From Mitsuaria sp. GD03876 (GTDB lineage Bacteria > Pseudomonadota > Gammaproteobacteria > Burkholderiales > Burkholderiaceae_C): a DNA stretch of 64,000 bases. The notes beneath the pieces were generated by a model. That model was not told where the DNA came from. It did no database searches and saw nothing but the letters and a program-made list of their open reading frames with translations. The stretch is taken from the NCBI RefSeq assembly GCF_029840635.1, contig NZ_JAOCCU010000011.1:62001-126000 (forward strand), read 5' to 3'. The first letter of the stretch is position 1; every line of letters starts with the position of its first letter. This document shows, piece after piece, positions 1 through 64,000 of the stretch. The position numbers and the translations under genes are program-made.

Positions 1-2747
1 CGATCGGCAGCCAGGTGGCGGCACAAGGCAACGTGAGCATCCGAGCCACCGGCGGAGGAAAGGACAGCACGCTGCAGGTCGTCGGCTCCGACATCAAGGC
101 TGATGGCAAGGCCACGCTGAAGGCCGATGGCGCGGTCAGCCTGGAGGCGGCGCAGTCGACCAGCACTCTGCACAGCACCAACAGCAGCAGCGGCGCGAGC
201 ATCGGCGTGTCGTATGCCTTCGGCGGCACGCAGAACGGCTTCACGCTGGAGGCCTCGGCCAACAAAGGCAAGGGACGCGCGGAGGGCACCTCGGTGACCA
301 ACACGCAGACGCATGTCGCCGGCAACGAGGTCCGGATCGAGTCCGGCGGCGACACGACGCTCAAGGGCGCGGTCGTCGAAGGCGGCAAGGTCAGCGCCAA
401 CGTCGGCGGCAACCTCAACATCGAGAGCGTGCAGGACGGCGCCACCTACGACGCCAAGCAGCAGAGCTCGGGTGTGGGCGTGAGCCTGTGCATCCCGCCG
501 TTCTGCTACGGCACGAGTTCGGTGAACGCCAGCGTGAGCAACGCCAAGGCCAAGGGCGACTTCACGTCGGTGACGGAGCAGAGCGGCATCGCCGCGGGCG
601 ACGGCGGCTTCCAGCTGACGGTGAAGGGCAACACGGACCTGAAGGGCGGATCGATCACCAGCACGCAACAGGCGGTCGACGACAAGAAGAACAGCCTGGT
701 GACAGGCTCGCTGACGCAGAGCGAGCTGCAGAACTCCGACAGCTACAAGGCCAGCGGCTACAGCGTGGGCGTGAGCCTGAGTTCGAAGGTGGGGGACCAG
801 CCGTCGACGAAGACCGAGGAGGAAAAGAAGGGCGACGGGAAGTCCAGCACCAAGCCCGGGTTCTCACCCGGCATGGGCAGCGTGAACGGCAGCCAGGGCA
901 GCACGACGGTCAGCGGTATCAGCGGAGCGGAAATCACGATCACCGACGAGGCCAAGCAGAAGGAGCTGACCGGGAAGGATGCGGCCACGACGGTGGCGGA
1001 GCTGAACCGCGATGTCACCACCGGCAAGGACGCCAGCGTCTCGCTGAAGAAGAGCTGGGACGGCCAGGCGCTGATGAACGAGGTGCAGACCCAGATGCAG
1101 ATCACGCAGCAGGCGCTGCCGCGGATCGCCAATGAGATTGGCACGGAGATGGGGAACATGGCCACGCGTCTGCGGGCGGAAGGTAAGGACGAGGAGGCGG
1201 CCAAGTACGACGAAGGTGGCGCGTATCGCGTGGCGGCGCATGCGGCGCTGGGAGCGCTTGGTGGTGGACTGGCCGGGGGTGTCGGCGCGGGAACATCCGC
1301 GTACGTGACGGCGGATATCGCCAAGGCCCTCAAGGGCTTGCCGGAGGCGGTCAGTGACCTCGTCACCGCGGCCGCGGCCACGGCGGTGGGTGCTGCGACG
1401 GGTGGAGCGGCGGGCGCTGCGACGGCGGGGAATCAGGTGGTGAACAACTATCTGAATCACCGCGAGGCCGCTCAACTGGAAGCCGCTCGCGAAAAGTTGC
1501 AGAAGTGCAAGGGCGACAGCCAGTGTCAACAAGAAGCCAAGCAAGAGATTGCGGCTCTGGTTGCGCTGGACAACAGCCGAAACGCCGCCCTCCAAGCTGC
1601 CTGTGTGAATCCGTCTTCCGCCGCATGCGCCAAGGAACTTTCCGGCGTTCAAGGCGCGGCTCAAAGCTATGCCGGCAAGCCTCGGCAGGTCGACATCTTT
1701 GGCGTGATCGCGAAGGAGCAAAGTGAGGCGCAGACGCTCAGCGAGATGTACGGCAACAGAGCAAGAAATGCTGGAGCGTTCAACACGATCAGCGCTGTCG
1801 GCGATGTGATCGCACAGGGAGTGGTCGACGGGCTGAAACTTGTCAAGACAGCGGTGCTCGCGACCGAGCCTCTTGGCCCGGACGGGATGCCGATTGATCG
1901 CGGAGTTGGTGGCGAACCGAATCCGGTACGGCAGCAGGCCCAAAAGGATCTTTCGGACCTGTCCAAGGGTCTGGCTACCTTCCTTTCCGCGCCCATCGAC
2001 AACACGGAGAAGGCGATCAAGGCAACGCTGGATCGCGCTGACCAACTTGAAGCCGCAGGTCGAGTTGACGAGGCCCAGCGCGTCCGCGCGGAGCTCTACA
2101 CCAACGGGCTGCTTGTCGTTACGGGCACCGGTAGCGTCATGGTGAGCGGCGGCCGAGTCATCAAGCAGTTGGCGCAAGGAAGCGAGGCCGCATTGGAGGC
2201 GGTCGCGAAGGAGGCGCTGATGAAGTCTGGTGGCGTTGTCGACAGATCGGGAGCGCCGTTACTCGATATGCGTCAGCTCTCTACCGAGCAGAAGGGGGTG
2301 ATGGGGGACCTCTTTGGCCAACGCACGGTTCAGCAGATCGTGCCGGACGGCCAAAAGATCGCTCGAACGCCTGGTGTGGGCGAGACAGGTATCGACGACA
2401 TGTTCAAAGTTCAACGCGCCGACATCGATTACCTGTTGATCGAATACAAGTTCGTCGGTCCGGATGGCAAGACGGGCGCCCAGGTGCTAGGTAAGACCAA
2501 TGACGGTCTGCAGGGTAGCCAAAGTTGGACCACCGGAAGTAGTCGACTGGAAAGAGCGGTTGGAGAGCGCGAGGCAGGAGCGGTTCGCGACGCAATCGCC
2601 GCGAATAGGCTGGAGACTTGGGTTGTCACGACTCGGCCGGATGGTTCGACGCTTGTTCAAGTTCTGGATGCGAGAGGTAAGCCAAAAGTCGTAGATACTT
2701 CCAAGCTTATCCTTCCAGGAAAATCGGTTACCGGAGCCAAGCCATGA
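1..2747 (+). CDS. CdiA/FhaB-like exoprotein, 3' part, with PoNe-like DNase C-terminus
   Basis: The reading frame is already open at the window edge, so only the C-terminal part of a two-partner-secreted exoprotein is seen. The first ~320 residues carry haemagglutinin-type repeats such as IESGGDTTLKGAVV and NTDLKGGSITSTQ. A small-residue-rich helical stretch and a VENN-like pretoxin motif (VVNNYLNH, around residue 475) follow. The polymorphic tip carries a PD-(D/E)XK-like signature: an aspartate-rich strand (DIDYLL) followed by IEYK near residue 810, then a conserved-looking RLERAVG. The next gene is a PoNi-type immunity gene in a 4-bp ATGA overlap, so the tip is inferred to be a PoNe-family DNase delivered into competing cells. 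The transporter (CdiB/FhaC) and N-terminal TPS domain must lie upstream. Haemagglutinin identity is firm; the PoNe assignment rests on motif plus partner. Confidence 0.88.
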   Translation, partial: IGSQVAAQGNVSIRATGGGKDSTLQVVGSDIKADGKATLKADGAVSLEAAQSTSTLHSTNSSSGASIGVSYAFGGTQNGFTLEASANKGKGRAEGTSVTNTQTHVAGNEVRIESGGDTTLKGAVVEGGKVSANVGGNLNIESVQDGATYDAKQQSSGVGVSLCIPPFCYGTSSVNASVSNAKAKGDFTSVTEQSGIAAGDGGFQLTVKGNTDLKGGSITSTQQAVDDKKNSLVTGSLTQSELQNSDSYKASGYSVGVSLSSKVGDQPSTKTEEEKKGDGKSSTKPGFSPGMGSVNGSQGSTTVSGISGAEITITDEAKQKELTGKDAATTVAELNRDVTTGKDASVSLKKSWDGQALMNEVQTQMQITQQALPRIANEIGTEMGNMATRLRAEGKDEEAAKYDEGGAYRVAAHAALGALGGGLAGGVGAGTSAYVTADIAKALKGLPEAVSDLVTAAAATAVGAATGGAAGAATAGNQVVNNYLNHREAAQLEAAREKLQKCKGDSQCQQEAKQEIAALVALDNSRNAALQAACVNPSSAACAKELSGVQGAAQSYAGKPRQVDIFGVIAKEQSEAQTLSEMYGNRARNAGAFNTISAVGDVIAQGVVDGLKLVKTAVLATEPLGPDGMPIDRGVGGEPNPVRQQAQKDLSDLSKGLATFLSAPIDNTEKAIKATLDRADQLEAAGRVDEAQRVRAELYTNGLLVVTGTGSVMVSGGRVIKQLAQGSEAALEAVAKEALMKSGGVVDRSGAPLLDMRQLSTEQKGVMGDLFGQRTVQQIVPDGQKIARTPGVGETGIDDMFKVQRADIDYLLIEYKFVGPDGKTGAQVLGKTNDGLQGSQSWTTGSSRLERAVGEREAGAVRDAIAANRLETWVVTTRPDGSTLVQVLDARGKPKVVDTSKLILPGKSVTGAKP

Positions 2748-3631
2748 TTCGAGCACCCGTTGGAGATGCAGCTTACTGGGATGAATGGGTAGCGTACGGA
2801 AAAGAACGTATTGCAAAAGAGCAAGCGATTCTTCGTCAACCAAGTGCAAATCCGGCATATATGCCGCAATATGCGTTTGATCTCTCTATTGGGGTCGGTA
2901 GGTACATGCTGAAACGATATTGTCGCGGAGATGATGTCAAGGAAATAGCAACCAGCTTCCCTGATTTGTTGGACGCGTGGGAAATTTCCAATCGCCTAAG
3001 TGACGATGTCTGTGGTAAAGAAGAGGTGTCGACCTGTCGAGACTGGGATTTTCTATTGACCAACTTGAATCACTACAACTGGTGCTTCTGGTTGGTTGGT
3101 TTGGCGTTGGCGCTGGATGTTCCTGAAGATCAATGGCTTCGCCTCCTGGCTCTTATTGGGGACGACGGTGAAGATGTTCTCTTGGATCGAGTGATTGCCA
3201 GTCGCCAATCGTCTTGGAAAATCGGTGGTGCACTTATCCATGAGAAACCTTATCGCCGTTTACAGCGCGCGGTGGACGCGGAAAGAGAAGAGCAGGCCGA
3301 CCTGCTTTTTGATTTTGTTGCTCATTGGTACGACGAGTTGAAGCGGCCAAGCCCGAGGAATTCCAAGGCACCAACGAAGGAGCCTTTTTGGTACGCGTAC
3401 GGCGATGCGACGTTGATGCCAATAGAGAAGGGCAGTTATTTTGGTCGTTGGTGCATCGAGGCTGTTGCTGCGGTAAAAGCATTTGGTTTGGATGACAGCA
3501 AATGCGTCGGGCACCAGCACTATCCGGGAGATCTGTTGAGAGCGGATGCTCCGAATAATGGCGCCGCAAGTGAAATTGGATCGGTGTCGCGGGTCAGCAT
3601 TCTTTCCCGCCTATTTGGTTTTCGCAAATAG
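2744..3631 (+). CDS. PoNi-like immunity protein (DUF1910/DUF1911 type)
   Basis: This 295-residue, mostly helical cytosolic protein starts inside the stop codon of the toxin gene (ATGA), the usual arrangement for a toxin-immunity pair. Tryptophan-rich helices fill the middle (NLNHYNWCFWLVG) and a HYPGDLLRAD motif sits near residue 260; DUF1911 proteins carry a comparable Y-x-x-D-L signature at their C-terminus. Proteins of this family (PoNi) neutralise PoNe DNases, known mainly as type VI secretion effectors. Its inferred role is to protect the producer and its kin from the DNase tip encoded just upstream. Base composition is clearly poorer in GC than the haemagglutinin part, as expected for an exchanged cassette. 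The last 21 bp overlap the end of the convergent gene at 3611-4285. Confidence 0.75.
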   Translation: MIRAPVGDAAYWDEWVAYGKERIAKEQAILRQPSANPAYMPQYAFDLSIGVGRYMLKRYCRGDDVKEIATSFPDLLDAWEISNRLSDDVCGKEEVSTCRDWDFLLTNLNHYNWCFWLVGLALALDVPEDQWLRLLALIGDDGEDVLLDRVIASRQSSWKIGGALIHEKPYRRLQRAVDAEREEQADLLFDFVAHWYDELKRPSPRNSKAPTKEPFWYAYGDATLMPIEKGSYFGRWCIEAVAAVKAFGLDDSKCVGHQHYPGDLLRADAPNNGAASEIGSVSRVSILSRLFGFRK

Positions 3632-4285
3632 GCTTTGTTTTTCGTAGGCGATGTCGTGTCGGGTAATCGCGTCGAAACATTCCTTTCTGGCCGCTTCCAC
3701 CATTGAGTGAGCCACTCCGATTCCGTTCCATAGGGATCGATTCTCTCGCGAAGAATCGCCGTATTGTTCATCAAAAGATGAATCGTAGGCTTGGATGCCT
3801 GTCTCAATGCGTTCAAGCTGAGTTGACATTAGTACTAGTAATTCAATTGCCCGAGTGGAAGGGCAGTTGAAAAGGTCAATCGCTCTGACAGCTCTGATGG
3901 CTACTCGAAGATATAGTCCGTGGGGACCTAGTGGAATCGTGTGCTCCAAAAGGGCTTTCTGGGCTTCCAAGCACTGCCGTTCGAGGCAGCCGAGCACGGT
4001 ATCCAGGACCTGCAGGCGTCGAACGTCTTCACTACTGCGGCGAAAGAGCTCAAGTTTTCGATCGGCCTTGGCTTGGTTATGCCCTAAAAGCAATGCAGCG
4101 AATATGGCGCTAATAGAGCCGATTGCCTGTATCCAAGCCGCTAGATCAACTTCCTTGTATGTTATGCCATATGTGATTTGGCGGTCCACGAATAACAATG
4201 CGATGTATGCCAGGACCAGGCAAGCGAGAAAGCCTATGGTGATCGCGAGAACCAAGTCCGACGGTGTGTTTTGCTCTTGCTTCAT
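3611..4285 (-). CDS. Two-TM membrane protein of unknown function
   Basis: This 224-residue protein has two predicted N-terminal membrane segments (residues ~10-32 around AITIGFLACLVLAY, and ~47-67 around WIQAIGSISAIFAALLLG), then a soluble, mostly helical domain with several Cys and Arg residues. The ATG at 4285 is chosen because GGAGGG lies 5 nt upstream; the frame stays open much further upstream, but that stretch is antisense to the haemagglutinin module. The gene is convergent with the PoNi gene, overlapping its end by 21 bp, and sits between two CdiA modules in an AT-richer stretch. I do not recognise the family. A membrane-anchored accessory or immunity role is possible from context only. 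Confidence 0.6.
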   Translation of the reverse strand: MKQEQNTPSDLVLAITIGFLACLVLAYIALLFVDRQITYGITYKEVDLAAWIQAIGSISAIFAALLLGHNQAKADRKLELFRRSSEDVRRLQVLDTVLGCLERQCLEAQKALLEHTIPLGPHGLYLRVAIRAVRAIDLFNCPSTRAIELLVLMSTQLERIETGIQAYDSSFDEQYGDSSRENRSLWNGIGVAHSMVEAARKECFDAITRHDIAYEKQSLFAKTK

Positions 4286-4312
4286 GAGCCCTCCGAAACA
4301 AATATCTCGGAA

Positions 4313-4331
4313 GAGTACCCGATTGGTACTC
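4313..4331. repeat. Short palindrome upstream of the 4285 membrane-protein gene
   Basis: GAGTACC, five bases, then GGTACTC form a perfect 7-bp inverted repeat 27-46 nt upstream of the start codon at 4285. It could be an operator for that gene or a small hairpin at the junction with the next haemagglutinin module. No regulator can be named. Confidence 0.4.
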
Positions 4332-4415
4332 GGCCGCTGAAAGCCATTTTTGCCATTAATATTCCGACAGATTGATCTTCGGCACAGGCAGCTCCGCTTG
4401 TACGAACTCCCCTGA

Positions 4416-7400
4416 AACGCTTCGCGCAGTGCCAAGGGCTTCCTGAAGTCGACGACGACGACGACGCGGGAGACGCAGCTCGAGCGCACGACCGCGCTGG
4501 GCACGACGATCTCGGGCCAGACGGTGTCGGCGCAGGCCGGGCAGGACCTGCTGATCAAGGGCTCGAACGTGGTGTCCGACAACGGCACCACGCTGGTTGC
4601 CTCGCGCGACGTGAAGATCGAGAACGCGCTGGACACGTCGACCTTCTACGAGAACAAGCAGCAGGTCACGAAGGGCCTCATGGGCGGCGGCATCGGCTTC
4701 ACCGTGGGCACGCGCGACCAGCGCCCCGGCCATCAGGCCTACAGCCAGACGGTGGTCGGCTCGACCGTGGGCAGCGTCAACGGCGACGTGACGATCGTGG
4801 CTGGACGCGACTTCGCCCAGGTCGGCTCGGTGATCCAGACGCCCAAGGGCGACGTGGACGTGCTGGCGCAGAAGATCTCGATCCAGGGCGCGGCACAGGA
4901 AGGCAAGGACGTGCAGACGACGGCCTTCCGCCAGAGCGGGCTGACGGTGGCGGTCAGCGCGCCCTTGCTCAGCGCGCTGGAGAGCACGAAGGACATGGCC
5001 GAGAACGTCGGCGAGGTCGGCGACGCGCGCATGCAGGCGCTGGGCCTCGCGGCCACGGCGATCAAGGCCAAGGAGGCGGTGCAGGCGCTGCAGGCTGATC
5101 CCAAGGCCGCGGGCGGGCTGTCGGTCAGCATCACCGTGGGGTCGAGCCAGTCCAAGAGCCGGACCGAGACGACAACCACGACGAACCAGGGCAGCGAGGT
5201 CACCGCCGGCGGCGACATCCGTCTGACCGCGCAGGGCGCGGGCAAGGACAGCAGCATCGACGTGCAGGGCTCGGACCTGGCGGCGGCGCAGCGCCTGGCG
5301 ATCAAGGCGGAGGGCGACGTGTCGCTGACCTCGTCGCAGGACCTGGTCAAGCAGAAGAGCGAGAACTCGTCCAGCAGCGCGTCAGTGGGCGTGGCCATCA
5401 GCGTGGGCTCGGGTGGCGCCTCGATGGGCTTCACCGCGAGCGCCAGCCTGGCGCGCGGTAAAGCCGACGGCGAGGACGTCATTCAGCGCAACACGCATGT
5501 GCAGGGGAAGGAAGTCAGCATCGAGTCCGGCGGCGATACGACGCTCAAAGGCGCGGTGGTCAGCGGCGACAAGGTGAAGGCGACGGTGGGGGGCGACCTC
5601 AACATCGAGAGCCTGCAGGACACGAGCCGCTTCCGCAGCGAGAGCATGCAGGCCGGCGGCAGCGTGACGGTGGGCGCGGGCTTCAGCGGCAGCGCGAGCT
5701 TTGGCCAGAGCAAGGTCAACAGCGACTTCACCAGCGTGGTCGAGCAGAGCGGGATCCGCGCCGGCGACGGCGGGTTCCAGGTGGCGGTCAAGGGCAACAC
5801 GGACTTGAAGGGCGGCTCGATCACGAGCACGCAGGCTGCGGTCGACGCGGGCGTCAACAGCTTCAAGTCGGGCAGCCTGACGATGAGCGACATCGAGAAC
5901 AAGGCGGATTACAAGGGGTCGAGCTTCTCGGTGGCGGCGGGGTTCGGGAAGAAGGATGGGAGCGAGAAGAACGAGGGCGGGGAGAAGCCCAAGGACGGGT
6001 CGTACCAGCTCATGACGATGAAACCGGGGGATCCGGGGCAATCGGCGGGGGTGGGGGTGGTCAGCGAGAAGGCCGGCAGCACCACGAAGGCGGGGATCAG
6101 CGGGGTGGCGGGGAACTCGACCGCCCGCACTGGCGATGCCGAGAGCGGCATCAAGCAGATCTTCGACAAGGAGAAGGTGCAGCAGGACCTCGCCGCGCAG
6201 GTGGCGGTCACGCAGACGTTTGGGAAGGAGGCGGCGAAGCAGATTGGGGAGTTCGCCAAGGAGAAGCTGGACGAGGCGACGGTGCTCAGGGGCAAGGCCG
6301 TAGCGGCAAAGGACCCAGTTGAGCGAGATGAGTACCTTGCACAAGCCGCGCAATTGGAGAAGAACTGGGGACCCGACGGCGCACTCCGAGTCGCTGCCCA
6401 TACGGCGCTGGGCGCTCTGACGGGCAATCTCGATGGAGCGATCGGAGCGGCCGCAGGCACCTTGACTGCGCCCAATGTGAAGTCCGCGCTTGAGGCTGCG
6501 GGTGTTGACGGCAGTCTCGTCAACGGTCTGACCGGTCTTGCCAGCACTGCCGTCGGTGGATTGACGGGCGGCTCGGCTGCCGGTGCGGCCACGGCTTTCA
6601 ATGAGGTCACCAACAACTTCCTCGCCCACCCGCAGCGCCAACAACTAGAGGCCCTCAAGAAGAAGAGCCAGAACGGTGGACTCTCTGTCGATGAGAGTCG
6701 CGCGCTCGTCGCCCTGGAAATCGCGGATCAAATGAGCGATGAGCTCTTGGCGAAGTTCTCCAAGGGGCAGGCGCTGACGAAGGATCAGAAAAATGATCTT
6801 GCCTTCTACGCCGTGGCCTATACCGAAAGCAAATATGGCGAGGCATATCGCAGTCTCTCTCCGGACGCAGCAATGGCGCTCGCAGGCCAAGAGCTTCGTA
6901 AACTTGCCACGAATCCACCATCTCCAAGCTACACCTATCCCTATGCGGGCAGCAATGATGCAATGGCGGCATGGGTGAATGGCACGTATCCCGGCGGGGA
7001 GAGGGTATTCGCGTACCTGTTCGGCGCGGCACCTCAATCAACTGAAAGGGATATCTTCCTTGCCGCGAAGAAGGACATCGGAATGGTGGGTGACAGGCAA
7101 TGGAATGAAAGTCGATTGCCTTCTGCCATTGCACGAGAGACCGCGGGTGCGGAAATCGAACCGCTGCGCAACAGTGCGTATGCTTCCGCTGGCTACTTGA
7201 TTGGGCACGCTGCTGGCTACGATAAGGAAGACAAGGATCGGATTGCGACTATCCTTTCCATTGCTTCTGATGTCTTCGGCACCATCGGAATGCCGAAGCA
7301 GATCCTAGAAGTCCAGAAGGGACCAGTCCGAGTAAGTAGTGGGGGTGGTAGGAAGGACCGAAGCGACCCAACAACAGGAGAGTCCACACGGAATGGTCCA

Positions 7401-7841
7401 CCACAATCCTCAACTTTAGAACTATTTACCGATGAGCGAGGCCCTCAAGTCGCCGGCGCCAAGGGGGTTGGACCTACCGACCCTACCGCCGTAGCCGCAG
7501 ATGTTAGAAATATGTCGAGCGTCCTGACTGGCAGTCAAGGTCGAGTAGTCGCCAACAATCCGCTCATTCCGAAATCTGCGGGAGGCACCGGGAACCCAAT
7601 GGAATACTTGCCAGAGGTTTCTCGAGTGGTAAAGAGTGGGGGTGAGATTGTGATCAATTTGAACGAATCGAATCCTACCTTCCGAAAGTTTCCGAGTGAG
7701 GCTGAGCTCAGCACTCTTGGTCTAAAGGTTAAATATCAAGGTGCGTTGTTGTCAGAATTTTCTGATATGACCTTCCGGAGGGTTGATGGTTCTTCCATTC
7801 CAAAGGAAACTATGAAAACAATCGTTTTGGTAAAGGATTAA
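4416..7841 (+). CDS. Orphan, 5'-truncated CdiA/haemagglutinin module with a distinct toxin tip
   Basis: The frame opens just after a stop at 4413 and enters typical FHA sequence at once (FLKSTTTTTRETQ), so the N-terminal signal and TPS domain are missing. A GTG at 4524 could start translation internally (1105 residues). Haemagglutinin repeats fill residues ~1-480 from there and parallel those of the upstream gene. A pretoxin-like helical part with NEVTNNFL follows, then a changed, lower-GC tip. The last ~110 residues contain ANNPLIP and a strand-turn-strand pattern SGGEIVINL, reminiscent of the second half of a Rossmann-fold methyltransferase; I would not name an activity. It is probably silent unless recombined into the full-length gene. 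A small immunity candidate follows after 2 bp. Confidence 0.8.
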   Translation, partial: NASRSAKGFLKSTTTTTRETQLERTTALGTTISGQTVSAQAGQDLLIKGSNVVSDNGTTLVASRDVKIENALDTSTFYENKQQVTKGLMGGGIGFTVGTRDQRPGHQAYSQTVVGSTVGSVNGDVTIVAGRDFAQVGSVIQTPKGDVDVLAQKISIQGAAQEGKDVQTTAFRQSGLTVAVSAPLLSALESTKDMAENVGEVGDARMQALGLAATAIKAKEAVQALQADPKAAGGLSVSITVGSSQSKSRTETTTTTNQGSEVTAGGDIRLTAQGAGKDSSIDVQGSDLAAAQRLAIKAEGDVSLTSSQDLVKQKSENSSSSASVGVAISVGSGGASMGFTASASLARGKADGEDVIQRNTHVQGKEVSIESGGDTTLKGAVVSGDKVKATVGGDLNIESLQDTSRFRSESMQAGGSVTVGAGFSGSASFGQSKVNSDFTSVVEQSGIRAGDGGFQVAVKGNTDLKGGSITSTQAAVDAGVNSFKSGSLTMSDIENKADYKGSSFSVAAGFGKKDGSEKNEGGEKPKDGSYQLMTMKPGDPGQSAGVGVVSEKAGSTTKAGISGVAGNSTARTGDAESGIKQIFDKEKVQQDLAAQVAVTQTFGKEAAKQIGEFAKEKLDEATVLRGKAVAAKDPVERDEYLAQAAQLEKNWGPDGALRVAAHTALGALTGNLDGAIGAAAGTLTAPNVKSALEAAGVDGSLVNGLTGLASTAVGGLTGGSAAGAATAFNEVTNNFLAHPQRQQLEALKKKSQNGGLSVDESRALVALEIADQMSDELLAKFSKGQALTKDQKNDLAFYAVAYTESKYGEAYRSLSPDAAMALAGQELRKLATNPPSPSYTYPYAGSNDAMAAWVNGTYPGGERVFAYLFGAAPQSTERDIFLAAKKDIGMVGDRQWNESRLPSAIARETAGAEIEPLRNSAYASAGYLIGHAAGYDKEDKDRIATILSIASDVFGTIGMPKQILEVQKGPVRVSSGGGRKDRSDPTTGESTRNGPPQSSTLELFTDERGPQVAGAKGVGPTDPTAVAADVRNMSSVLTGSQGRVVANNPLIPKSAGGTGNPMEYLPEVSRVVKSGGEIVINLNESNPTFRKFPSEAELSTLGLKVKYQGALLSEFSDMTFRRVDGSSIPKETMKTIVLVKD
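4499..4684 (+). repeat. Direct repeat of CdiA module start, copy A
   Basis: This stretch, coding for GTTISGQTVSAQAGQDLL and the next ~40 residues, recurs with only scattered changes at 10013-10194. The second copy is 4 bp shorter overall and is out of frame. The pair marks the 5' ends of two orphan modules and is a plausible recombination site. Confidence 0.85.
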
Positions 7842-7843
7842 AA

Positions 7844-8266
7844 ATGAAAGTTTTACGAGACTGCTGGGATGAGTTGACCGTCACAGAATGTCAATACGGA
7901 TCTTATTTTTTTAACGGGAACGAGTTTTCAATCTACGTGTCCTCTTGGTTGGATGCTTCGCCTTCGCTCTCCGAGCAGTTCTCTAAGAAGAATTCATCAG
8001 GCTTCGTTGGACACTGCGTACTGAAGTTCTCCGGCGTGCAATCGGTCAGGCTCAAAACCTCTACATATACGCTAGATGCACAAAATCAAGCGATATGGGA
8101 CGCCCCAGTGATGAATGAACTACATGGATCGGGACAGGGGGGTAATGAATTCTATCTATCAGGATCATTACGAGGCTTTTTCAGTTCCATCGATCTTGTG
8201 GTTGATGCGTCTGAGTTTGAGCTGCATGTTTTGAATTTGGATGAGCCGGTCTCGGAAGGTGCGTGA
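7844..8266 (+). CDS. Putative immunity protein for the second CdiA module
   Basis: This 140-residue acidic protein starts 2 bp after the stop of the truncated CdiA module, with AAAGGA just upstream of the ATG. It has alternating hydrophobic/aromatic strand-like segments (SIYVSSWLDA, HCVLKFSGV, EFYLSGSLRGFF) and no signal peptide or membrane segment. Size, position directly after a polymorphic tip, and low GC compared with the haemagglutinin repeats all fit a dedicated immunity protein. The family is not one I recognise. The assignment is by context; its partner would be the C-terminal ~110-250 residues of the preceding module. Confidence 0.6.
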   Translation: MKVLRDCWDELTVTECQYGSYFFNGNEFSIYVSSWLDASPSLSEQFSKKNSSGFVGHCVLKFSGVQSVRLKTSTYTLDAQNQAIWDAPVMNELHGSGQGGNEFYLSGSLRGFFSSIDLVVDASEFELHVLNLDEPVSEGA

Positions 8267-8472
8267 TTGGAGACTCGGGTCACAATTTTCTGAATTTGTC
8301 GGAGATTTTTGATTGCTTGCTGGAATAGTAATCAAACATTCTGACGCTCGGCACTTCGGAGAGTCGCAGCAAGAGGGGCGGCTTTATCGGCTGCTTTCGG
8401 CAGCCGGCGGTGAGCACGGTCAAGCGGAGCAACACGAACTGCCAGCACAGCGTTGCGATCGGAAGGTTGATT

Positions 8473-8808
8473 GTGGCTGTTGAATATACTCTGGAGCTGG
8501 AAGGCTATTCACCGGATTGGGCGCTGATAGAAATGGTGCTTCGACGTTCTGGTGTTGTGGGGGTGACCTATATAGAGAACAAGCCTGCCCGTGGCTACTT
8601 CGAAAACTCCTCCACCGCACTTCGAATTATTGAGCATACGGATTATCATCCAGTGACTGCTGAAGGATACTCGGGAGAAAGATTTCTTGTTAGGTATGTG
8701 ATAGTGTTTCGATTGAATGTGGATGTTGATGAGTCTGCTAGTGAAATTCACCTTTTCTTGAGCCTTCTTTCTGAAATCACCCCTTGCAAGTTTGTGCTTT
8801 CGTTTTAG
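8473..8808 (+). CDS. Small orphan protein, immunity-like
   Basis: The 111-residue frame begins at a GTG with GGAAGG placed 6 nt upstream; a longer frame from 8410 has no comparable ribosome site. The sequence alternates charged and hydrophobic residues in an alpha/beta pattern (MAVEYTLELEGYSPDW at the start, RFLVRYVIVFRLNVDV near the end). No motif is recognised. It lies in the array of small, low-GC genes behind the second CdiA module with no toxin tip directly in front of it, the picture of an orphan immunity gene left from a lost module. Function is inferred only from context. Confidence 0.45.
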   Translation: MAVEYTLELEGYSPDWALIEMVLRRSGVVGVTYIENKPARGYFENSSTALRIIEHTDYHPVTAEGYSGERFLVRYVIVFRLNVDVDESASEIHLFLSLLSEITPCKFVLSF

Positions 8809-8983
8809 TATGAGAATGTCCGAGCCTATCGCGATAGCACCTTTGTATGGGATTGGGAGGATTGACGAGCAGGAAATGGGCTGCAGCTTGATAGACTAGA
8901 TGATTGATTGGTTCTCAATTGCGCATGTGGACTTGGGTCGAAATGAGCGTGGCGCTGCCGGCTGAGGAAGCCGTTTAGGCAGA

Positions 8984-9445
8984 ATGATTGCTTCTGAAGA
9001 TATTGGTCCTCAATGGTCGAATCGACTGAATCGATTCGATGTGAGTCGGTCGAGTTTATCTTCCGGCGCGGAGGTGCTGGCATCTTGGCTATCCGATGAT
9101 GTCGGCTCGAAAAGCGCCGCACAGGCCTTTATTCGGAAATTGAATGAAGCTGCAGCGACCAATTTTGGTGGTTATGTTGGTGCTGGCAATTCATTTCATG
9201 TCAGAGTGGCAAGTGGAAGGACCTTCATTGAGAATCAGTTTGTCGATGGCCAAAGCGTCTTGCTGAAAATTGAGGATGCCATCGCTTTGCTTATGGAGTA
9301 TGGGAAGTTCCTTGACGATGCTAGGCGTGGTCAGTCCTTGCCGCCCAATCCCATCCCAGTCAAGTTCGAAATGGAGGGGTCGTTGGCCATGGAGTTTTAT
9401 TTGTCGACTGGCTTCCCCCTTGGTTTGATCAAGCGCTCCTGGTGA
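8984..9445 (+). CDS. Orphan CdiI-like small protein
   Basis: This 153-residue soluble protein has a strand-turn-strand section (NSFHVRVASGRTFIENQF) followed by an amphipathic helix (AIALLMEYGKFLDDARR) and a short hydrophobic end. Small alpha/beta immunity proteins of CDI systems often look like this, but no family could be assigned. No ribosome site of strong quality precedes the ATG, and the 157 bp upstream (from 8827) hold only short open stretches. It stands alone in the array, with no toxin fragment in front. Orphan immunity is the leading reading; a start further downstream (GTG at 9042) cannot be excluded. Confidence 0.45.
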   Translation: MIASEDIGPQWSNRLNRFDVSRSSLSSGAEVLASWLSDDVGSKSAAQAFIRKLNEAAATNFGGYVGAGNSFHVRVASGRTFIENQFVDGQSVLLKIEDAIALLMEYGKFLDDARRGQSLPPNPIPVKFEMEGSLAMEFYLSTGFPLGLIKRSW

Positions 9446-9571
9446 GAAACGAGAGTTGTGTAGTTATTGGCGGAATACTCCCGATTTCAAGAAAATAGAA
9501 AAATATGCTCTGCTGTTATGGCATTGGGCTGCTTCGATCGGTACTTAATCCTAGAGTTGTGAGAGCATTCG

Positions 9572-9916
9572 ATGGCAGCGTCAATTATTCTCGGAGTCAA
9601 TCGTTTAGGGAATGGTTTGGTCAGGAATGATTCAAGCGTAGAGCCGTTCCTCTTTGATGCATTTGGTGAAATGCTTCATGCTGTTTTAAGCGGCAAGTGT
9701 CAAGATATCTTTGAAAAAATAACTCAAAGCGATGTGTTTAATATTTACAACTTCGACGCTTTGAATGATGAGGAATTCAACGTCGCTGTCCGGTTGATTG
9801 ACCAGTATGTCGGCGGAAAGACCCCGGAAACACATAATGAAGAGCTGGTGTGGAATTATTGGAAAAACTTTGCAAAACCATTCATTCACCAAGACCCTAG
9901 ATTTCAAGCTGGCTGA
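9572..9916 (+). CDS. Small orphan protein, immunity-like
   Basis: This 114-residue acidic protein starts at an ATG with GAGAG about 7 nt upstream. It is mostly helical and rich in Asn, Asp and aromatic residues (FNIYNFDALNDEEFNV, LVWNYWKNF). It has no signal peptide, membrane segment or recognised motif. It sits between other small low-GC genes of the toxin/immunity array and immediately before the decayed third CdiA module, so it may be the immunity gene of an even older, lost module. Function unknown. Confidence 0.45.
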   Translation: MAASIILGVNRLGNGLVRNDSSVEPFLFDAFGEMLHAVLSGKCQDIFEKITQSDVFNIYNFDALNDEEFNVAVRLIDQYVGGKTPETHNEELVWNYWKNFAKPFIHQDPRFQAG

Positions 9917-9981
9917 CAGTCGAAGTATTGGGCTCGACACTTGAATAGCTAGGCGAACTTGCCTCTCGTAACCAACACCGC

Positions 9982-10194
9982 GCGGGACGCAGGTCGACCG
10001 CTGGATCGCACGGGGCACGACGATCTCGGGCCAGACGGTGTCGGCGCAGGCCGGACAGGACCTGCTGACCAAGGGCTCGAACGTGGTGTCGGACAACGAA
10101 GACGCTGATCGCCGCGCGCCGTGAAGACCGAAAACGCGCTGGACGCGTCGACCTTCTACGAGAACAAGCAGCAGGTCACGAAGGGCCTGATGGG
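9982..10194 (+). pseudogene. Decayed remnant of a third CdiA module start
   Basis: From 10013 the sequence matches 4499-4684 closely (the SGQTVSAQAGQDLL coding region through ENKQQVTKGL). It has lost 4 bp net near 10098-10125, changes frame there, and reaches a stop (TGA) in the original frame. Weaker similarity begins near 9982. After 10194 the similarity ends abruptly and unrelated sequence leads into the gene at 10253. This is a relic of a haemagglutinin/CdiA module whose repeats and toxin tip have been deleted. Confidence 0.85.
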
Positions 10195-10252
10195 GACGGT
10201 GTATCGGACTGGCTGGAGTTGGAGTTGCTAGATCGAAAGCTACGAAGGACGT

Positions 10253-10534
10253 ATGAAAACTATGCTCGCCTTCGCAAGGGCCATCGCGAATGCTGCTTTG
10301 GTATTCGAGTTCTCCGAGGACTCGCAAGTCGATTCGGACTTGGCGGTCCAAGCGCTTGAACAGATGGCGAACGACCTCCAGCGCCTATCGACTGAAGATC
10401 AGCATGTTTTGAGCGAGACCTTCATGAGCCTTTCCTCCGCCTACCCATATCCGCCTCACGCAGAGTTCGTGAGCAGTCTTGGCACATTGTTGGGGCTGGC
10501 AGACGAACATCGGAACATAACGCCTACGGCGTGA
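10253..10534 (+). CDS. Small helical protein, orphan immunity-like, first of a coupled set
   Basis: This 93-residue acidic, helical protein starts at an ATG preceded by GAAGGA at a good distance. Residues 1-50 form two likely helices (LAFARAIANAALVFEF, DLAVQALEQMANDLQRL). Its stop codon overlaps a GTG start (GTGA) of the interrupted gene at 10531, whose end overlaps the next ATG, so three frames are translationally chained. It lies 58 bp after the decayed CdiA module, the position an immunity gene would take. No family is recognised; the immunity role is inference. Confidence 0.55.
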   Translation: MKTMLAFARAIANAALVFEFSEDSQVDSDLAVQALEQMANDLQRLSTEDQHVLSETFMSLSSAYPYPPHAEFVSSLGTLLGLADEHRNITPTA

Positions 10535-10824
10535 ATGCAGATCGATCGTTGTTTGGTTGCATCCGTGGCAGTATCAAAGACATTGGGCCTGTCGCCGTCG
10601 GGGAAAAGTTGTGTCGCTATATTCTGATCCCGGAGGAGGTGATGGACCATTTTTAATGGTTGCCGTCGAAGTATGACGTTCGACATCACGCATTGTTCGG
10701 CGCAGCCGTGTCCTTTGAGGTCGACGGATCAATCAACGCCAAGATCGCTTGGCGACATGGATATAAGGTTGCGGCCAAATTAGATTTATCAGCCGCTTGC
10801 ATGAAGAGCTTTGAAATCCTATGA
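10531..10824 (+). pseudogene. Coupled gene interrupted by an in-frame TAA
   Basis: A GTG at 10531 lies in the stop of the preceding gene (GTGA), and this frame ends with TGA at 10822-10824, itself inside the ATGA of the next gene. Between them lie 41 codons (starting MNADRSLFGCIRGS), a TAA at 10654-10656, then 55 more codons (for example AAVSFEVDGSINAKIAWRHG). The overlaps at both ends show that the frame once coded for one ~97-residue protein. A single substitution from a sense codon would explain the TAA. The alternative, two separate peptides, is less likely because the second half lacks a good start. The function of the intact form is unknown. Confidence 0.65.
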
Positions 10825-11234
10825 GGGCCGATATCAGATGTGAAATGTGCGGTCAGCCCATGCGAGAGGAAGTTCCCTTTCTCCACAGCTGTTCATCGTG
10901 CGGAAATCAGTCTGACTCGGCGATGGAGGAAGAGGATTTTCTTGTTGGCGCTGCGCAGCTCGTCAAATTCCAAGTACGGTTCTCCGAGTTGACCGAGCAA
11001 CGACGAAAAGAACTGTTCAGGCTATGGAACGAGTGGGAGGAGCGGGGGATGCCAAAGTCAAAGTGGTTGGCCGGTCAATTGGACGAACGGCATGGGGACC
11101 AAGACTCCGTGACGGTCGTCAGCGCCCCGCAGGATTGGCGAAAGCTCCATCGGCTCTTCTATGAGACCGTCAGCGATGTCGTGCGGTTGAGCGCCGAGGA
11201 GATCGAGCGCGAGATGGCGAGAAGGGCGCTCTGA
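10821..11234 (+). CDS. Zinc-ribbon-like hypothetical protein
   Basis: This 137-residue protein begins at an ATG overlapping the stop of the interrupted gene by 4 bp. Residues 7-27 form a four-cysteine pattern (CEMC and CSSC, 13 residues between the pairs) typical of a zinc ribbon. A highly charged helical body follows (RKELFRLWNEWEERG) and ends EIEREMARRAL. It is the last gene of the toxin/immunity array; the following genes are metabolic and of normal composition. A regulatory or immunity-associated role is possible but not shown. Confidence 0.6.
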   Translation: MRADIRCEMCGQPMREEVPFLHSCSSCGNQSDSAMEEEDFLVGAAQLVKFQVRFSELTEQRRKELFRLWNEWEERGMPKSKWLAGQLDERHGDQDSVTVVSAPQDWRKLHRLFYETVSDVVRLSAEEIEREMARRAL

Positions 11235-11287
11235 AAGGCGAAATCGGAGTGCCGACTTCGCCACCTGTTTCCTTGGTGCCTCCCGGC

Positions 11288-11662
11288 TCACCGCTCAGCG
11301 CGAGGCACCGGATCCCCCACGCCATCCGCCTCATCCCACGAGTAATGCCGCTCCACCTTCGCGATGCGCAGCTCGTAATGGCGATACCAATCCCGTCTTC
11401 CCTGATCGCGAGCCGCCTGGTGCTCGCTGACGGCGCGCCACGCGCGGATGTCTTCCAGGCTGCGCCAGTACGACACGGTGATGCCCAACCCGTCCTCGCC
11501 TCGCGCGCTTTCCACGCCCAGATACCCGGGCTGTTGCGCTGCGAGCGCCACCATTCGCTCCGCCATCTCGCCATACCCGTCCCCGGGCGTGGCCTCGGTG
11601 CGCTGGCTGCAGAAGATCACCGCGTAATACGGCGGCTCGAAGGCGCGGGTAGGGGTATTCAT
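11288..11662 (-). CDS. Antibiotic biosynthesis monooxygenase (ABM) domain protein
   Basis: This 124-residue single-domain protein has the dimeric alpha/beta-barrel (ABM) pattern: YYAVIFCSQ, a helix with YGEMAERMVALA, then GYLGVESAR, ITVSYWRSLEDIRAWR and YELRIAKVERHYSW. ABM proteins include cofactor-free oxygenases and haem-degrading enzymes; this version resembles the uncharacterised environmental branch, so no substrate is proposed. The start at 11662 gives a normal family length. It is divergent from the GST gene, with 60 bp between the starts, so the two may share a control region. Confidence 0.8.
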   Translation of the reverse strand: MNTPTRAFEPPYYAVIFCSQRTEATPGDGYGEMAERMVALAAQQPGYLGVESARGEDGLGITVSYWRSLEDIRAWRAVSEHQAARDQGRRDWYRHYELRIAKVERHYSWDEADGVGDPVPRAER

Positions 11663-11722
11663 GGCGCGATTCTCTTCAAGCGCCGTCGCGAAGCCATCCT
11701 TCACCCCGCATAGACTCCGCCG

Positions 11723-12400
11723 ATGCTCACCGTCCATCACCTCAACAACTCCCGCTCGCAGCGGGTCCTGTGGCTGCTCGAGGAACTCGGGCTGCCTTAC
11801 GAGATCAAGCACTACCAGCGCGATCCGAAGACCATGCTCGCGCCCCCGGAGTTGCGCGCGGTGCATCCGTTGGGCAAGTCGCCGGTGATCAGCGACGAGG
11901 GCCTGGTGGTCGCCGAATCCGGCGCGATCCTCGAGTACCTCGTCGACCGCTACGGCGAAGGCCGCTTCAAGCCCGCCGCCGGCACGCCGGACGCGCTCCG
12001 CTACCGCTACTGGATGCATTACGCCGAGGGCTCGGCGATGCCGCCGCTGCTGCTCAAGCTGATCTTCGACCGCATCGAGCGCGCGCCGATGCCGTTCTTC
12101 GCCAAGCCGATCGCCAAGAGCATCGCCGCCAAGGCCAAGGCGAGCTTCGTGCAGCCGCAGATCGACACGCACATGAACTACCTGGAAGCCGAGCTCGCCA
12201 AGAGCCCGTGGTTCGCCGGCGAGCAGTTCACCGCCGCGGACGTGCAGATGAGCTTCCCGCTCGAGGCCGCCGTGCAACGCGGCGGCGCCGTCGCCCGTCA
12301 GCCGCGCATCACCGACTTCCTCAAGCGCATCCACGCCCGGCCGGCCTACCGGCGGGCGCTGGAACGCGGCGGGCCGTATGCGTTGGTGAGCGGGGACTGA
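11723..12400 (+). CDS. Glutathione S-transferase family protein
   Basis: This 225-residue cytosolic protein has the two GST domains. The thioredoxin-like N-terminal domain (residues 1-80) has LTVHHLNNSRSQRVLW, with the Ser used for glutathione activation in this branch, the cis-proline segment (GKSPVI) and the glutathione-contact ESGAILEYL. The helical C-terminal domain ends with an FTAADVQMSFPLEA N-capping box. It probably conjugates glutathione to electrophilic compounds or removes peroxides. Start, length and domain order are normal. It is transcribed divergently from the ABM gene. Confidence 0.93.
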   Translation: MLTVHHLNNSRSQRVLWLLEELGLPYEIKHYQRDPKTMLAPPELRAVHPLGKSPVISDEGLVVAESGAILEYLVDRYGEGRFKPAAGTPDALRYRYWMHYAEGSAMPPLLLKLIFDRIERAPMPFFAKPIAKSIAAKAKASFVQPQIDTHMNYLEAELAKSPWFAGEQFTAADVQMSFPLEAAVQRGGAVARQPRITDFLKRIHARPAYRRALERGGPYALVSGD

Positions 12401-12412
12401 ACCTCGTCAGCC

Positions 12413-12625
12413 TCAGCGCTGCTTCGCCAAGAACCACGCCACCAGCGCATTCGCATGCCCGTGGCCCATCTCGTGGTCGGCCTTCAGCAGCGCCACCAGC
12501 TCCATGTGCTTGAGCGGCCCCGCCGCCTTCAGCACGCCCATCCAGTGGTCGATCGACTGCCCGTACTTCTTCTCGATCGACGGGAAGTAGGACGCCGGTC
12601 CCTGGACCTTCTCTTCGGTGCTCAT
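12413..12625 (-). CDS. DUF4287 domain protein
   Basis: This 70-residue soluble protein matches the DUF4287 pattern: YFPSIEKKYG near the start, then a helix with HMELVALLKADHEMGHGHANALVAW-type residues (H40, H50 and H55 region). Members of this family are small cytosolic proteins of unknown function that often occur alone or fused to DUF5655. The gene is convergent with the GST gene, with 12 bp between the stops. Confidence 0.85.
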   Translation of the reverse strand: MSTEEKVQGPASYFPSIEKKYGQSIDHWMGVLKAAGPLKHMELVALLKADHEMGHGHANALVAWFLAKQR

Positions 12626-12706
12626 CTGGGTCTCCCTTGCTTCAGAAAGCGTTGATCACATTCCCACGACGATCAACCCCCGCCGTTTTCGACACGCGCC
12701 GCCGCC

Positions 12707-14023
12707 TCACGTCATCAGCGACCACAACAGCGCCGCGTTCGCCCCCGTCACCAACCCGAAGAGCGACCAGCTCAGCACCCGCACCACCGGGCCGTTGGCG
12801 AATTCCCCCATCACCGCGCGGTCGCTCGTCAGCCGGATCAACGGCCAGATCGCGAAGGGCAGTTGCAGGCTCAGCACGACCTGACTCGCCACCAGCAGCC
12901 GCCCGATCGCCTCTTCCCCCAGCCACAGCAGCCCGATGAACGCCGGCACCAGCGCCAGGAAACGCGTCGCCAGCCGGCGCTGCCAGCACGGGATCTTCAG
13001 CCGCAGGAAACCCTCCATCAGCACCTGCCCGGCGATCGTGCCGGTGAAGGTCGAGCTCTGCCCAGCCGCCAGCAGCGCCACCCCGAACAGCACCGACGCG
13101 ATCGAGCTCCCCACCAGCGGATCCAGCAGGTGATACGCATCCTGGATCTCGGTGACCTCGCGATGGCCGTGGGCGTGGAAGGCCGTCGCCGCCAGGATCA
13201 GGATCGCCGCGTTGACCATCAGCGCCAGCGTCAGCGACACCAGCGTGTCGATCGTCGACAGCCGGATCGCGTCGCGCCTGGCCGGCGCCGTGTCGCGCAC
13301 CCGCCGCGTCTGCACGATCGACGAATGCAGGTAGAGGTTGTGCGGCATCACCGTCGCGCCCAGGATGCCGATGGCCAGCAGCAGCGCCTTCGGGTCGTGC
13401 ACCGCGACGCCGTTGGGCAAGAAGCCCCGCGCCACCGCCGCCCAGTCCGGCCCCACGAGCACCAGCTGCACCGCGTAGCAGATGCCGATCGTCATCACCA
13501 GGCCGAGGATGATCGCCTCCACCTGGCGGAAGCCGCGCCCCTTCAGTCCCAGCACGATCACCGTGTCCAGCGCCGCGATGCCCACGCCGCCCAGCAGCGA
13601 GATCCCGAACAGCAGGTGCAGCGCCAGCGCGGTGCCCAGCACCTCCGCCACGTCGCAGGCGACGATCGCCAGCTCCGCCATCGCCCACAGCGGCAGGCGC
13701 ACCGCCGGCCGGTAGCGCTCGCGGCAGGCCTGCGCCAGGTCCATGCCCGACACCAGCCCCAGCCGCAGCGACAAGGTCTGCAGCAGCATCGCCGCCAGGC
13801 TCGACGCCAGCACCACCCACAGCAGCGCATGGCCGAAACGCGAGCCGGCCTCGATGTCGGTGGCCCAGTTGCCGGGATCCATGTAGCCCACCGAGACCAG
13901 CAGCCCCGGTCCCGCCACGCGCAGCAGCCGCTTCCACAGCGGCGCGCCTTCGCTCAGCGCGATCGAGCCGTGGACCTCCGAAGGACAGAAGGGAGCGGTG
14001 GCGGTGGTGGGCAGGCCGAGCAT
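12707..14023 (-). CDS. mntH: Nramp-family divalent metal (Mn/Fe) transporter
   Basis: This 438-residue inner-membrane protein has about 11 transmembrane helices. The first helix carries the metal-binding DPGNW motif (residues ~44-48) and the sixth carries MPHNLYLHSS, the two unwound helices that hold Mn2+ or Fe2+ in Nramp proteins. Uptake is proton-coupled in this family. The gene follows the amidohydrolase gene on the same strand after 63 bp and may be co-transcribed with it; no MntR box, Fur box or manganese riboswitch is evident in that short gap. Some proteins with this architecture transport other divalent metals, so the substrate is inferred from family. Confidence 0.9.
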   Translation of the reverse strand: MLGLPTTATAPFCPSEVHGSIALSEGAPLWKRLLRVAGPGLLVSVGYMDPGNWATDIEAGSRFGHALLWVVLASSLAAMLLQTLSLRLGLVSGMDLAQACRERYRPAVRLPLWAMAELAIVACDVAEVLGTALALHLLFGISLLGGVGIAALDTVIVLGLKGRGFRQVEAIILGLVMTIGICYAVQLVLVGPDWAAVARGFLPNGVAVHDPKALLLAIGILGATVMPHNLYLHSSIVQTRRVRDTAPARRDAIRLSTIDTLVSLTLALMVNAAILILAATAFHAHGHREVTEIQDAYHLLDPLVGSSIASVLFGVALLAAGQSSTFTGTIAGQVLMEGFLRLKIPCWQRRLATRFLALVPAFIGLLWLGEEAIGRLLVASQVVLSLQLPFAIWPLIRLTSDRAVMGEFANGPVVRVLSWSLFGLVTGANAALLWSLMT

Positions 14024-14086
14024 GGGCGGGATTCTCCGCGCGCGACCCGCGGCCGGCGCGCGCTGGGGTCAATCGTTGCCAGCGGT

Positions 14087-15496
14087 CTACAGACGCGCGC
14101 CGCGATAGGTGTCCGAGACCGTCGAGAGCAGCTCGCCGAGCGCCGCCTCGTCGCGCCAGCGGCCCGCGGCCAGCACGCCCAGCGGCCGCGACAGCGTGTG
14201 GAGGTCGTCCAGCGGATTGGCCTCGGTCAGCAGCAGGTCGGCGCGCGCGCCCGGCGTGACCGTGCCGAAGGGCGGCGCGCCCGGTTTCGTCGACGCGATG
14301 AAGGCGCCGGCCTGGCGCGTCGCGGTCGACAGCGCGTCGAAGCGCGACAGGCCGGCGGCGGTCAGCAGCCGCAGGTTCTCGTGCAGCGAGAAGCCCGGCA
14401 CCAGGCCCGGGATGTCCGAGACGTCCGTCCCCGACAGCAGCGGCACGCCGGCGCGCTGCATCGCGCGCACGAACGCCTCGAGGAACGCGTAGCGCCGCAT
14501 CAGGTCGCCCTGGCGGCGCGCGTAGCCGGCCAGCGGCCACAGCGCGCGCTGCGTCGGCGCGACGAAGGCGGCCTCGGGTTGCTTCAGGTAGCCCGCGATG
14601 ACATCCGGCCGTCCCCATTGCTCGGCGATCCGGCGGTAGGTCACCAGGTCCGCGACCACCGCCGTGCCGTGCCGGCGCAGCAGCGCCACCGCGTCGGCGA
14701 TCGCCGATTCGGGCGGCGCGCCGTTGGGATCGTCCTCGCGCGCGGGCGGGAAGAATGTGTAGAAGAACTCCTCCGCGTGCGCGACCAGCACCTGGCCGGC
14801 CTCGATCTGCTTCGCGAGCCCGACCGCGGTCACCCCGTGGCCGACCACCGGGATGCCGGCCGCCGCGCCTTCGCGCACGAGCGCGGCGAAGACCTCCGGC
14901 GCGAGGTTGTTGTAGACCTTCAGGAAGTCGTAGCGGTTGGTCCTGGCGAGCTGCACCGCGGCGCGCACGTCGTCCACCGATCGCAGCACGAGATGGCCGT
15001 AGTCCGGCGTGCCGTCGACCGCGAGCGCCGCGAAGGCTTGCGGGCCAGGCACGTCGCCGCGCGCGATGGCGAGCCGCAATCGGCCGACGAAGCTGTTGCG
15101 CGCCTCGCCCAGGTTCATCGTCGTGGTGACGCCCTGCGCCAGCAGCACCGCCATGTCCTGGCGGCTGTCGCAGTGGTTGTGCATGTCGGCCAGGCCCGGC
15201 GAGAGCCACCGGCGCCCGTGGCCCTCGATGCGCAGCGCGTCCGCGGGCACGGGCGCGTCCGGCGCGATCGACGCGATGCGGCCATCGCGCACGACGACGG
15301 TCATGCCGCGCAGCACGCGATCGCGGTCCATCGGCACGACGTTGACGTCGATGAAGGCGGTCGCCGGCGGCGAAGCGCCGAGGGGCGAGGGGGTCGTCGC
15401 TGGCGTCTGCGCGCGCAGGAGCGACGCGGGGAGGGCCGCGGCACCCGCGGCGGCGAGGAAGGCGCGACGGCCCAGGCGAGGCATCGGGAGCGGCAT
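14087..15496 (-). CDS. Exported amidohydrolase family protein
   Basis: This 469-residue protein has a Tat-like leader (GRRAFLAAAGAAALPAS) ending before ~residue 35, so it is probably exported folded. The amidohydrolase barrel shows the metal ligands DMHNH, a lysine in FLKVY, histidines in VVGHGV and VAHAEEF, and the catalytic aspartate in SGTDVS. The C-terminal beta part (ADLLLTEANPLDDL) returns to the composite domain. It belongs to the imidazolonepropionase-like/prolidase-like branch, hydrolysing cyclic or peptide amide bonds; the substrate is not predictable. The start at 15496 (MPLPMPR) or 15484 keeps the twin-arginine leader; frames further upstream add no sensible sequence. Confidence 0.88.
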   Translation of the reverse strand: MPLPMPRLGRRAFLAAAGAAALPASLLRAQTPATTPSPLGASPPATAFIDVNVVPMDRDRVLRGMTVVVRDGRIASIAPDAPVPADALRIEGHGRRWLSPGLADMHNHCDSRQDMAVLLAQGVTTTMNLGEARNSFVGRLRLAIARGDVPGPQAFAALAVDGTPDYGHLVLRSVDDVRAAVQLARTNRYDFLKVYNNLAPEVFAALVREGAAAGIPVVGHGVTAVGLAKQIEAGQVLVAHAEEFFYTFFPPAREDDPNGAPPESAIADAVALLRRHGTAVVADLVTYRRIAEQWGRPDVIAGYLKQPEAAFVAPTQRALWPLAGYARRQGDLMRRYAFLEAFVRAMQRAGVPLLSGTDVSDIPGLVPGFSLHENLRLLTAAGLSRFDALSTATRQAGAFIASTKPGAPPFGTVTPGARADLLLTEANPLDDLHTLSRPLGVLAAGRWRDEAALGELLSTVSDTYRGARL

Positions 15497-15590
15497 CGGG
15501 CGATTATGGTGAGCGACGGCGCGGGCCCCGCTCGTCATGGCGGAGCGCCTGAACGCGGCGCCAGGGCCTGCGGTCATGTGCACCCAGTGC

Positions 15591-15667
15591 CTCCTGCCTC
15601 CTGCCTCCTGCCTCCTGCCTCCTGCCTCCTGCTTGCTGCTTGCTGCTTGCTGCTTGCTGCTTGCTGC
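15591..15667. repeat. 77-bp tract of two related tandem heptamers
   Basis: Six perfect copies of CTCCTGC (15591-15632) are followed directly by five perfect copies of TTGCTGC (15633-15667). The tract lies between the divergent amidohydrolase and helicase genes, ending 53 bp before the helicase ATG. The two units differ at two positions, so one array probably arose from the other. Such 7-mers can change number by slippage; here they would alter the helicase leader rather than its reading frame if the ATG at 15721 is used. Confidence 0.97.
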
Positions 15668-15720
15668 CCGAGGCGGCCGCTATAGTCCCGCCTCCTCGCA
15701 TTTCCAGTCTGGTCGCGCTC

Positions 15721-17706
15721 ATGCCCATCGCCGACATCCGCGCGGCGATCGACGCCGAGTTGGCCGCGACGCCCGAGTTCTACGACTTCAAGGTGCTGCG
15801 CACCGCCGCCGACGGCGCGCTCTGGCGCGTCACGCTCGAGCCCGACTACGTCTATGCCGAAGGGCAGCGCCCCGGCCAGGCGTCGGCCCAGACGCTGCTG
15901 GACGAGCGGCTGGAGGGCGCGTCCGCCTGGTGGGGCGCGCCGGCCAAGGGCGGCGCCAGCGTGCTGGGCGTCGTGGTCGAGGACGATCAGTTGGTGCTCA
16001 AGGACGCGAGCGGCCCGCCGCCTGGGGAAGGGCACCTGATCCGGATCTATCCGCCGCGCTTCCTGAAGGCCGTCGCCGACGCCTGGTCGGACGACGGCTG
16101 GGCTGCTCGCGCGGCCGCGAGCTGGCCGGGGCTCGCGGCGCCGCGCGCCGTCGCCGACGCGCCGGTGCTCGATGGCTCGCCCTTCCGCTGGCTGCGCGCG
16201 GCGCAGCGCGAGGCGCTGTCGCTGATCGGCGTTGACAACGCCTTCCTGTGGGGCCCACCCGGCACTGGCAAGACGACCACGCTGGGCGTGCTGCTCGCGG
16301 AGTACCTGGATCGCAAGCCGGACGCGCGCGTGCTGTTGCTGTCGACGACGAATCACGCGGTCGACCTCGCGACGCTGGCCGTCGACAAGGCGCTGCAGAA
16401 GGGGCGTCGCGAGGCGTTGCGCGCGAGCGTCCAGCGCCTCGGGTCGCGCTTCGATGCCGAGGCCTACGCGGGCCGCGGGCACCTGCTGCCGCCCGCCGGC
16501 ACGCCGTCATCGCAGGCGTTGAGGCACTGCCGCCTCGCGACGATGACGACCACGCGCGCCGCCTTCACGCTGAAGTCCTTGCGCGAGGTGGGTGAGTCCG
16601 ATGAGCACGACGGACGCCAGGCTCGTCTCGATCGCCCTTGTCACCTCGATGGCGACGAATTTCGCGAGATCGGCGGCCGTGGCGACGCGCCCTTCGACCT
16701 CATCGTCTTCGACGAGGCCAGTCAGGTCAGCCTGGCGCATGCGCTGGCGCTGATGCCGCTCGGCCGCGCGAGGCTCTTCGCGGGCGATCCGCAGCAGCTT
16801 TCGCCGGTACTGCGCAGCGAGGACCGGCTGGCGAAGATCTGGCTCGGTCGCTCGCCCTTCGCGGCGATGCCCAGGGGCGCTCCGAGCGAGGGTACCGCGC
16901 CGTCGGTGGCGATGCTCGACGAGCAGTCCCGCATGGCCGCGCCGATCGGCGAGCTGGTCAGCGATCTCTTCTACGACGGCGCGCTGCGCGTGGCCGCGGA
17001 TGCCGTGGCTTCCGCCGAATGGGGAAGGGCGCGGGCCCGGGCGCTCGGCGACATCCCGGCGGACGTCCACGTGAAGGTGCATCGCGTGACCCGCGAGGGC
17101 GGCTGGTCCGCGAAGGACCGCGGGCCGGTGCGGCGCGAATCCGCCGACGCGATCGCGGCCACCGTCGCCCAGGCGCTGGCCAGCGGCGAGTGGGCGCCGC
17201 ACGAGTTGATCGTGCTGACGCCGTTCCGGGCGCAGCGGGCGCTGATCCGGTGGCGGCTGGACGCGCTGGGCGTCGACGCCCGGGTGAAGGTCAGCACCGT
17301 GCACCGCGCGCAGGGCAGCGAGGCGCCGGTGGTGTTCTTCGATCCGGCCGACGGCACGCAGCCGTTCCTGCGGACCGAGGAGGCGCGGCGGCTGCTCAAC
17401 GTGGCGCTCAGCCGCGCGCAGGCGAAGGTGGTGATCTACCTGTCGTCGGCCGACCTGACCAACGAGGTGCTCGCGCCGATCGTCCAGCGGATGCGGCTGG
17501 CCGGCGATGCGCGCGAGGCGGTGCCGCTGGCCGCGCTGGCGAAGGCGGCGGACTTCCCCTTCAACGCGAAGGGCCTGCGCGTGGCCGCCGGGCGGCTGGT
17601 GGGGGAGGTCGACCGCGTCGCGCCGGACGGCGCGCGGCTGTGGGTGATCAACGAGAAGTCCGGCAACGAGGTCGAACTGGACGCCGAGTTCTGGCGCCGC
17701 AAATGA
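15721..17706 (+). CDS. Upf1-like superfamily 1 helicase
   Basis: This 661-residue protein carries all core SF1B motifs: Walker A GPPGTGKTT near residue 178, Walker B DEAS near 330, GDPQQLSP near 354, LDEQSRM near 400, STVHRAQGSEAPVV near 525 and NVALSRAQ near 560. The ~150-residue N-terminal part has no recognised domain, and the last ~75 residues form a small beta-rich extension (DRVAPDGARLWVINEK). It should unwind DNA or RNA using ATP; the cellular role is unknown. The ATG at 15721 is preferred over a longer frame that begins inside the heptamer repeats. A GC-rich hairpin terminator follows at once. Confidence 0.88.
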   Translation: MPIADIRAAIDAELAATPEFYDFKVLRTAADGALWRVTLEPDYVYAEGQRPGQASAQTLLDERLEGASAWWGAPAKGGASVLGVVVEDDQLVLKDASGPPPGEGHLIRIYPPRFLKAVADAWSDDGWAARAAASWPGLAAPRAVADAPVLDGSPFRWLRAAQREALSLIGVDNAFLWGPPGTGKTTTLGVLLAEYLDRKPDARVLLLSTTNHAVDLATLAVDKALQKGRREALRASVQRLGSRFDAEAYAGRGHLLPPAGTPSSQALRHCRLATMTTTRAAFTLKSLREVGESDEHDGRQARLDRPCHLDGDEFREIGGRGDAPFDLIVFDEASQVSLAHALALMPLGRARLFAGDPQQLSPVLRSEDRLAKIWLGRSPFAAMPRGAPSEGTAPSVAMLDEQSRMAAPIGELVSDLFYDGALRVAADAVASAEWGRARARALGDIPADVHVKVHRVTREGGWSAKDRGPVRRESADAIAATVAQALASGEWAPHELIVLTPFRAQRALIRWRLDALGVDARVKVSTVHRAQGSEAPVVFFDPADGTQPFLRTEEARRLLNVALSRAQAKVVIYLSSADLTNEVLAPIVQRMRLAGDAREAVPLAALAKAADFPFNAKGLRVAAGRLVGEVDRVAPDGARLWVINEKSGNEVELDAEFWRRK

Positions 17707-17707
17707 C

Positions 17708-17731
17708 AACGCCCCGCGGGGCGGGGCGTTT
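17708..17731. terminator. Hairpin terminator between helicase and rpoZ
   Basis: AACGCCCC, seven bases, then GGGGCGTT form an 8-bp stem right after the helicase stop, followed by only a short T run. It stands between convergent genes and may serve both, although the weak T tract makes it less certain. Confidence 0.65.
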
Positions 17732-17763
17732 CAGCGAGACGGCCGGCAGGCGGTCGGTCAGGC

Positions 17764-17967
17764 TCAGACCGGCACGCGGCGCAGCATTTCCACGCCGACG
17801 TCGCCGTTGGCGACTTCGCGCAGCGCGGTCACGCCGGGCTTGTTCTTCGACTCCAGCTTCGGCGCGTGGCCTTGGCTCAGCATGCGGGCGCGATAGGTCG
17901 CGGCGAGCACCAGCTGGAAACGGTTCGGGATCTTGGTCAGGCAGTCTTCGACGGTGATGCGGGCCAT
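17764..17967 (-). CDS. rpoZ: RNA polymerase omega subunit
   Basis: This 67-residue protein is typical of betaproteobacterial omega: [10 protein letters not shown] at the start, the conserved [10 protein letters not shown] helix, and [11 protein letters not shown]. Omega binds the beta-prime subunit and assists RNA polymerase assembly and ppGpp sensing. It lies 22 bp downstream of gmk on the same strand, the standard gmk-rpoZ order (spoT usually follows, but is absent here). Confidence 0.97.
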
Positions 17968-17989
17968 GCTGGTTTCCTGCGGGAGAGGG

Positions 17990-18613
17990 TTATTCGATCA
18001 GGTCGAGCGCGCGGAACACGGTCGACCGGTTGCGGCGCTGGGTCGCGTATTTTAGCCGCTGCGCCTGCACGATCGCCTTCAGGTCGAAAAGCGCCGTCTC
18101 GAACACGGCATTGATGACCACGAAATCGAAGTGCCGCGCCTGCGCCACCTCGTTGCGCGCGGCGGCCATGCGCTTGGCGATGACGGCCTCGGCCGTGTCG
18201 CCGCGGCGTATCAGGCGCTGCTTGAGCTCGTCCCAGCTCGGCGGCAGGATGAAGATCAGCACCGCGTGCGGGAACAGCTGCTTGATCTGCAGCGCGCCCT
18301 GGTAGTCGATCTCCAGCACGACGTCGTCGCCATGCGCCAGCCGTGCCTCGATCGCCGCGCGGGAGGTGCCGTACAGGTTCTCGTGGACTTCCGCCCACTC
18401 GAAGAACTCGCCCCGGTCGACCATCGCGCGGAACTCGTCCTTGGTCACGAACAGGTACTCGCGGCCGTGCTGTTCCTGGCCGCGCGGGTCGCGCGAGGTG
18501 TGGGAGACGGAGACGCTCAGCTTGGCGTCCAGTTCCAGCAGCGCCTTGACGAGGCTGGATTTGCCGGCGCCGCTCGGCGCGGCGACGACGAAGAGATTGC
18601 CCGGGTATTCCAT
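17990..18613 (-). CDS. gmk: Guanylate kinase
   Basis: This 207-residue enzyme phosphorylates GMP to GDP using ATP. The P-loop [11 protein letters not shown] lies at residues 12-22, the GMP-binding segment [11 protein letters not shown] near 38, and the downstream [15 protein letters not shown] near 75, all expected for the family. The lid and C-terminal helix ([16 protein letters not shown]) are complete. It forms an operon with rpoZ; yicC lies upstream on the same strand after ~100 bp, a frequent arrangement. Confidence 0.97.
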
Positions 18614-18716
18614 CGCGTGATTTTATGAGGGACGCCGTGAAGGCCCCGGCACGACGCGCGCGAGCGGCCCGCGGGCCGCGCGCACTCGTTCACGCCGGAC
18701 CCGGCCGCCAGTGCGC

Positions 18717-19634
18717 TTATTCGATGTTCTGGACCTGCTCGCGCAATTGCTCGATCGCCACCTTCATCTCCACCGAGATGTTGGTCAGCTCGATCGCCAC
18801 CGCCTTGGACCCCAGCGTGTTGGCCTCGCGATGCAGCTCCTGCATCAGGAAGTCCAGCCGCTTGCCGATCTCGCCGCCTTTCTTCAGCAGCCGCTCCACC
18901 TCGTCCAGGTGGGCGCGCAGCCGCGTCAGCTCCTCGGCCACGTCGATGCGCAGCGCGTAGGCGGCGGCCTCGTTGACCGCGCGTTCCTGCAGCGTCTGCT
19001 CGGAAATGGTCTGCGTGGCGCCGCTGGCGCTCAGCGCTTCCTGCCAGCGCTCGAGGAAACGCTCGCGCTGGCGCTGCACCGCGGCGGGAATCAGCGGCTC
19101 GGCTTGTGTGGCGAGGTCCCGCAAAGTGGCGACGCGCTGCTTGAGCATCGTCACCAGCTTGCCGCCTTCGCGCTCGCGCGCTTCCAGGAATCCCTTGATG
19201 CACTGGCGGGCCGCCTCGAGCACCGTCTCGTCGTTGGCGCTGGCGCCGGTCGCGCCGGTCTTGCACCAGTTCAGCGCCTCCTGGACGCTCAATCCCTGCG
19301 CCTTCGGCAGCCAGGTCTGCACCTGCGATTCCAGCCGCGCGAGCCGGTTCAGCTGCTCCGGCTGCGGGTTCGGCCACGAACTGTCGGCATCGCGCTGCGT
19401 GTTGATGCGCAGCTCGATCTTGCCGCGCTTGACGCTGCCGGCCACCAGCTCGCGCAGCGCCGGCTCCAGCGAGCGCAGCTCGTCGGGCATCCGGAAGCTC
19501 AGGTCCAGGAAGCGGCCGTTGACGGACCGGGCCTCCACCGTCACGGCCGGGGCGGCCGCGGGGCTAGGGGTTTCGCCGGAGTTCGCGGGTTGTGCCGTGG
19601 CGCTGGCATAACCGGTCATGCTGTAAACTGGCAT
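18717..19634 (-). CDS. yicC: YicC family endoribonuclease
   Basis: This 305-residue protein opens with the conserved YSMTGYA and has VEARSVNGRFLDLSFRMP near residue 35 and the C-terminal signature DFLMQELHREANTLGSKA before the closing helix. YicC/YloC proteins are hexameric endoribonucleases; E. coli YicC affects turnover of the small RNA RyhB. An internal extension (~residues 15-30, Ala/Pro-rich) is slightly longer than usual. It lies upstream of gmk-rpoZ, as in many proteobacteria, and is divergent from the kinase gene with 31 bp between the starts. Confidence 0.93.
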   Translation of the reverse strand: MPVYSMTGYASATAQPANSGETPSPAAAPAVTVEARSVNGRFLDLSFRMPDELRSLEPALRELVAGSVKRGKIELRINTQRDADSSWPNPQPEQLNRLARLESQVQTWLPKAQGLSVQEALNWCKTGATGASANDETVLEAARQCIKGFLEAREREGGKLVTMLKQRVATLRDLATQAEPLIPAAVQRQRERFLERWQEALSASGATQTISEQTLQERAVNEAAAYALRIDVAEELTRLRAHLDEVERLLKKGGEIGKRLDFLMQELHREANTLGSKAVAIELTNISVEMKVAIEQLREQVQNIE

Positions 19635-19665
19635 CAGCTATCGGTAGAACAATCGAACCGCGATT

Positions 19666-20634
19666 ATGTCAAAGCCGAAACCGGCGCCCTTGCCCGCAGG
19701 CACGGTGGTGGGGGGCTATCAGATCATCAAGAAATTGGCTGCGGGTGGATTCGGCGTCGTGTATTTGGCCGAAGACCCCGACCATCATTTGGTGGCGCTG
19801 AAGGAATACCTCCCGTCGTCCCTTGCAGAACGATCCCCCGGCGAACTCACGCCTCGAGTGAAGCCTGAGAAGCAGCCCCTGTACCGCCTGGGGCTGCGCA
19901 GCTTTTTCGAGGAGGGCCGTTCCCTCGCGCAAATTTCGCACCCGAGCGTCGTCTCGGTGCTGAATTTCCTGCGCGAGAACGAGACCGTCTATATGGTCAT
20001 GAATTACCTGCAAGGCGATACCTTGCAGGATTTCATCGTGACCGCGCGCGATTTGAAGCGTGACAAGGTGTTCCGCGAATCGACCATCCGGTCGCTCTTC
20101 GACGAAATCCTGAAGGGGCTGCGCATCGTGCACCAGCACAAGATGCTGCACCTGGACATCAAGCCGGCCAATATCTTCATCACCAACGACAACAAGGCGG
20201 TGCTGCTCGATTTCGGCGCGGCGCGCGAGGTGCTGTCCAAGGAAGGCAACTTCATCCGGCCGATGTACACGCCCGGCTTCGCCGCGCCCGAGATGTACCG
20301 CCGCGACGGCTCGCTGGGCCCGTGGACCGACATCTACGCGATCGGCGCCTGCATCTACGCGTGCATGCAGGGCTACCCGCCCAACGACGCGCCGCAGCGC
20401 CTGGAGAAGGACCGCCTGGGCCTGTCGCTCTCGCGGCTGCGCAACGTGTACTCCGACAACCTGCTCGAAGTGACCGAGTGGTGCATGTCGCTGGACCCGC
20501 TGACCCGCCCGCAAAGCGTCTTCGCGCTGCAGAAGGAACTCTCGCGCGAGACCGAACGCCGCTACACGAAGCTCAGCTTCAGCGAGCGCCTCAAGCTCCA
20601 GCTGGAGAACCTGAAGACCGGGGCGAAGGCGTGA
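19666..20634 (+). CDS. Serine/threonine protein kinase (Hanks type)
   Basis: This 322-residue soluble kinase has the glycine loop AAGGFGVVYLAE near residue 25, the ATP lysine in VALKEY near 45, the catalytic loop LHLDIKPANIF near 165 (HLD in place of the more common HRD), the DFGAAREV magnesium loop near 183 and an APE-like AAPEMY. No transmembrane or sensory domain is attached. Its stop overlaps the GTG start of a PP2C phosphatase by 4 bp, so kinase and phosphatase form a coupled pair. It sits before rph in an otherwise housekeeping stretch. Type VI secretion loci carry similar pairs, but no other T6SS gene is here. Confidence 0.92.
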   Translation: MSKPKPAPLPAGTVVGGYQIIKKLAAGGFGVVYLAEDPDHHLVALKEYLPSSLAERSPGELTPRVKPEKQPLYRLGLRSFFEEGRSLAQISHPSVVSVLNFLRENETVYMVMNYLQGDTLQDFIVTARDLKRDKVFRESTIRSLFDEILKGLRIVHQHKMLHLDIKPANIFITNDNKAVLLDFGAAREVLSKEGNFIRPMYTPGFAAPEMYRRDGSLGPWTDIYAIGACIYACMQGYPPNDAPQRLEKDRLGLSLSRLRNVYSDNLLEVTEWCMSLDPLTRPQSVFALQKELSRETERRYTKLSFSERLKLQLENLKTGAKA

Positions 20635-21530
20635 AGTTCTCCGTCTATCAGGTGAGCCGCCGTGGCGGCCGTGAGAAGAACGAGGACCGCATGGGGTATT
20701 GCTATACCCGCGAGGCCGGTCTCTTCGCGCTGGCCGACGGCATGGGCGGCCACCCCGACGGCGAGGTCGCCGCGCACCTGGCGCTGCAGAACGTCGCCGC
20801 GCTGTTCCAGCGCGACGCGCAGCCGATCATCCGGGAGCCGTCGCAGTTCCTGGAGACGGCGGTGCTGCTCGCGCACCAGCAGCTGCTGGCCTACGCCGCC
20901 GAGCGCGCCATGAACGACACGCCGCGCACGACCATCGTCGTGGGGCTGATGCAGCAGGGCCAGATCTGGTGGGCCCACTGCGGCGACTCGCGCATGTACC
21001 TGCTGCGCGACGCCGAGCTGATCGCCCGCACCCGCGACCACTCCTACAGCGAGCTGCAGGAGGCGCTGGGCCGCCACGCCACCGGCGCCGAGCGCTTCAA
21101 CCGCCATGTGCTGTTCACCTGCCTGGGCAGCCCCGGCAAGCCGATGATCGACGTCAACGGCCCGGTGCTGCTGCAGAACGGCGACCGCATGCTGCTGTGC
21201 TCGGACGGGCTGTGGAGCTCGGTCAGCGACGCCGACATCCTGCGCCACCTGTCCGACAGCCGCTCGGTCGGCGACGCCGTGCCGGAACTGGTCGAGCAGG
21301 CGCTGCGCCAGGCCGGCGCCCGCAGCGACAACGTCACCGCCCTGGCGGTGGAGTGGGAAGGCGAGGGCGACGCCCCCGACTCCATCTCCACCCAGGACCT
21401 CGACGACCAAGGCTTCGCCTCCACGATCCAGGGCGCGAGCCAGGACGTGCAGCTCGACGAAGCCGAGATCGATTCCGCCGTGCGCGAGATCCAGGACGCG
21501 ATCCGCAAGGCCGGCAAGAAGCCCCACTGA
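20631..21530 (+). CDS. PP2C-family serine/threonine phosphatase
   Basis: This 299-residue phosphatase starts at a GTG inside the stop of the kinase gene (GTGA). Metal-binding motifs are present: KNEDRMG near residue 16, [12 protein letters not shown] near 35, HCGDSRMYL near 115 and LCSDGLWS near 190, with D-N-VTALAV at the end of the catalytic domain. The final ~60 residues are acidic and probably flexible, ending in a basic KAGKKPH. It should reverse phosphorylation by the partner kinase. The start gives an N-terminus ([19 protein letters not shown]) that aligns with the family. Confidence 0.93.
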
Positions 21531-21541
21531 AGGACCTCCCC

Positions 21542-22276
21542 ATGAGCAGCCATGCCAGCCGCCCGAACGGGCGCGCGGCCGACGCCCTGCGTCCGGTGCG
21601 CATCACCCGCCAATACACCCGCCATGCCGAGGGCGCCGTGCTGATCGAGTTCGGCGAGACGAAGGTGCTGTGCACCGCCTCGGTCGAGGAGAAGGTGCCG
21701 CCGCACAAGAAGGGCAGCGGCGAGGGCTGGGTCACCGCCGAGTACGGCATGCTGCCCCGCGCCACCCACACCCGCAGCGACCGCGAGGCCGCGCGCGGCA
21801 AGCAGACCGGCCGCACGCAGGAGATCCAGCGCCTGATCGGCCGCGCGCTGCGCGCGGTGTTCGACCTGTCCAAGCTGGGCGAGCGCACGATCCAGCTCGA
21901 CTGCGACGTGATCCAGGCCGACGGCGGCACCCGCACCGCGGCGATCACCGGCGCCTACGTCGCCGCGCACGACGCGGTGAGCTGGCTGATGGCGCAGGGC
22001 AAGCTGAGCGCGTCGCCGCTGAAGGACGCGGTCGCCGCGATCTCCGTGGGCATCCATGACGGCCAGGCGCTGCTGGACCTCGAGTACGTCGAGGACTCCG
22101 CCTGCGACACCGACATGAACGTGGTCATGACCGGCGCGGGACACTTCGTCGAGCTGCAGGGCACCGCCGAGGGCGTCGCCTTCACGCGCGCCGAGGTGGA
22201 CGTGCTGCTGGACCTGGCCCAGAAGGGCATCGGCGAGCTGCTCGCCGCGCAGCGCGAGGCGCTCGCCGCGCAATGA
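21542..22276 (+). CDS. rph: Ribonuclease PH
   Basis: This 244-residue phosphorolytic 3' exoribonuclease trims tRNA 3' ends. Conserved elements include [22 protein letters not shown] at the start (split over a strand pair), the [17 protein letters not shown] active-site segment, [14 protein letters not shown], and the phosphate-binding [17 protein letters not shown]. Length and termini are normal. It starts 11 bp after the PP2C gene and is followed by rdgB, the common rph-rdgB-hemW order. Confidence 0.97.
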
Positions 22277-22312
22277 CCCCGGCTCGTTGAGCCGCCACGA
22301 TTGGAGCAAGCG

Positions 22313-22918
22313 ATGAAGTTGGTCCTGGCCTCCAACAATGCGAAGAAGCTGAAGGAACTGCAGGCGCTGTTCGAGCCGCTGGCGATCGAACTCGTCACGC
22401 AAGGCAGCCTCGGCATCCCGGAAGCGGAAGAGCCCTTCCACACCTTCGTCGAGAACGCGCTGACCAAGGCGCGCCACGCGGCCAAGGCCAGCGGCCTGCC
22501 GGCGCTGGCCGACGATTCCGGCCTGGCCGTCGACGCGCTGGGCGGCATGCCCGGCGTGCTGTCGGCGCGCTACGCGACGCTGTTCGGCCGCGAGAAGAGC
22601 GACGCCGAGAACAACCGCGTGCTGCTGGAGAAGCTCCAAGGCATCGAGGACAGGCGCGCACGCTTCGTCTGCGCGTTGGTGGCGGTGCGCGCGGCCGACG
22701 ATCCGGAACCGCTGATCGCGATGGGCCGCTGGCACGGCGAGATCCTGCACGCGCAGGAAGGCGAGGGCGGCTTCGGCTACGACCCGCTGCTGTTCATTCC
22801 CGACCTCGGGAAGAGCGTCGCGGCGCTGGGCGCCGAGGTGAAGAACCGGCTGAGCCATCGCGCGCTCGCGTCGCAGGACCTGCTGCGCCAGATGCGCGAA
22901 AGCTGGCACCTGGGCTGA
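22313..22918 (+). CDS. rdgB: XTP/dITP pyrophosphatase (RdgB/HAM1)
   Basis: This 201-residue house-cleaning enzyme hydrolyses non-canonical purine nucleotides (dITP, XTP) to monophosphates. Signature segments are LVLASNNAKKLKEL at the N-terminus, the general-base region LADDSGLAVDALGG near residue 68, and GFGYDPLLFIPD near 155. GGAG lies 6 nt before the ATG at 22313; a TTG 12 nt upstream would add four residues but would remove that ribosome site. It ends 3 bp before hemW. Confidence 0.96.
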   Translation: MKLVLASNNAKKLKELQALFEPLAIELVTQGSLGIPEAEEPFHTFVENALTKARHAAKASGLPALADDSGLAVDALGGMPGVLSARYATLFGREKSDAENNRVLLEKLQGIEDRRARFVCALVAVRAADDPEPLIAMGRWHGEILHAQEGEGGFGYDPLLFIPDLGKSVAALGAEVKNRLSHRALASQDLLRQMRESWHLG

Positions 22919-22921
22919 ACC

Positions 22922-24124
22922 GTGGCCGACATCATCCGCATGATGCGGCCCGGCACGCTGACGCTGTCGGCGCTGCCGCCGCTGTCGCTGTACGTGCACC
23001 TGCCGTGGTGCATCCGCAAGTGCCCGTACTGCGACTTCAATTCGCATGAATACCGCGACGGCCGCGAGCTCGACGTCGAGACCGCGCGCGCCTACCTGGC
23101 CGCGCTGCGCGCCGACCTCGAGGCCGCGCTGCCGCTGATCTGGGGCCGTCCGGTCGTGTCGCTCTTCATCGGCGGCGGCACGCCCAGCCTGTTCGCGCCG
23201 GAGCAGATCGCCGAGCTGGTCTCCGACGTGCGCGCGCGGCTGCCGCTGGAGCCCGGCTGCGAGATCACGATGGAGGCCAATCCCGGCACCTTCGAGAAGG
23301 ACCGCTTCGCCGGTTTCGCGCAGGCGGGCATCACGCGGCTGTCGATCGGCGTGCAGAGCTTCGACGACGAGAAGCTCCACGCGCTGGGCCGCATCCACAG
23401 CGGCACGCAGGCGCGCGCCGCGATCGAGGAGGCGGCGCGGTCCTTCGGCACCTTCAACATCGACCTGATGTACGCGCTGCCCGGGCAGACGCTGGAGGAG
23501 CTGGGCCGGGACCTGGACATCGCGCTGGCGTTCGACCCGCCGCACCTGTCGGTCTATCACCTGACGATCGAGCCGAACACGCGCTTCGCGAACTCGCCGC
23601 CCGAGCACCTGCCCGACCCCGACCTGGCCAGCGACATGCTGGACCTGATCACCGCGCGCACCGGCGCGAAGGGCATGTCCCGCTACGAGGTCTCGGCCTA
23701 CGCGCGCGACGGCCACCGCTGCACGCACAACACCAACTACTGGCAGTTCGGCGACTACCTGGGCATCGGCGCCGGCGCGCACACCAAGCTCAGCTTCGCC
23801 CACCGCGTCCTGCGCCAGGTGCGCTGGCGCGATCCCGCGACCTTCATGGACAAGGCCGCGCAAGGCCAGGCGGTGTCCAACGAGCACGAGGTCGCGCGCA
23901 ATGAACTGCCCTTCGAGTTCATGCTGAACGCGCTGCGCCTGCGCGAGGGCGTCACCCTGCAGAGCTTCCTCGAGCGCACCGGCCTGCCGCCGTCCGCGAT
24001 CGCGACGGCGATGGCCAGGGGCCGCGAGAAGGGCCTGCTCGATCCCGATCCCGCGCTGATCCGCGCGACACCGCTGGGCTTCGACTTCCTCAGCGATCTG
24101 CAGGCGCTGTTTCTGGCATCGTGA
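22922..24124 (+). CDS. hemW: Radical SAM haem chaperone HemW
   Basis: This 400-residue protein is related to oxygen-independent coproporphyrinogen oxidase but belongs to the HemW haem-chaperone group. The radical SAM cluster motif is CIRKCPYC near residue 37, followed by FIGGGTPS, TMEANPG, GVQSFDDEKL and FNIDLMYALPGQ. The C-terminal HemW domain is complete (SNEHEVARNELPFEFMLNALR). A GTG start 3 bp after rdgB is used. The last 35 bp overlap the end of the convergent LysR gene. Confidence 0.95.
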   Translation: MADIIRMMRPGTLTLSALPPLSLYVHLPWCIRKCPYCDFNSHEYRDGRELDVETARAYLAALRADLEAALPLIWGRPVVSLFIGGGTPSLFAPEQIAELVSDVRARLPLEPGCEITMEANPGTFEKDRFAGFAQAGITRLSIGVQSFDDEKLHALGRIHSGTQARAAIEEAARSFGTFNIDLMYALPGQTLEELGRDLDIALAFDPPHLSVYHLTIEPNTRFANSPPEHLPDPDLASDMLDLITARTGAKGMSRYEVSAYARDGHRCTHNTNYWQFGDYLGIGAGAHTKLSFAHRVLRQVRWRDPATFMDKAAQGQAVSNEHEVARNELPFEFMLNALRLREGVTLQSFLERTGLPPSAIATAMARGREKGLLDPDPALIRATPLGFDFLSDLQALFLAS

Positions 24125-25055
24125 CCCGCCCGGTGGACAGGCAGGTGCGCGCGCCGTCCAGCGCCGCGCGCGACTGCGCGGTCTCCTCGTGCAGCCAGTC
24201 GATGAAGGCGCCGACGGCGGGCTCGTGGCGCGCGCCCGGCCGATAGACGATGTGATACCGCTGCGGCTCCTTGAGCATCGCCTGGCGCGGCGCGACACGC
24301 ACCAGCCGGCCGTCCAGCAGCGCGTCCGCCGCGAGCAGCTCGCGCGTCAGGCCCACGCCCATGCCTTGCTCGGCGGCCTGCAGCAGGATGCCGAAGTCGT
24401 TGAAGATGGCCACCGGCACGACCTGGCGCCGCAGCCCGGCCTGCGCGAACCAGTCCTCCCATTGCCCCGGATCGCCCAGCAGCGGCGCCTGCGCCAGCGC
24501 CTCCAGCGGCTGGCCGATCAACTGGTGCGCCAGCGCCGGTGAGGCCACCGGCAGCATCGACAGGTCGAACAGCGGTTCGCTGTCCACGCCCGGCCACGGA
24601 CCCAGGCCCTGCCGCAGCGCGATGTCGAACTTCTCCCGTTCCAGGTCGACCAGGCGCGCGGTCGCCTCGATCTCCAGCGTCACCTCCGGATGCAGCGCAT
24701 GCCAGCGGCCCAGCCGCGGCAGCAGCCAGCGCTGCGCGAACGAGGGCAGCACCGTCACGCGCAGGCTGCGCTGCTCGATGCCATGCGCGGCCGTGGCGGC
24801 GCGCAGGCCCTGGTCGAGCTCCTGGTAGGCGCGCTCCACCGCGCGCAGCAGCGCCCCACCGGCCGCGTTGAGCACCACGCGCCGGCCCTGGCGATCGAAG
24901 ACCGGGAAGCCGAGCTGGACCTCCAGCGCGCGGATCTGCTGGCTCACCGCGCTGTGGGTGAGGTTGAGCTCCTCGGAAGCGGCACGCAGGTTCTGGTGCA
25001 GCGCGGCCGCGCGGAAGGCGGCCAGGTACTGGAGCGGCAGGCGGGGGAGTCGCAT
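24090..25055 (-). CDS. LysR-type transcriptional regulator, GcvA-like
   Basis: This ~321-residue regulator has an N-terminal winged helix-turn-helix (LQYLAAFRAAALHQNLRAA, then HSAVSQQIRALE, residues 8-50) and a type-2 periplasmic-binding-like effector domain. The pattern EKFDIALRQGLGPWPG in the middle is typical of the GcvA/AmpR-like branch. The start at 25055 (MRLPRLPLQ) agrees with the family; an ATG at 25100 would add a 15-residue Pro-rich tail. The C-terminus overlaps hemW by 35 bp on the opposite strand. It is divergent from the small membrane protein at 25220, a possible target. Confidence 0.92.
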   Translation of the reverse strand: MRLPRLPLQYLAAFRAAALHQNLRAASEELNLTHSAVSQQIRALEVQLGFPVFDRQGRRVVLNAAGGALLRAVERAYQELDQGLRAATAAHGIEQRSLRVTVLPSFAQRWLLPRLGRWHALHPEVTLEIEATARLVDLEREKFDIALRQGLGPWPGVDSEPLFDLSMLPVASPALAHQLIGQPLEALAQAPLLGDPGQWEDWFAQAGLRRQVVPVAIFNDFGILLQAAEQGMGVGLTRELLAADALLDGRLVRVAPRQAMLKEPQRYHIVYRPGARHEPAVGAFIDWLHEETAQSRAALDGARTCLSTGRVTMPETAPADR

Positions 25056-25219
25056 CGGGAGAGGTCCTCGCAAAGGGGTCGGCGGGGCGACTGTAGCCAT
25101 TTACTGGAAAGAATGGCTGCACAAGGAGGCAAGGATATAGCGTTTGTGACGGCGTTCGTGGGCATCTAGCATTACCAGCACGCTCTCCCTCCCACCCACC
25201 GATGAACGAAGGAACGACC

Positions 25220-25576
25220 ATGAACGAGCCCGACATCACCGCCCGCCTGGCCCCCCGGCTCACGCCCCGGGCCCCGTGCTACGCCTATTCGCCGTGGGCC
25301 CGCTGGCCGGTGATCGGCCCGGCGCTGACGGTGCTGCTGGCGATCCTCGGCGCGCTGGCGCTGGTCTCGAACGCCAACGCGTTCAACGACGTCAACGCCG
25401 AGCTGCAGATCGCCGCCCGCGAGCAGCGCCTGGCCCGCCAGGACGCGGAACGCGTCGCCCGCGCGCAGGCGGCGCGCCAGGCGGCCCTGCTGGCCAGCGC
25501 CGGCGACCGCAAGGCCGCCACGCCGCAGGCGCCGGCCGCCCCCGGGACTGCCCGCAAGGACGGCCGCCCTCAATGA
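25220..25576 (+). CDS. Small single-TM hypothetical protein
   Basis: This ~118-residue protein has one hydrophobic segment (WPVIGPALTVLLAILGALAL, residues ~28-47), then an Ala/Arg/Gln-rich likely coiled coil (ELQIAAREQRLARQDAERVA) and a flexible Pro/Ala-rich tail. The second ATG (25220) is preferred because GAAGGA lies just upstream of it. It is divergent from the LysR gene and 52 bp from the end of the convergent OLD gene. Function unknown. Confidence 0.6.
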   Translation: MNEPDITARLAPRLTPRAPCYAYSPWARWPVIGPALTVLLAILGALALVSNANAFNDVNAELQIAAREQRLARQDAERVARAQAARQAALLASAGDRKAATPQAPAAPGTARKDGRPQ

Positions 25577-25628
25577 CGCCGACCGCGCCAGGCCCGCGCC
25601 CGGCCCGGTCATCGCGCCGGTCTCCGGG

Positions 25629-27347
25629 CTAGCCCCCGGCCTCGTCGAGCTCCGCCGCCTGGAGGTCCGGCTGGTACCAGAGCGGGTCGCCCGGCGACAC
25701 GCGCTGCGTCAGGTAGGCGTCGAGCTTGCGGTCGAAGGCCGGCTGCGTCGTTTGCCCGGCCGCCTCGCCCGCGAGGATCGGCACCAGGGCCGCGACGATG
25801 CGCTGGAAGTCCTCCGAATCCGGATCGTCCAACGCGCGCAGCACCCGGTCGACCTTGCCCGCCTTCATCGCCTCGCCGAAGTACTCCCCCTCGAAGTGGG
25901 GGAACTGCACGTGGATGCGCCCGATCGCCGCCGCGCTGACCGCGACGCGGATGCAGGCGTTCATCGTCCACATGGCGTTGCGCTGGTAGCCCTTGGCGCC
26001 GCGCACGAAGCGCGTGTCCGCGTCGTGCAGGACGGCGTAGGGCACGCGGAAGTGGTTGAGGATGCGCGCGAACATCGGCAGGTTGGCCTTGCCCAGGCAG
26101 TTGATGACGTGCACCTCGCGTCCCATGCCGCGCGCCACGTGCAGCAGCGCGATCTGCTCGGTCGCGCCCTCGACCAGCACGATGTCGTCGTGGAAGAAGA
26201 ACTCGTTGACCACCGGGTTGCAGGCCCGGATCATCTTCAGCCGCTCGCGTTCCTGCGCGTCGAACGAGACCTTGTCGGTCGAGACCGCGTGCCGCGCCGC
26301 GCCCGGCGCGTTGTCGACGCGGATGATCGTCGTGTGGTCCTTGGACAGGTCGATGAAGATCGGCGAGTGCGTGGTCGCGATCACCTGCCAGTCCGGGTTC
26401 TGCAGCGCGAAGGCGTAGAGCGCGTCGCGCGCGGCGCGGATCGTCGGCGGATGCAGGAAGGCCTCGGGCTCGTCGATCAGCAGGATGCGCGGCGCGTCGG
26501 GCTCCAGCGCTTTCCTTCGGGCGCCGCCCGAGGACATCACCGACAGCGTCGACCACAGCAGCGCGCGCTGCAGCCCGGTGCCCTGCAGCTCCAGCGGCGA
26601 GGTGCCGCCGTGGGTCACCTGCAGGTAGGAGTCGGCGGCGATCAGCTTCTCGTCCAGCGCATCCTTGGAGCGCGGGATCAGCTCGATCGTCGTGCCCGGG
26701 AAGACCTCGCCGACCTGGCGCGTGATGCGCGCCGAGAGCTCGTCGAAGGACTGCCGCGTGCTGTCGAAGATCTCGCGCGCGAGCTGCTCGATCTGGTCGA
26801 AGGCCGCCTGCGTCTGGCCGGCGTCGGCCTTGAGGCTGAGCTTGACGTGCTCCTTGAGCATCGCCAGCAGCCGGGCCTGCGTCGTGTCGGTCGGGTCCGT
26901 CGGCCGGATCCGCACCGGCTGCGGGATGCGGCTCATGATCATCGAGTCGAAGCCGCCCAGCCCGCCGTCGTCGAAGTCGCCCAGTCCGGGGTTGTAGGAC
27001 TGCTTGCGGGCGCGCTCGTCCGGCGCGCGCCAGACGTAGCGGAAGGCGATGCAGGTGCCGAACTCGGGGTGCGGGTACTGCCAGCCCCGGCCGATGCGCT
27101 CTTCGTCCTCCGGCGTGACCTGGTCGAAGTAGCCGGTGATGACGATGGGGACGCTCGGGTCCTGGTTGTGGAAGTGGCTCAGGCCGAGCTCCTTCCCGCT
27201 CGAGGCGAGCGCCTCGTACGCATCCAGGATCGTGGATTTGCCGGCGTTGTTGCGGCCGATCAGGACGACGATCCGGTCGATCCGGATCAGGCAGCCCGAC
27301 GGGCCGATGCTCTTGAAGTTCTCGACGTGGAATCCGGCCAGGCGCAT
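25629..27347 (-). CDS. OLD-family ATP-dependent nuclease (AAA + TOPRIM)
   Basis: This ~572-residue protein has an ABC-type ATPase followed by a TOPRIM nuclease domain. The P-loop GRNNAGKST lies near residue 32, the Q-loop/signature region is GTSPLELQGTGLQRALLW, the Walker B is ILLIDEPEAFLHPP near 295, and the His switch is IATTHSP. TOPRIM metal ligands are the glutamates in LVEGATEQ near 400 and the aspartates in HDADT near 445. OLD proteins are nucleases, several of them phage- or plasmid-linked defence effectors. No UvrD-like GajB helicase is adjacent, so this is a stand-alone (class 1-like) form, not Gabija. GGAGGAG precedes the ATG at 27347. Confidence 0.85.
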   Translation of the reverse strand: MRLAGFHVENFKSIGPSGCLIRIDRIVVLIGRNNAGKSTILDAYEALASSGKELGLSHFHNQDPSVPIVITGYFDQVTPEDEERIGRGWQYPHPEFGTCIAFRYVWRAPDERARKQSYNPGLGDFDDGGLGGFDSMIMSRIPQPVRIRPTDPTDTTQARLLAMLKEHVKLSLKADAGQTQAAFDQIEQLAREIFDSTRQSFDELSARITRQVGEVFPGTTIELIPRSKDALDEKLIAADSYLQVTHGGTSPLELQGTGLQRALLWSTLSVMSSGGARRKALEPDAPRILLIDEPEAFLHPPTIRAARDALYAFALQNPDWQVIATTHSPIFIDLSKDHTTIIRVDNAPGAARHAVSTDKVSFDAQERERLKMIRACNPVVNEFFFHDDIVLVEGATEQIALLHVARGMGREVHVINCLGKANLPMFARILNHFRVPYAVLHDADTRFVRGAKGYQRNAMWTMNACIRVAVSAAAIGRIHVQFPHFEGEYFGEAMKAGKVDRVLRALDDPDSEDFQRIVAALVPILAGEAAGQTTQPAFDRKLDAYLTQRVSPGDPLWYQPDLQAAELDEAGG

Positions 27348-27519
27348 GGTGCGCTCCTCCATGGGTTGACGGACAAGGCTGGCGAGCAGCGACGCTGTTC
27401 GCAGCGCTTCTCCGTGCGGGAGCGCGTGGCGGCGGGTTCGAAACGAGGATGTCGACGGCCCGCCAGGCGGGCGGGCCGGGGTGGGGTCAGGCCTTGATCA
27501 AACGCGGATCGGAGGCGGA

Positions 27520-28641
27520 TCAGACGCGGTTGAGCGACATGCCGGCCGTGCTGCGCAGCCGCTCGATCAGCCGGGTGGCGATCTGGTGCAGCGGCAGCAC
27601 CTCGTCGGCGGCGCCGGCGTTGATCGCCTCGCGCGGCATGCCGAAGACGACGCAGGTCGACTCGTCCTGGACCAGGTTGTAGGCGCCGGCGTCCTTCATC
27701 GCCTTCATCGCCTTGGCGCCGTCCGCGCCCATGCCGGTCAGCATGATGCCCAGCGCGTTGGGGCCGACGACGCGCGCGGCGGAGTTGAACAGCACCTCCA
27801 CCGAGGGCTTGTGGCGGTTCACCGGCTCGCCGTCCTGGACGCGGGCGATGTAGTTGGCGCCCGAGCGCTCGACGCTGAAGTGGAAGCCGCCCGGCGCGAT
27901 GTAGCCGTGGCCGGGCAGGATGCGCTCGCCGTCCTGCGCCTCCTTGACGCGGATCTTGCACAGGCTGTCCAGCCGCGCGGCGTAGCTGCGGGTGAAGCCC
28001 GGCGGCATGTGCTGCGTGATGCAGACCGCGGGGCAGTCCGCCGGCAGGTTGATCAGCACGTCCTTGGTCGCCTCGGTGCCGCCGGTGGAGGCGCCGATGA
28101 AGATGATCTTCTCGGTGGAGAGCCGGCCCAGGCTCGCGATCGGCGAGGCGGGCTTGAGCGGCGGCGTCGCGCCGCCGGCCGGGGCGGGGGCGCCGGGGGC
28201 CGCGGCCGCGCCGGGGGCGGGCGCGTTCAGGCGGCGGATGTGCGCCTTGGAGGCGATGCGGATCTTGTCGGTGATGTCCTGCGCCAGCGCGCGGATGCCG
28301 TCGGCCACGCCGATCTTGGGCTTGGCCACGAAGTCCACCGCGCCCAGCTCCAGCGCCTTGAGCGTGACCTCCGCGCCGCGCTCGGTCAGCGTGGACACCA
28401 TCACGACGGGCATCGGCCGCAGCCGCATCAGCCGCTGCAGGAAGTCCAGCCCGTCCATCTTGGGCATCTCGACGTCCAGCGTGATGACGTCGGGGTTGAG
28501 GTTGCGGATCATCTCGCGCGCCGCGAGCGGGTCGCTGGCCGCGCCGACGCACTGCATGTCGGGCTGCCGGTTGATGATCTCGGTCAGGATGCTGCGCACC
28601 AGCGCGGAATCGTCGACGACGACGACGGTGGTCTTGGCCAT
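27520..28641 (-). CDS. cheB: Chemotaxis protein-glutamate methylesterase/deamidase CheB
   Basis: This 373-residue two-domain protein removes methyl groups from chemoreceptors. The N-terminal receiver domain has DDSALVR and the phosphoacceptor aspartate in [12 protein letters not shown] near residue 56; a lysine in FVAKPK completes it. After an Ala/Pro-rich linker (~residues 145-165) the esterase domain shows the catalytic serine in GASTGGTEA, histidine in CITQHMPPG and aspartate in GMGADGAKA. It ends the cheR-cheD-cheB operon. A GC hairpin (GGCCCGCC/GGCGGGCC) near 27460 lies beyond its stop. Confidence 0.96.
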
Positions 28642-28688
28642 TTCTTCTTACTCCTCGGTACTTCCAGGGCCTGCGGCGCGGGGCTGTC

Positions 28689-29360
28689 TCAGAACAGGTC
28701 GATCGAACCGCCGCTGCTGGCGACGGGCTGGGCGCGCTGCGCCGCGGCCTTGTCCTGCTGCACCAGCGAATCGGTGTTGGTCGGCGCCAGGCGCTTGACC
28801 ATCGCCTTGCCGCTCCTGGGCAGGAAACACACCTTGCGCGGGTACACGTCCATCACGTCCTTGGACACGATGGGGATGCGCTCCAGCTTCAGGAAGTCGA
28901 TGACGAAGTTGGTGTTGCGCTCGCCGACGTTGATCGTGTTCATGCCGGAGATCACCGCGCCGCCGCCGAAGATCTTCGCTTCCATGCGGCTCTTGGCGGC
29001 GCCGCGCTTCATCATCTCGTTGATCAGCAGTTCCATCGCGAACGAGCCGTAGCGGCCCGAGTCGCCGTGGCCCTCGGGCAGCATGAAGTGGTTCATGCCG
29101 CCGATCTGCGCGTGGCGGTCCCACAGGCAGGCCGCGATGCACGAGCCCAGCGTCGTCATGACCAGCAGGTCGTCGTTGTCGACGAAGTACTCGCCGGGCA
29201 GCACCTTGACCGCGGCGTTCTTGAAGTGCGCGTCGTAGAAGAAGAACGACGCCTCGCCGTTCTTGCGCGACACCGTCTTGAGCTGGGCCACGCGCGCCGC
29301 GCCGGCGCTGGCCAGCGCCGCGCTTTGCTGCATCGCGGAGGAGGCGGAGGGCAGGGTCAT
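28689..29360 (-). CDS. cheD: Chemoreceptor glutamine deamidase CheD
   Basis: This 223-residue protein deamidates glutamine residues on chemoreceptors and tunes CheC/CheY feedback in some species. The catalytic pair is visible as the cysteine in TTLGSCIAACLWD and the histidine in GGMNHFMLPEG. It carries an N-terminal extension of ~45 residues (Ala/Ser-rich) and a C-terminal tail beyond the conserved VCFLPRSGKAMVKRL. It sits 12 bp after cheR and 47 bp before cheB, the common betaproteobacterial order. Confidence 0.94.
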   Translation of the reverse strand: MTLPSASSAMQQSAALASAGAARVAQLKTVSRKNGEASFFFYDAHFKNAAVKVLPGEYFVDNDDLLVMTTLGSCIAACLWDRHAQIGGMNHFMLPEGHGDSGRYGSFAMELLINEMMKRGAAKSRMEAKIFGGGAVISGMNTINVGERNTNFVIDFLKLERIPIVSKDVMDVYPRKVCFLPRSGKAMVKRLAPTNTDSLVQQDKAAAQRAQPVASSGGSIDLF

Positions 29361-29372
29361 GGGGGTGTTCCG

Positions 29373-30239
29373 TTAAACGCGCTCGTAGATCGTCTTGCCG
29401 CGCAGGCGGAAGAGATCGCGGGAATCGGTGAAGTTCTCGGAATGCCCGACGAACAGCAGCCCGCCCGGACGCATCACCTTGTGGATGCGCTCCAGCACCT
29501 TGCGCTGCGTCGGGGCGTCGAAATAGATCATCACGTTGCGGCAGAACACGATGTGGAAGGGCTCGCCCAGCGACCACGACGTGTGCATCAGGTTCAGCGT
29601 GCGGAACTCGATCATGCGCGCCAGCTCCGGCTTGACGCGGATGCGGCCCTCGTTGGCGCCGGTGCCGCGCAGGAAGAACTGCTTGAGCCGCTGCGGCGAC
29701 AGGCCGCGCGACTCCGCCGCGTAGACGCCGCGCCGCGCGGTGTTGAGCACGTTGGTGTCGATGTCGCTGGAGACGATCTGGACGCCCGAGCTCGCGCCCA
29801 GCGATTCCTGGCAGGTCATCGCGATGGAGTAGGGCTCCTCGCCGGTGGACGCCGCGCAGCACCAGATCCGGATCGGCTTGCCCTGCTGCGCCTTGAGGTC
29901 GTCGTGGAGCGAGACGAAGTGGTGGTCCTCGCGGAAGAACGAGGTCAGGTTGGTGGTCAGGCAGTTCACGAACTCCTGCCACTCCTGGTCGCCTTGCGGG
30001 CCGCTGACGCTCTCCAGCCATTGGAGGTAGTCGGCGAAGCTGCGATGGCCGGTGTCGCGCAGGCGGCGCGACAGCCGGCTGTAGACCATCGCGTGCTTGC
30101 CGTCGTGCAGCGAGATGCCGGCGTGCTGGTAGATCAGCTGACGAACGCGCTCGAAGTCGGCGCGGCTGAAGCTGAACTCGTGATCGATCGCCTCGACCGG
30201 CGACGGGGCCGAAGATGAAACCGGTTGACCTTGGCGCAT
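29373..30239 (-). CDS. cheR: Chemotaxis protein methyltransferase CheR
   Basis: This 288-residue enzyme methylates glutamates on methyl-accepting chemotaxis proteins using S-adenosylmethionine. The N-terminal helical domain (FSRADFERVRQLIYQHAGISL) is followed by the methyltransferase fold with NLTSFFREDHHF, the SAM loop WCCAASTGEEPYSIAM, SSDIDTNVLNTARRG and FCRNVMIYFD. The start at 30239 (MRQGQPV) is chosen; further upstream the frame reads into non-conserved sequence. It is the first gene of cheR-cheD-cheB in this window and is divergent from the GGDEF gene. Confidence 0.95.
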   Translation of the reverse strand: MRQGQPVSSSAPSPVEAIDHEFSFSRADFERVRQLIYQHAGISLHDGKHAMVYSRLSRRLRDTGHRSFADYLQWLESVSGPQGDQEWQEFVNCLTTNLTSFFREDHHFVSLHDDLKAQQGKPIRIWCCAASTGEEPYSIAMTCQESLGASSGVQIVSSDIDTNVLNTARRGVYAAESRGLSPQRLKQFFLRGTGANEGRIRVKPELARMIEFRTLNLMHTSWSLGEPFHIVFCRNVMIYFDAPTQRKVLERIHKVMRPGGLLFVGHSENFTDSRDLFRLRGKTIYERV

Positions 30240-30410
30240 GGGTCTGTTTGGACTTCTTCGAAGTGGAGATGCCGTAGCACCGGATGGCCGCCATTGTCGG
30301 CAATCGCTAGTTTGATTGCTATCGGCCCGTTTGATGTGTGAAAGAGGTGGGGGGAACCCCTCTTTTCTGCGCACTCATTCGAGGGGGAAGCCGCTAGACT
30401 GCGCCGGAAA

Positions 30411-31145
30411 TTGCCATACCCGACCTTGGACGCTCCGCACAGTCTCATTGCCGCGCACACGCTGCGACTGGACCTGGCCCTGCAGCTGCTGCAGCAGGCC
30501 GGGGCGATGCTGCCCGACGCGGAGCCGTACTCGGAAGCCTGGCTGCAGGGCATCCTGGATGCCTTGTGCGACCTCTCGAGCAAGGACGCGCTGACCGGGC
30601 TGGTCAACCGCCGCAGCTTCGAGATGGCGCTGGCGCGGGAGGTGGACCGGGTGGCGCGCTCGGGGGAACCCGCGCTGCTGCTGATGCTGGACATCGACCA
30701 CTTCAAGGCGGTCAACGACATGCACGGCCACGCCGCCGGCGACCTGGTGATCCGAGCGGTCGCCCAGGCGATCGGGCAGACGGTGCGGCCGATGGACACG
30801 GTGGCGCGGATCGGCGGCGAGGAGTTCGCCATCATCCTGCCCAACTGCCCCACCTCGGTGGGGGTGGTGGTGGCCGAGCGCATCCGTCAGCGGGTGCAGG
30901 CGCTGGCCATCAGCATGGGCAACGGCCAGCCGCCGCTGACCTGCACGATCAGCATCGGCGGGGCCTTCGCGCCGCAGTGGGTGCGGTCGTCGACATTGAT
31001 CTGGACGGAACGGGCGGACCGCCAGCTGTACCGTGCCAAGGCCGAAGGCCGCAATCGCGCCTGCCTCGAGAGCCATGTGGACTCGCTGGTCAGCGCCGAG
31101 GAAAAGGGCATGTTGTTCGCCGTAACGCAACAGGATAGTGAATGA
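30411..31145 (+). CDS. GGDEF domain diguanylate cyclase
   Basis: This ~244-residue soluble protein has a short helical N-terminus (~residues 1-55) and a full GGDEF domain: LTGLVNRRSFEMAL, DIDHFKAVND, the active-site loop RIGGEEFAIILP near residue 145 and RADRQLYRAKAEGRN. The intact GGEEF and metal ligands predict synthesis of cyclic di-GMP. An RxxD inhibitory site is not obvious. TTG at 30411 is the likely but uncertain start, as no ATG is nearby. Its stop overlaps the MinD-like gene (ATGA), so the two are coupled; chemotaxis genes lie on the other side. Confidence 0.88.
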   Translation: MPYPTLDAPHSLIAAHTLRLDLALQLLQQAGAMLPDAEPYSEAWLQGILDALCDLSSKDALTGLVNRRSFEMALAREVDRVARSGEPALLLMLDIDHFKAVNDMHGHAAGDLVIRAVAQAIGQTVRPMDTVARIGGEEFAIILPNCPTSVGVVVAERIRQRVQALAISMGNGQPPLTCTISIGGAFAPQWVRSSTLIWTERADRQLYRAKAEGRNRACLESHVDSLVSAEEKGMLFAVTQQDSE

Positions 31146-31954
31146 GCATGACAACAGCTCCTGCTGCACCGAGTGCCCGAGGAGGCGCCCGCACCTTGGC
31201 CGTCACGAGCGGCAAGGGCGGCGTGGGCAAGACCTTCGTCACCGCCAACCTGGCGGCGGCCCTGGCCGCGCGCGGCGAGCGCGTGCTGGTGCTGGATGCC
31301 GACCTCGGCCTGGCCAACCTGGACGTGGTGCTGAACCTGCACCCCAAGCTCACGCTGCACGACGTCTTCACCGAGCGCTGCACGCTGGAACAGGCGGTCC
31401 TGCCGGCCCCGGGCGGCTTCCATGTGCTGCTGGCGGGCTCGGGCATGGTCGAGTACTCGCGGCTGACGCCCGACGTGCGCGACAAGCTGCTGCACATCCT
31501 GGAGGTGGTGCGCCCGCGTTTCGACTACGTGCTGCTGGACACCGGCGCGGGCATCTCCGACGTGGTGCTGTTCGCGGTCTCGATGGCGCATGACGTGCTG
31601 GTCGTCGCGACGCCGGAACCCACCTCGCTGACGGACGCGTACGCCACCATCAAGGTGCTGGCCACGCAGCAGGAGCGCCGCCAGGTGCGCCTGATCATCA
31701 ACCAGGCCAACCGGCCCGGCGAGGGCAAGCTGATCTGCGGCCAGCTGCAGCAGGTGCTGCAGCGCTTCGTCGGCCCGCAGCCGGGGCAGGCGTTCAAGCT
31801 GGAGCTGCTCGGCGAGGTCAAGAACGACACGATGGTCCGGCAGGCGGTGCTCAAGCGCCAGCTCCTGCTGGAACACTACCCCGGCTGCGACGCCGCCCAG
31901 GGCATCCGGGGCCTCGCGTCCAAGCTGCTGGAACAATCCGCCGGTCATCCCTGA
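31142..31954 (+). CDS. MinD/ParA-family ATPase, FlhG-like
   Basis: This 270-residue protein has the deviant Walker A SGKGGVGKTFVTANLA near residue 26, LVLDADLGLANLDVVL near 53, and the switch region VLLDTGAGIS near 130. The absence of a Min-type membrane helix and the phrase DLGLANLDVVL fit the FlhG/YlxH branch that controls flagellar number and placement. No flhF is adjacent, so the role stays inferred; proximity to che genes and coupling to a c-di-GMP synthase support a motility link. Confidence 0.85.
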   Translation: MSMTTAPAAPSARGGARTLAVTSGKGGVGKTFVTANLAAALAARGERVLVLDADLGLANLDVVLNLHPKLTLHDVFTERCTLEQAVLPAPGGFHVLLAGSGMVEYSRLTPDVRDKLLHILEVVRPRFDYVLLDTGAGISDVVLFAVSMAHDVLVVATPEPTSLTDAYATIKVLATQQERRQVRLIINQANRPGEGKLICGQLQQVLQRFVGPQPGQAFKLELLGEVKNDTMVRQAVLKRQLLLEHYPGCDAAQGIRGLASKLLEQSAGHP

Positions 31955-31971
31955 CCGCCGTCTTTCTCCCG

Positions 31972-32409
31972 ATGTCCGATTTCCCCGAGACCGGTGCCGT
32001 CGACGGCACCGAGGCCACCCCGACGGGGGCCGCCCCCGCCACCCCGTTCGACTGGGTCGGCGGCGAGGACGCCGTGCGGCGCCTGGTCGACCGCTTCTAC
32101 GACCTGATGGACCTGGAGTCGCGTTTCGCGCAGCTGCGCGCGATCCATCCGACGACGCTGGACGGCTCGCGCGACAAGCTGTTCTGGTTCCTGTGCGGCT
32201 GGCTGGGCGGGCCGGATCACTTCGTCGAGCGCTTCGGCCATCCGCGCCTGCGCGCGCGGCACATGCCCTACCGCATCGGCATCGCCGAGCGCGACCAGTG
32301 GATGGCCGCGATGACGCAGGCGATGGCCGAATGCGAGCTCGACCCGGAACTGCAGCGGCGCCTGGCCGCGTCCTTCGCCCACACGGCGGACTGGATGCGC
32401 AACGTCTGA
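31972..32409 (+). CDS. Group 2 truncated haemoglobin
   Basis: This 145-residue haem protein is a 2-on-2 globin of the trHbO group. The typical start FDWVGGEDAVRRLVDRFYDLM follows a ~25-residue flexible tail (segments FDWVGG and LVDRFY). KLFWFLCGWLGGP with the group-specific Trp, and a proximal His in RARHMPYRIG, are present. Such proteins bind oxygen, NO or peroxide with high affinity. It begins 17 bp after the MinD-like gene, possibly in one transcript; no NO-responsive box is recognised upstream. Confidence 0.93.
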   Translation: MSDFPETGAVDGTEATPTGAAPATPFDWVGGEDAVRRLVDRFYDLMDLESRFAQLRAIHPTTLDGSRDKLFWFLCGWLGGPDHFVERFGHPRLRARHMPYRIGIAERDQWMAAMTQAMAECELDPELQRRLAASFAHTADWMRNV

Positions 32410-32502
32410 GGCCGCCGGTTCGCCTCCCGGCGGACCGAAATGATGTAAACGGCGCGCCCGGCGTGCATATCTGACACTGCGGGGCGTCGTGTCGCAGGGC
32501 CG

Positions 32503-32928
32503 ATGAACACGGGGATCGCGGCATCGTCTACTGTCGCGTCCATCATGGAAACCCTGCTCGACGACGATGTGGTCGGCATCGAAGCCAACCCCGACCTGCT
32601 GCATGTCCGGATCGACGACGGCCGCCTGTGGCTGTCCGACGATGCCCGCGAGGACATCGAGGTCTGCGCCGGCTACTGCCCCGACACCGACAGTCCCATC
32701 CAGATGCTGAACTTCCTGCGCGCGGCCTGCGTGCGGCTGCAGCATGTGGACATGGACGGCGAGGAGGCCGAGCACGCCTTCATGTCGTTCTGTGTGCTCA
32801 AGGGCCTGGAGCATGCGATCGAGACCCACTGGCAAGGCGCCGACGCGATCGGCGAGTTCCGGCCCGAGCGGCTGCTGATGGCGTTCACGACGCCGGTCTC
32901 GCCCTTCGGCAGCCTGCTGCTGCACTGA
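32503..32928 (+). CDS. Hypothetical acidic protein
   Basis: This 141-residue soluble acidic protein has three cysteines, two of them close together (EVCAGYCPDTD), a central helix (MLNFLRAACVRLQHV) and a C-terminal FRPERLLMAFT. No motif or signal peptide is seen. ATG at 32503 gives the full frame; ATG at 32545 (METLLDDDV) is an alternative. It ends 44 bp before a strong bidirectional terminator. Confidence 0.65.
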   Translation: MNTGIAASSTVASIMETLLDDDVVGIEANPDLLHVRIDDGRLWLSDDAREDIEVCAGYCPDTDSPIQMLNFLRAACVRLQHVDMDGEEAEHAFMSFCVLKGLEHAIETHWQGADAIGEFRPERLLMAFTTPVSPFGSLLLH

Positions 32929-32972
32929 CGCCGCGGGGACCGCGGCCCTCTCGCGGGGGCCCTCCGACGAAC

Positions 32973-33007
32973 AAGGCGCCGGCCACGCGATGCGTGCCGG
33001 CGCCTTT
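32973..33007. terminator. Strong bidirectional hairpin terminator
   Basis: AAGGCGCCGG and CCGGCGCCTT pair perfectly, with an inner CACGC-GAT-GCGTG stem separated by one bulged C, giving a 15-bp stem flanked by A and T runs. It lies between the convergent genes at 32503 and 33029 and can stop transcription from both sides. Confidence 0.92.
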
Positions 33008-33028
33008 GTCATGGCGGCGTCGCCGGGC

Positions 33029-33709
33029 TCAGTCCATGCGGAACGCGAAGTCCTGCTGGAAGCGGTTGCCGCCCGGGCAGACGTAGCGCGACTTCAGCGT
33101 GCCCTCGATCGCGTTGGAGAACGCGCGCCGGGTGCGGGCGTCCATCGCGCCGCCCAGCGCCTGGATCTGCACCGCCACGACACGGCCGCCCTGGACCTCG
33201 GCCACCGCGCGGAACAGCGCCTCGCCGCTCCAGTTGACCGCCGGCATCTCGGGCGCGGCCATCTGGGTGCAGATGGCGCCCGGCGGCTGGACGGCGTCCC
33301 GGGCCGGCTTGGCCGGCGGGTCCTCGGTCTTGCGCGTCTCGGCGATCTTGAAGCCGTCGTCGCGCGCTTCGGTCGCCGCCTCGGTCCGCACGACCGGCGG
33401 GACGGTCGAGTCGATGGCCACCTCCGGCACGGGCACTTGGATCGCCTTGGGCATCACCTGCGTCGGCGGGGGCGGGACGTCGATCACGACGGGCTCCGGA
33501 GGCTTGGGCCGCGGCTCGTCGATCGCGCGCATCTGGATCGGCGGCGGCGCCTCGGACACGTGGCGCTGGAAGCCCTTGACCAGCGCGCCCACCATCAGCA
33601 GGTGGACGATCCCGACCAGGATCAGCCCGGCGGCGCGGGCGTTCGGAGCGTGCATCCGGCCGCGGATCCCGGCGGTGGACGACAGTGCGGCGGACATGGA
33701 CATCGACAT
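33029..33709 (-). CDS. TonB-like energy transducer
   Basis: This ~226-residue inner-membrane protein has a cytoplasmic start with alternating Met/Ser, one transmembrane anchor (RAAGLILVGIVHLLMVGALV, residues ~24-44), a Pro-rich periplasmic linker (EPRPKPPEPVVIDVPPPP) and a C-terminal TonB-type domain (VNWSGEALFRAVAEVQGGRVV, split). That is the layout used to couple the proton-motive force to outer-membrane receptors. It is short, and no exbBD follows in the window. GGGAGG stands 7 nt before the ATG at 33709. A Fur-like palindrome lies ~72 nt upstream of the start. Confidence 0.82.
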   Translation of the reverse strand: MSMSMSAALSSTAGIRGRMHAPNARAAGLILVGIVHLLMVGALVKGFQRHVSEAPPPIQMRAIDEPRPKPPEPVVIDVPPPPTQVMPKAIQVPVPEVAIDSTVPPVVRTEAATEARDDGFKIAETRKTEDPPAKPARDAVQPPGAICTQMAAPEMPAVNWSGEALFRAVAEVQGGRVVAVQIQALGGAMDARTRRAFSNAIEGTLKSRYVCPGGNRFQQDFAFRMD

Positions 33710-33780
33710 GCGTGGTCCCTCCCCATCGTGGCGATGGCGGTGTGTTGCGAAGCCCCCGCTTCGAGGGAAGCGGGAGAGTC

Positions 33781-33799
33781 GTTGAGAACGGTTCTCGAC
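33781..33799 (-). promoter_or_regulatory. Fur-like palindrome upstream of the tonB-like gene
   Basis: GTTGAGAACGGTTCTCGAC contains a 7-bp inverted repeat (CGAGAAC/GTTCTC core about a central base), close to the TGAGAA-x-x-TTCTCA form of Fur boxes in Beta- and Gammaproteobacteria. It lies 72-90 nt upstream of the TonB-like start codon, a normal operator position. Iron control is inferred. Confidence 0.55.
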
Positions 33800-33989
33800 T
33801 ACGCCGGCATGGGCGCAGACTAGCCACGCGGGCGCGGCGACGCAATCGCGTGTTCCGGAAAACAACGTGGCGACGGGGAGGGGAAAGCCCGCGTGGCCGC
33901 CGCAGGCGCGGGCGACGAAGCTCGACGGTTGAGCTCCGGGAGGGGCCTCGAGAGAAGGCGGGAGAAGGCTGGCCGAGGTCGCGAGACGC

Positions 33990-34631
33990 TCAGGTCGCGT
34001 TTAGCAGGACCATCAGCGCGCCGCTGCCGCCATCGCTGGCGCGGGCCTGGACGAAGGCCAGGACTTCCTGCTTCTGCACCAGCCAGCGGCGCACGCGCGC
34101 CTTGAGCACGGGCTCGCGCCCCGGCGAGCCATTGCCCTTGCCGTGGACCACGCGCACGCAGCGCAGGCCGCGCCGGGCGCTGTCGTGGATGAACTGGCCC
34201 AGCGCCTCGCGCGCCTGGTCGCGGCGCAGGCCGTGCAGGTCGATCTGCGCCTGCAGCGTCCAGTGGCCGCGTCTGAGCTTGCGCACCGATTCGGCCGAGA
34301 TCTCCGGGCGGCGGAAGGACAGCGTCTCGTCGGTCTCGAGCAGCGAGTCGACGTCGAAATCGTCCGACAGCGCCTGCTTCCAGGCCAGCCGCTCGTCGAG
34401 CTCGCGCTGGCGCGGCTCGGGCTCGGGGCGCCCGGGATGGAGGATGACGCGGTTGGCGTCGGGCAGCGGGATCACGTCGCCGACGGTGCGCTCGAAGATG
34501 CGGGCTTCCTGCTCGCGCAGCCGCCCGAGCGCGGCCTCGCGTTCGCGGCGTTCTTCCTCCGCGCGCTGGCGGAGCTTCAGTTCTCGATGCAGCGTCTGCA
34601 GGTCTTGCAGGCTGCGCAGGCGGTCGGTCAC
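33990..34631 (-). CDS. Smr domain protein
   Basis: This 213-residue protein has a charged coiled-coil N-terminus (RQRAEEERREREAAL), a middle linker, and a C-terminal Smr domain with DLHGLRRDQAREAL and the RVVHGKGNGS loop. Smr domains are endonuclease-like; the stand-alone bacterial versions can nick RNA at stalled or collided ribosomes. The GTG start at 34631 overlaps the radC stop by 4 bp, which fixes the start and shows coupling with radC. Confidence 0.9.
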   Translation of the reverse strand: MTDRLRSLQDLQTLHRELKLRQRAEEERREREAALGRLREQEARIFERTVGDVIPLPDANRVILHPGRPEPEPRQRELDERLAWKQALSDDFDVDSLLETDETLSFRRPEISAESVRKLRRGHWTLQAQIDLHGLRRDQAREALGQFIHDSARRGLRCVRVVHGKGNGSPGREPVLKARVRRWLVQKQEVLAFVQARASDGGSGALMVLLNAT

Positions 34632-35332
34632 AGCAGGCCCAGGTCGGTCAACGGTACGGCATCGCCCGCGCCGACGATGAAATGGTCCAGCACCTTCACG
34701 TCCACCAGCGCCAGCGCCTGGATCATCACGCGCGTGAGCTGGAGGTCCTCGGGGGAGGGATCGGTGTGGCCGGAAGGGTGGTTGTGGACCAGGATGACGG
34801 CGGCGGCGTTCAGGGCCAGCGCGCGCTTCACCACCTCGCGGGGATAGGCAATGGTATGGGATAGGGTGCCCTGGAACAGCGTCTCCAGGGCGATGAGCCG
34901 ATGGCGGGTGTCCAGGAACATCACGCCGAAGCACTCGGCGCGCAGGGCGTCGTACTCCAGGCGCAGGTAGTCGCGCACGGCGCTGGCGGACTCGAACACC
35001 GGCCCGTCGGCCAGCGCGGTCCGCAGCGCGCGCCGGGCGATCTCCAGCACCGCCAGCAGCGTGGTGCGCTTGGACGGGCCGAGGCCCTTGATCCCCTCCA
35101 GCGAGGGACCTTCGGCGCGCAGCAGCGCCCGCAGGCCGCCGCAGCGGTCGAGCACCTCGCGCGACAGGCTCAGCACCGGCCGCCCCGGGCGCCCGGTGCG
35201 CAGCAGGATGGCCAGCAGTTCGGCGTCGGCCAGGGCCGCCGCGCCGCGCGCGATCAGCTTCTCGCGCGGGCGGGCTTCGGGCGGCAGGGCGGCCAGCGCG
35301 TTCGGGACATTCGGGACGGCGAGGACGGTCAT
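34628..35332 (-). CDS. radC: RadC family (JAMM domain) protein
   Basis: This 234-residue protein has an N-terminal helix-hairpin-helix-like part (KGLGPSKRTTLLAVLEIARRA) and a C-terminal JAMM metalloprotease-like domain with VILVHNHPSGHTDPSPED, the zinc-binding His-x-His...Asp set. The DNA-repair role first given to RadC has been doubted, so the function is open. ATG at 35332 (MTVLAV) is used; a frame from 35389 adds a stretch with no family support. It is divergent from fkpB. Confidence 0.93.
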   Translation of the reverse strand: MTVLAVPNVPNALAALPPEARPREKLIARGAAALADAELLAILLRTGRPGRPVLSLSREVLDRCGGLRALLRAEGPSLEGIKGLGPSKRTTLLAVLEIARRALRTALADGPVFESASAVRDYLRLEYDALRAECFGVMFLDTRHRLIALETLFQGTLSHTIAYPREVVKRALALNAAAVILVHNHPSGHTDPSPEDLQLTRVMIQALALVDVKVLDHFIVGAGDAVPLTDLGLL

Positions 35333-35405
35333 GGCGGTGCTCGGAGGAAAGGTCACGGCGCTACAGCCTAAAATCGCCCCTCGTTCCAAAAAATCCCCCT
35401 GACTA

Positions 35406-35852
35406 GTGAACCCCGTCCAACCCGGCTCGTTCCTGACCTTGCATTACCGGCTCAGCGGGCCGGACGGCGAGGACCTGATCAACACCTTCGCCGACAAGCT
35501 GCCGGCCACGCTGACGCTGGGCGCCGGCGAACTGGCGCCCGCCATCGAGGCCCGCCTGATCGGCCTGGACGAGGGCACGCACACCCGCATCGAGCTGGCG
35601 CCGGGCGAGGCCTTCGGCGAGCGCAACCCCGAGCTGCTGCAGCGCGTCAAGCGCAGCCTGATGCGCGAGCTGGGCGACCCGGACGAGCAATACCACGTCG
35701 GCGACGTGGTGCAGTTCCCGACGCCGGACGGCCAGGGCCAGTACGCCGGCGTGGTGCGCGAGCTGGGCGAGGACTGGCTGTTGTTCGACTTCAACCACCC
35801 GTTGGCGGGACAGCCCGTCAGCTTCGAGGTGCAGCTGATCGGGGTGCTGTGA
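35406..35852 (+). CDS. fkpB: FKBP-type peptidyl-prolyl isomerase, SlpA/FkpB
   Basis: This 148-residue cytosolic isomerase has the short FKBP barrel ([17 protein letters not shown] start, [19 protein letters not shown]) interrupted by the insert-in-flap domain ([21 protein letters not shown]), the SlpA pattern. It speeds proline isomerisation and acts as a chaperone. A GTG start at 35406 fits the family. Its stop overlaps the ispH start by one base (TGATG), the widespread fkpB-ispH pair. Confidence 0.95.
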
Positions 35853-36832
35853 TGACCGCCATGGACGTGAACATGAAGGACATCGTGCTGGCGGAGCCGC
35901 GCGGCTTCTGCGCCGGCGTGGACCGCGCCATCGAGATCGTGGAGCGCGCGCTGAAGAAGTTCGGCGCGCCGATCTACGTGCGCCACGAGATCGTGCACAA
36001 CACCTACGTCGTCAACGACCTGAAGGCCAAGGGCGCGATCTTCATCGAGGACCTGGCCGAGGTGCCCCCGGGCGCGACGCTGGTGTTCTCGGCGCACGGC
36101 GTCAGCCAGGCGGTGCGCCAGGAGGCGCAGGCGCGCGGCTTCCAGATCTTCGACGCCACCTGCCCGCTGGTGACCAAGGTCCACGTCGAGGTCGCCAAGC
36201 TGCACCGCGAGGGCTACGAGTTCATCATGATCGGCCACAAGGGCCATCCCGAGGTCGAGGGCACGATGGGCCAGCTCAGCGACGGGATCTACCTCGTCGA
36301 GGAGGCGTCGGACGTGCCGCACGTGCGGGTCAAGGACCCGTCCAAGCTGGCCGTCGTGACGCAGACGACGCTCAGCGTCGACGACGCGGCCGAGATCCTG
36401 GTCGCCGTGAAGCGCCATTTCCCGCAGATCCGCGAGCCCAAGAAGCAGGACATCTGCTACGCCACGCAGAACCGCCAGGACGCGGTCAAGGTGCTGGCGC
36501 CGCAGGTGGAGGTCGTGATCGTGGTCGGCAGCCCGACCAGCTCCAACAGCAACCGGCTGCGCGAGCTGGCCGAGCGCCTGGGCACGCCGGCCTACATGGT
36601 CGACGCGGCCGAGGACGTGCGGGCCGAGTGGCTGGACGGCCGCTCGCGCGTGGGCCTGACCGCGGGCGCCTCGGCGCCGGACGTGCTGGTGCAGGCGGTG
36701 ATCGCGCGGCTGCGCGAGCTCGGCGCGACCACGGTGCGCACGCTCCCGGGCGTCGAGGAGCACGTGCGCTTCCCGCTGCCGATGGGCCTGGGCGACAAGT
36801 CGATGGCCGAGGTCACCAGCGGCCGATCTTGA
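35852..36832 (+). CDS. ispH: 4-hydroxy-3-methylbut-2-enyl diphosphate reductase
   Basis: This 326-residue iron-sulfur enzyme makes IPP and DMAPP from HMBPP, the last step of the non-mevalonate isoprenoid pathway. The three cluster cysteines lie in [25 protein letters not shown] and [12 protein letters not shown]; the catalytic glutamate is in PEVEGTMG, and histidines in RHEIVHN and ISAHGVS-like VFSAHGVSQ. The ATG at 35852 shares a base with the fkpB stop. Confidence 0.97.
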
Positions 36833-38257
<1,425 letters not shown>

Positions 38258-38334
38258 GGGGGAAGGCGAGGGGTCCGCGCCGCGGGTCCGTGGCGGGCGA
38301 CATCGGCGGCATTCGCACAACATCGCCGCGGTTG

Positions 38335-38364
38335 TTGCCAAGCCCTGTGAAACCTCGCTATACT
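38335..38364 (+). promoter_or_regulatory. Sigma-70-type promoter for tRNA-Ser
   Basis: TTGCCA (38335-38340) and TATACT (38359-38364) are separated by 18 bp, 44 bp before the tRNA. A GC-rich stretch follows the -10 less clearly, but position and both hexamers fit a housekeeping promoter. Confidence 0.75.
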
Positions 38365-38407
38365 CTTAGGCTTAGTCGCTGACAACCACAGCGAGCGCCG
38401 AATACCT

Positions 38408-38496
38408 GGAGAGGTGGCAGAGTGGTTGAATGTACCTGACTCGAAATCAGGCGGACGGAAACGTCTCGGGGGTTCGAATCCCCCCCTCTCCTCCAA
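38408..38496 (+). tRNA. tRNA-Ser(CGA)
   Basis: The 89-nt gene folds as a class II tRNA. The acceptor stem is GGAGAGG/CCTCTCC, the anticodon arm CCTGA-CTCGAAA-TCAGG has anticodon CGA (reads UCG), a long variable arm follows, the T arm is GGGGG-TTCGAAT-CCCCC, and CCA is encoded at the 3' end. The discriminator base reads T here. It lies downstream of serS with its own promoter and terminator. Confidence 0.97.
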
Positions 38497-38521
38497 AAAA
38501 AGCGTTGCAAATCAACGCACT

Positions 38522-38547
38522 AAGCCAACCCTAGGGTTGGCTTTTTT
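38522..38547 (+). terminator. Rho-independent terminator after tRNA-Ser
   Basis: AAGCCAACCC and GGGTTGGCTT form a 10-bp stem around a TA turn, followed by a run of six T, 26 bp after the tRNA. This is a textbook intrinsic terminator. Confidence 0.95.
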
Positions 38548-38840
38548 ACGCCCGCTCGACGTCATTTCCGCATCGTCGTTCCCGCATTTGTCGACGACTT
38601 CCGTCGAGCCCGTGCATCTCAGCGGCGCCTCCCAACTCCTGGGGGCCGAAGGCGCCGCCGCAGCGTCTTGTGCACCATTCTCCAGGTCGAGCCGAAGTCG
38701 TGATGACTGGCGGCGTGGCACATGGCGTCCCACTTCCAATCTGTCCTGGAATGTTGCCGCAGATCCATAACGAATGGCGTGGCAGAATCCCTTGCCTGAA
38801 TTATTCGGGCGTTCACTCAATTATTCACACCAGGGACTCC
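38548..38840. other. Intergenic stretch with no supported gene
   Basis: About 290 bp separate the terminator from the next exported-protein gene. GC content drops over the last 80 bp, where promoter elements for that gene would lie, but no convincing hexamer pair is seen. The open frames across it lack ribosome sites and are continuations of other frames. Confidence 0.6.
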
Positions 38841-39182
38841 ATGAAGCACCTTCTTTCCACCATCTCTAAAGCATCGTTTGCCGTCGCGTGTGTGTTTGCT
38901 TGCTCGGCTGCTCACGCAGCGCTGGTTGGCGGCAATGGGAACTGGGTTCAGTCAATCAAAGTTGAATCCGGCTTGATCTATATTTCCTTTGACTATCCCA
39001 TCGGCGGAACTTGCGGGAACCGGTTGTGGGTTGATCCTGCCACTGCGGCTGGCAAGGCAAATCATGCCACCGCCATGCTCGGGTTCTCCCTTCCAAAGAC
39101 GGTGCGCGCGCGGGCGTACGAGGAGGCTCAGAGAGTTAACGGCGCTTGCCAACTCTTTGACCTCGAGGTGTCGAATGCCTAA
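38841..39182 (+). CDS. Small exported protein of unknown function
   Basis: This 113-residue protein has a clear Sec signal peptide (KASFAVACVFACSAAHA, cleavage expected near residue 26), leaving ~87 mature residues with two cysteines (GGTCGNRLW, NGACQLFDL) that could form a disulfide. The mature part contains SIKVESGLIYISFDYP, a beta-rich pattern. The frame is open further upstream, but the ATG at 38841 fits the signal peptide. Its end overlaps the next gene by 8 bp. Codon use is less GC-rich than in neighbours, suggesting acquisition. Function unknown. Confidence 0.7.
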   Translation: MKHLLSTISKASFAVACVFACSAAHAALVGGNGNWVQSIKVESGLIYISFDYPIGGTCGNRLWVDPATAAGKANHATAMLGFSLPKTVRARAYEEAQRVNGACQLFDLEVSNA

Positions 39183-39726
39183 GCAAGCTGGTTACGGCTC
39201 GCTGATAGGAAGAATGTTTAAGTCGGCCACGATGCCGTCATTGCTAGTCGCGCTACTAGGTGCCCTGGCAGTGACGCCAGCGAAAGCGCAGAACGCCTGT
39301 ATATATTCGATGTCTACTGGAATTGCTGGGCCGGTGGAGTACACGCCCGGGGAGGCTAGTACGCTGCGCGTCAACGTTTCGTTGTTCGCTCAGCCTGGCA
39401 ATCCCATGACAATAGAATGTTTTCCGAGCATCAATCCGATGCCGCTGCGAATATATATTGAGCCGGGGCATCTTCTTCTTGGGAATTTGGATATTTCCGT
39501 CGCCAGGCGGCCGGATCCTCTCCATTACGAAATGCGAGGTGCCAATTCGTTTGCATTTCCAAATCTTCCTGTCGGGTCCTATCGGGTGATCGCGGAAGGT
39601 TGGGACGATGGAGGCAGCGCGACGATCAGGTTCTTCACGAGGCTGGAGATCGTCCCCATCCCTCCAATTCCTAGGCCGAATCCGGCCAAGAGGGCATTGC
39701 AAGCGATCATCCCAATCCTTGACTAG
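39175..39726 (+). CDS. Exported protein of unknown function, coupled to the preceding gene
   Basis: This ~183-residue protein begins 8 bp inside the preceding gene. A signal peptide (ATMPSLLVALLGALAVTPAKA) ends near residue 40; a second ATG at 39214 would give a more usual signal length. The mature part has two cysteines (NACIYSMS, TIECFPS) and predicted beta strands (LRIYIEPGHLLLGNLDISV, YRVIAEGWDD), ending with a Pro-rich IPPIPRPNP tail. No family is recognised. With its neighbour it forms a two-gene exported unit closed by a strong terminator. Confidence 0.68.
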   Translation: MPKQAGYGSLIGRMFKSATMPSLLVALLGALAVTPAKAQNACIYSMSTGIAGPVEYTPGEASTLRVNVSLFAQPGNPMTIECFPSINPMPLRIYIEPGHLLLGNLDISVARRPDPLHYEMRGANSFAFPNLPVGSYRVIAEGWDDGGSATIRFFTRLEIVPIPPIPRPNPAKRALQAIIPILD

Positions 39727-39756
39727 CTTTCAGTTGTAGAGCGTTGAGGCATGTTC

Positions 39757-39783
39757 AAGGACTCGCGGAGCGAGTCCTTTTTT
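39757..39783 (+). terminator. Rho-independent terminator of the exported-protein pair
   Basis: AAGGACTCGC, GGA, then GCGAGTCCTT followed by a T run give a 10-bp stem with a U tail 30 bp after the stop at 39726. It can also end transcription of the convergent acyltransferase gene, as the A run lies at its other side. Confidence 0.93.
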
Positions 39784-39795
39784 GTTCGCGCAGGC

Positions 39796-40824
39796 TCAGC
39801 CTGGCCCAGGGCCTGTCAGCGAGTGCAAATGGGCAGGTCGGCGGTGTCGCCGACCCAGGACCGGGGCTTCGACGAGATGCCACAGCGGCACCGCCATTCC
39901 GAGCGTCAGAACGACCGCGGCGAACACGCCGCCCCATGGCGATCGCTGGAAGGCGCCCAACTCGATCAGCACTTGCACGATCGGGAAGTGCAGGATGTAG
40001 ATGCCGTAGGAGAAGTCCCCGTGCTGGCCAAAGTCGCCCACGCTGGGCGCCAAGGCGAAGGCCAGGACTGCGCCGCCGATGGCGATCGGGTACAGCGGGC
40101 CGAGGGGCGCGACCTGGTGTGCCAGCAGCAGCGTGGCAGCTGCCGCACCCACCTGCAACAGCCGCGGCTGGATCCACGGCCAGCCGTAGTAGAAGGCGGC
40201 GCCCACCATGAAGTACCGCAGTTGGCCTGGCAACTGGTGGGCGAACGGGCTGCGCATCGTCATCGCCCAGAACGTCGACAGCAGGAACACCAGCCCGATG
40301 AGCGCGGGTGCGCCGATGCGGCGCTGGGCCATCACCAGCAGCGGCGCCAGCAGGTAGAAGGCGATCTCGATCTTGATGGTCCAGAGCGCGCCGTTGACAG
40401 CCGGCACCACATGCGTGTCGAAAACGCCCGGCAGCGTCGGGTGCAGGAAACCCAGCGTCGACAGGTTGGCGCCGAGGTAGGCCCACCAGTCCCGCGTGAA
40501 GTAGAAGGCCGGCGCGCTGCTCAGCGGGCCCAGCGCCAGGGCCGCGCCCAGCACCACCAGCAGGTAGCCCGGCAGGATGCGCCGCGCGCGCTTCTCGAGG
40601 TAGGGCCAGAAGCCGCGGCTGCGCTCATAGCTGCGCATGATCAGCAGCCCGCTCACGGCGAAGAATGCCGGCACGGCCACCTCGGTCGCCAACGCGTGGC
40701 GCGCTGCGAGCATTTGCAGCTCCGGCATCCCCGGCAATTGCCCGGCGTGCACCAGGCAGACCATCATCGCCAGCGTGAATCGGACAAGGTCGAAGTTGTT
40801 CCGCTCCGGCAGATCGCGAGTCAT
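39796..40824 (-). CDS. Acyltransferase 3 family membrane protein
   Basis: This 342-residue inner-membrane protein has ~10 transmembrane helices and the acyltransferase-3 signatures: FDLVRFTLAMMVCLVHAGQ at the start with the catalytic His, FFAVSGLLIMRSYERSR in the second region, and FSYGIYILHFPIVQVL near the end. Members move acyl groups (often acetyl) from cytoplasmic donors to sugars of lipopolysaccharide, exopolysaccharide or peptidoglycan. No polysaccharide cluster is adjacent, so the acceptor is unknown. No SGNH domain is fused. Confidence 0.9.
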   Translation of the reverse strand: MTRDLPERNNFDLVRFTLAMMVCLVHAGQLPGMPELQMLAARHALATEVAVPAFFAVSGLLIMRSYERSRGFWPYLEKRARRILPGYLLVVLGAALALGPLSSAPAFYFTRDWWAYLGANLSTLGFLHPTLPGVFDTHVVPAVNGALWTIKIEIAFYLLAPLLVMAQRRIGAPALIGLVFLLSTFWAMTMRSPFAHQLPGQLRYFMVGAAFYYGWPWIQPRLLQVGAAAATLLLAHQVAPLGPLYPIAIGGAVLAFALAPSVGDFGQHGDFSYGIYILHFPIVQVLIELGAFQRSPWGGVFAAVVLTLGMAVPLWHLVEAPVLGRRHRRPAHLHSLTGPGPG

Positions 40825-40916
40825 TTTTTCTCCCCGTGACGCACTCTAGCGCCTGGGAAGTCGGTGCCATGACCCATCGACGCGTGCGAGGCGCCCAGGC
40901 GGGGGAGTCGAAACGG

Positions 40917-41528
40917 TCAGCCGGTGGCGCCGCGACCCCGACGCACCTGCGCGCCCATCACGCCCAGCCCCAGCAACGCCAGCAACGCGGTCGCCGGCTC
41001 CGGCACCGCGGCGGCGGCCGTGACATCGAAGGTCAGGGTGCCGCCCAGCCATTGCCCTTCGGCGACGCCCATCGCGAAGTCCTTGTAGGCCTCGCTGAAC
41101 TCCACCCGCAGCAGCCCGTCCGCGCCGACGCCCAGGCCCAGTCCTCCCAGGTCCATCGAGCCCGCGTAGCTGCCCAGCCCGCTGGCGAAGTCCGCGCCGC
41201 CCGGCGTGAAGGTGACCAGGTCCAGGCCGCTCGAGTTGCCGAAGCTCACCTGCATCTCCGCCAGCACGCTGGGCGAGAAGGCCTCCAGATCCAGGGCCCA
41301 GGACAGCGCGTTCAAGCTCGCGTTGGCGCCGACATCGATGAACCAGACCGTGTTGCCGGCTTCCCCGAGCAGGTTGACGCTCTGCGCGCCGGTCACGTCG
41401 ATGGCGACCGGCGTGGCCTGAGCCGCGCCAGCGGCGAGGCCCAGCGCGGCGATCGCCGCCGCGGCGGCCCAGCCGGCAAGCGGGCGGGAAAGAAGGCGAG
41501 CGGGAGTCTTCATGGCGTCGACTTTCAT
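40917..41528 (-). CDS. PEP-CTERM sorted surface protein
   Basis: This ~203-residue protein has an N-terminal signal peptide (GWAAAAAIAALGLAAGAAQA), a beta-rich mature domain of ~140 residues (NTVWFIDVGANASLNALSWALDL, in short strands) and a C-terminal PEP-CTERM tail: AVPEPATALLALLGLGV followed by basic residues. Such tails are cut by exosortase and direct the protein to the surface or exopolysaccharide. The start at 41528 overlaps the pullulanase stop by 4 bp (ATGA), while an ATG at 41513 gives a shorter leader. Co-translation with the pullulanase suggests the mature domain works on or near alpha-glucans. No exosortase gene is in the window. Confidence 0.88.
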   Translation of the reverse strand: MKVDAMKTPARLLSRPLAGWAAAAAIAALGLAAGAAQATPVAIDVTGAQSVNLLGEAGNTVWFIDVGANASLNALSWALDLEAFSPSVLAEMQVSFGNSSGLDLVTFTPGGADFASGLGSYAGSMDLGGLGLGVGADGLLRVEFSEAYKDFAMGVAEGQWLGGTLTFDVTAAAAVPEPATALLALLGLGVMGAQVRRGRGATG

Positions 41529-44500
41529 TGAGCGTTGGAAGCAGGGACGACGAACACGACCGCCGTGCGTGCCGGCACGCTGAAGCGGCCGGTGGTCCGG
41601 TCGAAGCTGGCCTGGCGGGCGCGCGCGTCCGCCGCCGTGGGCGCCGTGTGCACCGGATGCAGCGCCAGGGCATGGCCGGCCAGCGCGGGAAGGGTCAAGG
41701 ACTTCTCGACCTTGTCGACGTTGATCAGGTAGACCAGTTCGTCGAAGTTGGCGCCGCGATACCCGGCGCCGTCCACGCGCCCGACCAGCACCGTCGCCTC
41801 CTGCGCCGAGCCGGTGTTCAGGAAGCTCAGCCGCGCCTTGATGTCGGCGGCGGAGCGCAGCCGCAGCAGCGTGCTGCTCTTGCGGATGCGCAGCAGGTCG
41901 CGGAACGCGTCGCGGGTCCAGGCGATCTCGGCGGCCGTCGGCTTGATCGCCGCATTGGCCAGCAGCGGCCGGGCGAGCGCCCAGTTGTCCGCGTTGTCCC
42001 GCGCGGGCGGCAGGCCGACGCCGAAGTTGTTGTCCGCGTACGTCCAGTCCAGCCGGTTGAACCAGTCGCCGCTGTCGTAGCTGTTGCGGTCCAGCGACTT
42101 GCTGCGCAACGTGTCCACGCCGGCATGGAAGTAGGCGACGCCCTGGCTGAACGCATTGATCGCGCTGGCCAGGACCTGCACGCGGGCGCGGTCCTCGCGG
42201 CTCGTGCCCACCGGCAGCCGGAAGGCGTTGTTGTCGAACAGCGTCAGGTTGTCGTGGTTCTCGACGTAGTTGACGACCTCGCCCGGCTCCAGCACCCAGC
42301 CGGCCGGGATGCCGCCGACGTCGATCTGCTCCAGCGGCAGCGTGGCGTCCCAGCTCGTCTGCATCTGGAAGCTGCGGATCGATCCGGCCAGCGCCGCGCG
42401 GATCCGGTCGGCCTGCCACATCAGCTCGCCGCGCGTCTGGTTACCGTTGCGGCCGTTGCCGTCGTAGAAATAGCCGTTCACGTAGCCCTGGCTGGCGACC
42501 AGCGCGTCGCCCGCGTCGCAGCAGCCGCCGCCGCGCACCGCGTCGCGGATCAGCGGATTGAAGCTGCCGATGCCCGAGCCGTTGAGCGACAGCATCTCCG
42601 CCTGCACGAAGCGCGCGCCGTTGGCGACCTCGCCGAAGTTCCAACCCTCGCCGACGATCTGCACCTCGCGGCCGGCCGCCGCCTGCACGCGCGCCTTGAG
42701 CGCCTCGATGACCCCGCGCGGGTGGTGGCCCATGATGTCGAAGCGCAACGAGCTGATGCGGTAGTCGCGGGTCCAGGTGACCGCCGAATCGATCATCAGC
42801 TTGGCCATCATCCGGTTCTCGGAGGCGGTGTTCTCGCAGCAGGTCGAGCGCTCGATGCCGCCGGCGGCGTTGTAGCGGTAGTAGTAGTTGGGCACCACCT
42901 TGTCGAGCACCGAGTTCGCGTTCTGGCCCGACGCGGCGGTGTGGTTGTAGACCAGGTCCATGCCCACGCGCAGGCCCGCGGCGTTGAGCGCCTGCACCAT
43001 GCGGCGGAACTCGACGACGCGCGCCACCGGGTCGTTCGCGTTGCTCGCGTAGCTGCCTTCCGGCGTCGAGAAGTGCTGCGGGTCGTAGCCCCAGTTGAAG
43101 CAGTCGGTCGCGGCCGTCGCGGCGACGGCGGCCTGCTGCGTCTCGCCGTCCGGCGCGCCGGCGGGCGAGGGCGTGACGCAGCCCTTCTCGTTGACGCTGG
43201 TGAAGTCGTAGGTGGGCAGCAGGTGCACGTCGGTCAGGCCCGCCGCGGCGAGCGCCGCCAGGTGGCGCATGCCGTTGGAGCCGGCTTCGGCGAAGGCCAG
43301 GTACTTGCCACGCCTGGCGGCGGGCACGCTCGCGTCGTTGATGGAGAAGTCGCGGATGTGGAGCTCGTAGATGCTCAGGTCCGACGGCGCGGACACGGTG
43401 GCCGGCGGCGCGCCGCCGTCCCAGCCGGGCGGCTTGGTCGCCGCGGCGTTCAGGTCCATCACCACGCTTTGCTGGCCGCCCAGCGTCACGCCCAGCGAGT
43501 AAGGATCGGCCACCAGGTTGCTCACCAGGCCGACGCCCTTGACGAAGACCTGCACCTGGTAGCGGTAGGTCGCGCCCTGCAGGCTGCCGGCCTTGGCCAG
43601 GCGCCACACGCCGGTGGCGTCGTCGCGCGCCATCGGCTCGGTGGTGGTCCGGGTCAGCGTCGAGCCCGGGATCGGCGCGGTCAGCACCAGCGACACGGTC
43701 TGTGCCGTCGGCGCCCACACCGCGAAGCGGGTCGAGCCGTTGGCGACGACGGCGCCGAGGTCCGGCACGTCGGCGGCCGCGGCATAGAGGTCGTCCAGCG
43801 CGCCGGCGATCTGCGCGGTGGTCGCGTTCTGGACCTTGCCGGCGGCGTCCTCCTGCACCAGCACCAGTTGCTGCCGGTGCAGCGCGGGCAGGCGGGCGAC
43901 GTCGGCCGCGCGCACGGTGAAGACGGCGCCGCTGCCGACGTACTTGAAGCGCAACGCGTCGGCGTCCGGCACGCTGCCGCCGAACGCGTCCAGCGTGAGG
44001 AAGCCGTCGGCGCCGCGGACCGGCGCGTCGGCGGACACGCCGATCTGCCCGGTCGCCGAGTGATAGAGCCGCACGGTGCCCGCGGCGGCGACGCGCGGCC
44101 ACTTCACCAGCGTCTTGTTGAGCCACACGGCCCGCGCATCGGTGCTGGAGACCTGGCGCAGGTCCGGCGGCGCGGTGTAGACGGTCGCGTCGCGCTCGAC
44201 GAGCCACACGTGGCCGACCCGGTTCTGCACCGTCAATGCGCCGAACTCGACGCGGATGTTGTTGTCGCGGCCGTCCTTGTCGTTCTCGTTGGGCGGCATG
44301 CCGTGGACGATGAACTCCAGCCCCTTGCGATTGGCGTCGCCCTGCGGGTTCAGCACCGGGATGTCGAAGACGACCTCGCCGTCGCCGACCGCGTAGCCGG
44401 GCATCGCGCTGAGCGCGACGGGCTGGCCCCATTGGTCGATCGCGACACCCGCGGGCAGGGCGGACACGTCCAGCCCGCTGCCGTTCCACAGGTGCAGGCC

Positions 44501-45118
44501 CCAGGCGGCGTAGGCGCCGTCGAAGCGCTTGTAGTGCACGCGCACCGTGCTCAGGTCGGGCGCGGCCAGCAGCAGCGGATTGCTCGCGTAGTTGGTGCCG
44601 TCGCCCTGCAGCCGCCAGATCTCGTTGGCGCCGGCCTGCAGCACCAGGCTCTGGTCGGCGCCGCCGTTGTCCTTGTCGTCGCCCTTGTGGAACAGGAATC
44701 CGACCGTGCCGCTGGTCGCGGCGAGCGGCACGTCGTAATAGACGCCGAAGTCGTCGCTGCCGGCGGCGTTCCAGCCCGCGTTCCAGGCCGGGCTGCTGGC
44801 CGCGTTCCAGGTGTGGATCTGCCAGCCGGTGGCGTTGCCGTCGGCGCGGCGGTAGTGCACGCGCAGCGAGGTGGCCGGCGCCTCCGGCGTGGCCGCCGCC
44901 GCCGCGCGGGCCCGCCCGCCGGTCGCCGTCGCCGGCACGCCCGCGAGGAGGAGGGTGTCGCCGTCGCCGGTCGCCGCGGCGCCGGCCTCGGTGGCCTGCG
45001 GCTTGGCGGCGCCGGTCTCGCCGCCTCCGCAGGCCGCGAGCAGTCCGCACAGCCCGATCGCCAGGGCGCCCATCACGCTACGCGCGGTGCGCGTCCAACC
45101 GTCCGTCCAAGCCTGCAT
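41525..45118 (-). CDS. pulA: Pullulanase-type alpha-1,6-glucosidase lipoprotein
   Basis: This 1197-residue exported enzyme debranches pullulan, starch or glycogen. The lipobox GLLAAC near residue 30 predicts a lipid anchor. Two N-terminal carbohydrate-binding regions ([20 protein letters not shown] and the similar [20 protein letters not shown]) resemble CBM41, followed by a CBM48-like module and a GH13 barrel: [19 protein letters not shown], nucleophile in LRFDIMGHH, acid/base glutamate in [10 protein letters not shown], and VENHDN. It is the first gene of a unit with the coupled PEP-CTERM gene. A palindromic candidate operator lies 35 nt upstream. Confidence 0.95.
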
Positions 45119-45152
45119 GTCCGAGCCCTCCTCGAAAGTGGGCGGATGCTAG

Positions 45153-45167
45153 TGAAGTAAAACTACA
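45153..45167 (-). promoter_or_regulatory. Candidate operator upstream of pulA
   Basis: TGAAGT-AAA-ACTACA is a near-palindrome 35-49 nt before the pulA start, overlapping where its promoter should be. The 10-bp half AAAACTACAT (45159-45168) recurs inverted at 45260-45269, 91 bp away towards mlaA. LacI-type sugar regulators use sites of this style, so maltodextrin control is a guess. Confidence 0.4.
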
Positions 45168-45291
45168 TGCGATACGTGGTGAAATCCCCAATCACTCGGA
45201 GGATGCAGGCGATGCGTCAGTGATTCGAGGGACGTTTCAGAGGAATTCCGGAGATTTGAATGTAGTTTTGCTCCGTGTTTCGCGTGAGGGT

Positions 45292-45311
45292 GGTGGTAAG
45301 GACCCGGAAAG
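45292..45311 (+). promoter_or_regulatory. Shared 20-bp box upstream of mlaA
   Basis: The box reads GGT then GGTAAG-GACCC-GGAAAG-like, a direct repeat with 11-bp spacing, ending 50 nt before the mlaA ATG. It matches the box upstream of mipA (51631-51650) at 18 of 20 positions. An 11-bp-spaced hexamer repeat is the usual target of OmpR/PmrA-type regulators. Confidence 0.55.
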
Positions 45312-45361
45312 TCGACCCGCCGCACGATGCCGGCGCTCCATCCCGGAGCAGGAGCCCTCTC

Positions 45362-46099
45362 ATGTCGACCCTCGCTTCCCTGGCCGGTGCCCGCCGGCCC
45401 GCCTCGCCGCTCGCCCCGGCCGCGCTGCTGGCCGCCGCGCTGCTCGCCGGCTGCGCCACGCCGCAGAACCCCGATCCGCTGGAATCGGTCAACCGCAAGA
45501 CCTTCGCGCTCAACGAGGGCGTCGACAAGGTCGTGCTCAAGCCGGTGGCCACGGTCTACAAGGCGGTGCTGCCGACGCCCGTGCGCACCGGCGTGTCCAA
45601 CTTCTTCTCCAACCTCGGCGATCCCTGGTCGGGCGTGAACCTGATGCTGCAGGGGCGCTTCAAGGCCGGCTTCTCGGACTTCGCCCGCTTCGGCACCAAC
45701 TCCACCGTCGGGTTGCTGGGCGTCATGGACGTCGCCACCGACTGGGGCCTGCCGCGCCACGGCGACGGCTTCAGCGACACGCTGGGCGCCTGGGGCGTCG
45801 GCGGCGGCGCCTACCTGGTGCTGCCGATCTTCGGACCGTCCGACCTGCGCGGCACCGCCTCGATCCCGGTCAACAGCTTCGGCAACCTGGCCGGTTACCT
45901 CGACGACGCCGGCGCCCGCAACGCGCTGATGATCGTGAACATCGTCGACAAGCGGGCCGGCATGCTCGAGCTGACCAAGACCATCGACGAGATCGCGCTG
46001 GACAAATACCTGTTCGTGCGCGACGCCTACCTGCAGCGACGCACGCAGCGCGAGACGGAACGGTCGGCCAAGCCCGCGCCCGCGGACGGCCCGACCTGA
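45362..46099 (+). CDS. mlaA: MlaA/VacJ phospholipid-transport lipoprotein
   Basis: This 245-residue outer-membrane lipoprotein has a lipobox AALLAGC near residue 32 and the conserved MlaA core: DPLESVNRKTFALNEGVDK (segments DPLESVNR, FALNEGVD), GVSNFFSNLGDPW, and NSTVGLLGVMDVA with GWG-like and GGGAYLVLPIFGPS. MlaA removes surface-exposed phospholipids from the outer leaflet and hands them to MlaC. It is encoded apart from mlaBCDEF here, divergent from pulA. The upstream 20-bp box links it to mipA. Confidence 0.95.
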   Translation: MSTLASLAGARRPASPLAPAALLAAALLAGCATPQNPDPLESVNRKTFALNEGVDKVVLKPVATVYKAVLPTPVRTGVSNFFSNLGDPWSGVNLMLQGRFKAGFSDFARFGTNSTVGLLGVMDVATDWGLPRHGDGFSDTLGAWGVGGGAYLVLPIFGPSDLRGTASIPVNSFGNLAGYLDDAGARNALMIVNIVDKRAGMLELTKTIDEIALDKYLFVRDAYLQRRTQRETERSAKPAPADGPT

Positions 46100-46154
46100 T
46101 CCTCGCGATCCGGGGCCCCCGCGCGATCGGGGCCCCGGGTCCGGCGCGGGCCGG

Positions 46155-47129
46155 TCAGGCGGCGACGGCCTCGAGCGCCAGCAGCATCCCGTAGAACGCC
46201 GCGGCCAGGCCGCTCAGCAGGCTCGAGTTCAGCAGGAACTTCAGCGCCCGGTAGGTGCGGCGGCGCTCGGCGCGCAGCTTGAGCGAGCGCTCGCGCCACG
46301 GCGCGAGCCGGACGAACAGCGCGCTGAACACGCCGCGCCGGTCCTCGTCGGTGTTGGGCACGACGGTGCCCCGCGCGATCCGCAGGTACAGCGCGTGCAC
46401 CAGCCGGCCCGGCAGGTGCATCGGCCGGTCCACGTCGCACATCAGGATCAGGCGCGGGCGGTCGCTGTCGTTGAGCGCGCGATGCGGGTAGGTCTCGTCG
46501 AAGACGAAGTCCTGGCCGTCGCGCCAGACCATCGTCTGGTCGTCGACCTGCAGCCGGCAGGCGTCGCCGCCGGGCGTGTCCAGGCCGAGGTGGTAGCGCA
46601 GCGAGCACGCCATCGGATCGGCATGCAGCGACAGCTCCGCGCCCGGCGGCAGGATCGAGAACATCGCGCCGCGGACCTGCGGCAGCCGCGCCAGCAGCTC
46701 GACGCTGCGCGGGCACAGCCGGCGCGCCGAGGCGTGCGTCGTCCCGTACCAGTTCAGGTAGAACTTGCTCCAGCCGCGCTTGTAGAAGGTGCGGAAGCCC
46801 ACGTCGTAGAAGCCGGCCGAGCCCGGCGCCTTGGCGGCCTCGAAGGCGCCCGAGGCCTCCAGCGCCAGCGCCTCGTCGCGCAGCACGCGCCAGTGCTCGC
46901 GCAGCAGCCCGACCTGGTCGAGGTAGTCCGCCGCGATCACCGGCCGGCGCGCCCAGGCCTTCGTCGACAGGTACATCAGGCAGTTCAGCGGCGCGAAGAC
47001 GGGCCAGCTCTTGCGCAGGTACTGGGTGAAGCTGTCGTAGCGCGCCTGGCCGCGCCAGCGGTAGACGTAGGCGACGCAGCCCGCCGAGTAGACGAGGGCG
47101 GCGGCCAGGCCGAGGAGAGGCAGACTCAT
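46155..47129 (-). CDS. lpxO: Lipid A 2-hydroxylase (LpxO-type aspartyl/asparaginyl hydroxylase)
   Basis: This 324-residue protein has an N-terminal membrane anchor (LLGLAAALVYSAGCVAYVY), an LpxO-like region (VFAPLNCLMYL, LREHWRVLRDEALALE, YDVGFRTFYKRGWSKFYL) and the Fe(II)/2-oxoglutarate oxygenase core: iron ligands in LSLHADP and FDETYPHRALND, and Arg in RPRLILMCDVDRP for 2-oxoglutarate. LpxO hydroxylates the 3'-secondary acyl chain of lipid A. A C-terminal hydrophobic segment (SSLLSGLAAAFYGMLL) may be a second anchor. The start overlaps the RND gene stop by 4 bp, which ties lipid A modification to an efflux operon. Confidence 0.88.
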   Translation of the reverse strand: MSLPLLGLAAALVYSAGCVAYVYRWRGQARYDSFTQYLRKSWPVFAPLNCLMYLSTKAWARRPVIAADYLDQVGLLREHWRVLRDEALALEASGAFEAAKAPGSAGFYDVGFRTFYKRGWSKFYLNWYGTTHASARRLCPRSVELLARLPQVRGAMFSILPPGAELSLHADPMACSLRYHLGLDTPGGDACRLQVDDQTMVWRDGQDFVFDETYPHRALNDSDRPRLILMCDVDRPMHLPGRLVHALYLRIARGTVVPNTDEDRRGVFSALFVRLAPWRERSLKLRAERRRTYRALKFLLNSSLLSGLAAAFYGMLLALEAVAA

Positions 47130-50100
47130 GCGAAGGCTTTCTTGACGCGGACGATCAGGTCGTCGACCAGACTGTAGACAACGGGTATGACAAGCAGGCT
47201 GAGGGCGGTGGAACTCAGCAGGCCCCCGATCACGACGATGGCCATCGGCACGCGGAAGCTCGGATCGCCGACCAGGCCCAGCGCCACCGGCAGCATGCCG
47301 GCGCCCATCGCGATCGTCGTCATGACGATCGGCCGCGCGCGCTTGCGGCAGGCGTCCACCAGCGCCTCGGCCCGGGGGAGGCCATGATCGCGCCGCGCCA
47401 GGACGATGTAATCGACAAGCAGGATCGAGTTTTTCGTCGCCACGCCCATCAGCATGATCAAGCCGATCATCGAGGGCATCGACAGCGACGAGCCGGTGAC
47501 CCACAGCGCCAGCATCGCGCCGGGCAGCGACAGCACCAGCGCGATCAAGAGCGTCAGCGGCTGCACGAAGTCGTCCAGCAGCAGCGCCAGCACCAGGTAG
47601 ATGCACAGCACGCCGGTGACCATCGCCATCGCGAAGCCGGCCGTCATGTCCTCCATCTCCTCGGCGTCGCCCAGCGCCCCGAGCGCGATGCCGCGCGGCA
47701 GGTCCTTCAGGCTGGGCAGCGCCAGCGCCTCGCGCTCGATCTCGCCCAGCGGCCGGCCGCCGGCCTCGACCTCCAGCGTCACGGTGCGCCGGCGGTCGCG
47801 GCGCTGGATCTCCACCGGGCCGCTGTCCAGTTCCAGCGACGCGACGTGCTCCAGCGCCACCGGGCCGCGCGCGCCCGGCACCGGCAGGCGCCGCAGCACG
47901 CCCAGGTCCTCGCGGGCGCTGTCGTCCAGGCGTACCCGCACCGGCACCTGGCGTTCGCCGAGGTTGAGCTTGGCCAGCGACTGCGCGTAGTCGCCCACGG
48001 TGGCCACGCGCAGCGTCTCGGCGATCGCGGACGAGGAGACGCCCAGGTCGCCGGCGCGCGCGAAGTCGGTCCGCACCCGCAGCTCCGGCCGCGCCAGGCT
48101 GGCGGTCGACTGGACCGCGCCGACGCCAGGCAGCGCGCGCAGCTCGCGCTCGACGCGCTGGGCGTGGCGCTCCAGCGCCGCCGGGTCGTCGCCGGACAGC
48201 GCCAGCAGGTAGCTGTCGCCGGAGCCGCCCTGGCCGACCTTGACGCGCACGCCCGGCACCGCGGCCAGGCGCTCGCGCAGGTCCGCCTCGATGCGCTGCT
48301 GGGTGAGGCCGCGCGGCCGGTCGGCGCGGGGCGCCAGCGTGAGCGTCAGCACCGCGGTCCGGACATCGGCCCCGGCGCCGCCGCCGTCGCCCGGGCCGTC
48401 GCCGCCGGTGCCGCCGACGCCGATGGCGGTGAACACGCCGCGCACCTGCGGATGCGTGGCGACCAGCGTCCGTGCCTGCTCCGCCGACGCGACCGTGGCC
48501 GCGAGCGGGCTGCCCGGCGGCAGCGTGATCGTGATCTCCGACCGGATGCCGTCGTCGGCCGGGATGAAGGTCGTCGGCAGCAGGACGGCCACGCCGAGGC
48601 CGACCGCCAGGAAGGCGGTGGCAGCCGCCACCGTCACCGCGCGACGGCGCAGGCACCAGCGCGCCAGGACGAGGTAGCGGCTCACCCAGACGGGTTCGGC
48701 GTTCGCCTCGCGTTTCGGCGGGCGCAGCAGGTAGGCGGCCATCATCGGCGTGAGCAGGCGCGCCACGACCAGCGAGCACAGCACCGCGCCGGCCGCGGTC
48801 CATCCGAACTGCACGAAGAACCGGCCGACGGTGCCGCTCATGAAGGCCGTCGGCAGGAACACCGCGACCAGCGTCAGCGTCGTGGCGATCACCGCCAGGC
48901 CGATCTCGTCGGCCGCCTCCATCGCCGCCTGGTACGGCGTCTTGCCCATCAGCAGGTGGCGCTCGATGTTCTCGATCTCGACGATCGCGTCGTCCACCAG
49001 CACGCCGACCACCAGCGACAGCGACAGCAGCGTGACCGTGTTCAGCGTGAAGCCCATCGCGTGCATCAGCGCGAAGGTCGGAATGACCGACAGCGGCAGC
49101 GCCGCCGCCGCGATCGCCGTGGCGCGCGCGTCCCGCAGGAACACGAACACCACCAGCACCGCCAGCGCCGCGCCCTCCAGCAGCAGCCGCATCGAGCCGT
49201 CGTGGTTCTCGACGATCTGGTCGGTGAAGTCCAGCGTCTCGACCAGCCGCAGCTCCGGATGGTCGGCGCGCAGCCGCGCCATCGCGCGGCGCACGCCCTC
49301 GGCCACGTCCAGCTCGCCGAAGCCGCGGGCCCGCATGACCTGCAGGCCCACCGCCGGCCGGCCGTCCACGAGCGCCGCGGTGCGCGGCTCCGCGACGGTG
49401 TCGGCCACGGTGGCGACCTGGTCCAGGCGCACGCGCCTGCCGTCGCCCAGCGCCAGCTCGATCGCGCCGATCTCCGCGGCCGTGCGCACCGTGCCGATGG
49501 CGCGGATCGACTGCTCGGTGCCGCCGAGGTCGACGCGGCCGCCGGCGCCGTCCTGCTGCGTCTCGCGCAGCCGGCGCGAAATCTCGGCGGCGGTCGTGTT
49601 CAGCGCCATCAGCCGCCGCGGATCGAGCGTGACGCGCACCTCGCGGTCGACGCCGCCGACGCGCTTGACCTCGCCCACGCCCGGCACCGCCAGCAGCGCC
49701 TTGGCGGCCTCGTTGTCGATGAACCAGGACAGCGCCTCGGTGTCCGGGTCCCGCGCGGTGACGGTGTAGGTCAGCAGCGGACCGCCGACGACCTCGACCC
49801 GCTTGATCACCGGATCGCGCAGGTCGGCCGGCAGGTCGCCGCGGACGCGGGACACCACGTCGCGGACGTCGTCCAGCGCCTGCGCGGTGGGGATCTCGAG
49901 CCGGAACTCGAGGGCGATCTCGGCGCTGCCGTCGGTCAGCGTCGTCGACTGGTGCTTGAGGCCGGGGACGGTCGCGAGCGCGTCCTCGAGCTTGCGCGCC
50001 ACCTCCGTCTCGAGTTGGGACGGCGAGGCGCCGGGCAGCGACGCGGTGACGGACACGCGCGGCAGGTCGACATCGGGGAAGTCCTGCACCGGCAGGGCGG

Positions 50101-50194
50101 GGAAGGCCATCGCGCCCAGCACCGTCAGCAGCACGAACAGCAGGATCGCGGGCGAGGGATGGCGGATGGACCAGGAGGAGACGTTGAAGCGCAT
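47126..50194 (-). CDS. RND efflux pump, inner-membrane transporter
   Basis: This 1022-residue transporter belongs to the HAE-1/AcrB-like family. It begins with an amphipathic start and TM1 (PAILLFVLLTVLGAMAFPALPVQ in part), has the porter-domain VSVTASLPGASPSQLETEV, the TM4 proton-relay aspartates in LVDDAIVEIENIERH, and the paired repeat in the second half (NSILLVDYIVLAR). Twelve TM helices and two large periplasmic loops are expected. Length is normal. It lies 12 bp after the membrane fusion gene and overlaps lpxO. Substrate is unknown; no outer-membrane channel gene is adjacent. Confidence 0.95.
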   Translation of the reverse strand: MRFNVSSWSIRHPSPAILLFVLLTVLGAMAFPALPVQDFPDVDLPRVSVTASLPGASPSQLETEVARKLEDALATVPGLKHQSTTLTDGSAEIALEFRLEIPTAQALDDVRDVVSRVRGDLPADLRDPVIKRVEVVGGPLLTYTVTARDPDTEALSWFIDNEAAKALLAVPGVGEVKRVGGVDREVRVTLDPRRLMALNTTAAEISRRLRETQQDGAGGRVDLGGTEQSIRAIGTVRTAAEIGAIELALGDGRRVRLDQVATVADTVAEPRTAALVDGRPAVGLQVMRARGFGELDVAEGVRRAMARLRADHPELRLVETLDFTDQIVENHDGSMRLLLEGAALAVLVVFVFLRDARATAIAAAALPLSVIPTFALMHAMGFTLNTVTLLSLSLVVGVLVDDAIVEIENIERHLLMGKTPYQAAMEAADEIGLAVIATTLTLVAVFLPTAFMSGTVGRFFVQFGWTAAGAVLCSLVVARLLTPMMAAYLLRPPKREANAEPVWVSRYLVLARWCLRRRAVTVAAATAFLAVGLGVAVLLPTTFIPADDGIRSEITITLPPGSPLAATVASAEQARTLVATHPQVRGVFTAIGVGGTGGDGPGDGGGAGADVRTAVLTLTLAPRADRPRGLTQQRIEADLRERLAAVPGVRVKVGQGGSGDSYLLALSGDDPAALERHAQRVERELRALPGVGAVQSTASLARPELRVRTDFARAGDLGVSSSAIAETLRVATVGDYAQSLAKLNLGERQVPVRVRLDDSAREDLGVLRRLPVPGARGPVALEHVASLELDSGPVEIQRRDRRRTVTLEVEAGGRPLGEIEREALALPSLKDLPRGIALGALGDAEEMEDMTAGFAMAMVTGVLCIYLVLALLLDDFVQPLTLLIALVLSLPGAMLALWVTGSSLSMPSMIGLIMLMGVATKNSILLVDYIVLARRDHGLPRAEALVDACRKRARPIVMTTIAMGAGMLPVALGLVGDPSFRVPMAIVVIGGLLSSTALSLLVIPVVYSLVDDLIVRVKKAFA

Positions 50195-50206
50195 CGCGAC
50201 GGGTCC

Positions 50207-51400
50207 TCAGCGCTGGGCCTCGACGACGCGCACGCGGTCGCGGTCGCCCAGGAAGGCGATGCCGGACGCGACGACGCGGTCGGTCCGGTCCAAGCCTTCC
50301 AACACCTCGATCCGGTCGCCGGCCTGGCGGCCCAGCCGCAGCCGCGTCCGGGTGACGCGCTGGTCGGCGTCGACGCGCAGCGCGTGCACCAGGCCCTCGC
50401 GCATCTGCACCGCGCCGCGCGGCAGCGTGGTGGCGGCACTGGCGCCGAGGTCGAACTCGCCTTGCGCGTAGCTGCCCGCGCGGGCGGCGCCCGGCGCCGG
50501 CAGGTCCACGTAGACCAGCCCGTTGCGGGTGAACGCGTCCACGACCGGCGAGACCATGCGCACCTCGCCGGCGATCGCGACGCCGTCCGCCAGCGTCACG
50601 CGCACCGCCTGCCCGGGCCGGATGCGCGCGAGGTCGGGCGCCGCGACTTCCGCGCGCCATTCGAGCCGGCCGCGCCGGATCAGGCGGAACAGCTCCTGGC
50701 CCGCCGGCACGACCGCGCCGACGGTCGCCGCGCGCGCGGACACGATGCCGTCGTCGGGCGCCAGCAGGCGCGTCTGCCGCAGCCGCAGCCGCTGCAGTTC
50801 CTCGACCGCGCGGGCCGCGTCGAGCCGCGCCTGCGCCGAGAGCTCGGCGGCCAGGCTCTGCTGGACCTGCTGCTGCGCCATCGCGCCGCTGGCCTCGAGC
50901 GCCCGGGCGCGCCGCGCGTTGCCCGCGGCCTCGCCCAGCGCCGCGACGGCCGCCGCCGTCTCCGCGCGGCGCTGCGCGAGTTCCGCCTCGACCGTGTCGG
51001 CCGCGAAGCTCGCCAGCAGCTGCCCGCGACGCACGGTGTCGCCGACGTTGACGGCCACCTCGGCCAGGCGCAGGCCGTTGGCCTCGGCGCCGATCAGCGC
51101 CTCCTGCCAGGCCATCACGTTGCCGTTGGCGCTCAGCCGGATCGGCAGCGTCTCGGTGCGCAGCTGCGTCACGGTGACGGTCAGCGCGGGCTTCTCGGTT
51201 CCACCGGCGCCACCCGCGCCTGGGGCGGTGCCCGCTGCGTTGGCGGTGGCGTTGGCGTCGGCGTCGGCGGAGGCCGTGCCGGAGGCGGTTGCCGTGGCCG
51301 CGGTGGCGGTCGCCGTGCCGCCGACGAAGCGGATCGCCAGCGTGGCGCAGAGGACCGCCGCACCGGCGACGGTCAGGATGAGTTTGAGGGGAGGGGACAT
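50207..51400 (-). CDS. RND efflux membrane fusion protein
   Basis: This ~397-residue periplasmic adaptor has one N-terminal membrane segment (LILTVAGAAVLCATLAI), an Ala/Thr/Gly-rich linker (residues ~28-70), a biotinyl-lipoyl half (ANGLRLAEVAVNVGDTV), an alpha-hairpin (ELAQRRAETAAAVAALGEAAGN) and the beta-barrel/membrane-proximal part ending FLGDRDRVRVVEAQR. It links the RND pump to an outer-membrane channel. ATG at 51400 is preferred; a start at 51472 would add an Arg-rich stretch before the anchor. First gene of the operon with the pump and lpxO. Confidence 0.93.
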   Translation of the reverse strand: MSPPLKLILTVAGAAVLCATLAIRFVGGTATATAATATASGTASADADANATANAAGTAPGAGGAGGTEKPALTVTVTQLRTETLPIRLSANGNVMAWQEALIGAEANGLRLAEVAVNVGDTVRRGQLLASFAADTVEAELAQRRAETAAAVAALGEAAGNARRARALEASGAMAQQQVQQSLAAELSAQARLDAARAVEELQRLRLRQTRLLAPDDGIVSARAATVGAVVPAGQELFRLIRRGRLEWRAEVAAPDLARIRPGQAVRVTLADGVAIAGEVRMVSPVVDAFTRNGLVYVDLPAPGAARAGSYAQGEFDLGASAATTLPRGAVQMREGLVHALRVDADQRVTRTRLRLGRQAGDRIEVLEGLDRTDRVVASGIAFLGDRDRVRVVEAQR

Positions 51401-51475
51401 CGCGGCGCGGGAGGAAGGAAGCGGGCAGGGCCGCTGCCGGCCCCGGTCGAGGGACGCGACTATCCGGCGCACCGA

Positions 51476-51492
51476 CTTGCCAGCCCCTTACT
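51476..51492 (-). promoter_or_regulatory. Weaker copy of the GGTAAG box facing the RND-lpxO operon
   Basis: Read on the minus strand the site is AGTAAG-GGGCT-GGCAAG, two mismatches from the ideal GGTAAG-N5-GGTAAG direct repeat. It ends 75 nt before the membrane fusion start. Similarity and 11-bp spacing are seen; regulation is inference. Confidence 0.35.
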
Positions 51493-51520
51493 GACCCGTC
51501 GCGTGGCGCGGCGGCCCATG

Positions 51521-51592
51521 CGGCGACCGCTCCGGCGACCACTCCGGCGACCGATCCTGCGACCGATCCGGCGACCGATCCGGCGACCGGCG
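51521..51592. repeat. Six imperfect 12-bp tandem repeats
   Basis: The unit CGGCGACCGATC is repeated six times with one to three changes per copy, in the divergent region between the membrane fusion gene and mipA. It lies between the two candidate regulator boxes. It could move them relative to each other if the copy number varies, or be a protein-binding array. Confidence 0.9.
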
Positions 51593-51630
51593 CGGCGGCC
51601 GGTCCTGACCGACTGGGAGCTGGCCAACCG

Positions 51631-51650
51631 GGTGGTAAGGACGCGGTAAG
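51631..51650 (+). promoter_or_regulatory. Shared 20-bp box upstream of mipA
   Basis: GGT then GGTAAG-GACGC-GGTAAG form a perfect hexamer direct repeat with 11-bp period, ending 51 nt before the mipA ATG. It matches the mlaA box at 18 of 20 positions and lies at the same distance. The nearest candidate regulator is the OmpR-type protein encoded two genes on. Confidence 0.6.
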
Positions 51651-51701
51651 ACGCTCGCCCCGACGATGCGGGCTCTTCTCACCGCCCCTTCCGGGAACCC
51701 C

Positions 51702-52649
51702 ATGGCCACGCAGATCCGTCCCCTGTCGACCCGCTCCACGGCGCACCTTCGCGCAGCCTCTTCCACCGCCTTCTCCTCCGCCTCTTCCGCCGGCTCTTCC
51801 GCCGCCTCCGCCTCCTCTCCGACCGTCGGGGCGATCACGCTACCGACCGTCTTTTCCGTGGCCCTGGCCGCCGTCCTGCTGACGGCCGGCGCCGGCGCGC
51901 GGGCTGCCGGCCCAGGCGGTCCCGGTAGCCCTGGCGGTCCTGGCGGCGCCGACGGCAAGGGCTCCAGCTGGGGCCTGGGCATCGGCGCGATCTCGATGCA
52001 GAAGCCATACAAGGGCATGGACCGCGAGACCAAGGCGCTGCCGATGCTCAGCTACGAGAACCGCTGGGTGAAGGTGTTCGGCCCCGGCCTGATGGTCAAG
52101 CTGCCGTCGGCCACGCTCAGCCCGACGCAGCGCATCGACTTCGGCCTGGTGGCCAAGTGGAGTCCCGGCGGCTACGAGGCCGACGACGCGCCGATCCTCA
52201 ACGGCATGGCCGAGCGCAAGGGCGGGATCTGGGTGGGCGGCAAGGCGACCTGGCAGGGCGAGCTCGCCGAGCTCGGCGCCGAATGGACGACCGATGCCTC
52301 GGGCCACAGCAAGGGCCAGCGCCTGGCCCTGACGCTGGAGCGCTCCTGGCGCTTCGGCCCGAGCGTGATGCTGACGCCGCGCCTGGGCGCCAACTGGCTC
52401 GACAAGAAGTACGTCGACTACTACTACGGCGTGCGCGCCAACGAGGTCGCCGCCAACCGCGCCGCCTACCGCGGCCGCTCCGCCTTCAACCCGGAGATCG
52501 GCCTGCGCGGCATGTACATGTTCAACCGGCAGCACTCGATGTTCGTCGACGTCGGCGTGACCAGCCTGGCCAGCAGCATCAAGGACAGCCCGCTGGTCGA
52601 CGCGTCGACCGAGAACCGCGTGTTCATCGGGTATCTCTACCGCTTCTGA
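51702..52649 (+). CDS. MipA/OmpV family outer-membrane protein
   Basis: This ~315-residue beta-barrel precursor has a long Ser/Ala-rich N-terminus before a hydrophobic signal segment (TVFSVALAAVLLTAGAGARA, ending near residue 68), a Gly/Pro-rich linker (GGPGSPGGPGG) and the MipA/OmpV barrel: GIGAISMQKPYKGMDRETKALP in part, YENRWVKVFGPG, LERSWRFGPSVMLTPRLGANW and the C-terminal strand NRVFIGYLYRF ending in Phe. The start at 51702 puts the box at the same distance as in mlaA; ATG at 51666 is possible. E. coli MipA scaffolds MltA and PBP1B; this branch often pairs with a two-component system, as here. Confidence 0.9.
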   Translation: MATQIRPLSTRSTAHLRAASSTAFSSASSAGSSAASASSPTVGAITLPTVFSVALAAVLLTAGAGARAAGPGGPGSPGGPGGADGKGSSWGLGIGAISMQKPYKGMDRETKALPMLSYENRWVKVFGPGLMVKLPSATLSPTQRIDFGLVAKWSPGGYEADDAPILNGMAERKGGIWVGGKATWQGELAELGAEWTTDASGHSKGQRLALTLERSWRFGPSVMLTPRLGANWLDKKYVDYYYGVRANEVAANRAAYRGRSAFNPEIGLRGMYMFNRQHSMFVDVGVTSLASSIKDSPLVDASTENRVFIGYLYRF

Positions 52650-53335
52650 TGAACCGCATCCTGCTGGTCGAGGACCACGACCGCCTGGCGCGGTTCATGT
52701 GCAAGGGCCTGGGCGAGGCCGGCATCGCCGCGGACGTGGTGGACCGCGCCGGCCTGGCCTGGGCCTCGCTGCAGCAGCTGCCGTACCGGGCGGTCGTGCT
52801 CGACCGCGGCCTGCCCGACGGCGACGGGCTGGCGCTGCTGCAGCGCCTGCGCGACGCGGGCAACGGCACGCCCTGCCTGGTGCTGACCGCGCGCGACGCG
52901 CTGCACGACCGCGTCGCCGGGCTGGAGGCGGGCGCCGACGACTACCTGGCCAAGCCCTTCGCGATGAACGAGCTGGTGGCGCGGGTGCGGGCGCTGCTGC
53001 GCCGGCCGGCCGAGCTGCGGCCGCTGGCGCCCGAGCACGGCGACCTGCTGCTGCAGCCCGACACGAGCACGATCCGCTGCGGCGAGGAGGCGGTCACGCT
53101 CGCGGCGGCCGAAATGCAGATCATGATGCTGCTGCTGAACAAGGGCGGCGACACGGTGCGGCGCGGCGCGCTGGAGTCCGCGGGCTGGGGCCTGGGGACG
53201 GCGGTGACGCCAAACGCGCTGGACGTCGCCGTGCACCGGCTGCGGCGCAAGCTCGCCGCGATCGGGTCGAATCAGCGCATCGTCAACGTGAGAAACCTCG
53301 GATATGCCCTTCACGACGCCCACGTGGCTGAGTAG
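52649..53335 (+). CDS. OmpR/QseB-type response regulator
   Basis: This 228-residue regulator has a receiver domain with acidic pocket LLVEDHD, phosphoacceptor in VVLDRGLPDGDGL near residue 51, T in VLTARDA and lysine in YLAKPF, then a winged helix DNA-binding domain (LAAAEMQIMMLLL, NALDVAVHRLRRKLAA, IVNVRNLGYAL). It starts one base inside the mipA stop (TGATG), so it is co-translated with mipA, and overlaps the kinase start by 32 bp. It is the natural candidate for binding the 11-bp-spaced GGTAAG boxes. Confidence 0.95.
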   Translation: MNRILLVEDHDRLARFMCKGLGEAGIAADVVDRAGLAWASLQQLPYRAVVLDRGLPDGDGLALLQRLRDAGNGTPCLVLTARDALHDRVAGLEAGADDYLAKPFAMNELVARVRALLRRPAELRPLAPEHGDLLLQPDTSTIRCGEEAVTLAAAEMQIMMLLLNKGGDTVRRGALESAGWGLGTAVTPNALDVAVHRLRRKLAAIGSNQRIVNVRNLGYALHDAHVAE

Positions 53336-54698
53336 CCTGACGCTGAAGGTGATGCTGGCCTACGTGGCGGGCGTGCTGCTGACCATCGCCACGCTGGCGC
53401 TGATCTTCAACGGCGTGACCACGTTGCGCGGGCCGCTGTTCTTCGACGAGGACATCACCGAGTTCGCCGAGGAGCTCGGCGAGAACCTGCACTTCGACGC
53501 CTCGGGCGCGCCGACCGGCCTGGCCGTGGACGAGCAGCGCCGCGAATGGCTCTACCGCGTGCTCAAGGACGACCTGGCCTACCGGGTGCTGGACGCATCG
53601 GGCCGCGTCGTGATCGAGCCCACGCCGGCCAACCCGATCTGGCCGGCGGCCGGCGAGGGCGCCCGCGTGCTGCGCCCGGGCAAGTTCGAGTTCACCTACG
53701 CCGGCCAGCGCATGCAGGGCGCGACCGAGGCGGTGCCGCACCAGGGCCGCACCTGGTACCTGCAGCTGGCGGGCAGCGCGCGGCTGTTCGAGCTCTTCCG
53801 CCTGGACTTCGCGCTGCCGTTCATGGGCATGGGGATGGTGCTGTTCAGCTCGGTGATGCTGCTGCTGTTCGGCGTGTGCGTGTTCGTGATGCTCAAGCGG
53901 GTGCTCAAGCCGCTGCACGACGTGTCGGCGACGGCGGCGGCGATCTCGCCGCGCTGGCTGCACGCGCGGCTGCAGGTCGACCGCGTCCCGTCGGAGATCG
54001 TGCCGCTGGTGGAGAGCTTCAACCGCGTGCTGGAGCGGCTGGAGCGCGGCTACCGCGTGCAGCAGGAGTTCCTGGCGATGGCCGCGCATGAGCTCAAGAC
54101 GCCGCTGGCGCTGATCCGCGCGCAGGTCGAGTTCATGGAGAAGGGCCAGGCCGACGACTCGCTGCTGCAGGACGTCGAGCACATGACGCGGCAGGTGCAG
54201 CAGCTGCTGTTGCTGGCCGAGGCCAGCGAGGTGCAGAACTACCAGTTCCAGCCGACCGACATGGGCGCGGCCGCGCAGGAGGCGATCGGTTACCTGCGCC
54301 GGATGGCCGACGCGCTGGGCGTGGAGGTCGAACTCCGCGTGGCCGGCGAGGGCACGACCTGGGACGCGGACCGCGGCGCGGTGTTCACGCTGCTGAAGAA
54401 CCTGCTCGAGAACGCGCTGCAGCACGCGCCGGCGGGCAGCCGGCTGAGCGTGGAGGTCGGCGAGCGGGCGCTGTCGGTGCGCGACCGCGGCCCGGGCGTG
54501 ACGCCGGAGCAGCTGTCGCGGATGTTCGGTCGCTTCTGGCGCGGCGCCCACCGGCGCGACCATGGCGCCGGGCTGGGCCTGGCGATCTGCCAGGAGATCG
54601 CGGACGCCCACGGCTGGACGCTGAGCGCGGAGCGCGAGTCGCCCGGACTGCGGATGGTGGTGGTCCGTCCCGAGGACGGCGCGCCGGCCCCGGTCTGA
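53304..54698 (+). CDS. Sensor histidine kinase
   Basis: This 464-residue inner-membrane kinase has TM1 (LKVMLAYVAGVLLTIATLALIF), a periplasmic domain of ~140 residues rich in acidic residues at its start (FFDEDITEFAEELGE), TM2 (FMGMGMVLFSSVMLLLFGVCVFVML in part), a HAMP-like linker, the H box MAAHELKTPLALI near residue 258, and the ATPase motifs NLLENALQHAP, RDRGPGV and HGAGLGLAIC. It should phosphorylate the regulator encoded just upstream. The periplasmic sensor is unclassified; a cationic or envelope signal is plausible for a mipA/lpxO-linked system but is not shown. Confidence 0.94.
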   Translation: MPFTTPTWLSSLTLKVMLAYVAGVLLTIATLALIFNGVTTLRGPLFFDEDITEFAEELGENLHFDASGAPTGLAVDEQRREWLYRVLKDDLAYRVLDASGRVVIEPTPANPIWPAAGEGARVLRPGKFEFTYAGQRMQGATEAVPHQGRTWYLQLAGSARLFELFRLDFALPFMGMGMVLFSSVMLLLFGVCVFVMLKRVLKPLHDVSATAAAISPRWLHARLQVDRVPSEIVPLVESFNRVLERLERGYRVQQEFLAMAAHELKTPLALIRAQVEFMEKGQADDSLLQDVEHMTRQVQQLLLLAEASEVQNYQFQPTDMGAAAQEAIGYLRRMADALGVEVELRVAGEGTTWDADRGAVFTLLKNLLENALQHAPAGSRLSVEVGERALSVRDRGPGVTPEQLSRMFGRFWRGAHRRDHGAGLGLAICQEIADAHGWTLSAERESPGLRMVVVRPEDGAPAPV

Positions 54699-54702
54699 GG
54701 CC

Positions 54703-55116
54703 TCAGGACGCGCGCAGCGAGGACAGCGTCATCGGCCGGCTCGACGCCAGGCGCGGCGCCTCGGCCAGCATGTTCAGGTCGGCGAGGAAGCGCTCCAGCT
54801 CGCGCCCCTTGTCGTAGAAGGCGTTGGCGCCGTTCTGCACGCACAGCGGGCCGTAGATCTCGGCCTCGCGGTTGCTCAGGACCAGGATGGTCCCGCCGAA
54901 GCCGGCCGCGCGCAGCTTGCGCAGCACCGTCAGCCCCGAGCCGGCGGCCAGCCCCAGGTCCAGCACCACCACGTGCGGGCGGGTCAGTCCGACGGTGCAC
55001 AACGCTTCCGCCTCGGTCGCGGCCAGGCCGACCACCGACAGGAACGGCTGTTCCTTCAGCGTTGCCAGCAGGTGCTTGCGAACCAGCGGGGAGTCTTCGA
55101 CGAGTACGACTTTCAT
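54703..55116 (-). CDS. Single-domain response regulator
   Basis: This 137-residue protein is a receiver domain with little else: VVLVEDSPLVRKHL at the start, phosphoacceptor in VVVLDLGLAAGSGL near residue 53, LVLSNRE and FYDKGRELE with the conserved lysine, then an Ala/Ser-rich tail. With no output domain it may act by protein contact, as CheY-like or phosphorelay proteins do. It is convergent with the histidine kinase gene (4 bp between the stops). Confidence 0.9.
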   Translation of the reverse strand: MKVVLVEDSPLVRKHLLATLKEQPFLSVVGLAATEAEALCTVGLTRPHVVVLDLGLAAGSGLTVLRKLRAAGFGGTILVLSNREAEIYGPLCVQNGANAFYDKGRELERFLADLNMLAEAPRLASSRPMTLSSLRAS

Positions 55117-55122
55117 GATTTA

Positions 55123-55146
55123 TCAATTTTGCGCTTTTCGAATTGA
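55123..55146. promoter_or_regulatory. AT-rich inverted repeat in the divergent control region
   Basis: TCAATT and AATTGA flank 12 bp in a locally AT-rich patch directly upstream of the response regulator start at 55116. The patch also contains TTGACA (55143-55148) read towards the binding-protein gene, though no matching -10 is clear. It is a candidate promoter/operator. Confidence 0.35.
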
Positions 55147-55293
55147 CAAAACCATGTGGATAACCGAACGGTTGCGCTACCACGTGACTTTTCTTGGCGT
55201 CGGTGACGGCCCGGCCCTCATTCAGGGGGCGCGCGTGCGGGGCGCGAATCCTCGCCTTGTCGCTCCGGAAAGCGGGGGGCAAACTGGTCAGAA

Positions 55294-56151
55294 ATGCCGG
55301 ACGCAACCGCTTTCAACCCTGCAGGCCAGGCCATCGGGCCGGTCGCTGGAGGTGGCCTCACGCGCCGCACGATGCTGGGGGTGTTCCTGCTGGGCACCGG
55401 AGGCGCCGTGGAGGCGGCGAGAGCGGCGAGCGGCGCCAGCCGGGCGCGGGTGATCCGCGCGCTGGTCGAGTCCTGGCCGCCTTACCTGATCCCCGGCGCC
55501 GACGGCGCGATGCGGGGCCTGGACGCGGAGCTGCTGCAGGCGATCTGCAAGCAGGCGGGCTACGAGCTCAACTGGATCCGCGGGCCGATGCAATGGCGCA
55601 AGCGGCGCTTCCGCGAGCTGCAGAACGACCAGTTCGACGTGATCTTCTCGGCCACGCCGACGCCGGCGCACGAGGCGTCCGTGATGTACACGCGGACCTA
55701 CCGCAACGAGGCCTTCATGGTCGCGGCGCCGGACCCGCGCGACCACCGGCTGGAGGGCGTGCAGGGTTTCGAGGACCTGCTGCGCCGGCGCATCCCGCTG
55801 CTGCACGTGGACGCGCTGAGCCTGGGCGCCGATTTCGAGGCCTGGCGCCAGCGCCTGGGCGACGCGGGCCTGCTGATCCCGTACCCGACGATGCGGCAGG
55901 GGGTGGAGATGCTGCGGCTCAACCGCGCGCCGCTGATCCTGGGCGACGAGCTGGACCTGCTGGCGCAGGCGCGCAGCAGCGGCGTGCGGCTGGCGCGGCA
56001 GCCCTACGGCTACAGCGTGCAGCCGGTCAGCCTGATGCTGAGCCGGCGCCGGCTGGACGAGGCCGACCTGGCCCGCATCGACCAGGCGATCCACGCGCTC
56101 GAGCAGCGCGGGTCGCTGGCCGCGATCCGCCGGCGCCACGGCGCGATCTGA
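55294..56151 (+). CDS. Periplasmic solute-binding protein, family 3
   Basis: This 285-residue protein has a twin-arginine-like leader (GGLTRRTMLGVFLLGTGGA, residues ~20-45) and the type-2 periplasmic-binding fold: IRALVESWPPYLIPG, GLDAELLQAICKQAGYELNW, DVIFSATPTPAHEASV, and YSVQPVSLMLSRRRLD. Family-3 proteins bind amino acids or related small molecules for ABC uptake or for sensing. No permease or ATPase gene is adjacent, so it may act as an orphan receptor or serve a transporter elsewhere. It is convergent with the AraC gene (1 bp between the stops). Confidence 0.88.
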   Translation: MPDATAFNPAGQAIGPVAGGGLTRRTMLGVFLLGTGGAVEAARAASGASRARVIRALVESWPPYLIPGADGAMRGLDAELLQAICKQAGYELNWIRGPMQWRKRRFRELQNDQFDVIFSATPTPAHEASVMYTRTYRNEAFMVAAPDPRDHRLEGVQGFEDLLRRRIPLLHVDALSLGADFEAWRQRLGDAGLLIPYPTMRQGVEMLRLNRAPLILGDELDLLAQARSSGVRLARQPYGYSVQPVSLMLSRRRLDEADLARIDQAIHALEQRGSLAAIRRRHGAI

Positions 56152-56152
56152 A

Positions 56153-56956
56153 TCAGCCGCGCGCGTCCGGCTCGCCGTACCTGCCCGGCGTCACGCCGAA
56201 GGTCCGCTTGAACAGCGCGATGAAGGCGCTGACGTTGTCGTAGCCCAGCTCCAGAGCGATCGCCATGACCGGCTTGCCGGCGGCCAGCAGTTCCAGCCCG
56301 CGGAGCAGCCGCACGCGCTGGCGCCATTCGGTGAAGCTGAAGCCGGTCTCCTCGACGAAGCGCCGCGTCAGCGTGCGGGGGGCGATGCCGGCCCAGTCGG
56401 CCCACTCGGCCAGGCCGCGCGCGTCGTCGGGGCGCGCCGACAGGGCCCGGGCGATCTTGAGCAGGCGCGGGTCGGCCGGCATCGGCAGGCCCAGCGCCAC
56501 CGGCGCCGACAGCGCGACCTCGTCCAGGATCACGCCCGCCAGCCGCGCCTGCGGCGGCGTCAGCGGGCCGGTGGCGTCGTCCCAGTCCACCGCGCGCGCG
56601 ACCGCCTCGCGCAGCAGGCCGGAGACGGCCAGGATGCGGGGCTCCGCCGGCAGCGCGGCGGCGGCGGATTCGTCGACGTAGACGCTCCAGCCGGCGAACG
56701 GGCCGTGCGAGCGCAGGCCATGCATGACATGCGGCGGCAACCACACCGCATGCGTCGCGGGCACGACCCAGCGGCCGTCGCGCACGTCCACGGTGATCAG
56801 GCCCTGCATCGCGCCGAGCAACTGGCCGCTGGCGTGGCGGTGCGGGCGTGTCGCGCGTTCCGCGCCCGAGCTCTGCGCGACGGCGCGGATCGTCGGCGCG
56901 TCGGGGCCGTCGGCGATGGCGACGGATTCAAAGGTCTTCGGCAGGCGCGCGGGCAT
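56153..56956 (-). CDS. AraC-family transcriptional regulator
   Basis: This 267-residue regulator has an N-terminal cupin ligand-binding half (RPHRHASGQLLGAMQGLITV, VVPATHAVWLPPHVMHG) and a C-terminal double helix-turn-helix (GLAEWADWAGIAPRTLTRRF, PVMAIALELGYDNVSAFIALFKRTFGVTPGRY in part). This layout belongs to the AraC group with RmlC-like cupins that often repress or activate divergent transporter or metabolic genes. The gene upstream on the other strand, at 57151, is a small hypothetical protein 194 bp away. Confidence 0.93.
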   Translation of the reverse strand: MPARLPKTFESVAIADGPDAPTIRAVAQSSGAERATRPHRHASGQLLGAMQGLITVDVRDGRWVVPATHAVWLPPHVMHGLRSHGPFAGWSVYVDESAAAALPAEPRILAVSGLLREAVARAVDWDDATGPLTPPQARLAGVILDEVALSAPVALGLPMPADPRLLKIARALSARPDDARGLAEWADWAGIAPRTLTRRFVEETGFSFTEWRQRVRLLRGLELLAAGKPVMAIALELGYDNVSAFIALFKRTFGVTPGRYGEPDARG

Positions 56957-57150
56957 GGTGGGTCGATGAGAAGGCCAGGAGGGCGGGGAGGGCGGCCGAA
57001 GCCGGGAGGGGCCTGGAGGGACCAGGAGGGCCTGGGGCAGGCGCTGGCGACCGATTGGCGTGATCGGACTATCGCATGTCCTCGATGCCGTACTGAAGCC
57101 AAGAGGCGTTGCCTACGATTCATTCACCCTTTCACCACCAGGAGCACCTC

Positions 57151-57402
57151 ATGAAGGCTCAAGACATGCTGCCCGATGGGCAAAACCAGATCGAACGCAA
57201 CGGCACGACGATCCGCAAGGGCACCGTCGGCGCGTTCCTCGTCAACGCGAAGGTCTGGGGCGACCCGGCCGCCGCGGCCGGCCACCGCGCTCAGGCGGAG
57301 CACGACATCGTCGAGGCGATCCCCGCGCTGCGCGAGCTCGGGCTGTTCGACGTGCTCGACCTGCGCGACGCGCGCCTGAAGGCCCTGGTCGACGCGCATT
57401 GA
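57151..57402 (+). CDS. Small hypothetical protein
   Basis: This 83-residue soluble protein starts at an ATG with AGGAG 6 nt upstream. The first 45 residues are polar with a strand pair (IRKGTVGAFLVNAKVW), the rest helical (HDIVEAIPALRELGLFDVLDL). Small proteins with this start occur in various Betaproteobacteria without known function. It lies between the AraC regulator and the broken flavoprotein gene. Confidence 0.7.
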   Translation: MKAQDMLPDGQNQIERNGTTIRKGTVGAFLVNAKVWGDPAAAAGHRAQAEHDIVEAIPALRELGLFDVLDLRDARLKALVDAH

Positions 57403-57484
57403 CGTGTCCCCTGCGCATGGCGCGCCGGCGGGCGCGTCATGCGGCGGTGGCAGACTCCGCGCTGGTCCCATGCCAGGAGCGGCC

Positions 57485-58863
57485 ATGAACGAGTCCTTCG
57501 ATGCCATCGTCATCGGCGCCGGCCAGGCCGGGCCGGCGCTCGCCGAGCGCATGTCCCAGGCCGGCTGGCGCGTCGCCGTGATCGAGCGCTCGCGCGTCGG
57601 CGGCACCTGCGTCAACACCGGCTGCATCCCGACCAAGGCGATGGTCGCCAGCGCGCATGCCGCCTGGGTCGTCCGCGAGGCCGCGCGCTGGGGCGTGCGG
57701 CCGCCCGATCGGGTCGGCGTCGACCTGGACGCGGTGATCGCGCGCAAGGACCGCATCGCCGGCCAGTCGCGCCAGAACGTCCAGAAGTGGATCGAGGGCA
57801 TGACTGGCGTCGAGCTCGTCATGGGCCATGCCCGCTTCGAGGATCCGCACACGGTCGTCGTCGACGGCCGGCGGCTGCGGGCCGACCGCTTCTTCCTCAA
57901 TGTCGGCGGACGGCCGGCGCAGCCCGGCGTCGAGGGCCTGGACACCGTGCCCTGGCTGACCAACGCGTCGATCATGCGGCTCGGCGAATTGCCCCGGCAT
58001 CTCGTCGTCGTTGGCGGCAGCTACATCGGGCTCGAGTTCGCGCAGATGTTCCGGCGCTTCGGCTCGGAGGTCACCGTCGTGCAGCGCGGGCCGCAGCTGG
58101 TGCCGCGCGAGGACACCGACGTGGCCGAGGCGCTGCGCGGGATCCTCGAGCGCGAGGGGCTGACGATCCGCACGGGCGCGGAATGCGTACGGCTCGCGCC
58201 GGCGCCCGAGGGCGTCGCGGTGCAGGTCAATTGCCGCACCGGCGAGCCCGAGGTCCGCGGCAGCCATGTGCTGATCGCCACCGGGCGGCGGCCCAACACC
58301 GACGACCTCGGCCTCGAGCGGGCCGGGGTGAAGGTCGATGAACGCGGGAATGTCGTCGTCGACGACCGGTTGCGCAGCAGCGTGCCGCACATCTGGGCGC
58401 TCGGGGACTGCAACGGCCGCGGCGCGTTCACCCATACCTCGTGGAACGACTTCGAGGCGACCGCCGCGAACCTGTTCGACGGGGCCGATCGTGGCGTCGG
58501 CGACCGTGTCGTGACCTATGCGCTGTACACCGACCCCCGCTGGCCCGCATCGGGCTGGGCGAGCGCGAGGTGCGCGCCAGCGGTCGGCCGGCGCTGATCG
58601 GCACGCGGCCGATGACGCGGGTCGGGCGCGCGATCGAGAAGGGCGAGACCGAGGGATTCATCAAGCTGCTCGTCGACGCCGGATCGAAGGCGATCGTCGG
58701 GGCGACGGTGCTCGGCGTCGACGGCGACGAGGCGGTGCAGTCGCTGCTCGACGTGATCGCGTCGAAGCGGCCGCACACCGAGGTGCTCACCGGCGGCGTG
58801 CGCATCCACCCGACGGTCAGCGAACTGCTGCCGACGGTGCTGCAGTCGCTCAAGCCGCTGTAG
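57485..58863 (+). pseudogene. FAD-dependent disulfide oxidoreductase (mercuric reductase-like), frameshifted
   Basis: The first ~350 residues are a normal class I flavoprotein disulfide reductase: FAD site IVIGAGQAGPALAERM, redox-active pair GGTCVNTGCIPTKAM near residue 39, NAD(P)H site VVVGGSYIGLEFAQMF near 175 and ATGRRPNTDDLGL with GDCNGRGAFTHTS near 305. At the five-C run 58534-58538 the frame is lost and the first frame ends at 58597. The dimerisation domain continues in another frame to 58863 (ARIGLGEREVRASGRPALIG ... HPTVSELLPTVLQSLKPL). One missing C explains everything. The gene is broken, or the assembly has a one-base error. Confidence 0.88.
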
Positions 58864-58877
58864 CGCCGGCAGCCCGC

Positions 58878-58973
58878 CCCCTCACCCTGACCCTCTCCCC
58901 CGGTGGGGGCGAGGGGACCACGCCCACTTCCTCACTCCCTCTCCCGCACTGCGGGAGAGGGTTGGGGTGAGGG
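58878..58973. repeat. Nested palindromic intergenic element
   Basis: The outer arms CCCTCACCCTGACCCTCTCCC-like (58878-58898) and its near-complement (58953-58973) enclose an inner perfect 11-bp hairpin CCCTCTCCCGC-ACT-GCGGGAGAGGG (58937-58961). Elements of this sequence type occur scattered between genes in many proteobacterial genomes. It separates the flavoprotein from the next gene and could stop transcription or stabilise mRNA. Confidence 0.85.
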
Positions 58974-59053
58974 TCGGGTGAGTGAGGGAGCGCGCGACAG
59001 GTACGGCCCTTGCCAAGCGGCTGTGCCGCATGAAGCGGTGGCGAGAAACAGAG

Positions 59054-59836
59054 ATGCATGTCGTTGAGGTGCTGGGCGCATTGCCGCCCGACGAGGATGG
59101 CGCGACGCGGCTCGTGGAGCGCCTCATCGAGCGCCTGGGCGCCGGCGGCGATTTCCGCTTCACCGTACTGTGTCCGGCCGACGGCCCGTTCACCGAACGG
59201 CTTCGCGGGCTCGGCGTCGAGACCATCGCGGTGGCGATGCCCGAGGACCCGCCCTGGCACGCGATCCAGGTGCTGGTGGGACTCGTACGCAACCGCCAGG
59301 CGGACGTGCTGCATGCGCACCTGCCCAATGCCCATCGGCTCGCGGGCCTGGCCGGCAGCATCACGCGCACGCCGGTGCTGGCCACGGTGCAAGGCTTGCA
59401 GCTGGACATGCCGGACCTCGAGGTCCATCGGCTGATCGCCAGCCAGCTCAGCGTCGTGACCGAGGCGAGCTACTTCCATGCGCTCGGACTGGGCATCGCG
59501 CCCGAGCGCATCAGCTGCGAGCCCTTCGATGCCGACGGCGACGCGTCGGCGCAGGCCGCGAGCCTCGACGCGCTCGGACAGCGGCTGCGCGCGCTGGCGC
59601 CGCCGCGTCCGCCGACGCTGCAGCCGTTGACGCCGGCCTCCGTGACGCCGGCATCGGTGCCCACGTCGGCCACGCCATCGACCACGCCAACGACGACGGC
59701 ATCGACGACGCCATCGACCTCGTCGTCGGCCACCCGATCGACGTCGGCATCGTCCACGTCGCCGCCGGTCGCGATCCGGGCGGTGCTCGACGAACTCGTG
59801 CCCTCCGTCGCGCCGTCGGCACCGCGGCGGCGTTGA
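59054..59836 (+). CDS. Glycosyltransferase-like protein, N-terminal half plus Ser/Thr/Pro-rich tail
   Basis: Residues 1-165 look like the acceptor-side half of a GT-B (family 4) glycosyltransferase: MHVVEVLGALPPDEDGATRLV, FTVLCPADGPFTERLRGLGVE, ADVLHAHLPNAHRLAGLAG and SVVTEASYFHALGLGI. The nucleotide-sugar-binding half is missing; instead a ~60-residue Thr/Ser/Pro-rich low-complexity stretch leads to a short end. In that stretch another frame has a much higher share of C/G at third positions, so a frameshift pair is possible. The ATG at 59054 is chosen; starts at 59030 or 58982 add basic residues. As written the protein would not be an active glycosyltransferase. Confidence 0.6.
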   Translation: MHVVEVLGALPPDEDGATRLVERLIERLGAGGDFRFTVLCPADGPFTERLRGLGVETIAVAMPEDPPWHAIQVLVGLVRNRQADVLHAHLPNAHRLAGLAGSITRTPVLATVQGLQLDMPDLEVHRLIASQLSVVTEASYFHALGLGIAPERISCEPFDADGDASAQAASLDALGQRLRALAPPRPPTLQPLTPASVTPASVPTSATPSTTPTTTASTTPSTSSSATRSTSASSTSPPVAIRAVLDELVPSVAPSAPRRR

Positions 59837-59951
59837 GCGCGGGCATCGGGTTTGCCCGTCATGCTTCGCAGGGCGGCGCGGATCGCGATGCGACGCGATC
59901 CGGAGCGCCGCTCCCGGCAAGACCTCAATCCACAGCTTCCAGGAGATCCAC

Positions 59952-60401
59952 ATGAACCCCCGTTCCAAGATCACCACCGTGGCGATGGCGATTGCGCTGG
60001 CTTCCGGTGTCGGCTTCCTCCATGCCCAGAGCGGCGGCCAGGGCGGCAGCTCCGGCACGGTCGGCGCGCGTGACCGCACCAACGACCCGCTGTCCAACAA
60101 CAACGGCCAGAACGACGCGACGCGCACCCAGTCCAACGCGCCGGCCGCCACACCCGCGGCCGACCCGATGACCGGCCAGCCCGCCAGCGCGCCTGACATG
60201 CGCAACAGCCAGCCCGCCACCGGCAGCGACTACAACGGCAACAACACGACGACCGACCAGCGCCAGGACCCGAGCGTGCGCACGCCGACGCAGCCGATGC
60301 CGCAGGACAACTCGTCCTCGATGAACAACGGCACGACGTCGAGCGATTCGTCGATGAACAACAGCGACAGCACGCTGCCGGCGCGCGCCGACCGCAACTG
60401 A
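59952..60401 (+). CDS. Exported, disordered Asn/Ser/Thr-rich protein
   Basis: This 149-residue protein has a signal peptide (KITTVAMAIALASGVGFLHA, cleavage near residue 25) and a mature part almost wholly of Asn, Ser, Thr, Asp, Gln, Pro and Gly with no hydrophobic core, so it is probably disordered in the periplasm or outside. AGGAG stands 7 nt before the ATG. An intrinsic terminator follows 22 bp after the stop, which marks a single-gene unit. Function unknown; such proteins can be surface or stress-related. Confidence 0.72.
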   Translation: MNPRSKITTVAMAIALASGVGFLHAQSGGQGGSSGTVGARDRTNDPLSNNNGQNDATRTQSNAPAATPAADPMTGQPASAPDMRNSQPATGSDYNGNNTTTDQRQDPSVRTPTQPMPQDNSSSMNNGTTSSDSSMNNSDSTLPARADRN

Positions 60402-60422
60402 TCGGACAGTCCTCATCGCGCG

Positions 60423-60464
60423 GGACGGCCGGCCTTCGACCCTCGAGGGCGGCCGTCCTTTTTT
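60423..60464 (+). terminator. Rho-independent terminator
   Basis: GGACGGCC and GGCCGTCC pair around a 20-nt loop that itself contains a small CCTCGAGG stem, followed by six T residues. It closes the disordered-protein gene and faces the end of the convergent transporter gene. Confidence 0.9.
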
Positions 60465-60513
60465 CGTGTCCGGAGGGCGCCTTGGGGCGCGGCCGGGGCG
60501 ACCGGGCCGGCGC

Positions 60514-61473
60514 TCAGCGCGCGCGGCGCGCGAGCCAGACGCCGACGGCCACCAGCGCCATGCCGGCCATGGCCAGTCCGGTGAGGGTCTCGCCGAACAG
60601 CGCCCACGCGATCAGCGCGGTGGTGGGCGGCGTCAGGTAGAAGAGGCTGGCGACGTTGACCGCGCTACCGCGCCGGATCAGCAGGTTCAGCAGGCTGACC
60701 GCGCCCAGCGACAGCACCAGCACCAGCCAGGCCAGCGCGAAGGCGAATTGGCCGCTCCAGTGCACCTGCATCGTCTCGGTCGCCATCGCGAGCGCGCCGG
60801 TGGCCAGCAGGCTGGGCACGAACTGGATGATCGAACCGGTGCGCAAGTCGAAGGACGGGCAGAACTTCTTCTGGTAGAGCGTGCCGGCGGTGATGCCGAT
60901 CAGCGCGATCACGGCGGGCAGCAGCATCGTCAGCAGCGCGTGGCCGGGGACGGCGGCGATCTTCTGCGCGACGACCAGGCCGACGCCGAGGAACCCGAGC
61001 GCCAGGCCGAGCCATTGGATGCGATCGATGCGCTCGCCGAGGAAGGCGCGCGCGCCCAGCGCGGTCACCAGCGGCTGCAGGCCGACGACCAGCGCGGTGA
61101 TGCCGGCCGGCAGCCCGTGGCCGATGGCGGTGAACACGCCGCCGAGGTAGACGCCGTGGACCAGCAGGCCGGTCACCGCGATGTGGCCGCAGGCGGCCCA
61201 GGAGCGCGGCCAGGGCGCGCGCAGAAGCAGGACCACCGGCAGCATCAGCACGATCACCGCGGCATAACGCCAGGACAGGAAGGTCAGCGGCTCCGCGTCG
61301 GGCAGCCCGAACTTCGCGCCGATGAAGCCGGTGCTCCAGACGGCGACGAACAGCAGCGGGAGCAGGTCGCCCGCGGCGTGAGCGGGGGAGGGAAGGTCGT
61401 TCCCGGGGACGATCCCGGACGAGTTCTCGTGCGTGTTCTCGTGGGCGTTCTCGGAGGAGGGCGTGCGCGGCAT
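60514..61473 (-). CDS. DMT-family (EamA) transporter
   Basis: This ~319-residue inner-membrane protein has a polar ~30-residue start and ten predicted transmembrane helices in two EamA repeats. Typical motifs include LLFVAVWSTGFIGAKFG at TM1, LSWRYAAVIVLML, GLQPLVTALGARAFLGERI in repeat one, and YLTPPTTALIAWALFGETLTGL in repeat two. The family exports or imports amino acids, nucleosides and other metabolites; the substrate is open. The ATG at 61473 is used. It is divergent from the nuclease-NTPase gene, with 186 bp between the starts. Confidence 0.9.
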   Translation of the reverse strand: MPRTPSSENAHENTHENSSGIVPGNDLPSPAHAAGDLLPLLFVAVWSTGFIGAKFGLPDAEPLTFLSWRYAAVIVLMLPVVLLLRAPWPRSWAACGHIAVTGLLVHGVYLGGVFTAIGHGLPAGITALVVGLQPLVTALGARAFLGERIDRIQWLGLALGFLGVGLVVAQKIAAVPGHALLTMLLPAVIALIGITAGTLYQKKFCPSFDLRTGSIIQFVPSLLATGALAMATETMQVHWSGQFAFALAWLVLVLSLGAVSLLNLLIRRGSAVNVASLFYLTPPTTALIAWALFGETLTGLAMAGMALVAVGVWLARRAR

Positions 61474-61659
61474 GCGGGCGATGCTAGCGGGAAGGTCGCC
61501 GGACCCGGGGCCGGCGTGCCGCGCCGGCAACGGCGACGACGCAGACGCGCGCGATCAGCGCACGCGATGTCCCGCCGGCCGTGAACCAGTGCCGCATCAC
61601 CGGCTTGCCTCGGGAAAGACGGGTCAGGGAGACCGTGCCGTGGTCCGTACGATGGGGCG

Positions 61660-64000
61660 ATGAGTCTTGTCGATCTTCAACGTCTGTCCACGGCCTGGAG
61701 CAAGAAGCACCCGAAGGAAGCGGCCGGGGGCGAATACGCGCTGGCGGGCTTCGCGTTCCAGTTCCAGCATGTGTTGTTGGCCGGCGTGCGAGGCTGGCTG
61801 GAATCGGGACTCGGCCTGGATCGCGGGCCGCAGGCCTTCTGTGAGCTGCTGAGCGATCTGGCCGAGTGCAAGGCCGATGGCGTCCTGGTCGTGAGCCAGC
61901 TGAAGTACACGCAGAGTTCCGGGCCGGTGACCAACGCGCTCGGCGATCTCTTCGGCATCTACCGGGTCGCGGTGTCCGACACGCCGGACCTGCTGGCCAA
62001 GCTCAAGTTCCGGATCCTCTCGGCCAAGCCGCAGCTGAAGTCGGTGCAGGGCACGATCGACCGCTGGGCGCCGGACGGCCTGGCGCTCACCGATCCCGCG
62101 CTGGTCGCCTTCAAGCAATGCCTGGTCGCGGAGATCCACGACGACCCGGAGGGCGAGCTGCTGGCCCTGCTCGCCAACCAGTTGCTGGCGGAACGGCCGC
62201 TGTCGATGAGCCGGCGCTGGCAGGGCGAACTGCTGACCGCCTCGCTCGTCGGGAAGGACGCCTTCGGCCAGGCGGCGCTGCGGGTCTGGGACGACCTGAA
62301 CGGCATGAAGGCGGCGAGCCGCTCGCGCTCGGCCGGCGTCACCGCATGGACCGCGGCCGACCGTCCCCCCGAGGGCATCGTGCCGGGCCGGGTGCTGACC
62401 GGCCAGCAGCCCTCGACCCAGAACCTGCGCGACGGCTACTTCGCGCCGCGCGCCGAGCTGGCGCAGCGCATCACGGCCCGGGCCACGGAATGGATCGACG
62501 CGCACGTCGCCCACGACGACGAGACGTTGCGCCTGCCGATGTTCTGGATCGGCGGGCGCTCGGGCGCCGGCAAGAGCGTGATGCTGCTCACCCTGCTGTC
62601 CCGGCTGCACGAGCAGGGCGGCGTGAGCATCCTCTTCGCGCGCCGCGCCGAGCAGTTGCCCGACGCGATCCGATGGTCCCGCGAGCTGGCCGGGCCCGGA
62701 CGGCGCGTGCTCATCGGCATCGACGATCCCCATGCCCCGGCGAACCAGGGCGACTCGCTGGGCATGTGGAGCCGGGCGCTGGACGAGCTGCACACGATCC
62801 GCCAGTCCGGCGATGCCGCGGCCATGCCGCTGATCATCTGCTGCGGTCCGACGGAGCAGGCCGAGCACCTGCGCGACGAGATGCCCGACGGGCTGGCCGT
62901 CCACATCGAGCCCTTGCCCAACGAGTCGGCCTCGGACATCGCGGAGCTGCGCGGCTGGTATCGGCAACGCACCGGCAAGGAACCGCCGGCCACCGGCGAC
63001 GAGAACGTGCTGCTGGTGCAACTGTTCTTCGAATGGCAGGCGGGGACGGGGATCGAATCGTTCGCGACCCGGTTCCAGAACCGCATCCGCGCGGAGGACC
63101 GGTCCGGCCAGCTCGAGCGCGCGCTGGCGCAGATCCTGGCCGTCAACCGGCTGTATTGCGGGGCCAACCGCAAGGCGATCGAGGCCGGCCTGTCGGACGC
63201 GCAGCGCGACGCGCTCGACCGGCTGCGCGCCGAGTACCACCTGGCGGACGACTCCAGCGCGGCGAGGCCGGGGCTGTGGCTCACCCATCCGCATCTGGCC
63301 GAGGCCATCTACGCGCACTGGTTCGATGCCAGGACCAAGGTCAACGAGCGGGTCGGCCACCTGAAGGCCGCGGTGCTGGGGGGCGTTGCGGCATGGTGTC
63401 GCGCCGACCGAGCAGACGGGGCCGTTGTGGGCCATGTCGCGCGCCTTCGGCACCGGGCGGCGCCGCACGGATGTGGCGCTTCGCCTGGGAGAAGGCGAGG
63501 CGCTGCGGGTGCTCGCGGCCGTGCACGCCGAGTGCGTGGGCGAGGGGGCCGCGATCCCGTTGACGCAGTTGCCGGTGTGGGTCCATTTCCAGGGCTGCCT
63601 GCCGGCGCTGTCGGTGCGTCCGATGCCGGTCGAGGCCGCGATCGCGCGCCTGGAGACCGCCACCGGCGCCGAGACCGGGTTGCGGCTGACCTGCCACAAG
63701 CTGCTGGAGCACTGGAAGAAGCTGGATCCGCCGACGCAGGGCCGCCCGGCCGTCCGGGCCGTGCTCGCGCTGCTGCGCCGGATCCCGGGCTGGTACGAGT
63801 GGTCGGCGGTCGCCGAGGATGCGCTCGCGCGCACCCAGGACCGCGACCTCCTGCCGATGATCGAGAGCTGGATTCCGGGGCAACTGGATCAACCGGTGCC
63901 GCGGCGATTGCTGCTGCAGGCGCTGCAGCTGGCCGGCCCCGGCGAGTCCGGGCTGCATCGTCTGGCGCTGGGCGAGGTGATCGCGGTGACGCCGACGCTG
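61660..64000 (+). CDS. Cap4-like nuclease / STAND-type NTPase (Avs-like), partial and frameshifted
   Basis: The gene starts at 61660 and runs past the window end. Residues ~20-130 look like a Cap4/DUF4297-type dsDNA nuclease: EYALAGFAFQFQHVLL, acidic ELLSDLAE and the QLKYT lysine of a PD-(D/E)XK site. The P-loop IGGRSGAGKSVML lies near residue 297 and a Walker-B-like VLIGIDD near 349, followed by helical and winged-helix-like segments (LWLTHPHLAEAIYAHWF near 545). After the six-G run 63378-63383 the original frame stays open but loses protein character; a second frame continues well (LRHGVAPTEQTGPLWAMS ... LQALQLAGPGESGLHRLALG). One extra G explains it. Nuclease + STAND NTPase + long helical C-terminus is the plan of Avs antiphage proteins, so defence is inferred. 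Confidence 0.72.
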   Translation, partial: MSLVDLQRLSTAWSKKHPKEAAGGEYALAGFAFQFQHVLLAGVRGWLESGLGLDRGPQAFCELLSDLAECKADGVLVVSQLKYTQSSGPVTNALGDLFGIYRVAVSDTPDLLAKLKFRILSAKPQLKSVQGTIDRWAPDGLALTDPALVAFKQCLVAEIHDDPEGELLALLANQLLAERPLSMSRRWQGELLTASLVGKDAFGQAALRVWDDLNGMKAASRSRSAGVTAWTAADRPPEGIVPGRVLTGQQPSTQNLRDGYFAPRAELAQRITARATEWIDAHVAHDDETLRLPMFWIGGRSGAGKSVMLLTLLSRLHEQGGVSILFARRAEQLPDAIRWSRELAGPGRRVLIGIDDPHAPANQGDSLGMWSRALDELHTIRQSGDAAAMPLIICCGPTEQAEHLRDEMPDGLAVHIEPLPNESASDIAELRGWYRQRTGKEPPATGDENVLLVQLFFEWQAGTGIESFATRFQNRIRAEDRSGQLERALAQILAVNRLYCGANRKAIEAGLSDAQRDALDRLRAEYHLADDSSAARPGLWLTHPHLAEAIYAHWFDARTKVNERVGHLKAAVLGGVAAWCRADRADGAVVGHVARLRHRAAPHGCGASPGRRRGAAGARGRARRVRGRGGRDPVDAVAGVGPFPGLPAGAVGASDAGRGRDRAPGDRHRRRDRVAADLPQAAGALEEAGSADAGPPGRPGRARAAAPDPGLVRVVGGRRGCARAHPGPRPPADDRELDSGATGSTGAAAIAAAGAAAGRPRRVRAASSGAGRGDRGDADA

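Follow-up and report, generated by a model that had tools for sequence, protein, structure and literature searches.

The window, that is, the whole stretch of 64,000 nt from Mitsuaria sp. GD03876 analyzed here, carries on the plus strand a gene for a lipoprotein of the MlaA family (45362-46099; PF04333, 232.9 bits). The gene is called accessory mlaA, since its product scores 119.8 against the NCBIfam MlaA equivalog, which has a cut-off of 375; another mlaA homolog, less closely related (48%), is partially contained in contig C48, which ends within it. The minus strand carries the genes of an RND periplasmic adaptor (MFP, 50207-51400), of an RND efflux permease (47126-50194) and, downstream of the latter, of a lipid A hydroxylase homolog (46155-46922), LpxO-like only, as it scores 234.8 against the NCBIfam LpxO equivalog, below the cut-off of 500. 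The ATG at 51400 is preferred as MFP start over the GTG at 51472, because the GTG falls within a predicted promoter. Back on the plus strand lie mipA (51702-52649), encoding an outer-membrane protein of the MipA/OmpV family (PF06629), the gene of an OmpR-class response regulator (RR, 52649-53335) belonging to clade A, whose ATG overlaps the mipA stop codon, and the gene of a sensor histidine kinase (HK, 53304-54698) with HAMP, HisKA and HATPase_c domains. The receiver (PF00072) and Trans_reg_C (PF00486) domains of the RR both score above cut-off. A receiver-only response regulator of 137 aa (54703-55116, minus strand) is encoded next to the kinase gene and convergent with it. The sequence TGTAGTTTTRCT occurs in both orientations, at 45156-45167 (minus) and 45261-45272 (plus), between a pullulanase gene and mlaA (2 matches vs. 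0.03 expected), and the pair is perhaps, at a guess, an operator of the pullulanase gene.

Two similar boxes reside on the plus strand, GGTGGTAAGGACCCGGAAAG (box 1, 45292-45311) upstream of mlaA and GGTGGTAAGGACGCGGTAAG (box 2, 51631-51650) upstream of mipA. As an earlier note on this DNA had claimed, they are identical at 18 of 20 positions, and the distances from their ends to the ATG codons at 45362 and 51702 are 50 and 51 nt, respectively. The same note had assigned a perfect direct repeat to both; this holds true for box 2, which reads GGTAAG-N5-GGTAAG, and has to be amended for box 1, which reads GGTAAG-N5-GGAAAG. The similarity extends beyond the 20-mer, as a -10-like hexamer, [CG]ACGAT, is found in both promoters 11 nt past the second half-site. 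The predicted operator-promoter of mlaA thus spans 45295-45328 (plus strand, GGTAAG-N5-GGAAAG-N11-CACGAT, -10-like hexamer at 45323-45328), and that of the mipA-RR-HK operon 51634-51667 (plus strand, GGTAAG-N5-GGTAAG-N11-GACGAT, -10-like hexamer at 51662-51667). Of two possible mipA starts, the ATG at 51702 is preferred, because the one at 51666 overlaps the -10-like hexamer. The conserved repeat, with its 11-bp period, fits the site geometry of OmpR/PhoB-class regulators, and is a predicted operator.

Random placement of the box was not seen genome-wide. The 20-mer was found, with up to 3 mismatches, only at the two boxes in the 6.36-Mb genome, with no third copy, and the reversed control gave 1 match. 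The alignment of exact matches defined the full element as GGTAAG-N5-GGTAAG-N11-[GC]ANNAT, an OmpR-class direct repeat ahead of a -10 hexamer. The exact GGTAAG-N5-GGTAAG repeat occurs twice in the genome, in the mipA box and at C6:17605-17621, upstream of a paralogous mipA-RR-HK operon, the RR of which is 61% identical to the window RR. Among 16 Roseateles genomes the exact repeat was found 15 times in 13 genomes, each match being about 1.05 kb or less from an RR of the clade (8 matches in the reversed control; two matches in genome G010 overlap). With up to 2 mismatches, the full element had 41 matches in the 16 genomes (10 in the control), 21 of which reside at mipA/RR loci, 4 on the efflux side opposite mipA, 4 at mlaA, 5 at an epimerase-like gene, 1 at a more distant RR, and 6 in unrelated places. 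At 3 mismatches no enrichment was observed in the Mitsuaria genome, where 40 matches fall below the 68 of the control; the idea of a large regulon was dropped on these numbers, and the regulon claim is consequently limited to strong sites. The site at the epimerase-like gene (GGTAAT-N5-GGAAAG-N11-CAGAAT) is present in five Roseateles genomes (the G000 copy at C1:131864-131897, locus L150), about 50 nt upstream of the gene in both loci read, and may be either one more target or a promoter of no relation to the regulon. GGTAAG-N5-GGTAAG sites ending in GCACAAT were noticed in other genomes of the family (L311, L312, L313 and L318), in stretches with no mipA match, and apparently belong to other genes.

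Conservation of the box at mipA was monitored in RR relatives outside the genus. The best 80 of 387 relatives were taken; once 9 belonging to Roseateles or closely akin to it had been set aside, 71 loci remained, and in 54 of these mipA lies upstream of the RR gene. In 52 of these 54 RR-linked loci, the 320 nt preceding mipA contain a box that matches at 10 or more of the 12 half-site positions, against 1 of 54 with reversed and 1 of 54 with shuffled sequences. Boxed loci include members of Pseudomonas, Halomonas relatives, Alcanivorax, Kosakonia, Xanthomonas, Herbaspirillum and other Burkholderiales. All 52 sites, though selected by the half-sites alone, have A as second and T as sixth base of the -10 hexamer. 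A matrix was built from the 52 non-Roseateles sites, none of the 9 set-aside loci being included. Over the window the mipA site scored 27.7, the mlaA site 21.6, a site on the minus strand at 51459-51492 scored 18.2, and the next one 6.6; in 60 simulated windows with the dinucleotide frequencies of the window, the maxima averaged 5.6 and did not exceed 16.5. The matrix run confirms both reported boxes independently, and adds a third box.

The accessory MlaA has close orthologs in genomes G005, G008 and G010 (79-80% identity) and in G210 (70%), which belongs to another genus. The window gene included, the box is kept in 5 of 5 of these orthologs, spanning two genera. In the 7 pairs of promoters compared, 11-12 of the 12 half-site positions are identical, as opposed to 12-27 of the 60 positions upstream. 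The 30 nt downstream of the box are also nearly identical in G005, G008 and G010, which are therefore to be regarded as close kin. The box is not a rule for MlaA in general, as no site matching at least 10 of 12 bases was found at the 71 other mlaA loci scanned (15 + 27 + 29; L066, whose upstream region lies off the contig, was left out). A weaker, 10/12 site precedes one Acidovorax mlaA (53%) which adjoins a mipA-RR-HK operon; the site was read in L176, since in L319, which holds the same gene, the contig ends. A structured mlaA leader overlapping the ribosome-binding site was also considered, and dropped (z = 0.66 in the window, -2.19 in G005, 2.01 in G210).

The third box, absent from the earlier note, is a predicted element (AGTAAG-N5-GGCAAG-N11-GATAGT, 51459-51492, minus strand, half-sites at 51476-51492) upstream of the MFP-RND genes. 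It is weak in the window (AGTAAG/GGCAAG); the MFP promoters of G005, G008 and G010 feature GGTAAG-N5-GGAAAG-N11-GACAGT. A box was found on the MFP side in 23 of the 24 rows with an MFP match, the single miss being the window row, in which the protein match ran past the promoter and the box was found by the other scans. In G210, boxes precede the lpxO-like gene, the mipA-RR-HK operon, the efflux operon and mlaA. The LpxO-like gene has its own box in one of four rows only, that of G210; in the window it is assumed to be co-transcribed with the RND gene. By these sites the regulon is likely wider than mlaA and mipA, including the RND pump and, perhaps, LpxO. The window MFP-RND genes (50207-51492) lack the outer-membrane factor gene which sits between box and MFP in G005; its presence there was confirmed by domain, and it is assumed for G210. 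PAP2-family genes reside behind boxes in Luteimonas, Lysobacter and Variovorax (L173, L181, L182, L228 and L194).

The base of box 1 that departs from the direct repeat, base 3 of the downstream half-site, is common to efflux boxes. Best sites were picked for each gene by a score omitting this base. Base 3 is T in 75 of 75 mipA boxes (79 rows, 4 of which have no box). Of the 23 MFP boxes, 21 have A and 2 have C, seven of the MFP rows being near-identical Halomonas-group loci and the others coming from about a dozen genera; the base is A in the five close-ortholog mlaA boxes, and in the single lpxO box (4 rows, 3 of them without a box). Altogether A or C is found in 29 of 29 best efflux, mlaA and lpxO boxes. 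In a looser listing of all sites, mipA boxes have T in 62 of 62 instances; boxes on the MFP side have A in 23 instances, C in 3, T in 2 and G in 1, and of five mlaA boxes four have A and one, which its sequence identifies as the Acidovorax box, has T. The box of one PAP2-type gene varies, with T in L173 and L181 and A in L182 and L228, and in L211 a box of the A class lies on the RR side. The split is thus clean at the best site for mipA vs. efflux genes and the five close mlaA orthologs, and mixed elsewhere; as a strict law it is rejected by the exceptions in the looser listing. The exact effector pattern has 8 matches in the 16 Roseateles genomes, 4 at mlaA, 3 at MFP-RND genes, and 1 in G011, in the equivalent position opposite mipA, at a contig end; with up to one mismatch there are 36 matches, against 7 in the control.

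Among 18 aligned RRs, the C-terminal helix, which we take to be the DNA-reading recognition helix, is almost invariant. The window and C6 RRs have AVTPNALDVA.HRLR in common, and presumably read DNA by nearly the same helix. In trees, the window RR and HK fall in the wide clade A, the C6 copies in another clade. In G005, G008, G010 and G011 the HK gene follows mipA directly, with no RR gene between; in a tree from which G005 was omitted, its stretch being cut, the window HK is joined by those of G008, G010 and G011 with support 100/100. As other clade A loci have an RR, the local one was probably lost rather than never present. The mipA, mlaA and RND boxes are kept in G005, G008 and G010, and because they persist without a local RR, an RR encoded elsewhere must act in these genomes. 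An RR-HK pair with a box directly in front is indeed found elsewhere in G005, G006, G008, G010 and G011. In G006 (L149), a boxed mipA is followed by a short C-terminal remnant of the kinase, the RR and most of the kinase being missing. The gene arrangements suggest that the RR can act in trans, and that either RR could serve the boxes in the window genome.

Taken together, comparative genomics (52 of 54 mipA loci, 5 of 5 mlaA orthologs) supports the view that one family of OmpR-class regulators acts on mlaA and mipA. The boxes are read here as operators of one envelope-stress regulon resembling the ParRS/MipA system, a reading to which we give a probability of about 0.85. Chance similarity between boxes 1 and 2 is ruled out by the genome scan, the matrix scores and the comparison of mlaA promoters. 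It could still be argued that the mlaA box is a match devoid of function, one half-site base being off the repeat consensus and close orthologs being only five. This is highly improbable, as the box is kept in all five, which represent two genera and whose upstream flanks agree at about chance level; its matrix score exceeds the maximum of the simulated windows, the exact effector pattern is confined in 16 genomes to mlaA and the position divergent from mipA, and none of the 71 other mlaA loci scanned has the box. By counting, the boxes overlap the would-be -35 position, hence the RR might repress rather than activate. Repression is improbable too: the -10 hexamers are poor and column counts revealed no -35 consensus, which is expected of activator-dependent promoters, and the fixed 11-nt spacing resembles that of the PhoP class II promoters (PMC3335776).

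More weight has to be given to the identity of the regulator. The earlier note had pointed to the RR co-translated with mipA, which is still a good candidate, though not the sole one, given the C6 paralog and the boxes kept without a local RR. The boxes might be real and yet served mainly, or jointly, by the C6 RR, whose operon has its own exact box and whose C-terminal helix is that of the window RR; moreover, in G005, G008 and G010 the only RR with more than 50% identity among the matches listed is that of the separate RR-HK locus. Set against this are the intact window RR and HK, and clade A loci (e.g., in Alcanivorax, Pseudomonas and Rhizobacter) in which the box is paired with an adjacent clade A RR. 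A main or shared role of the C6 regulator is possible, if somewhat doubtful.

From the sites, their spacing and conservation, the genes behind them and the base difference, we infer RR binding, activation, the signal and the thresholds of the regulon read here as ParRS/MipA-like. The mipA-RR-HK unit would detect a disturbance of the outer membrane, most likely of the kind caused by cationic peptides. The phosphorylated RR would bind head-to-tail to the two 6-bp half-sites, 11 bp apart, in place of a -35 element, and act by class II activation, recruiting RNA polymerase to the -10 hexamer that lies 11 nt downstream. Its own operon would be raised in this way, and so would the effector units, namely accessory mlaA, through which lipid asymmetry would be restored, and the MFP-RND efflux genes together with the LpxO-like gene that follows them. 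The downstream half-sites NGTAAG (mipA) and NGAAAG or NGCAAG (efflux, close-ortholog mlaA) plausibly set different thresholds. By analogy, envelope damage is the most likely signal, and efflux, lipid maintenance and the system's own genes are the most likely targets of activation. A two-tier code, in which one RR would tell sensor operons (GGTAAG-N5-NGTAAG) from effector operons (GGTAAG-N5-NGAAAG), together with signalling in trans to a regulator encoded elsewhere by MipA-kinase pairs such as those of G008, G010 and G011, is a tentative proposal with chances a little short of even, and because exceptions exist the code would be a strong tendency, not a rule. If true, a single change in the half-site nearest to the -10 hexamer would impose an order or a threshold, with autoregulation at sensor operons and a separate class at efflux, mlaA and lpxO.

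The original finding holds, and its interpretation was largely correct. To it are added a third promoter, the layout of these promoters, another candidate for the regulator, and a base which mostly sorts sensor from effector operators. The box provides a searchable operator for loci in which mipA is linked to a two-component system, and a protein of the MlaA family is brought into a circuit with efflux and perhaps lipid A modification. The one-base difference, recurring across about a dozen genera, suggests that the regulator may separate sensor genes from effectors, and relatives with MipA and kinase but without a local regulator are natural tests of MipA as kinase co-sensor. No published description of the box, or of joint control of mlaA and mipA, was found among the papers listed by searches of the open-licence literature, which does not prove absence.

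Known systems offer several terms of comparison. The best match of the window RR is PmrA in NCBIfam and BasR in PDB, yet its 172.9 bits against the PmrA equivalog fall below the cut-off of 330; the system differs from PmrA/BasR, as from BqsR, in a half-site base and in targets. The BqsR site is TTAAG-N6-TTAAG, and in one promoter that was dissected its downstream pentamer coincides with the -35 (PMC4682146); its spacing is that of GTAAG-N6-GTAAG here. The Salmonella PhoP box of architecture I, a direct repeat of hexamers separated by 5 nt and located about 12 nt upstream of the -10 hexamer in class II promoters, is close in layout to the box reported here (11 nt before the -10), and differs in sequence, (T/G)GTTTA (PMC3335776). 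PhoP submotifs with a variant in one repeat have been described (PMC3335776); unlike in these, the variant base tracks here the kind of gene. BesRS of Burkholderia thailandensis, a two-component system responsive to polymyxin, also has a MipA/OmpV protein in its regulon, but its cis element differs, being made up by inverted and direct repeats of the TGCG/TGCA type (PMC9426598). The closest parallel is the ParR/ParS-MipA-MipB-MexXY-OprA system of P. aeruginosa, in which MipA reportedly binds polymyxins and serves as co-sensor of ParS, and ParR activates mipBA and mexXY-oprA; mipA reportedly adjoins a two-component system in most homologs examined there (PMC10936184). The likeness is one of gene layout and box position. 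There, a regulator site precedes the mip operon, induction by polymyxin is reported, and an RND pump belongs to the regulon (PMC10936184); at the window locus, likewise, mipA is linked to a two-component system, and a candidate box lies in the promoter of an RND pump, as it does on the MFP side throughout the rows with an MFP match. No mipB was found beside mipA at the window locus, where the divergent neighbour is the MFP gene. In comparison with ParRS as known from that source, the present system is thus distinguished by the lack of mipB, the gene order mipA-RR-HK, and boxes which also precede the accessory mlaA.
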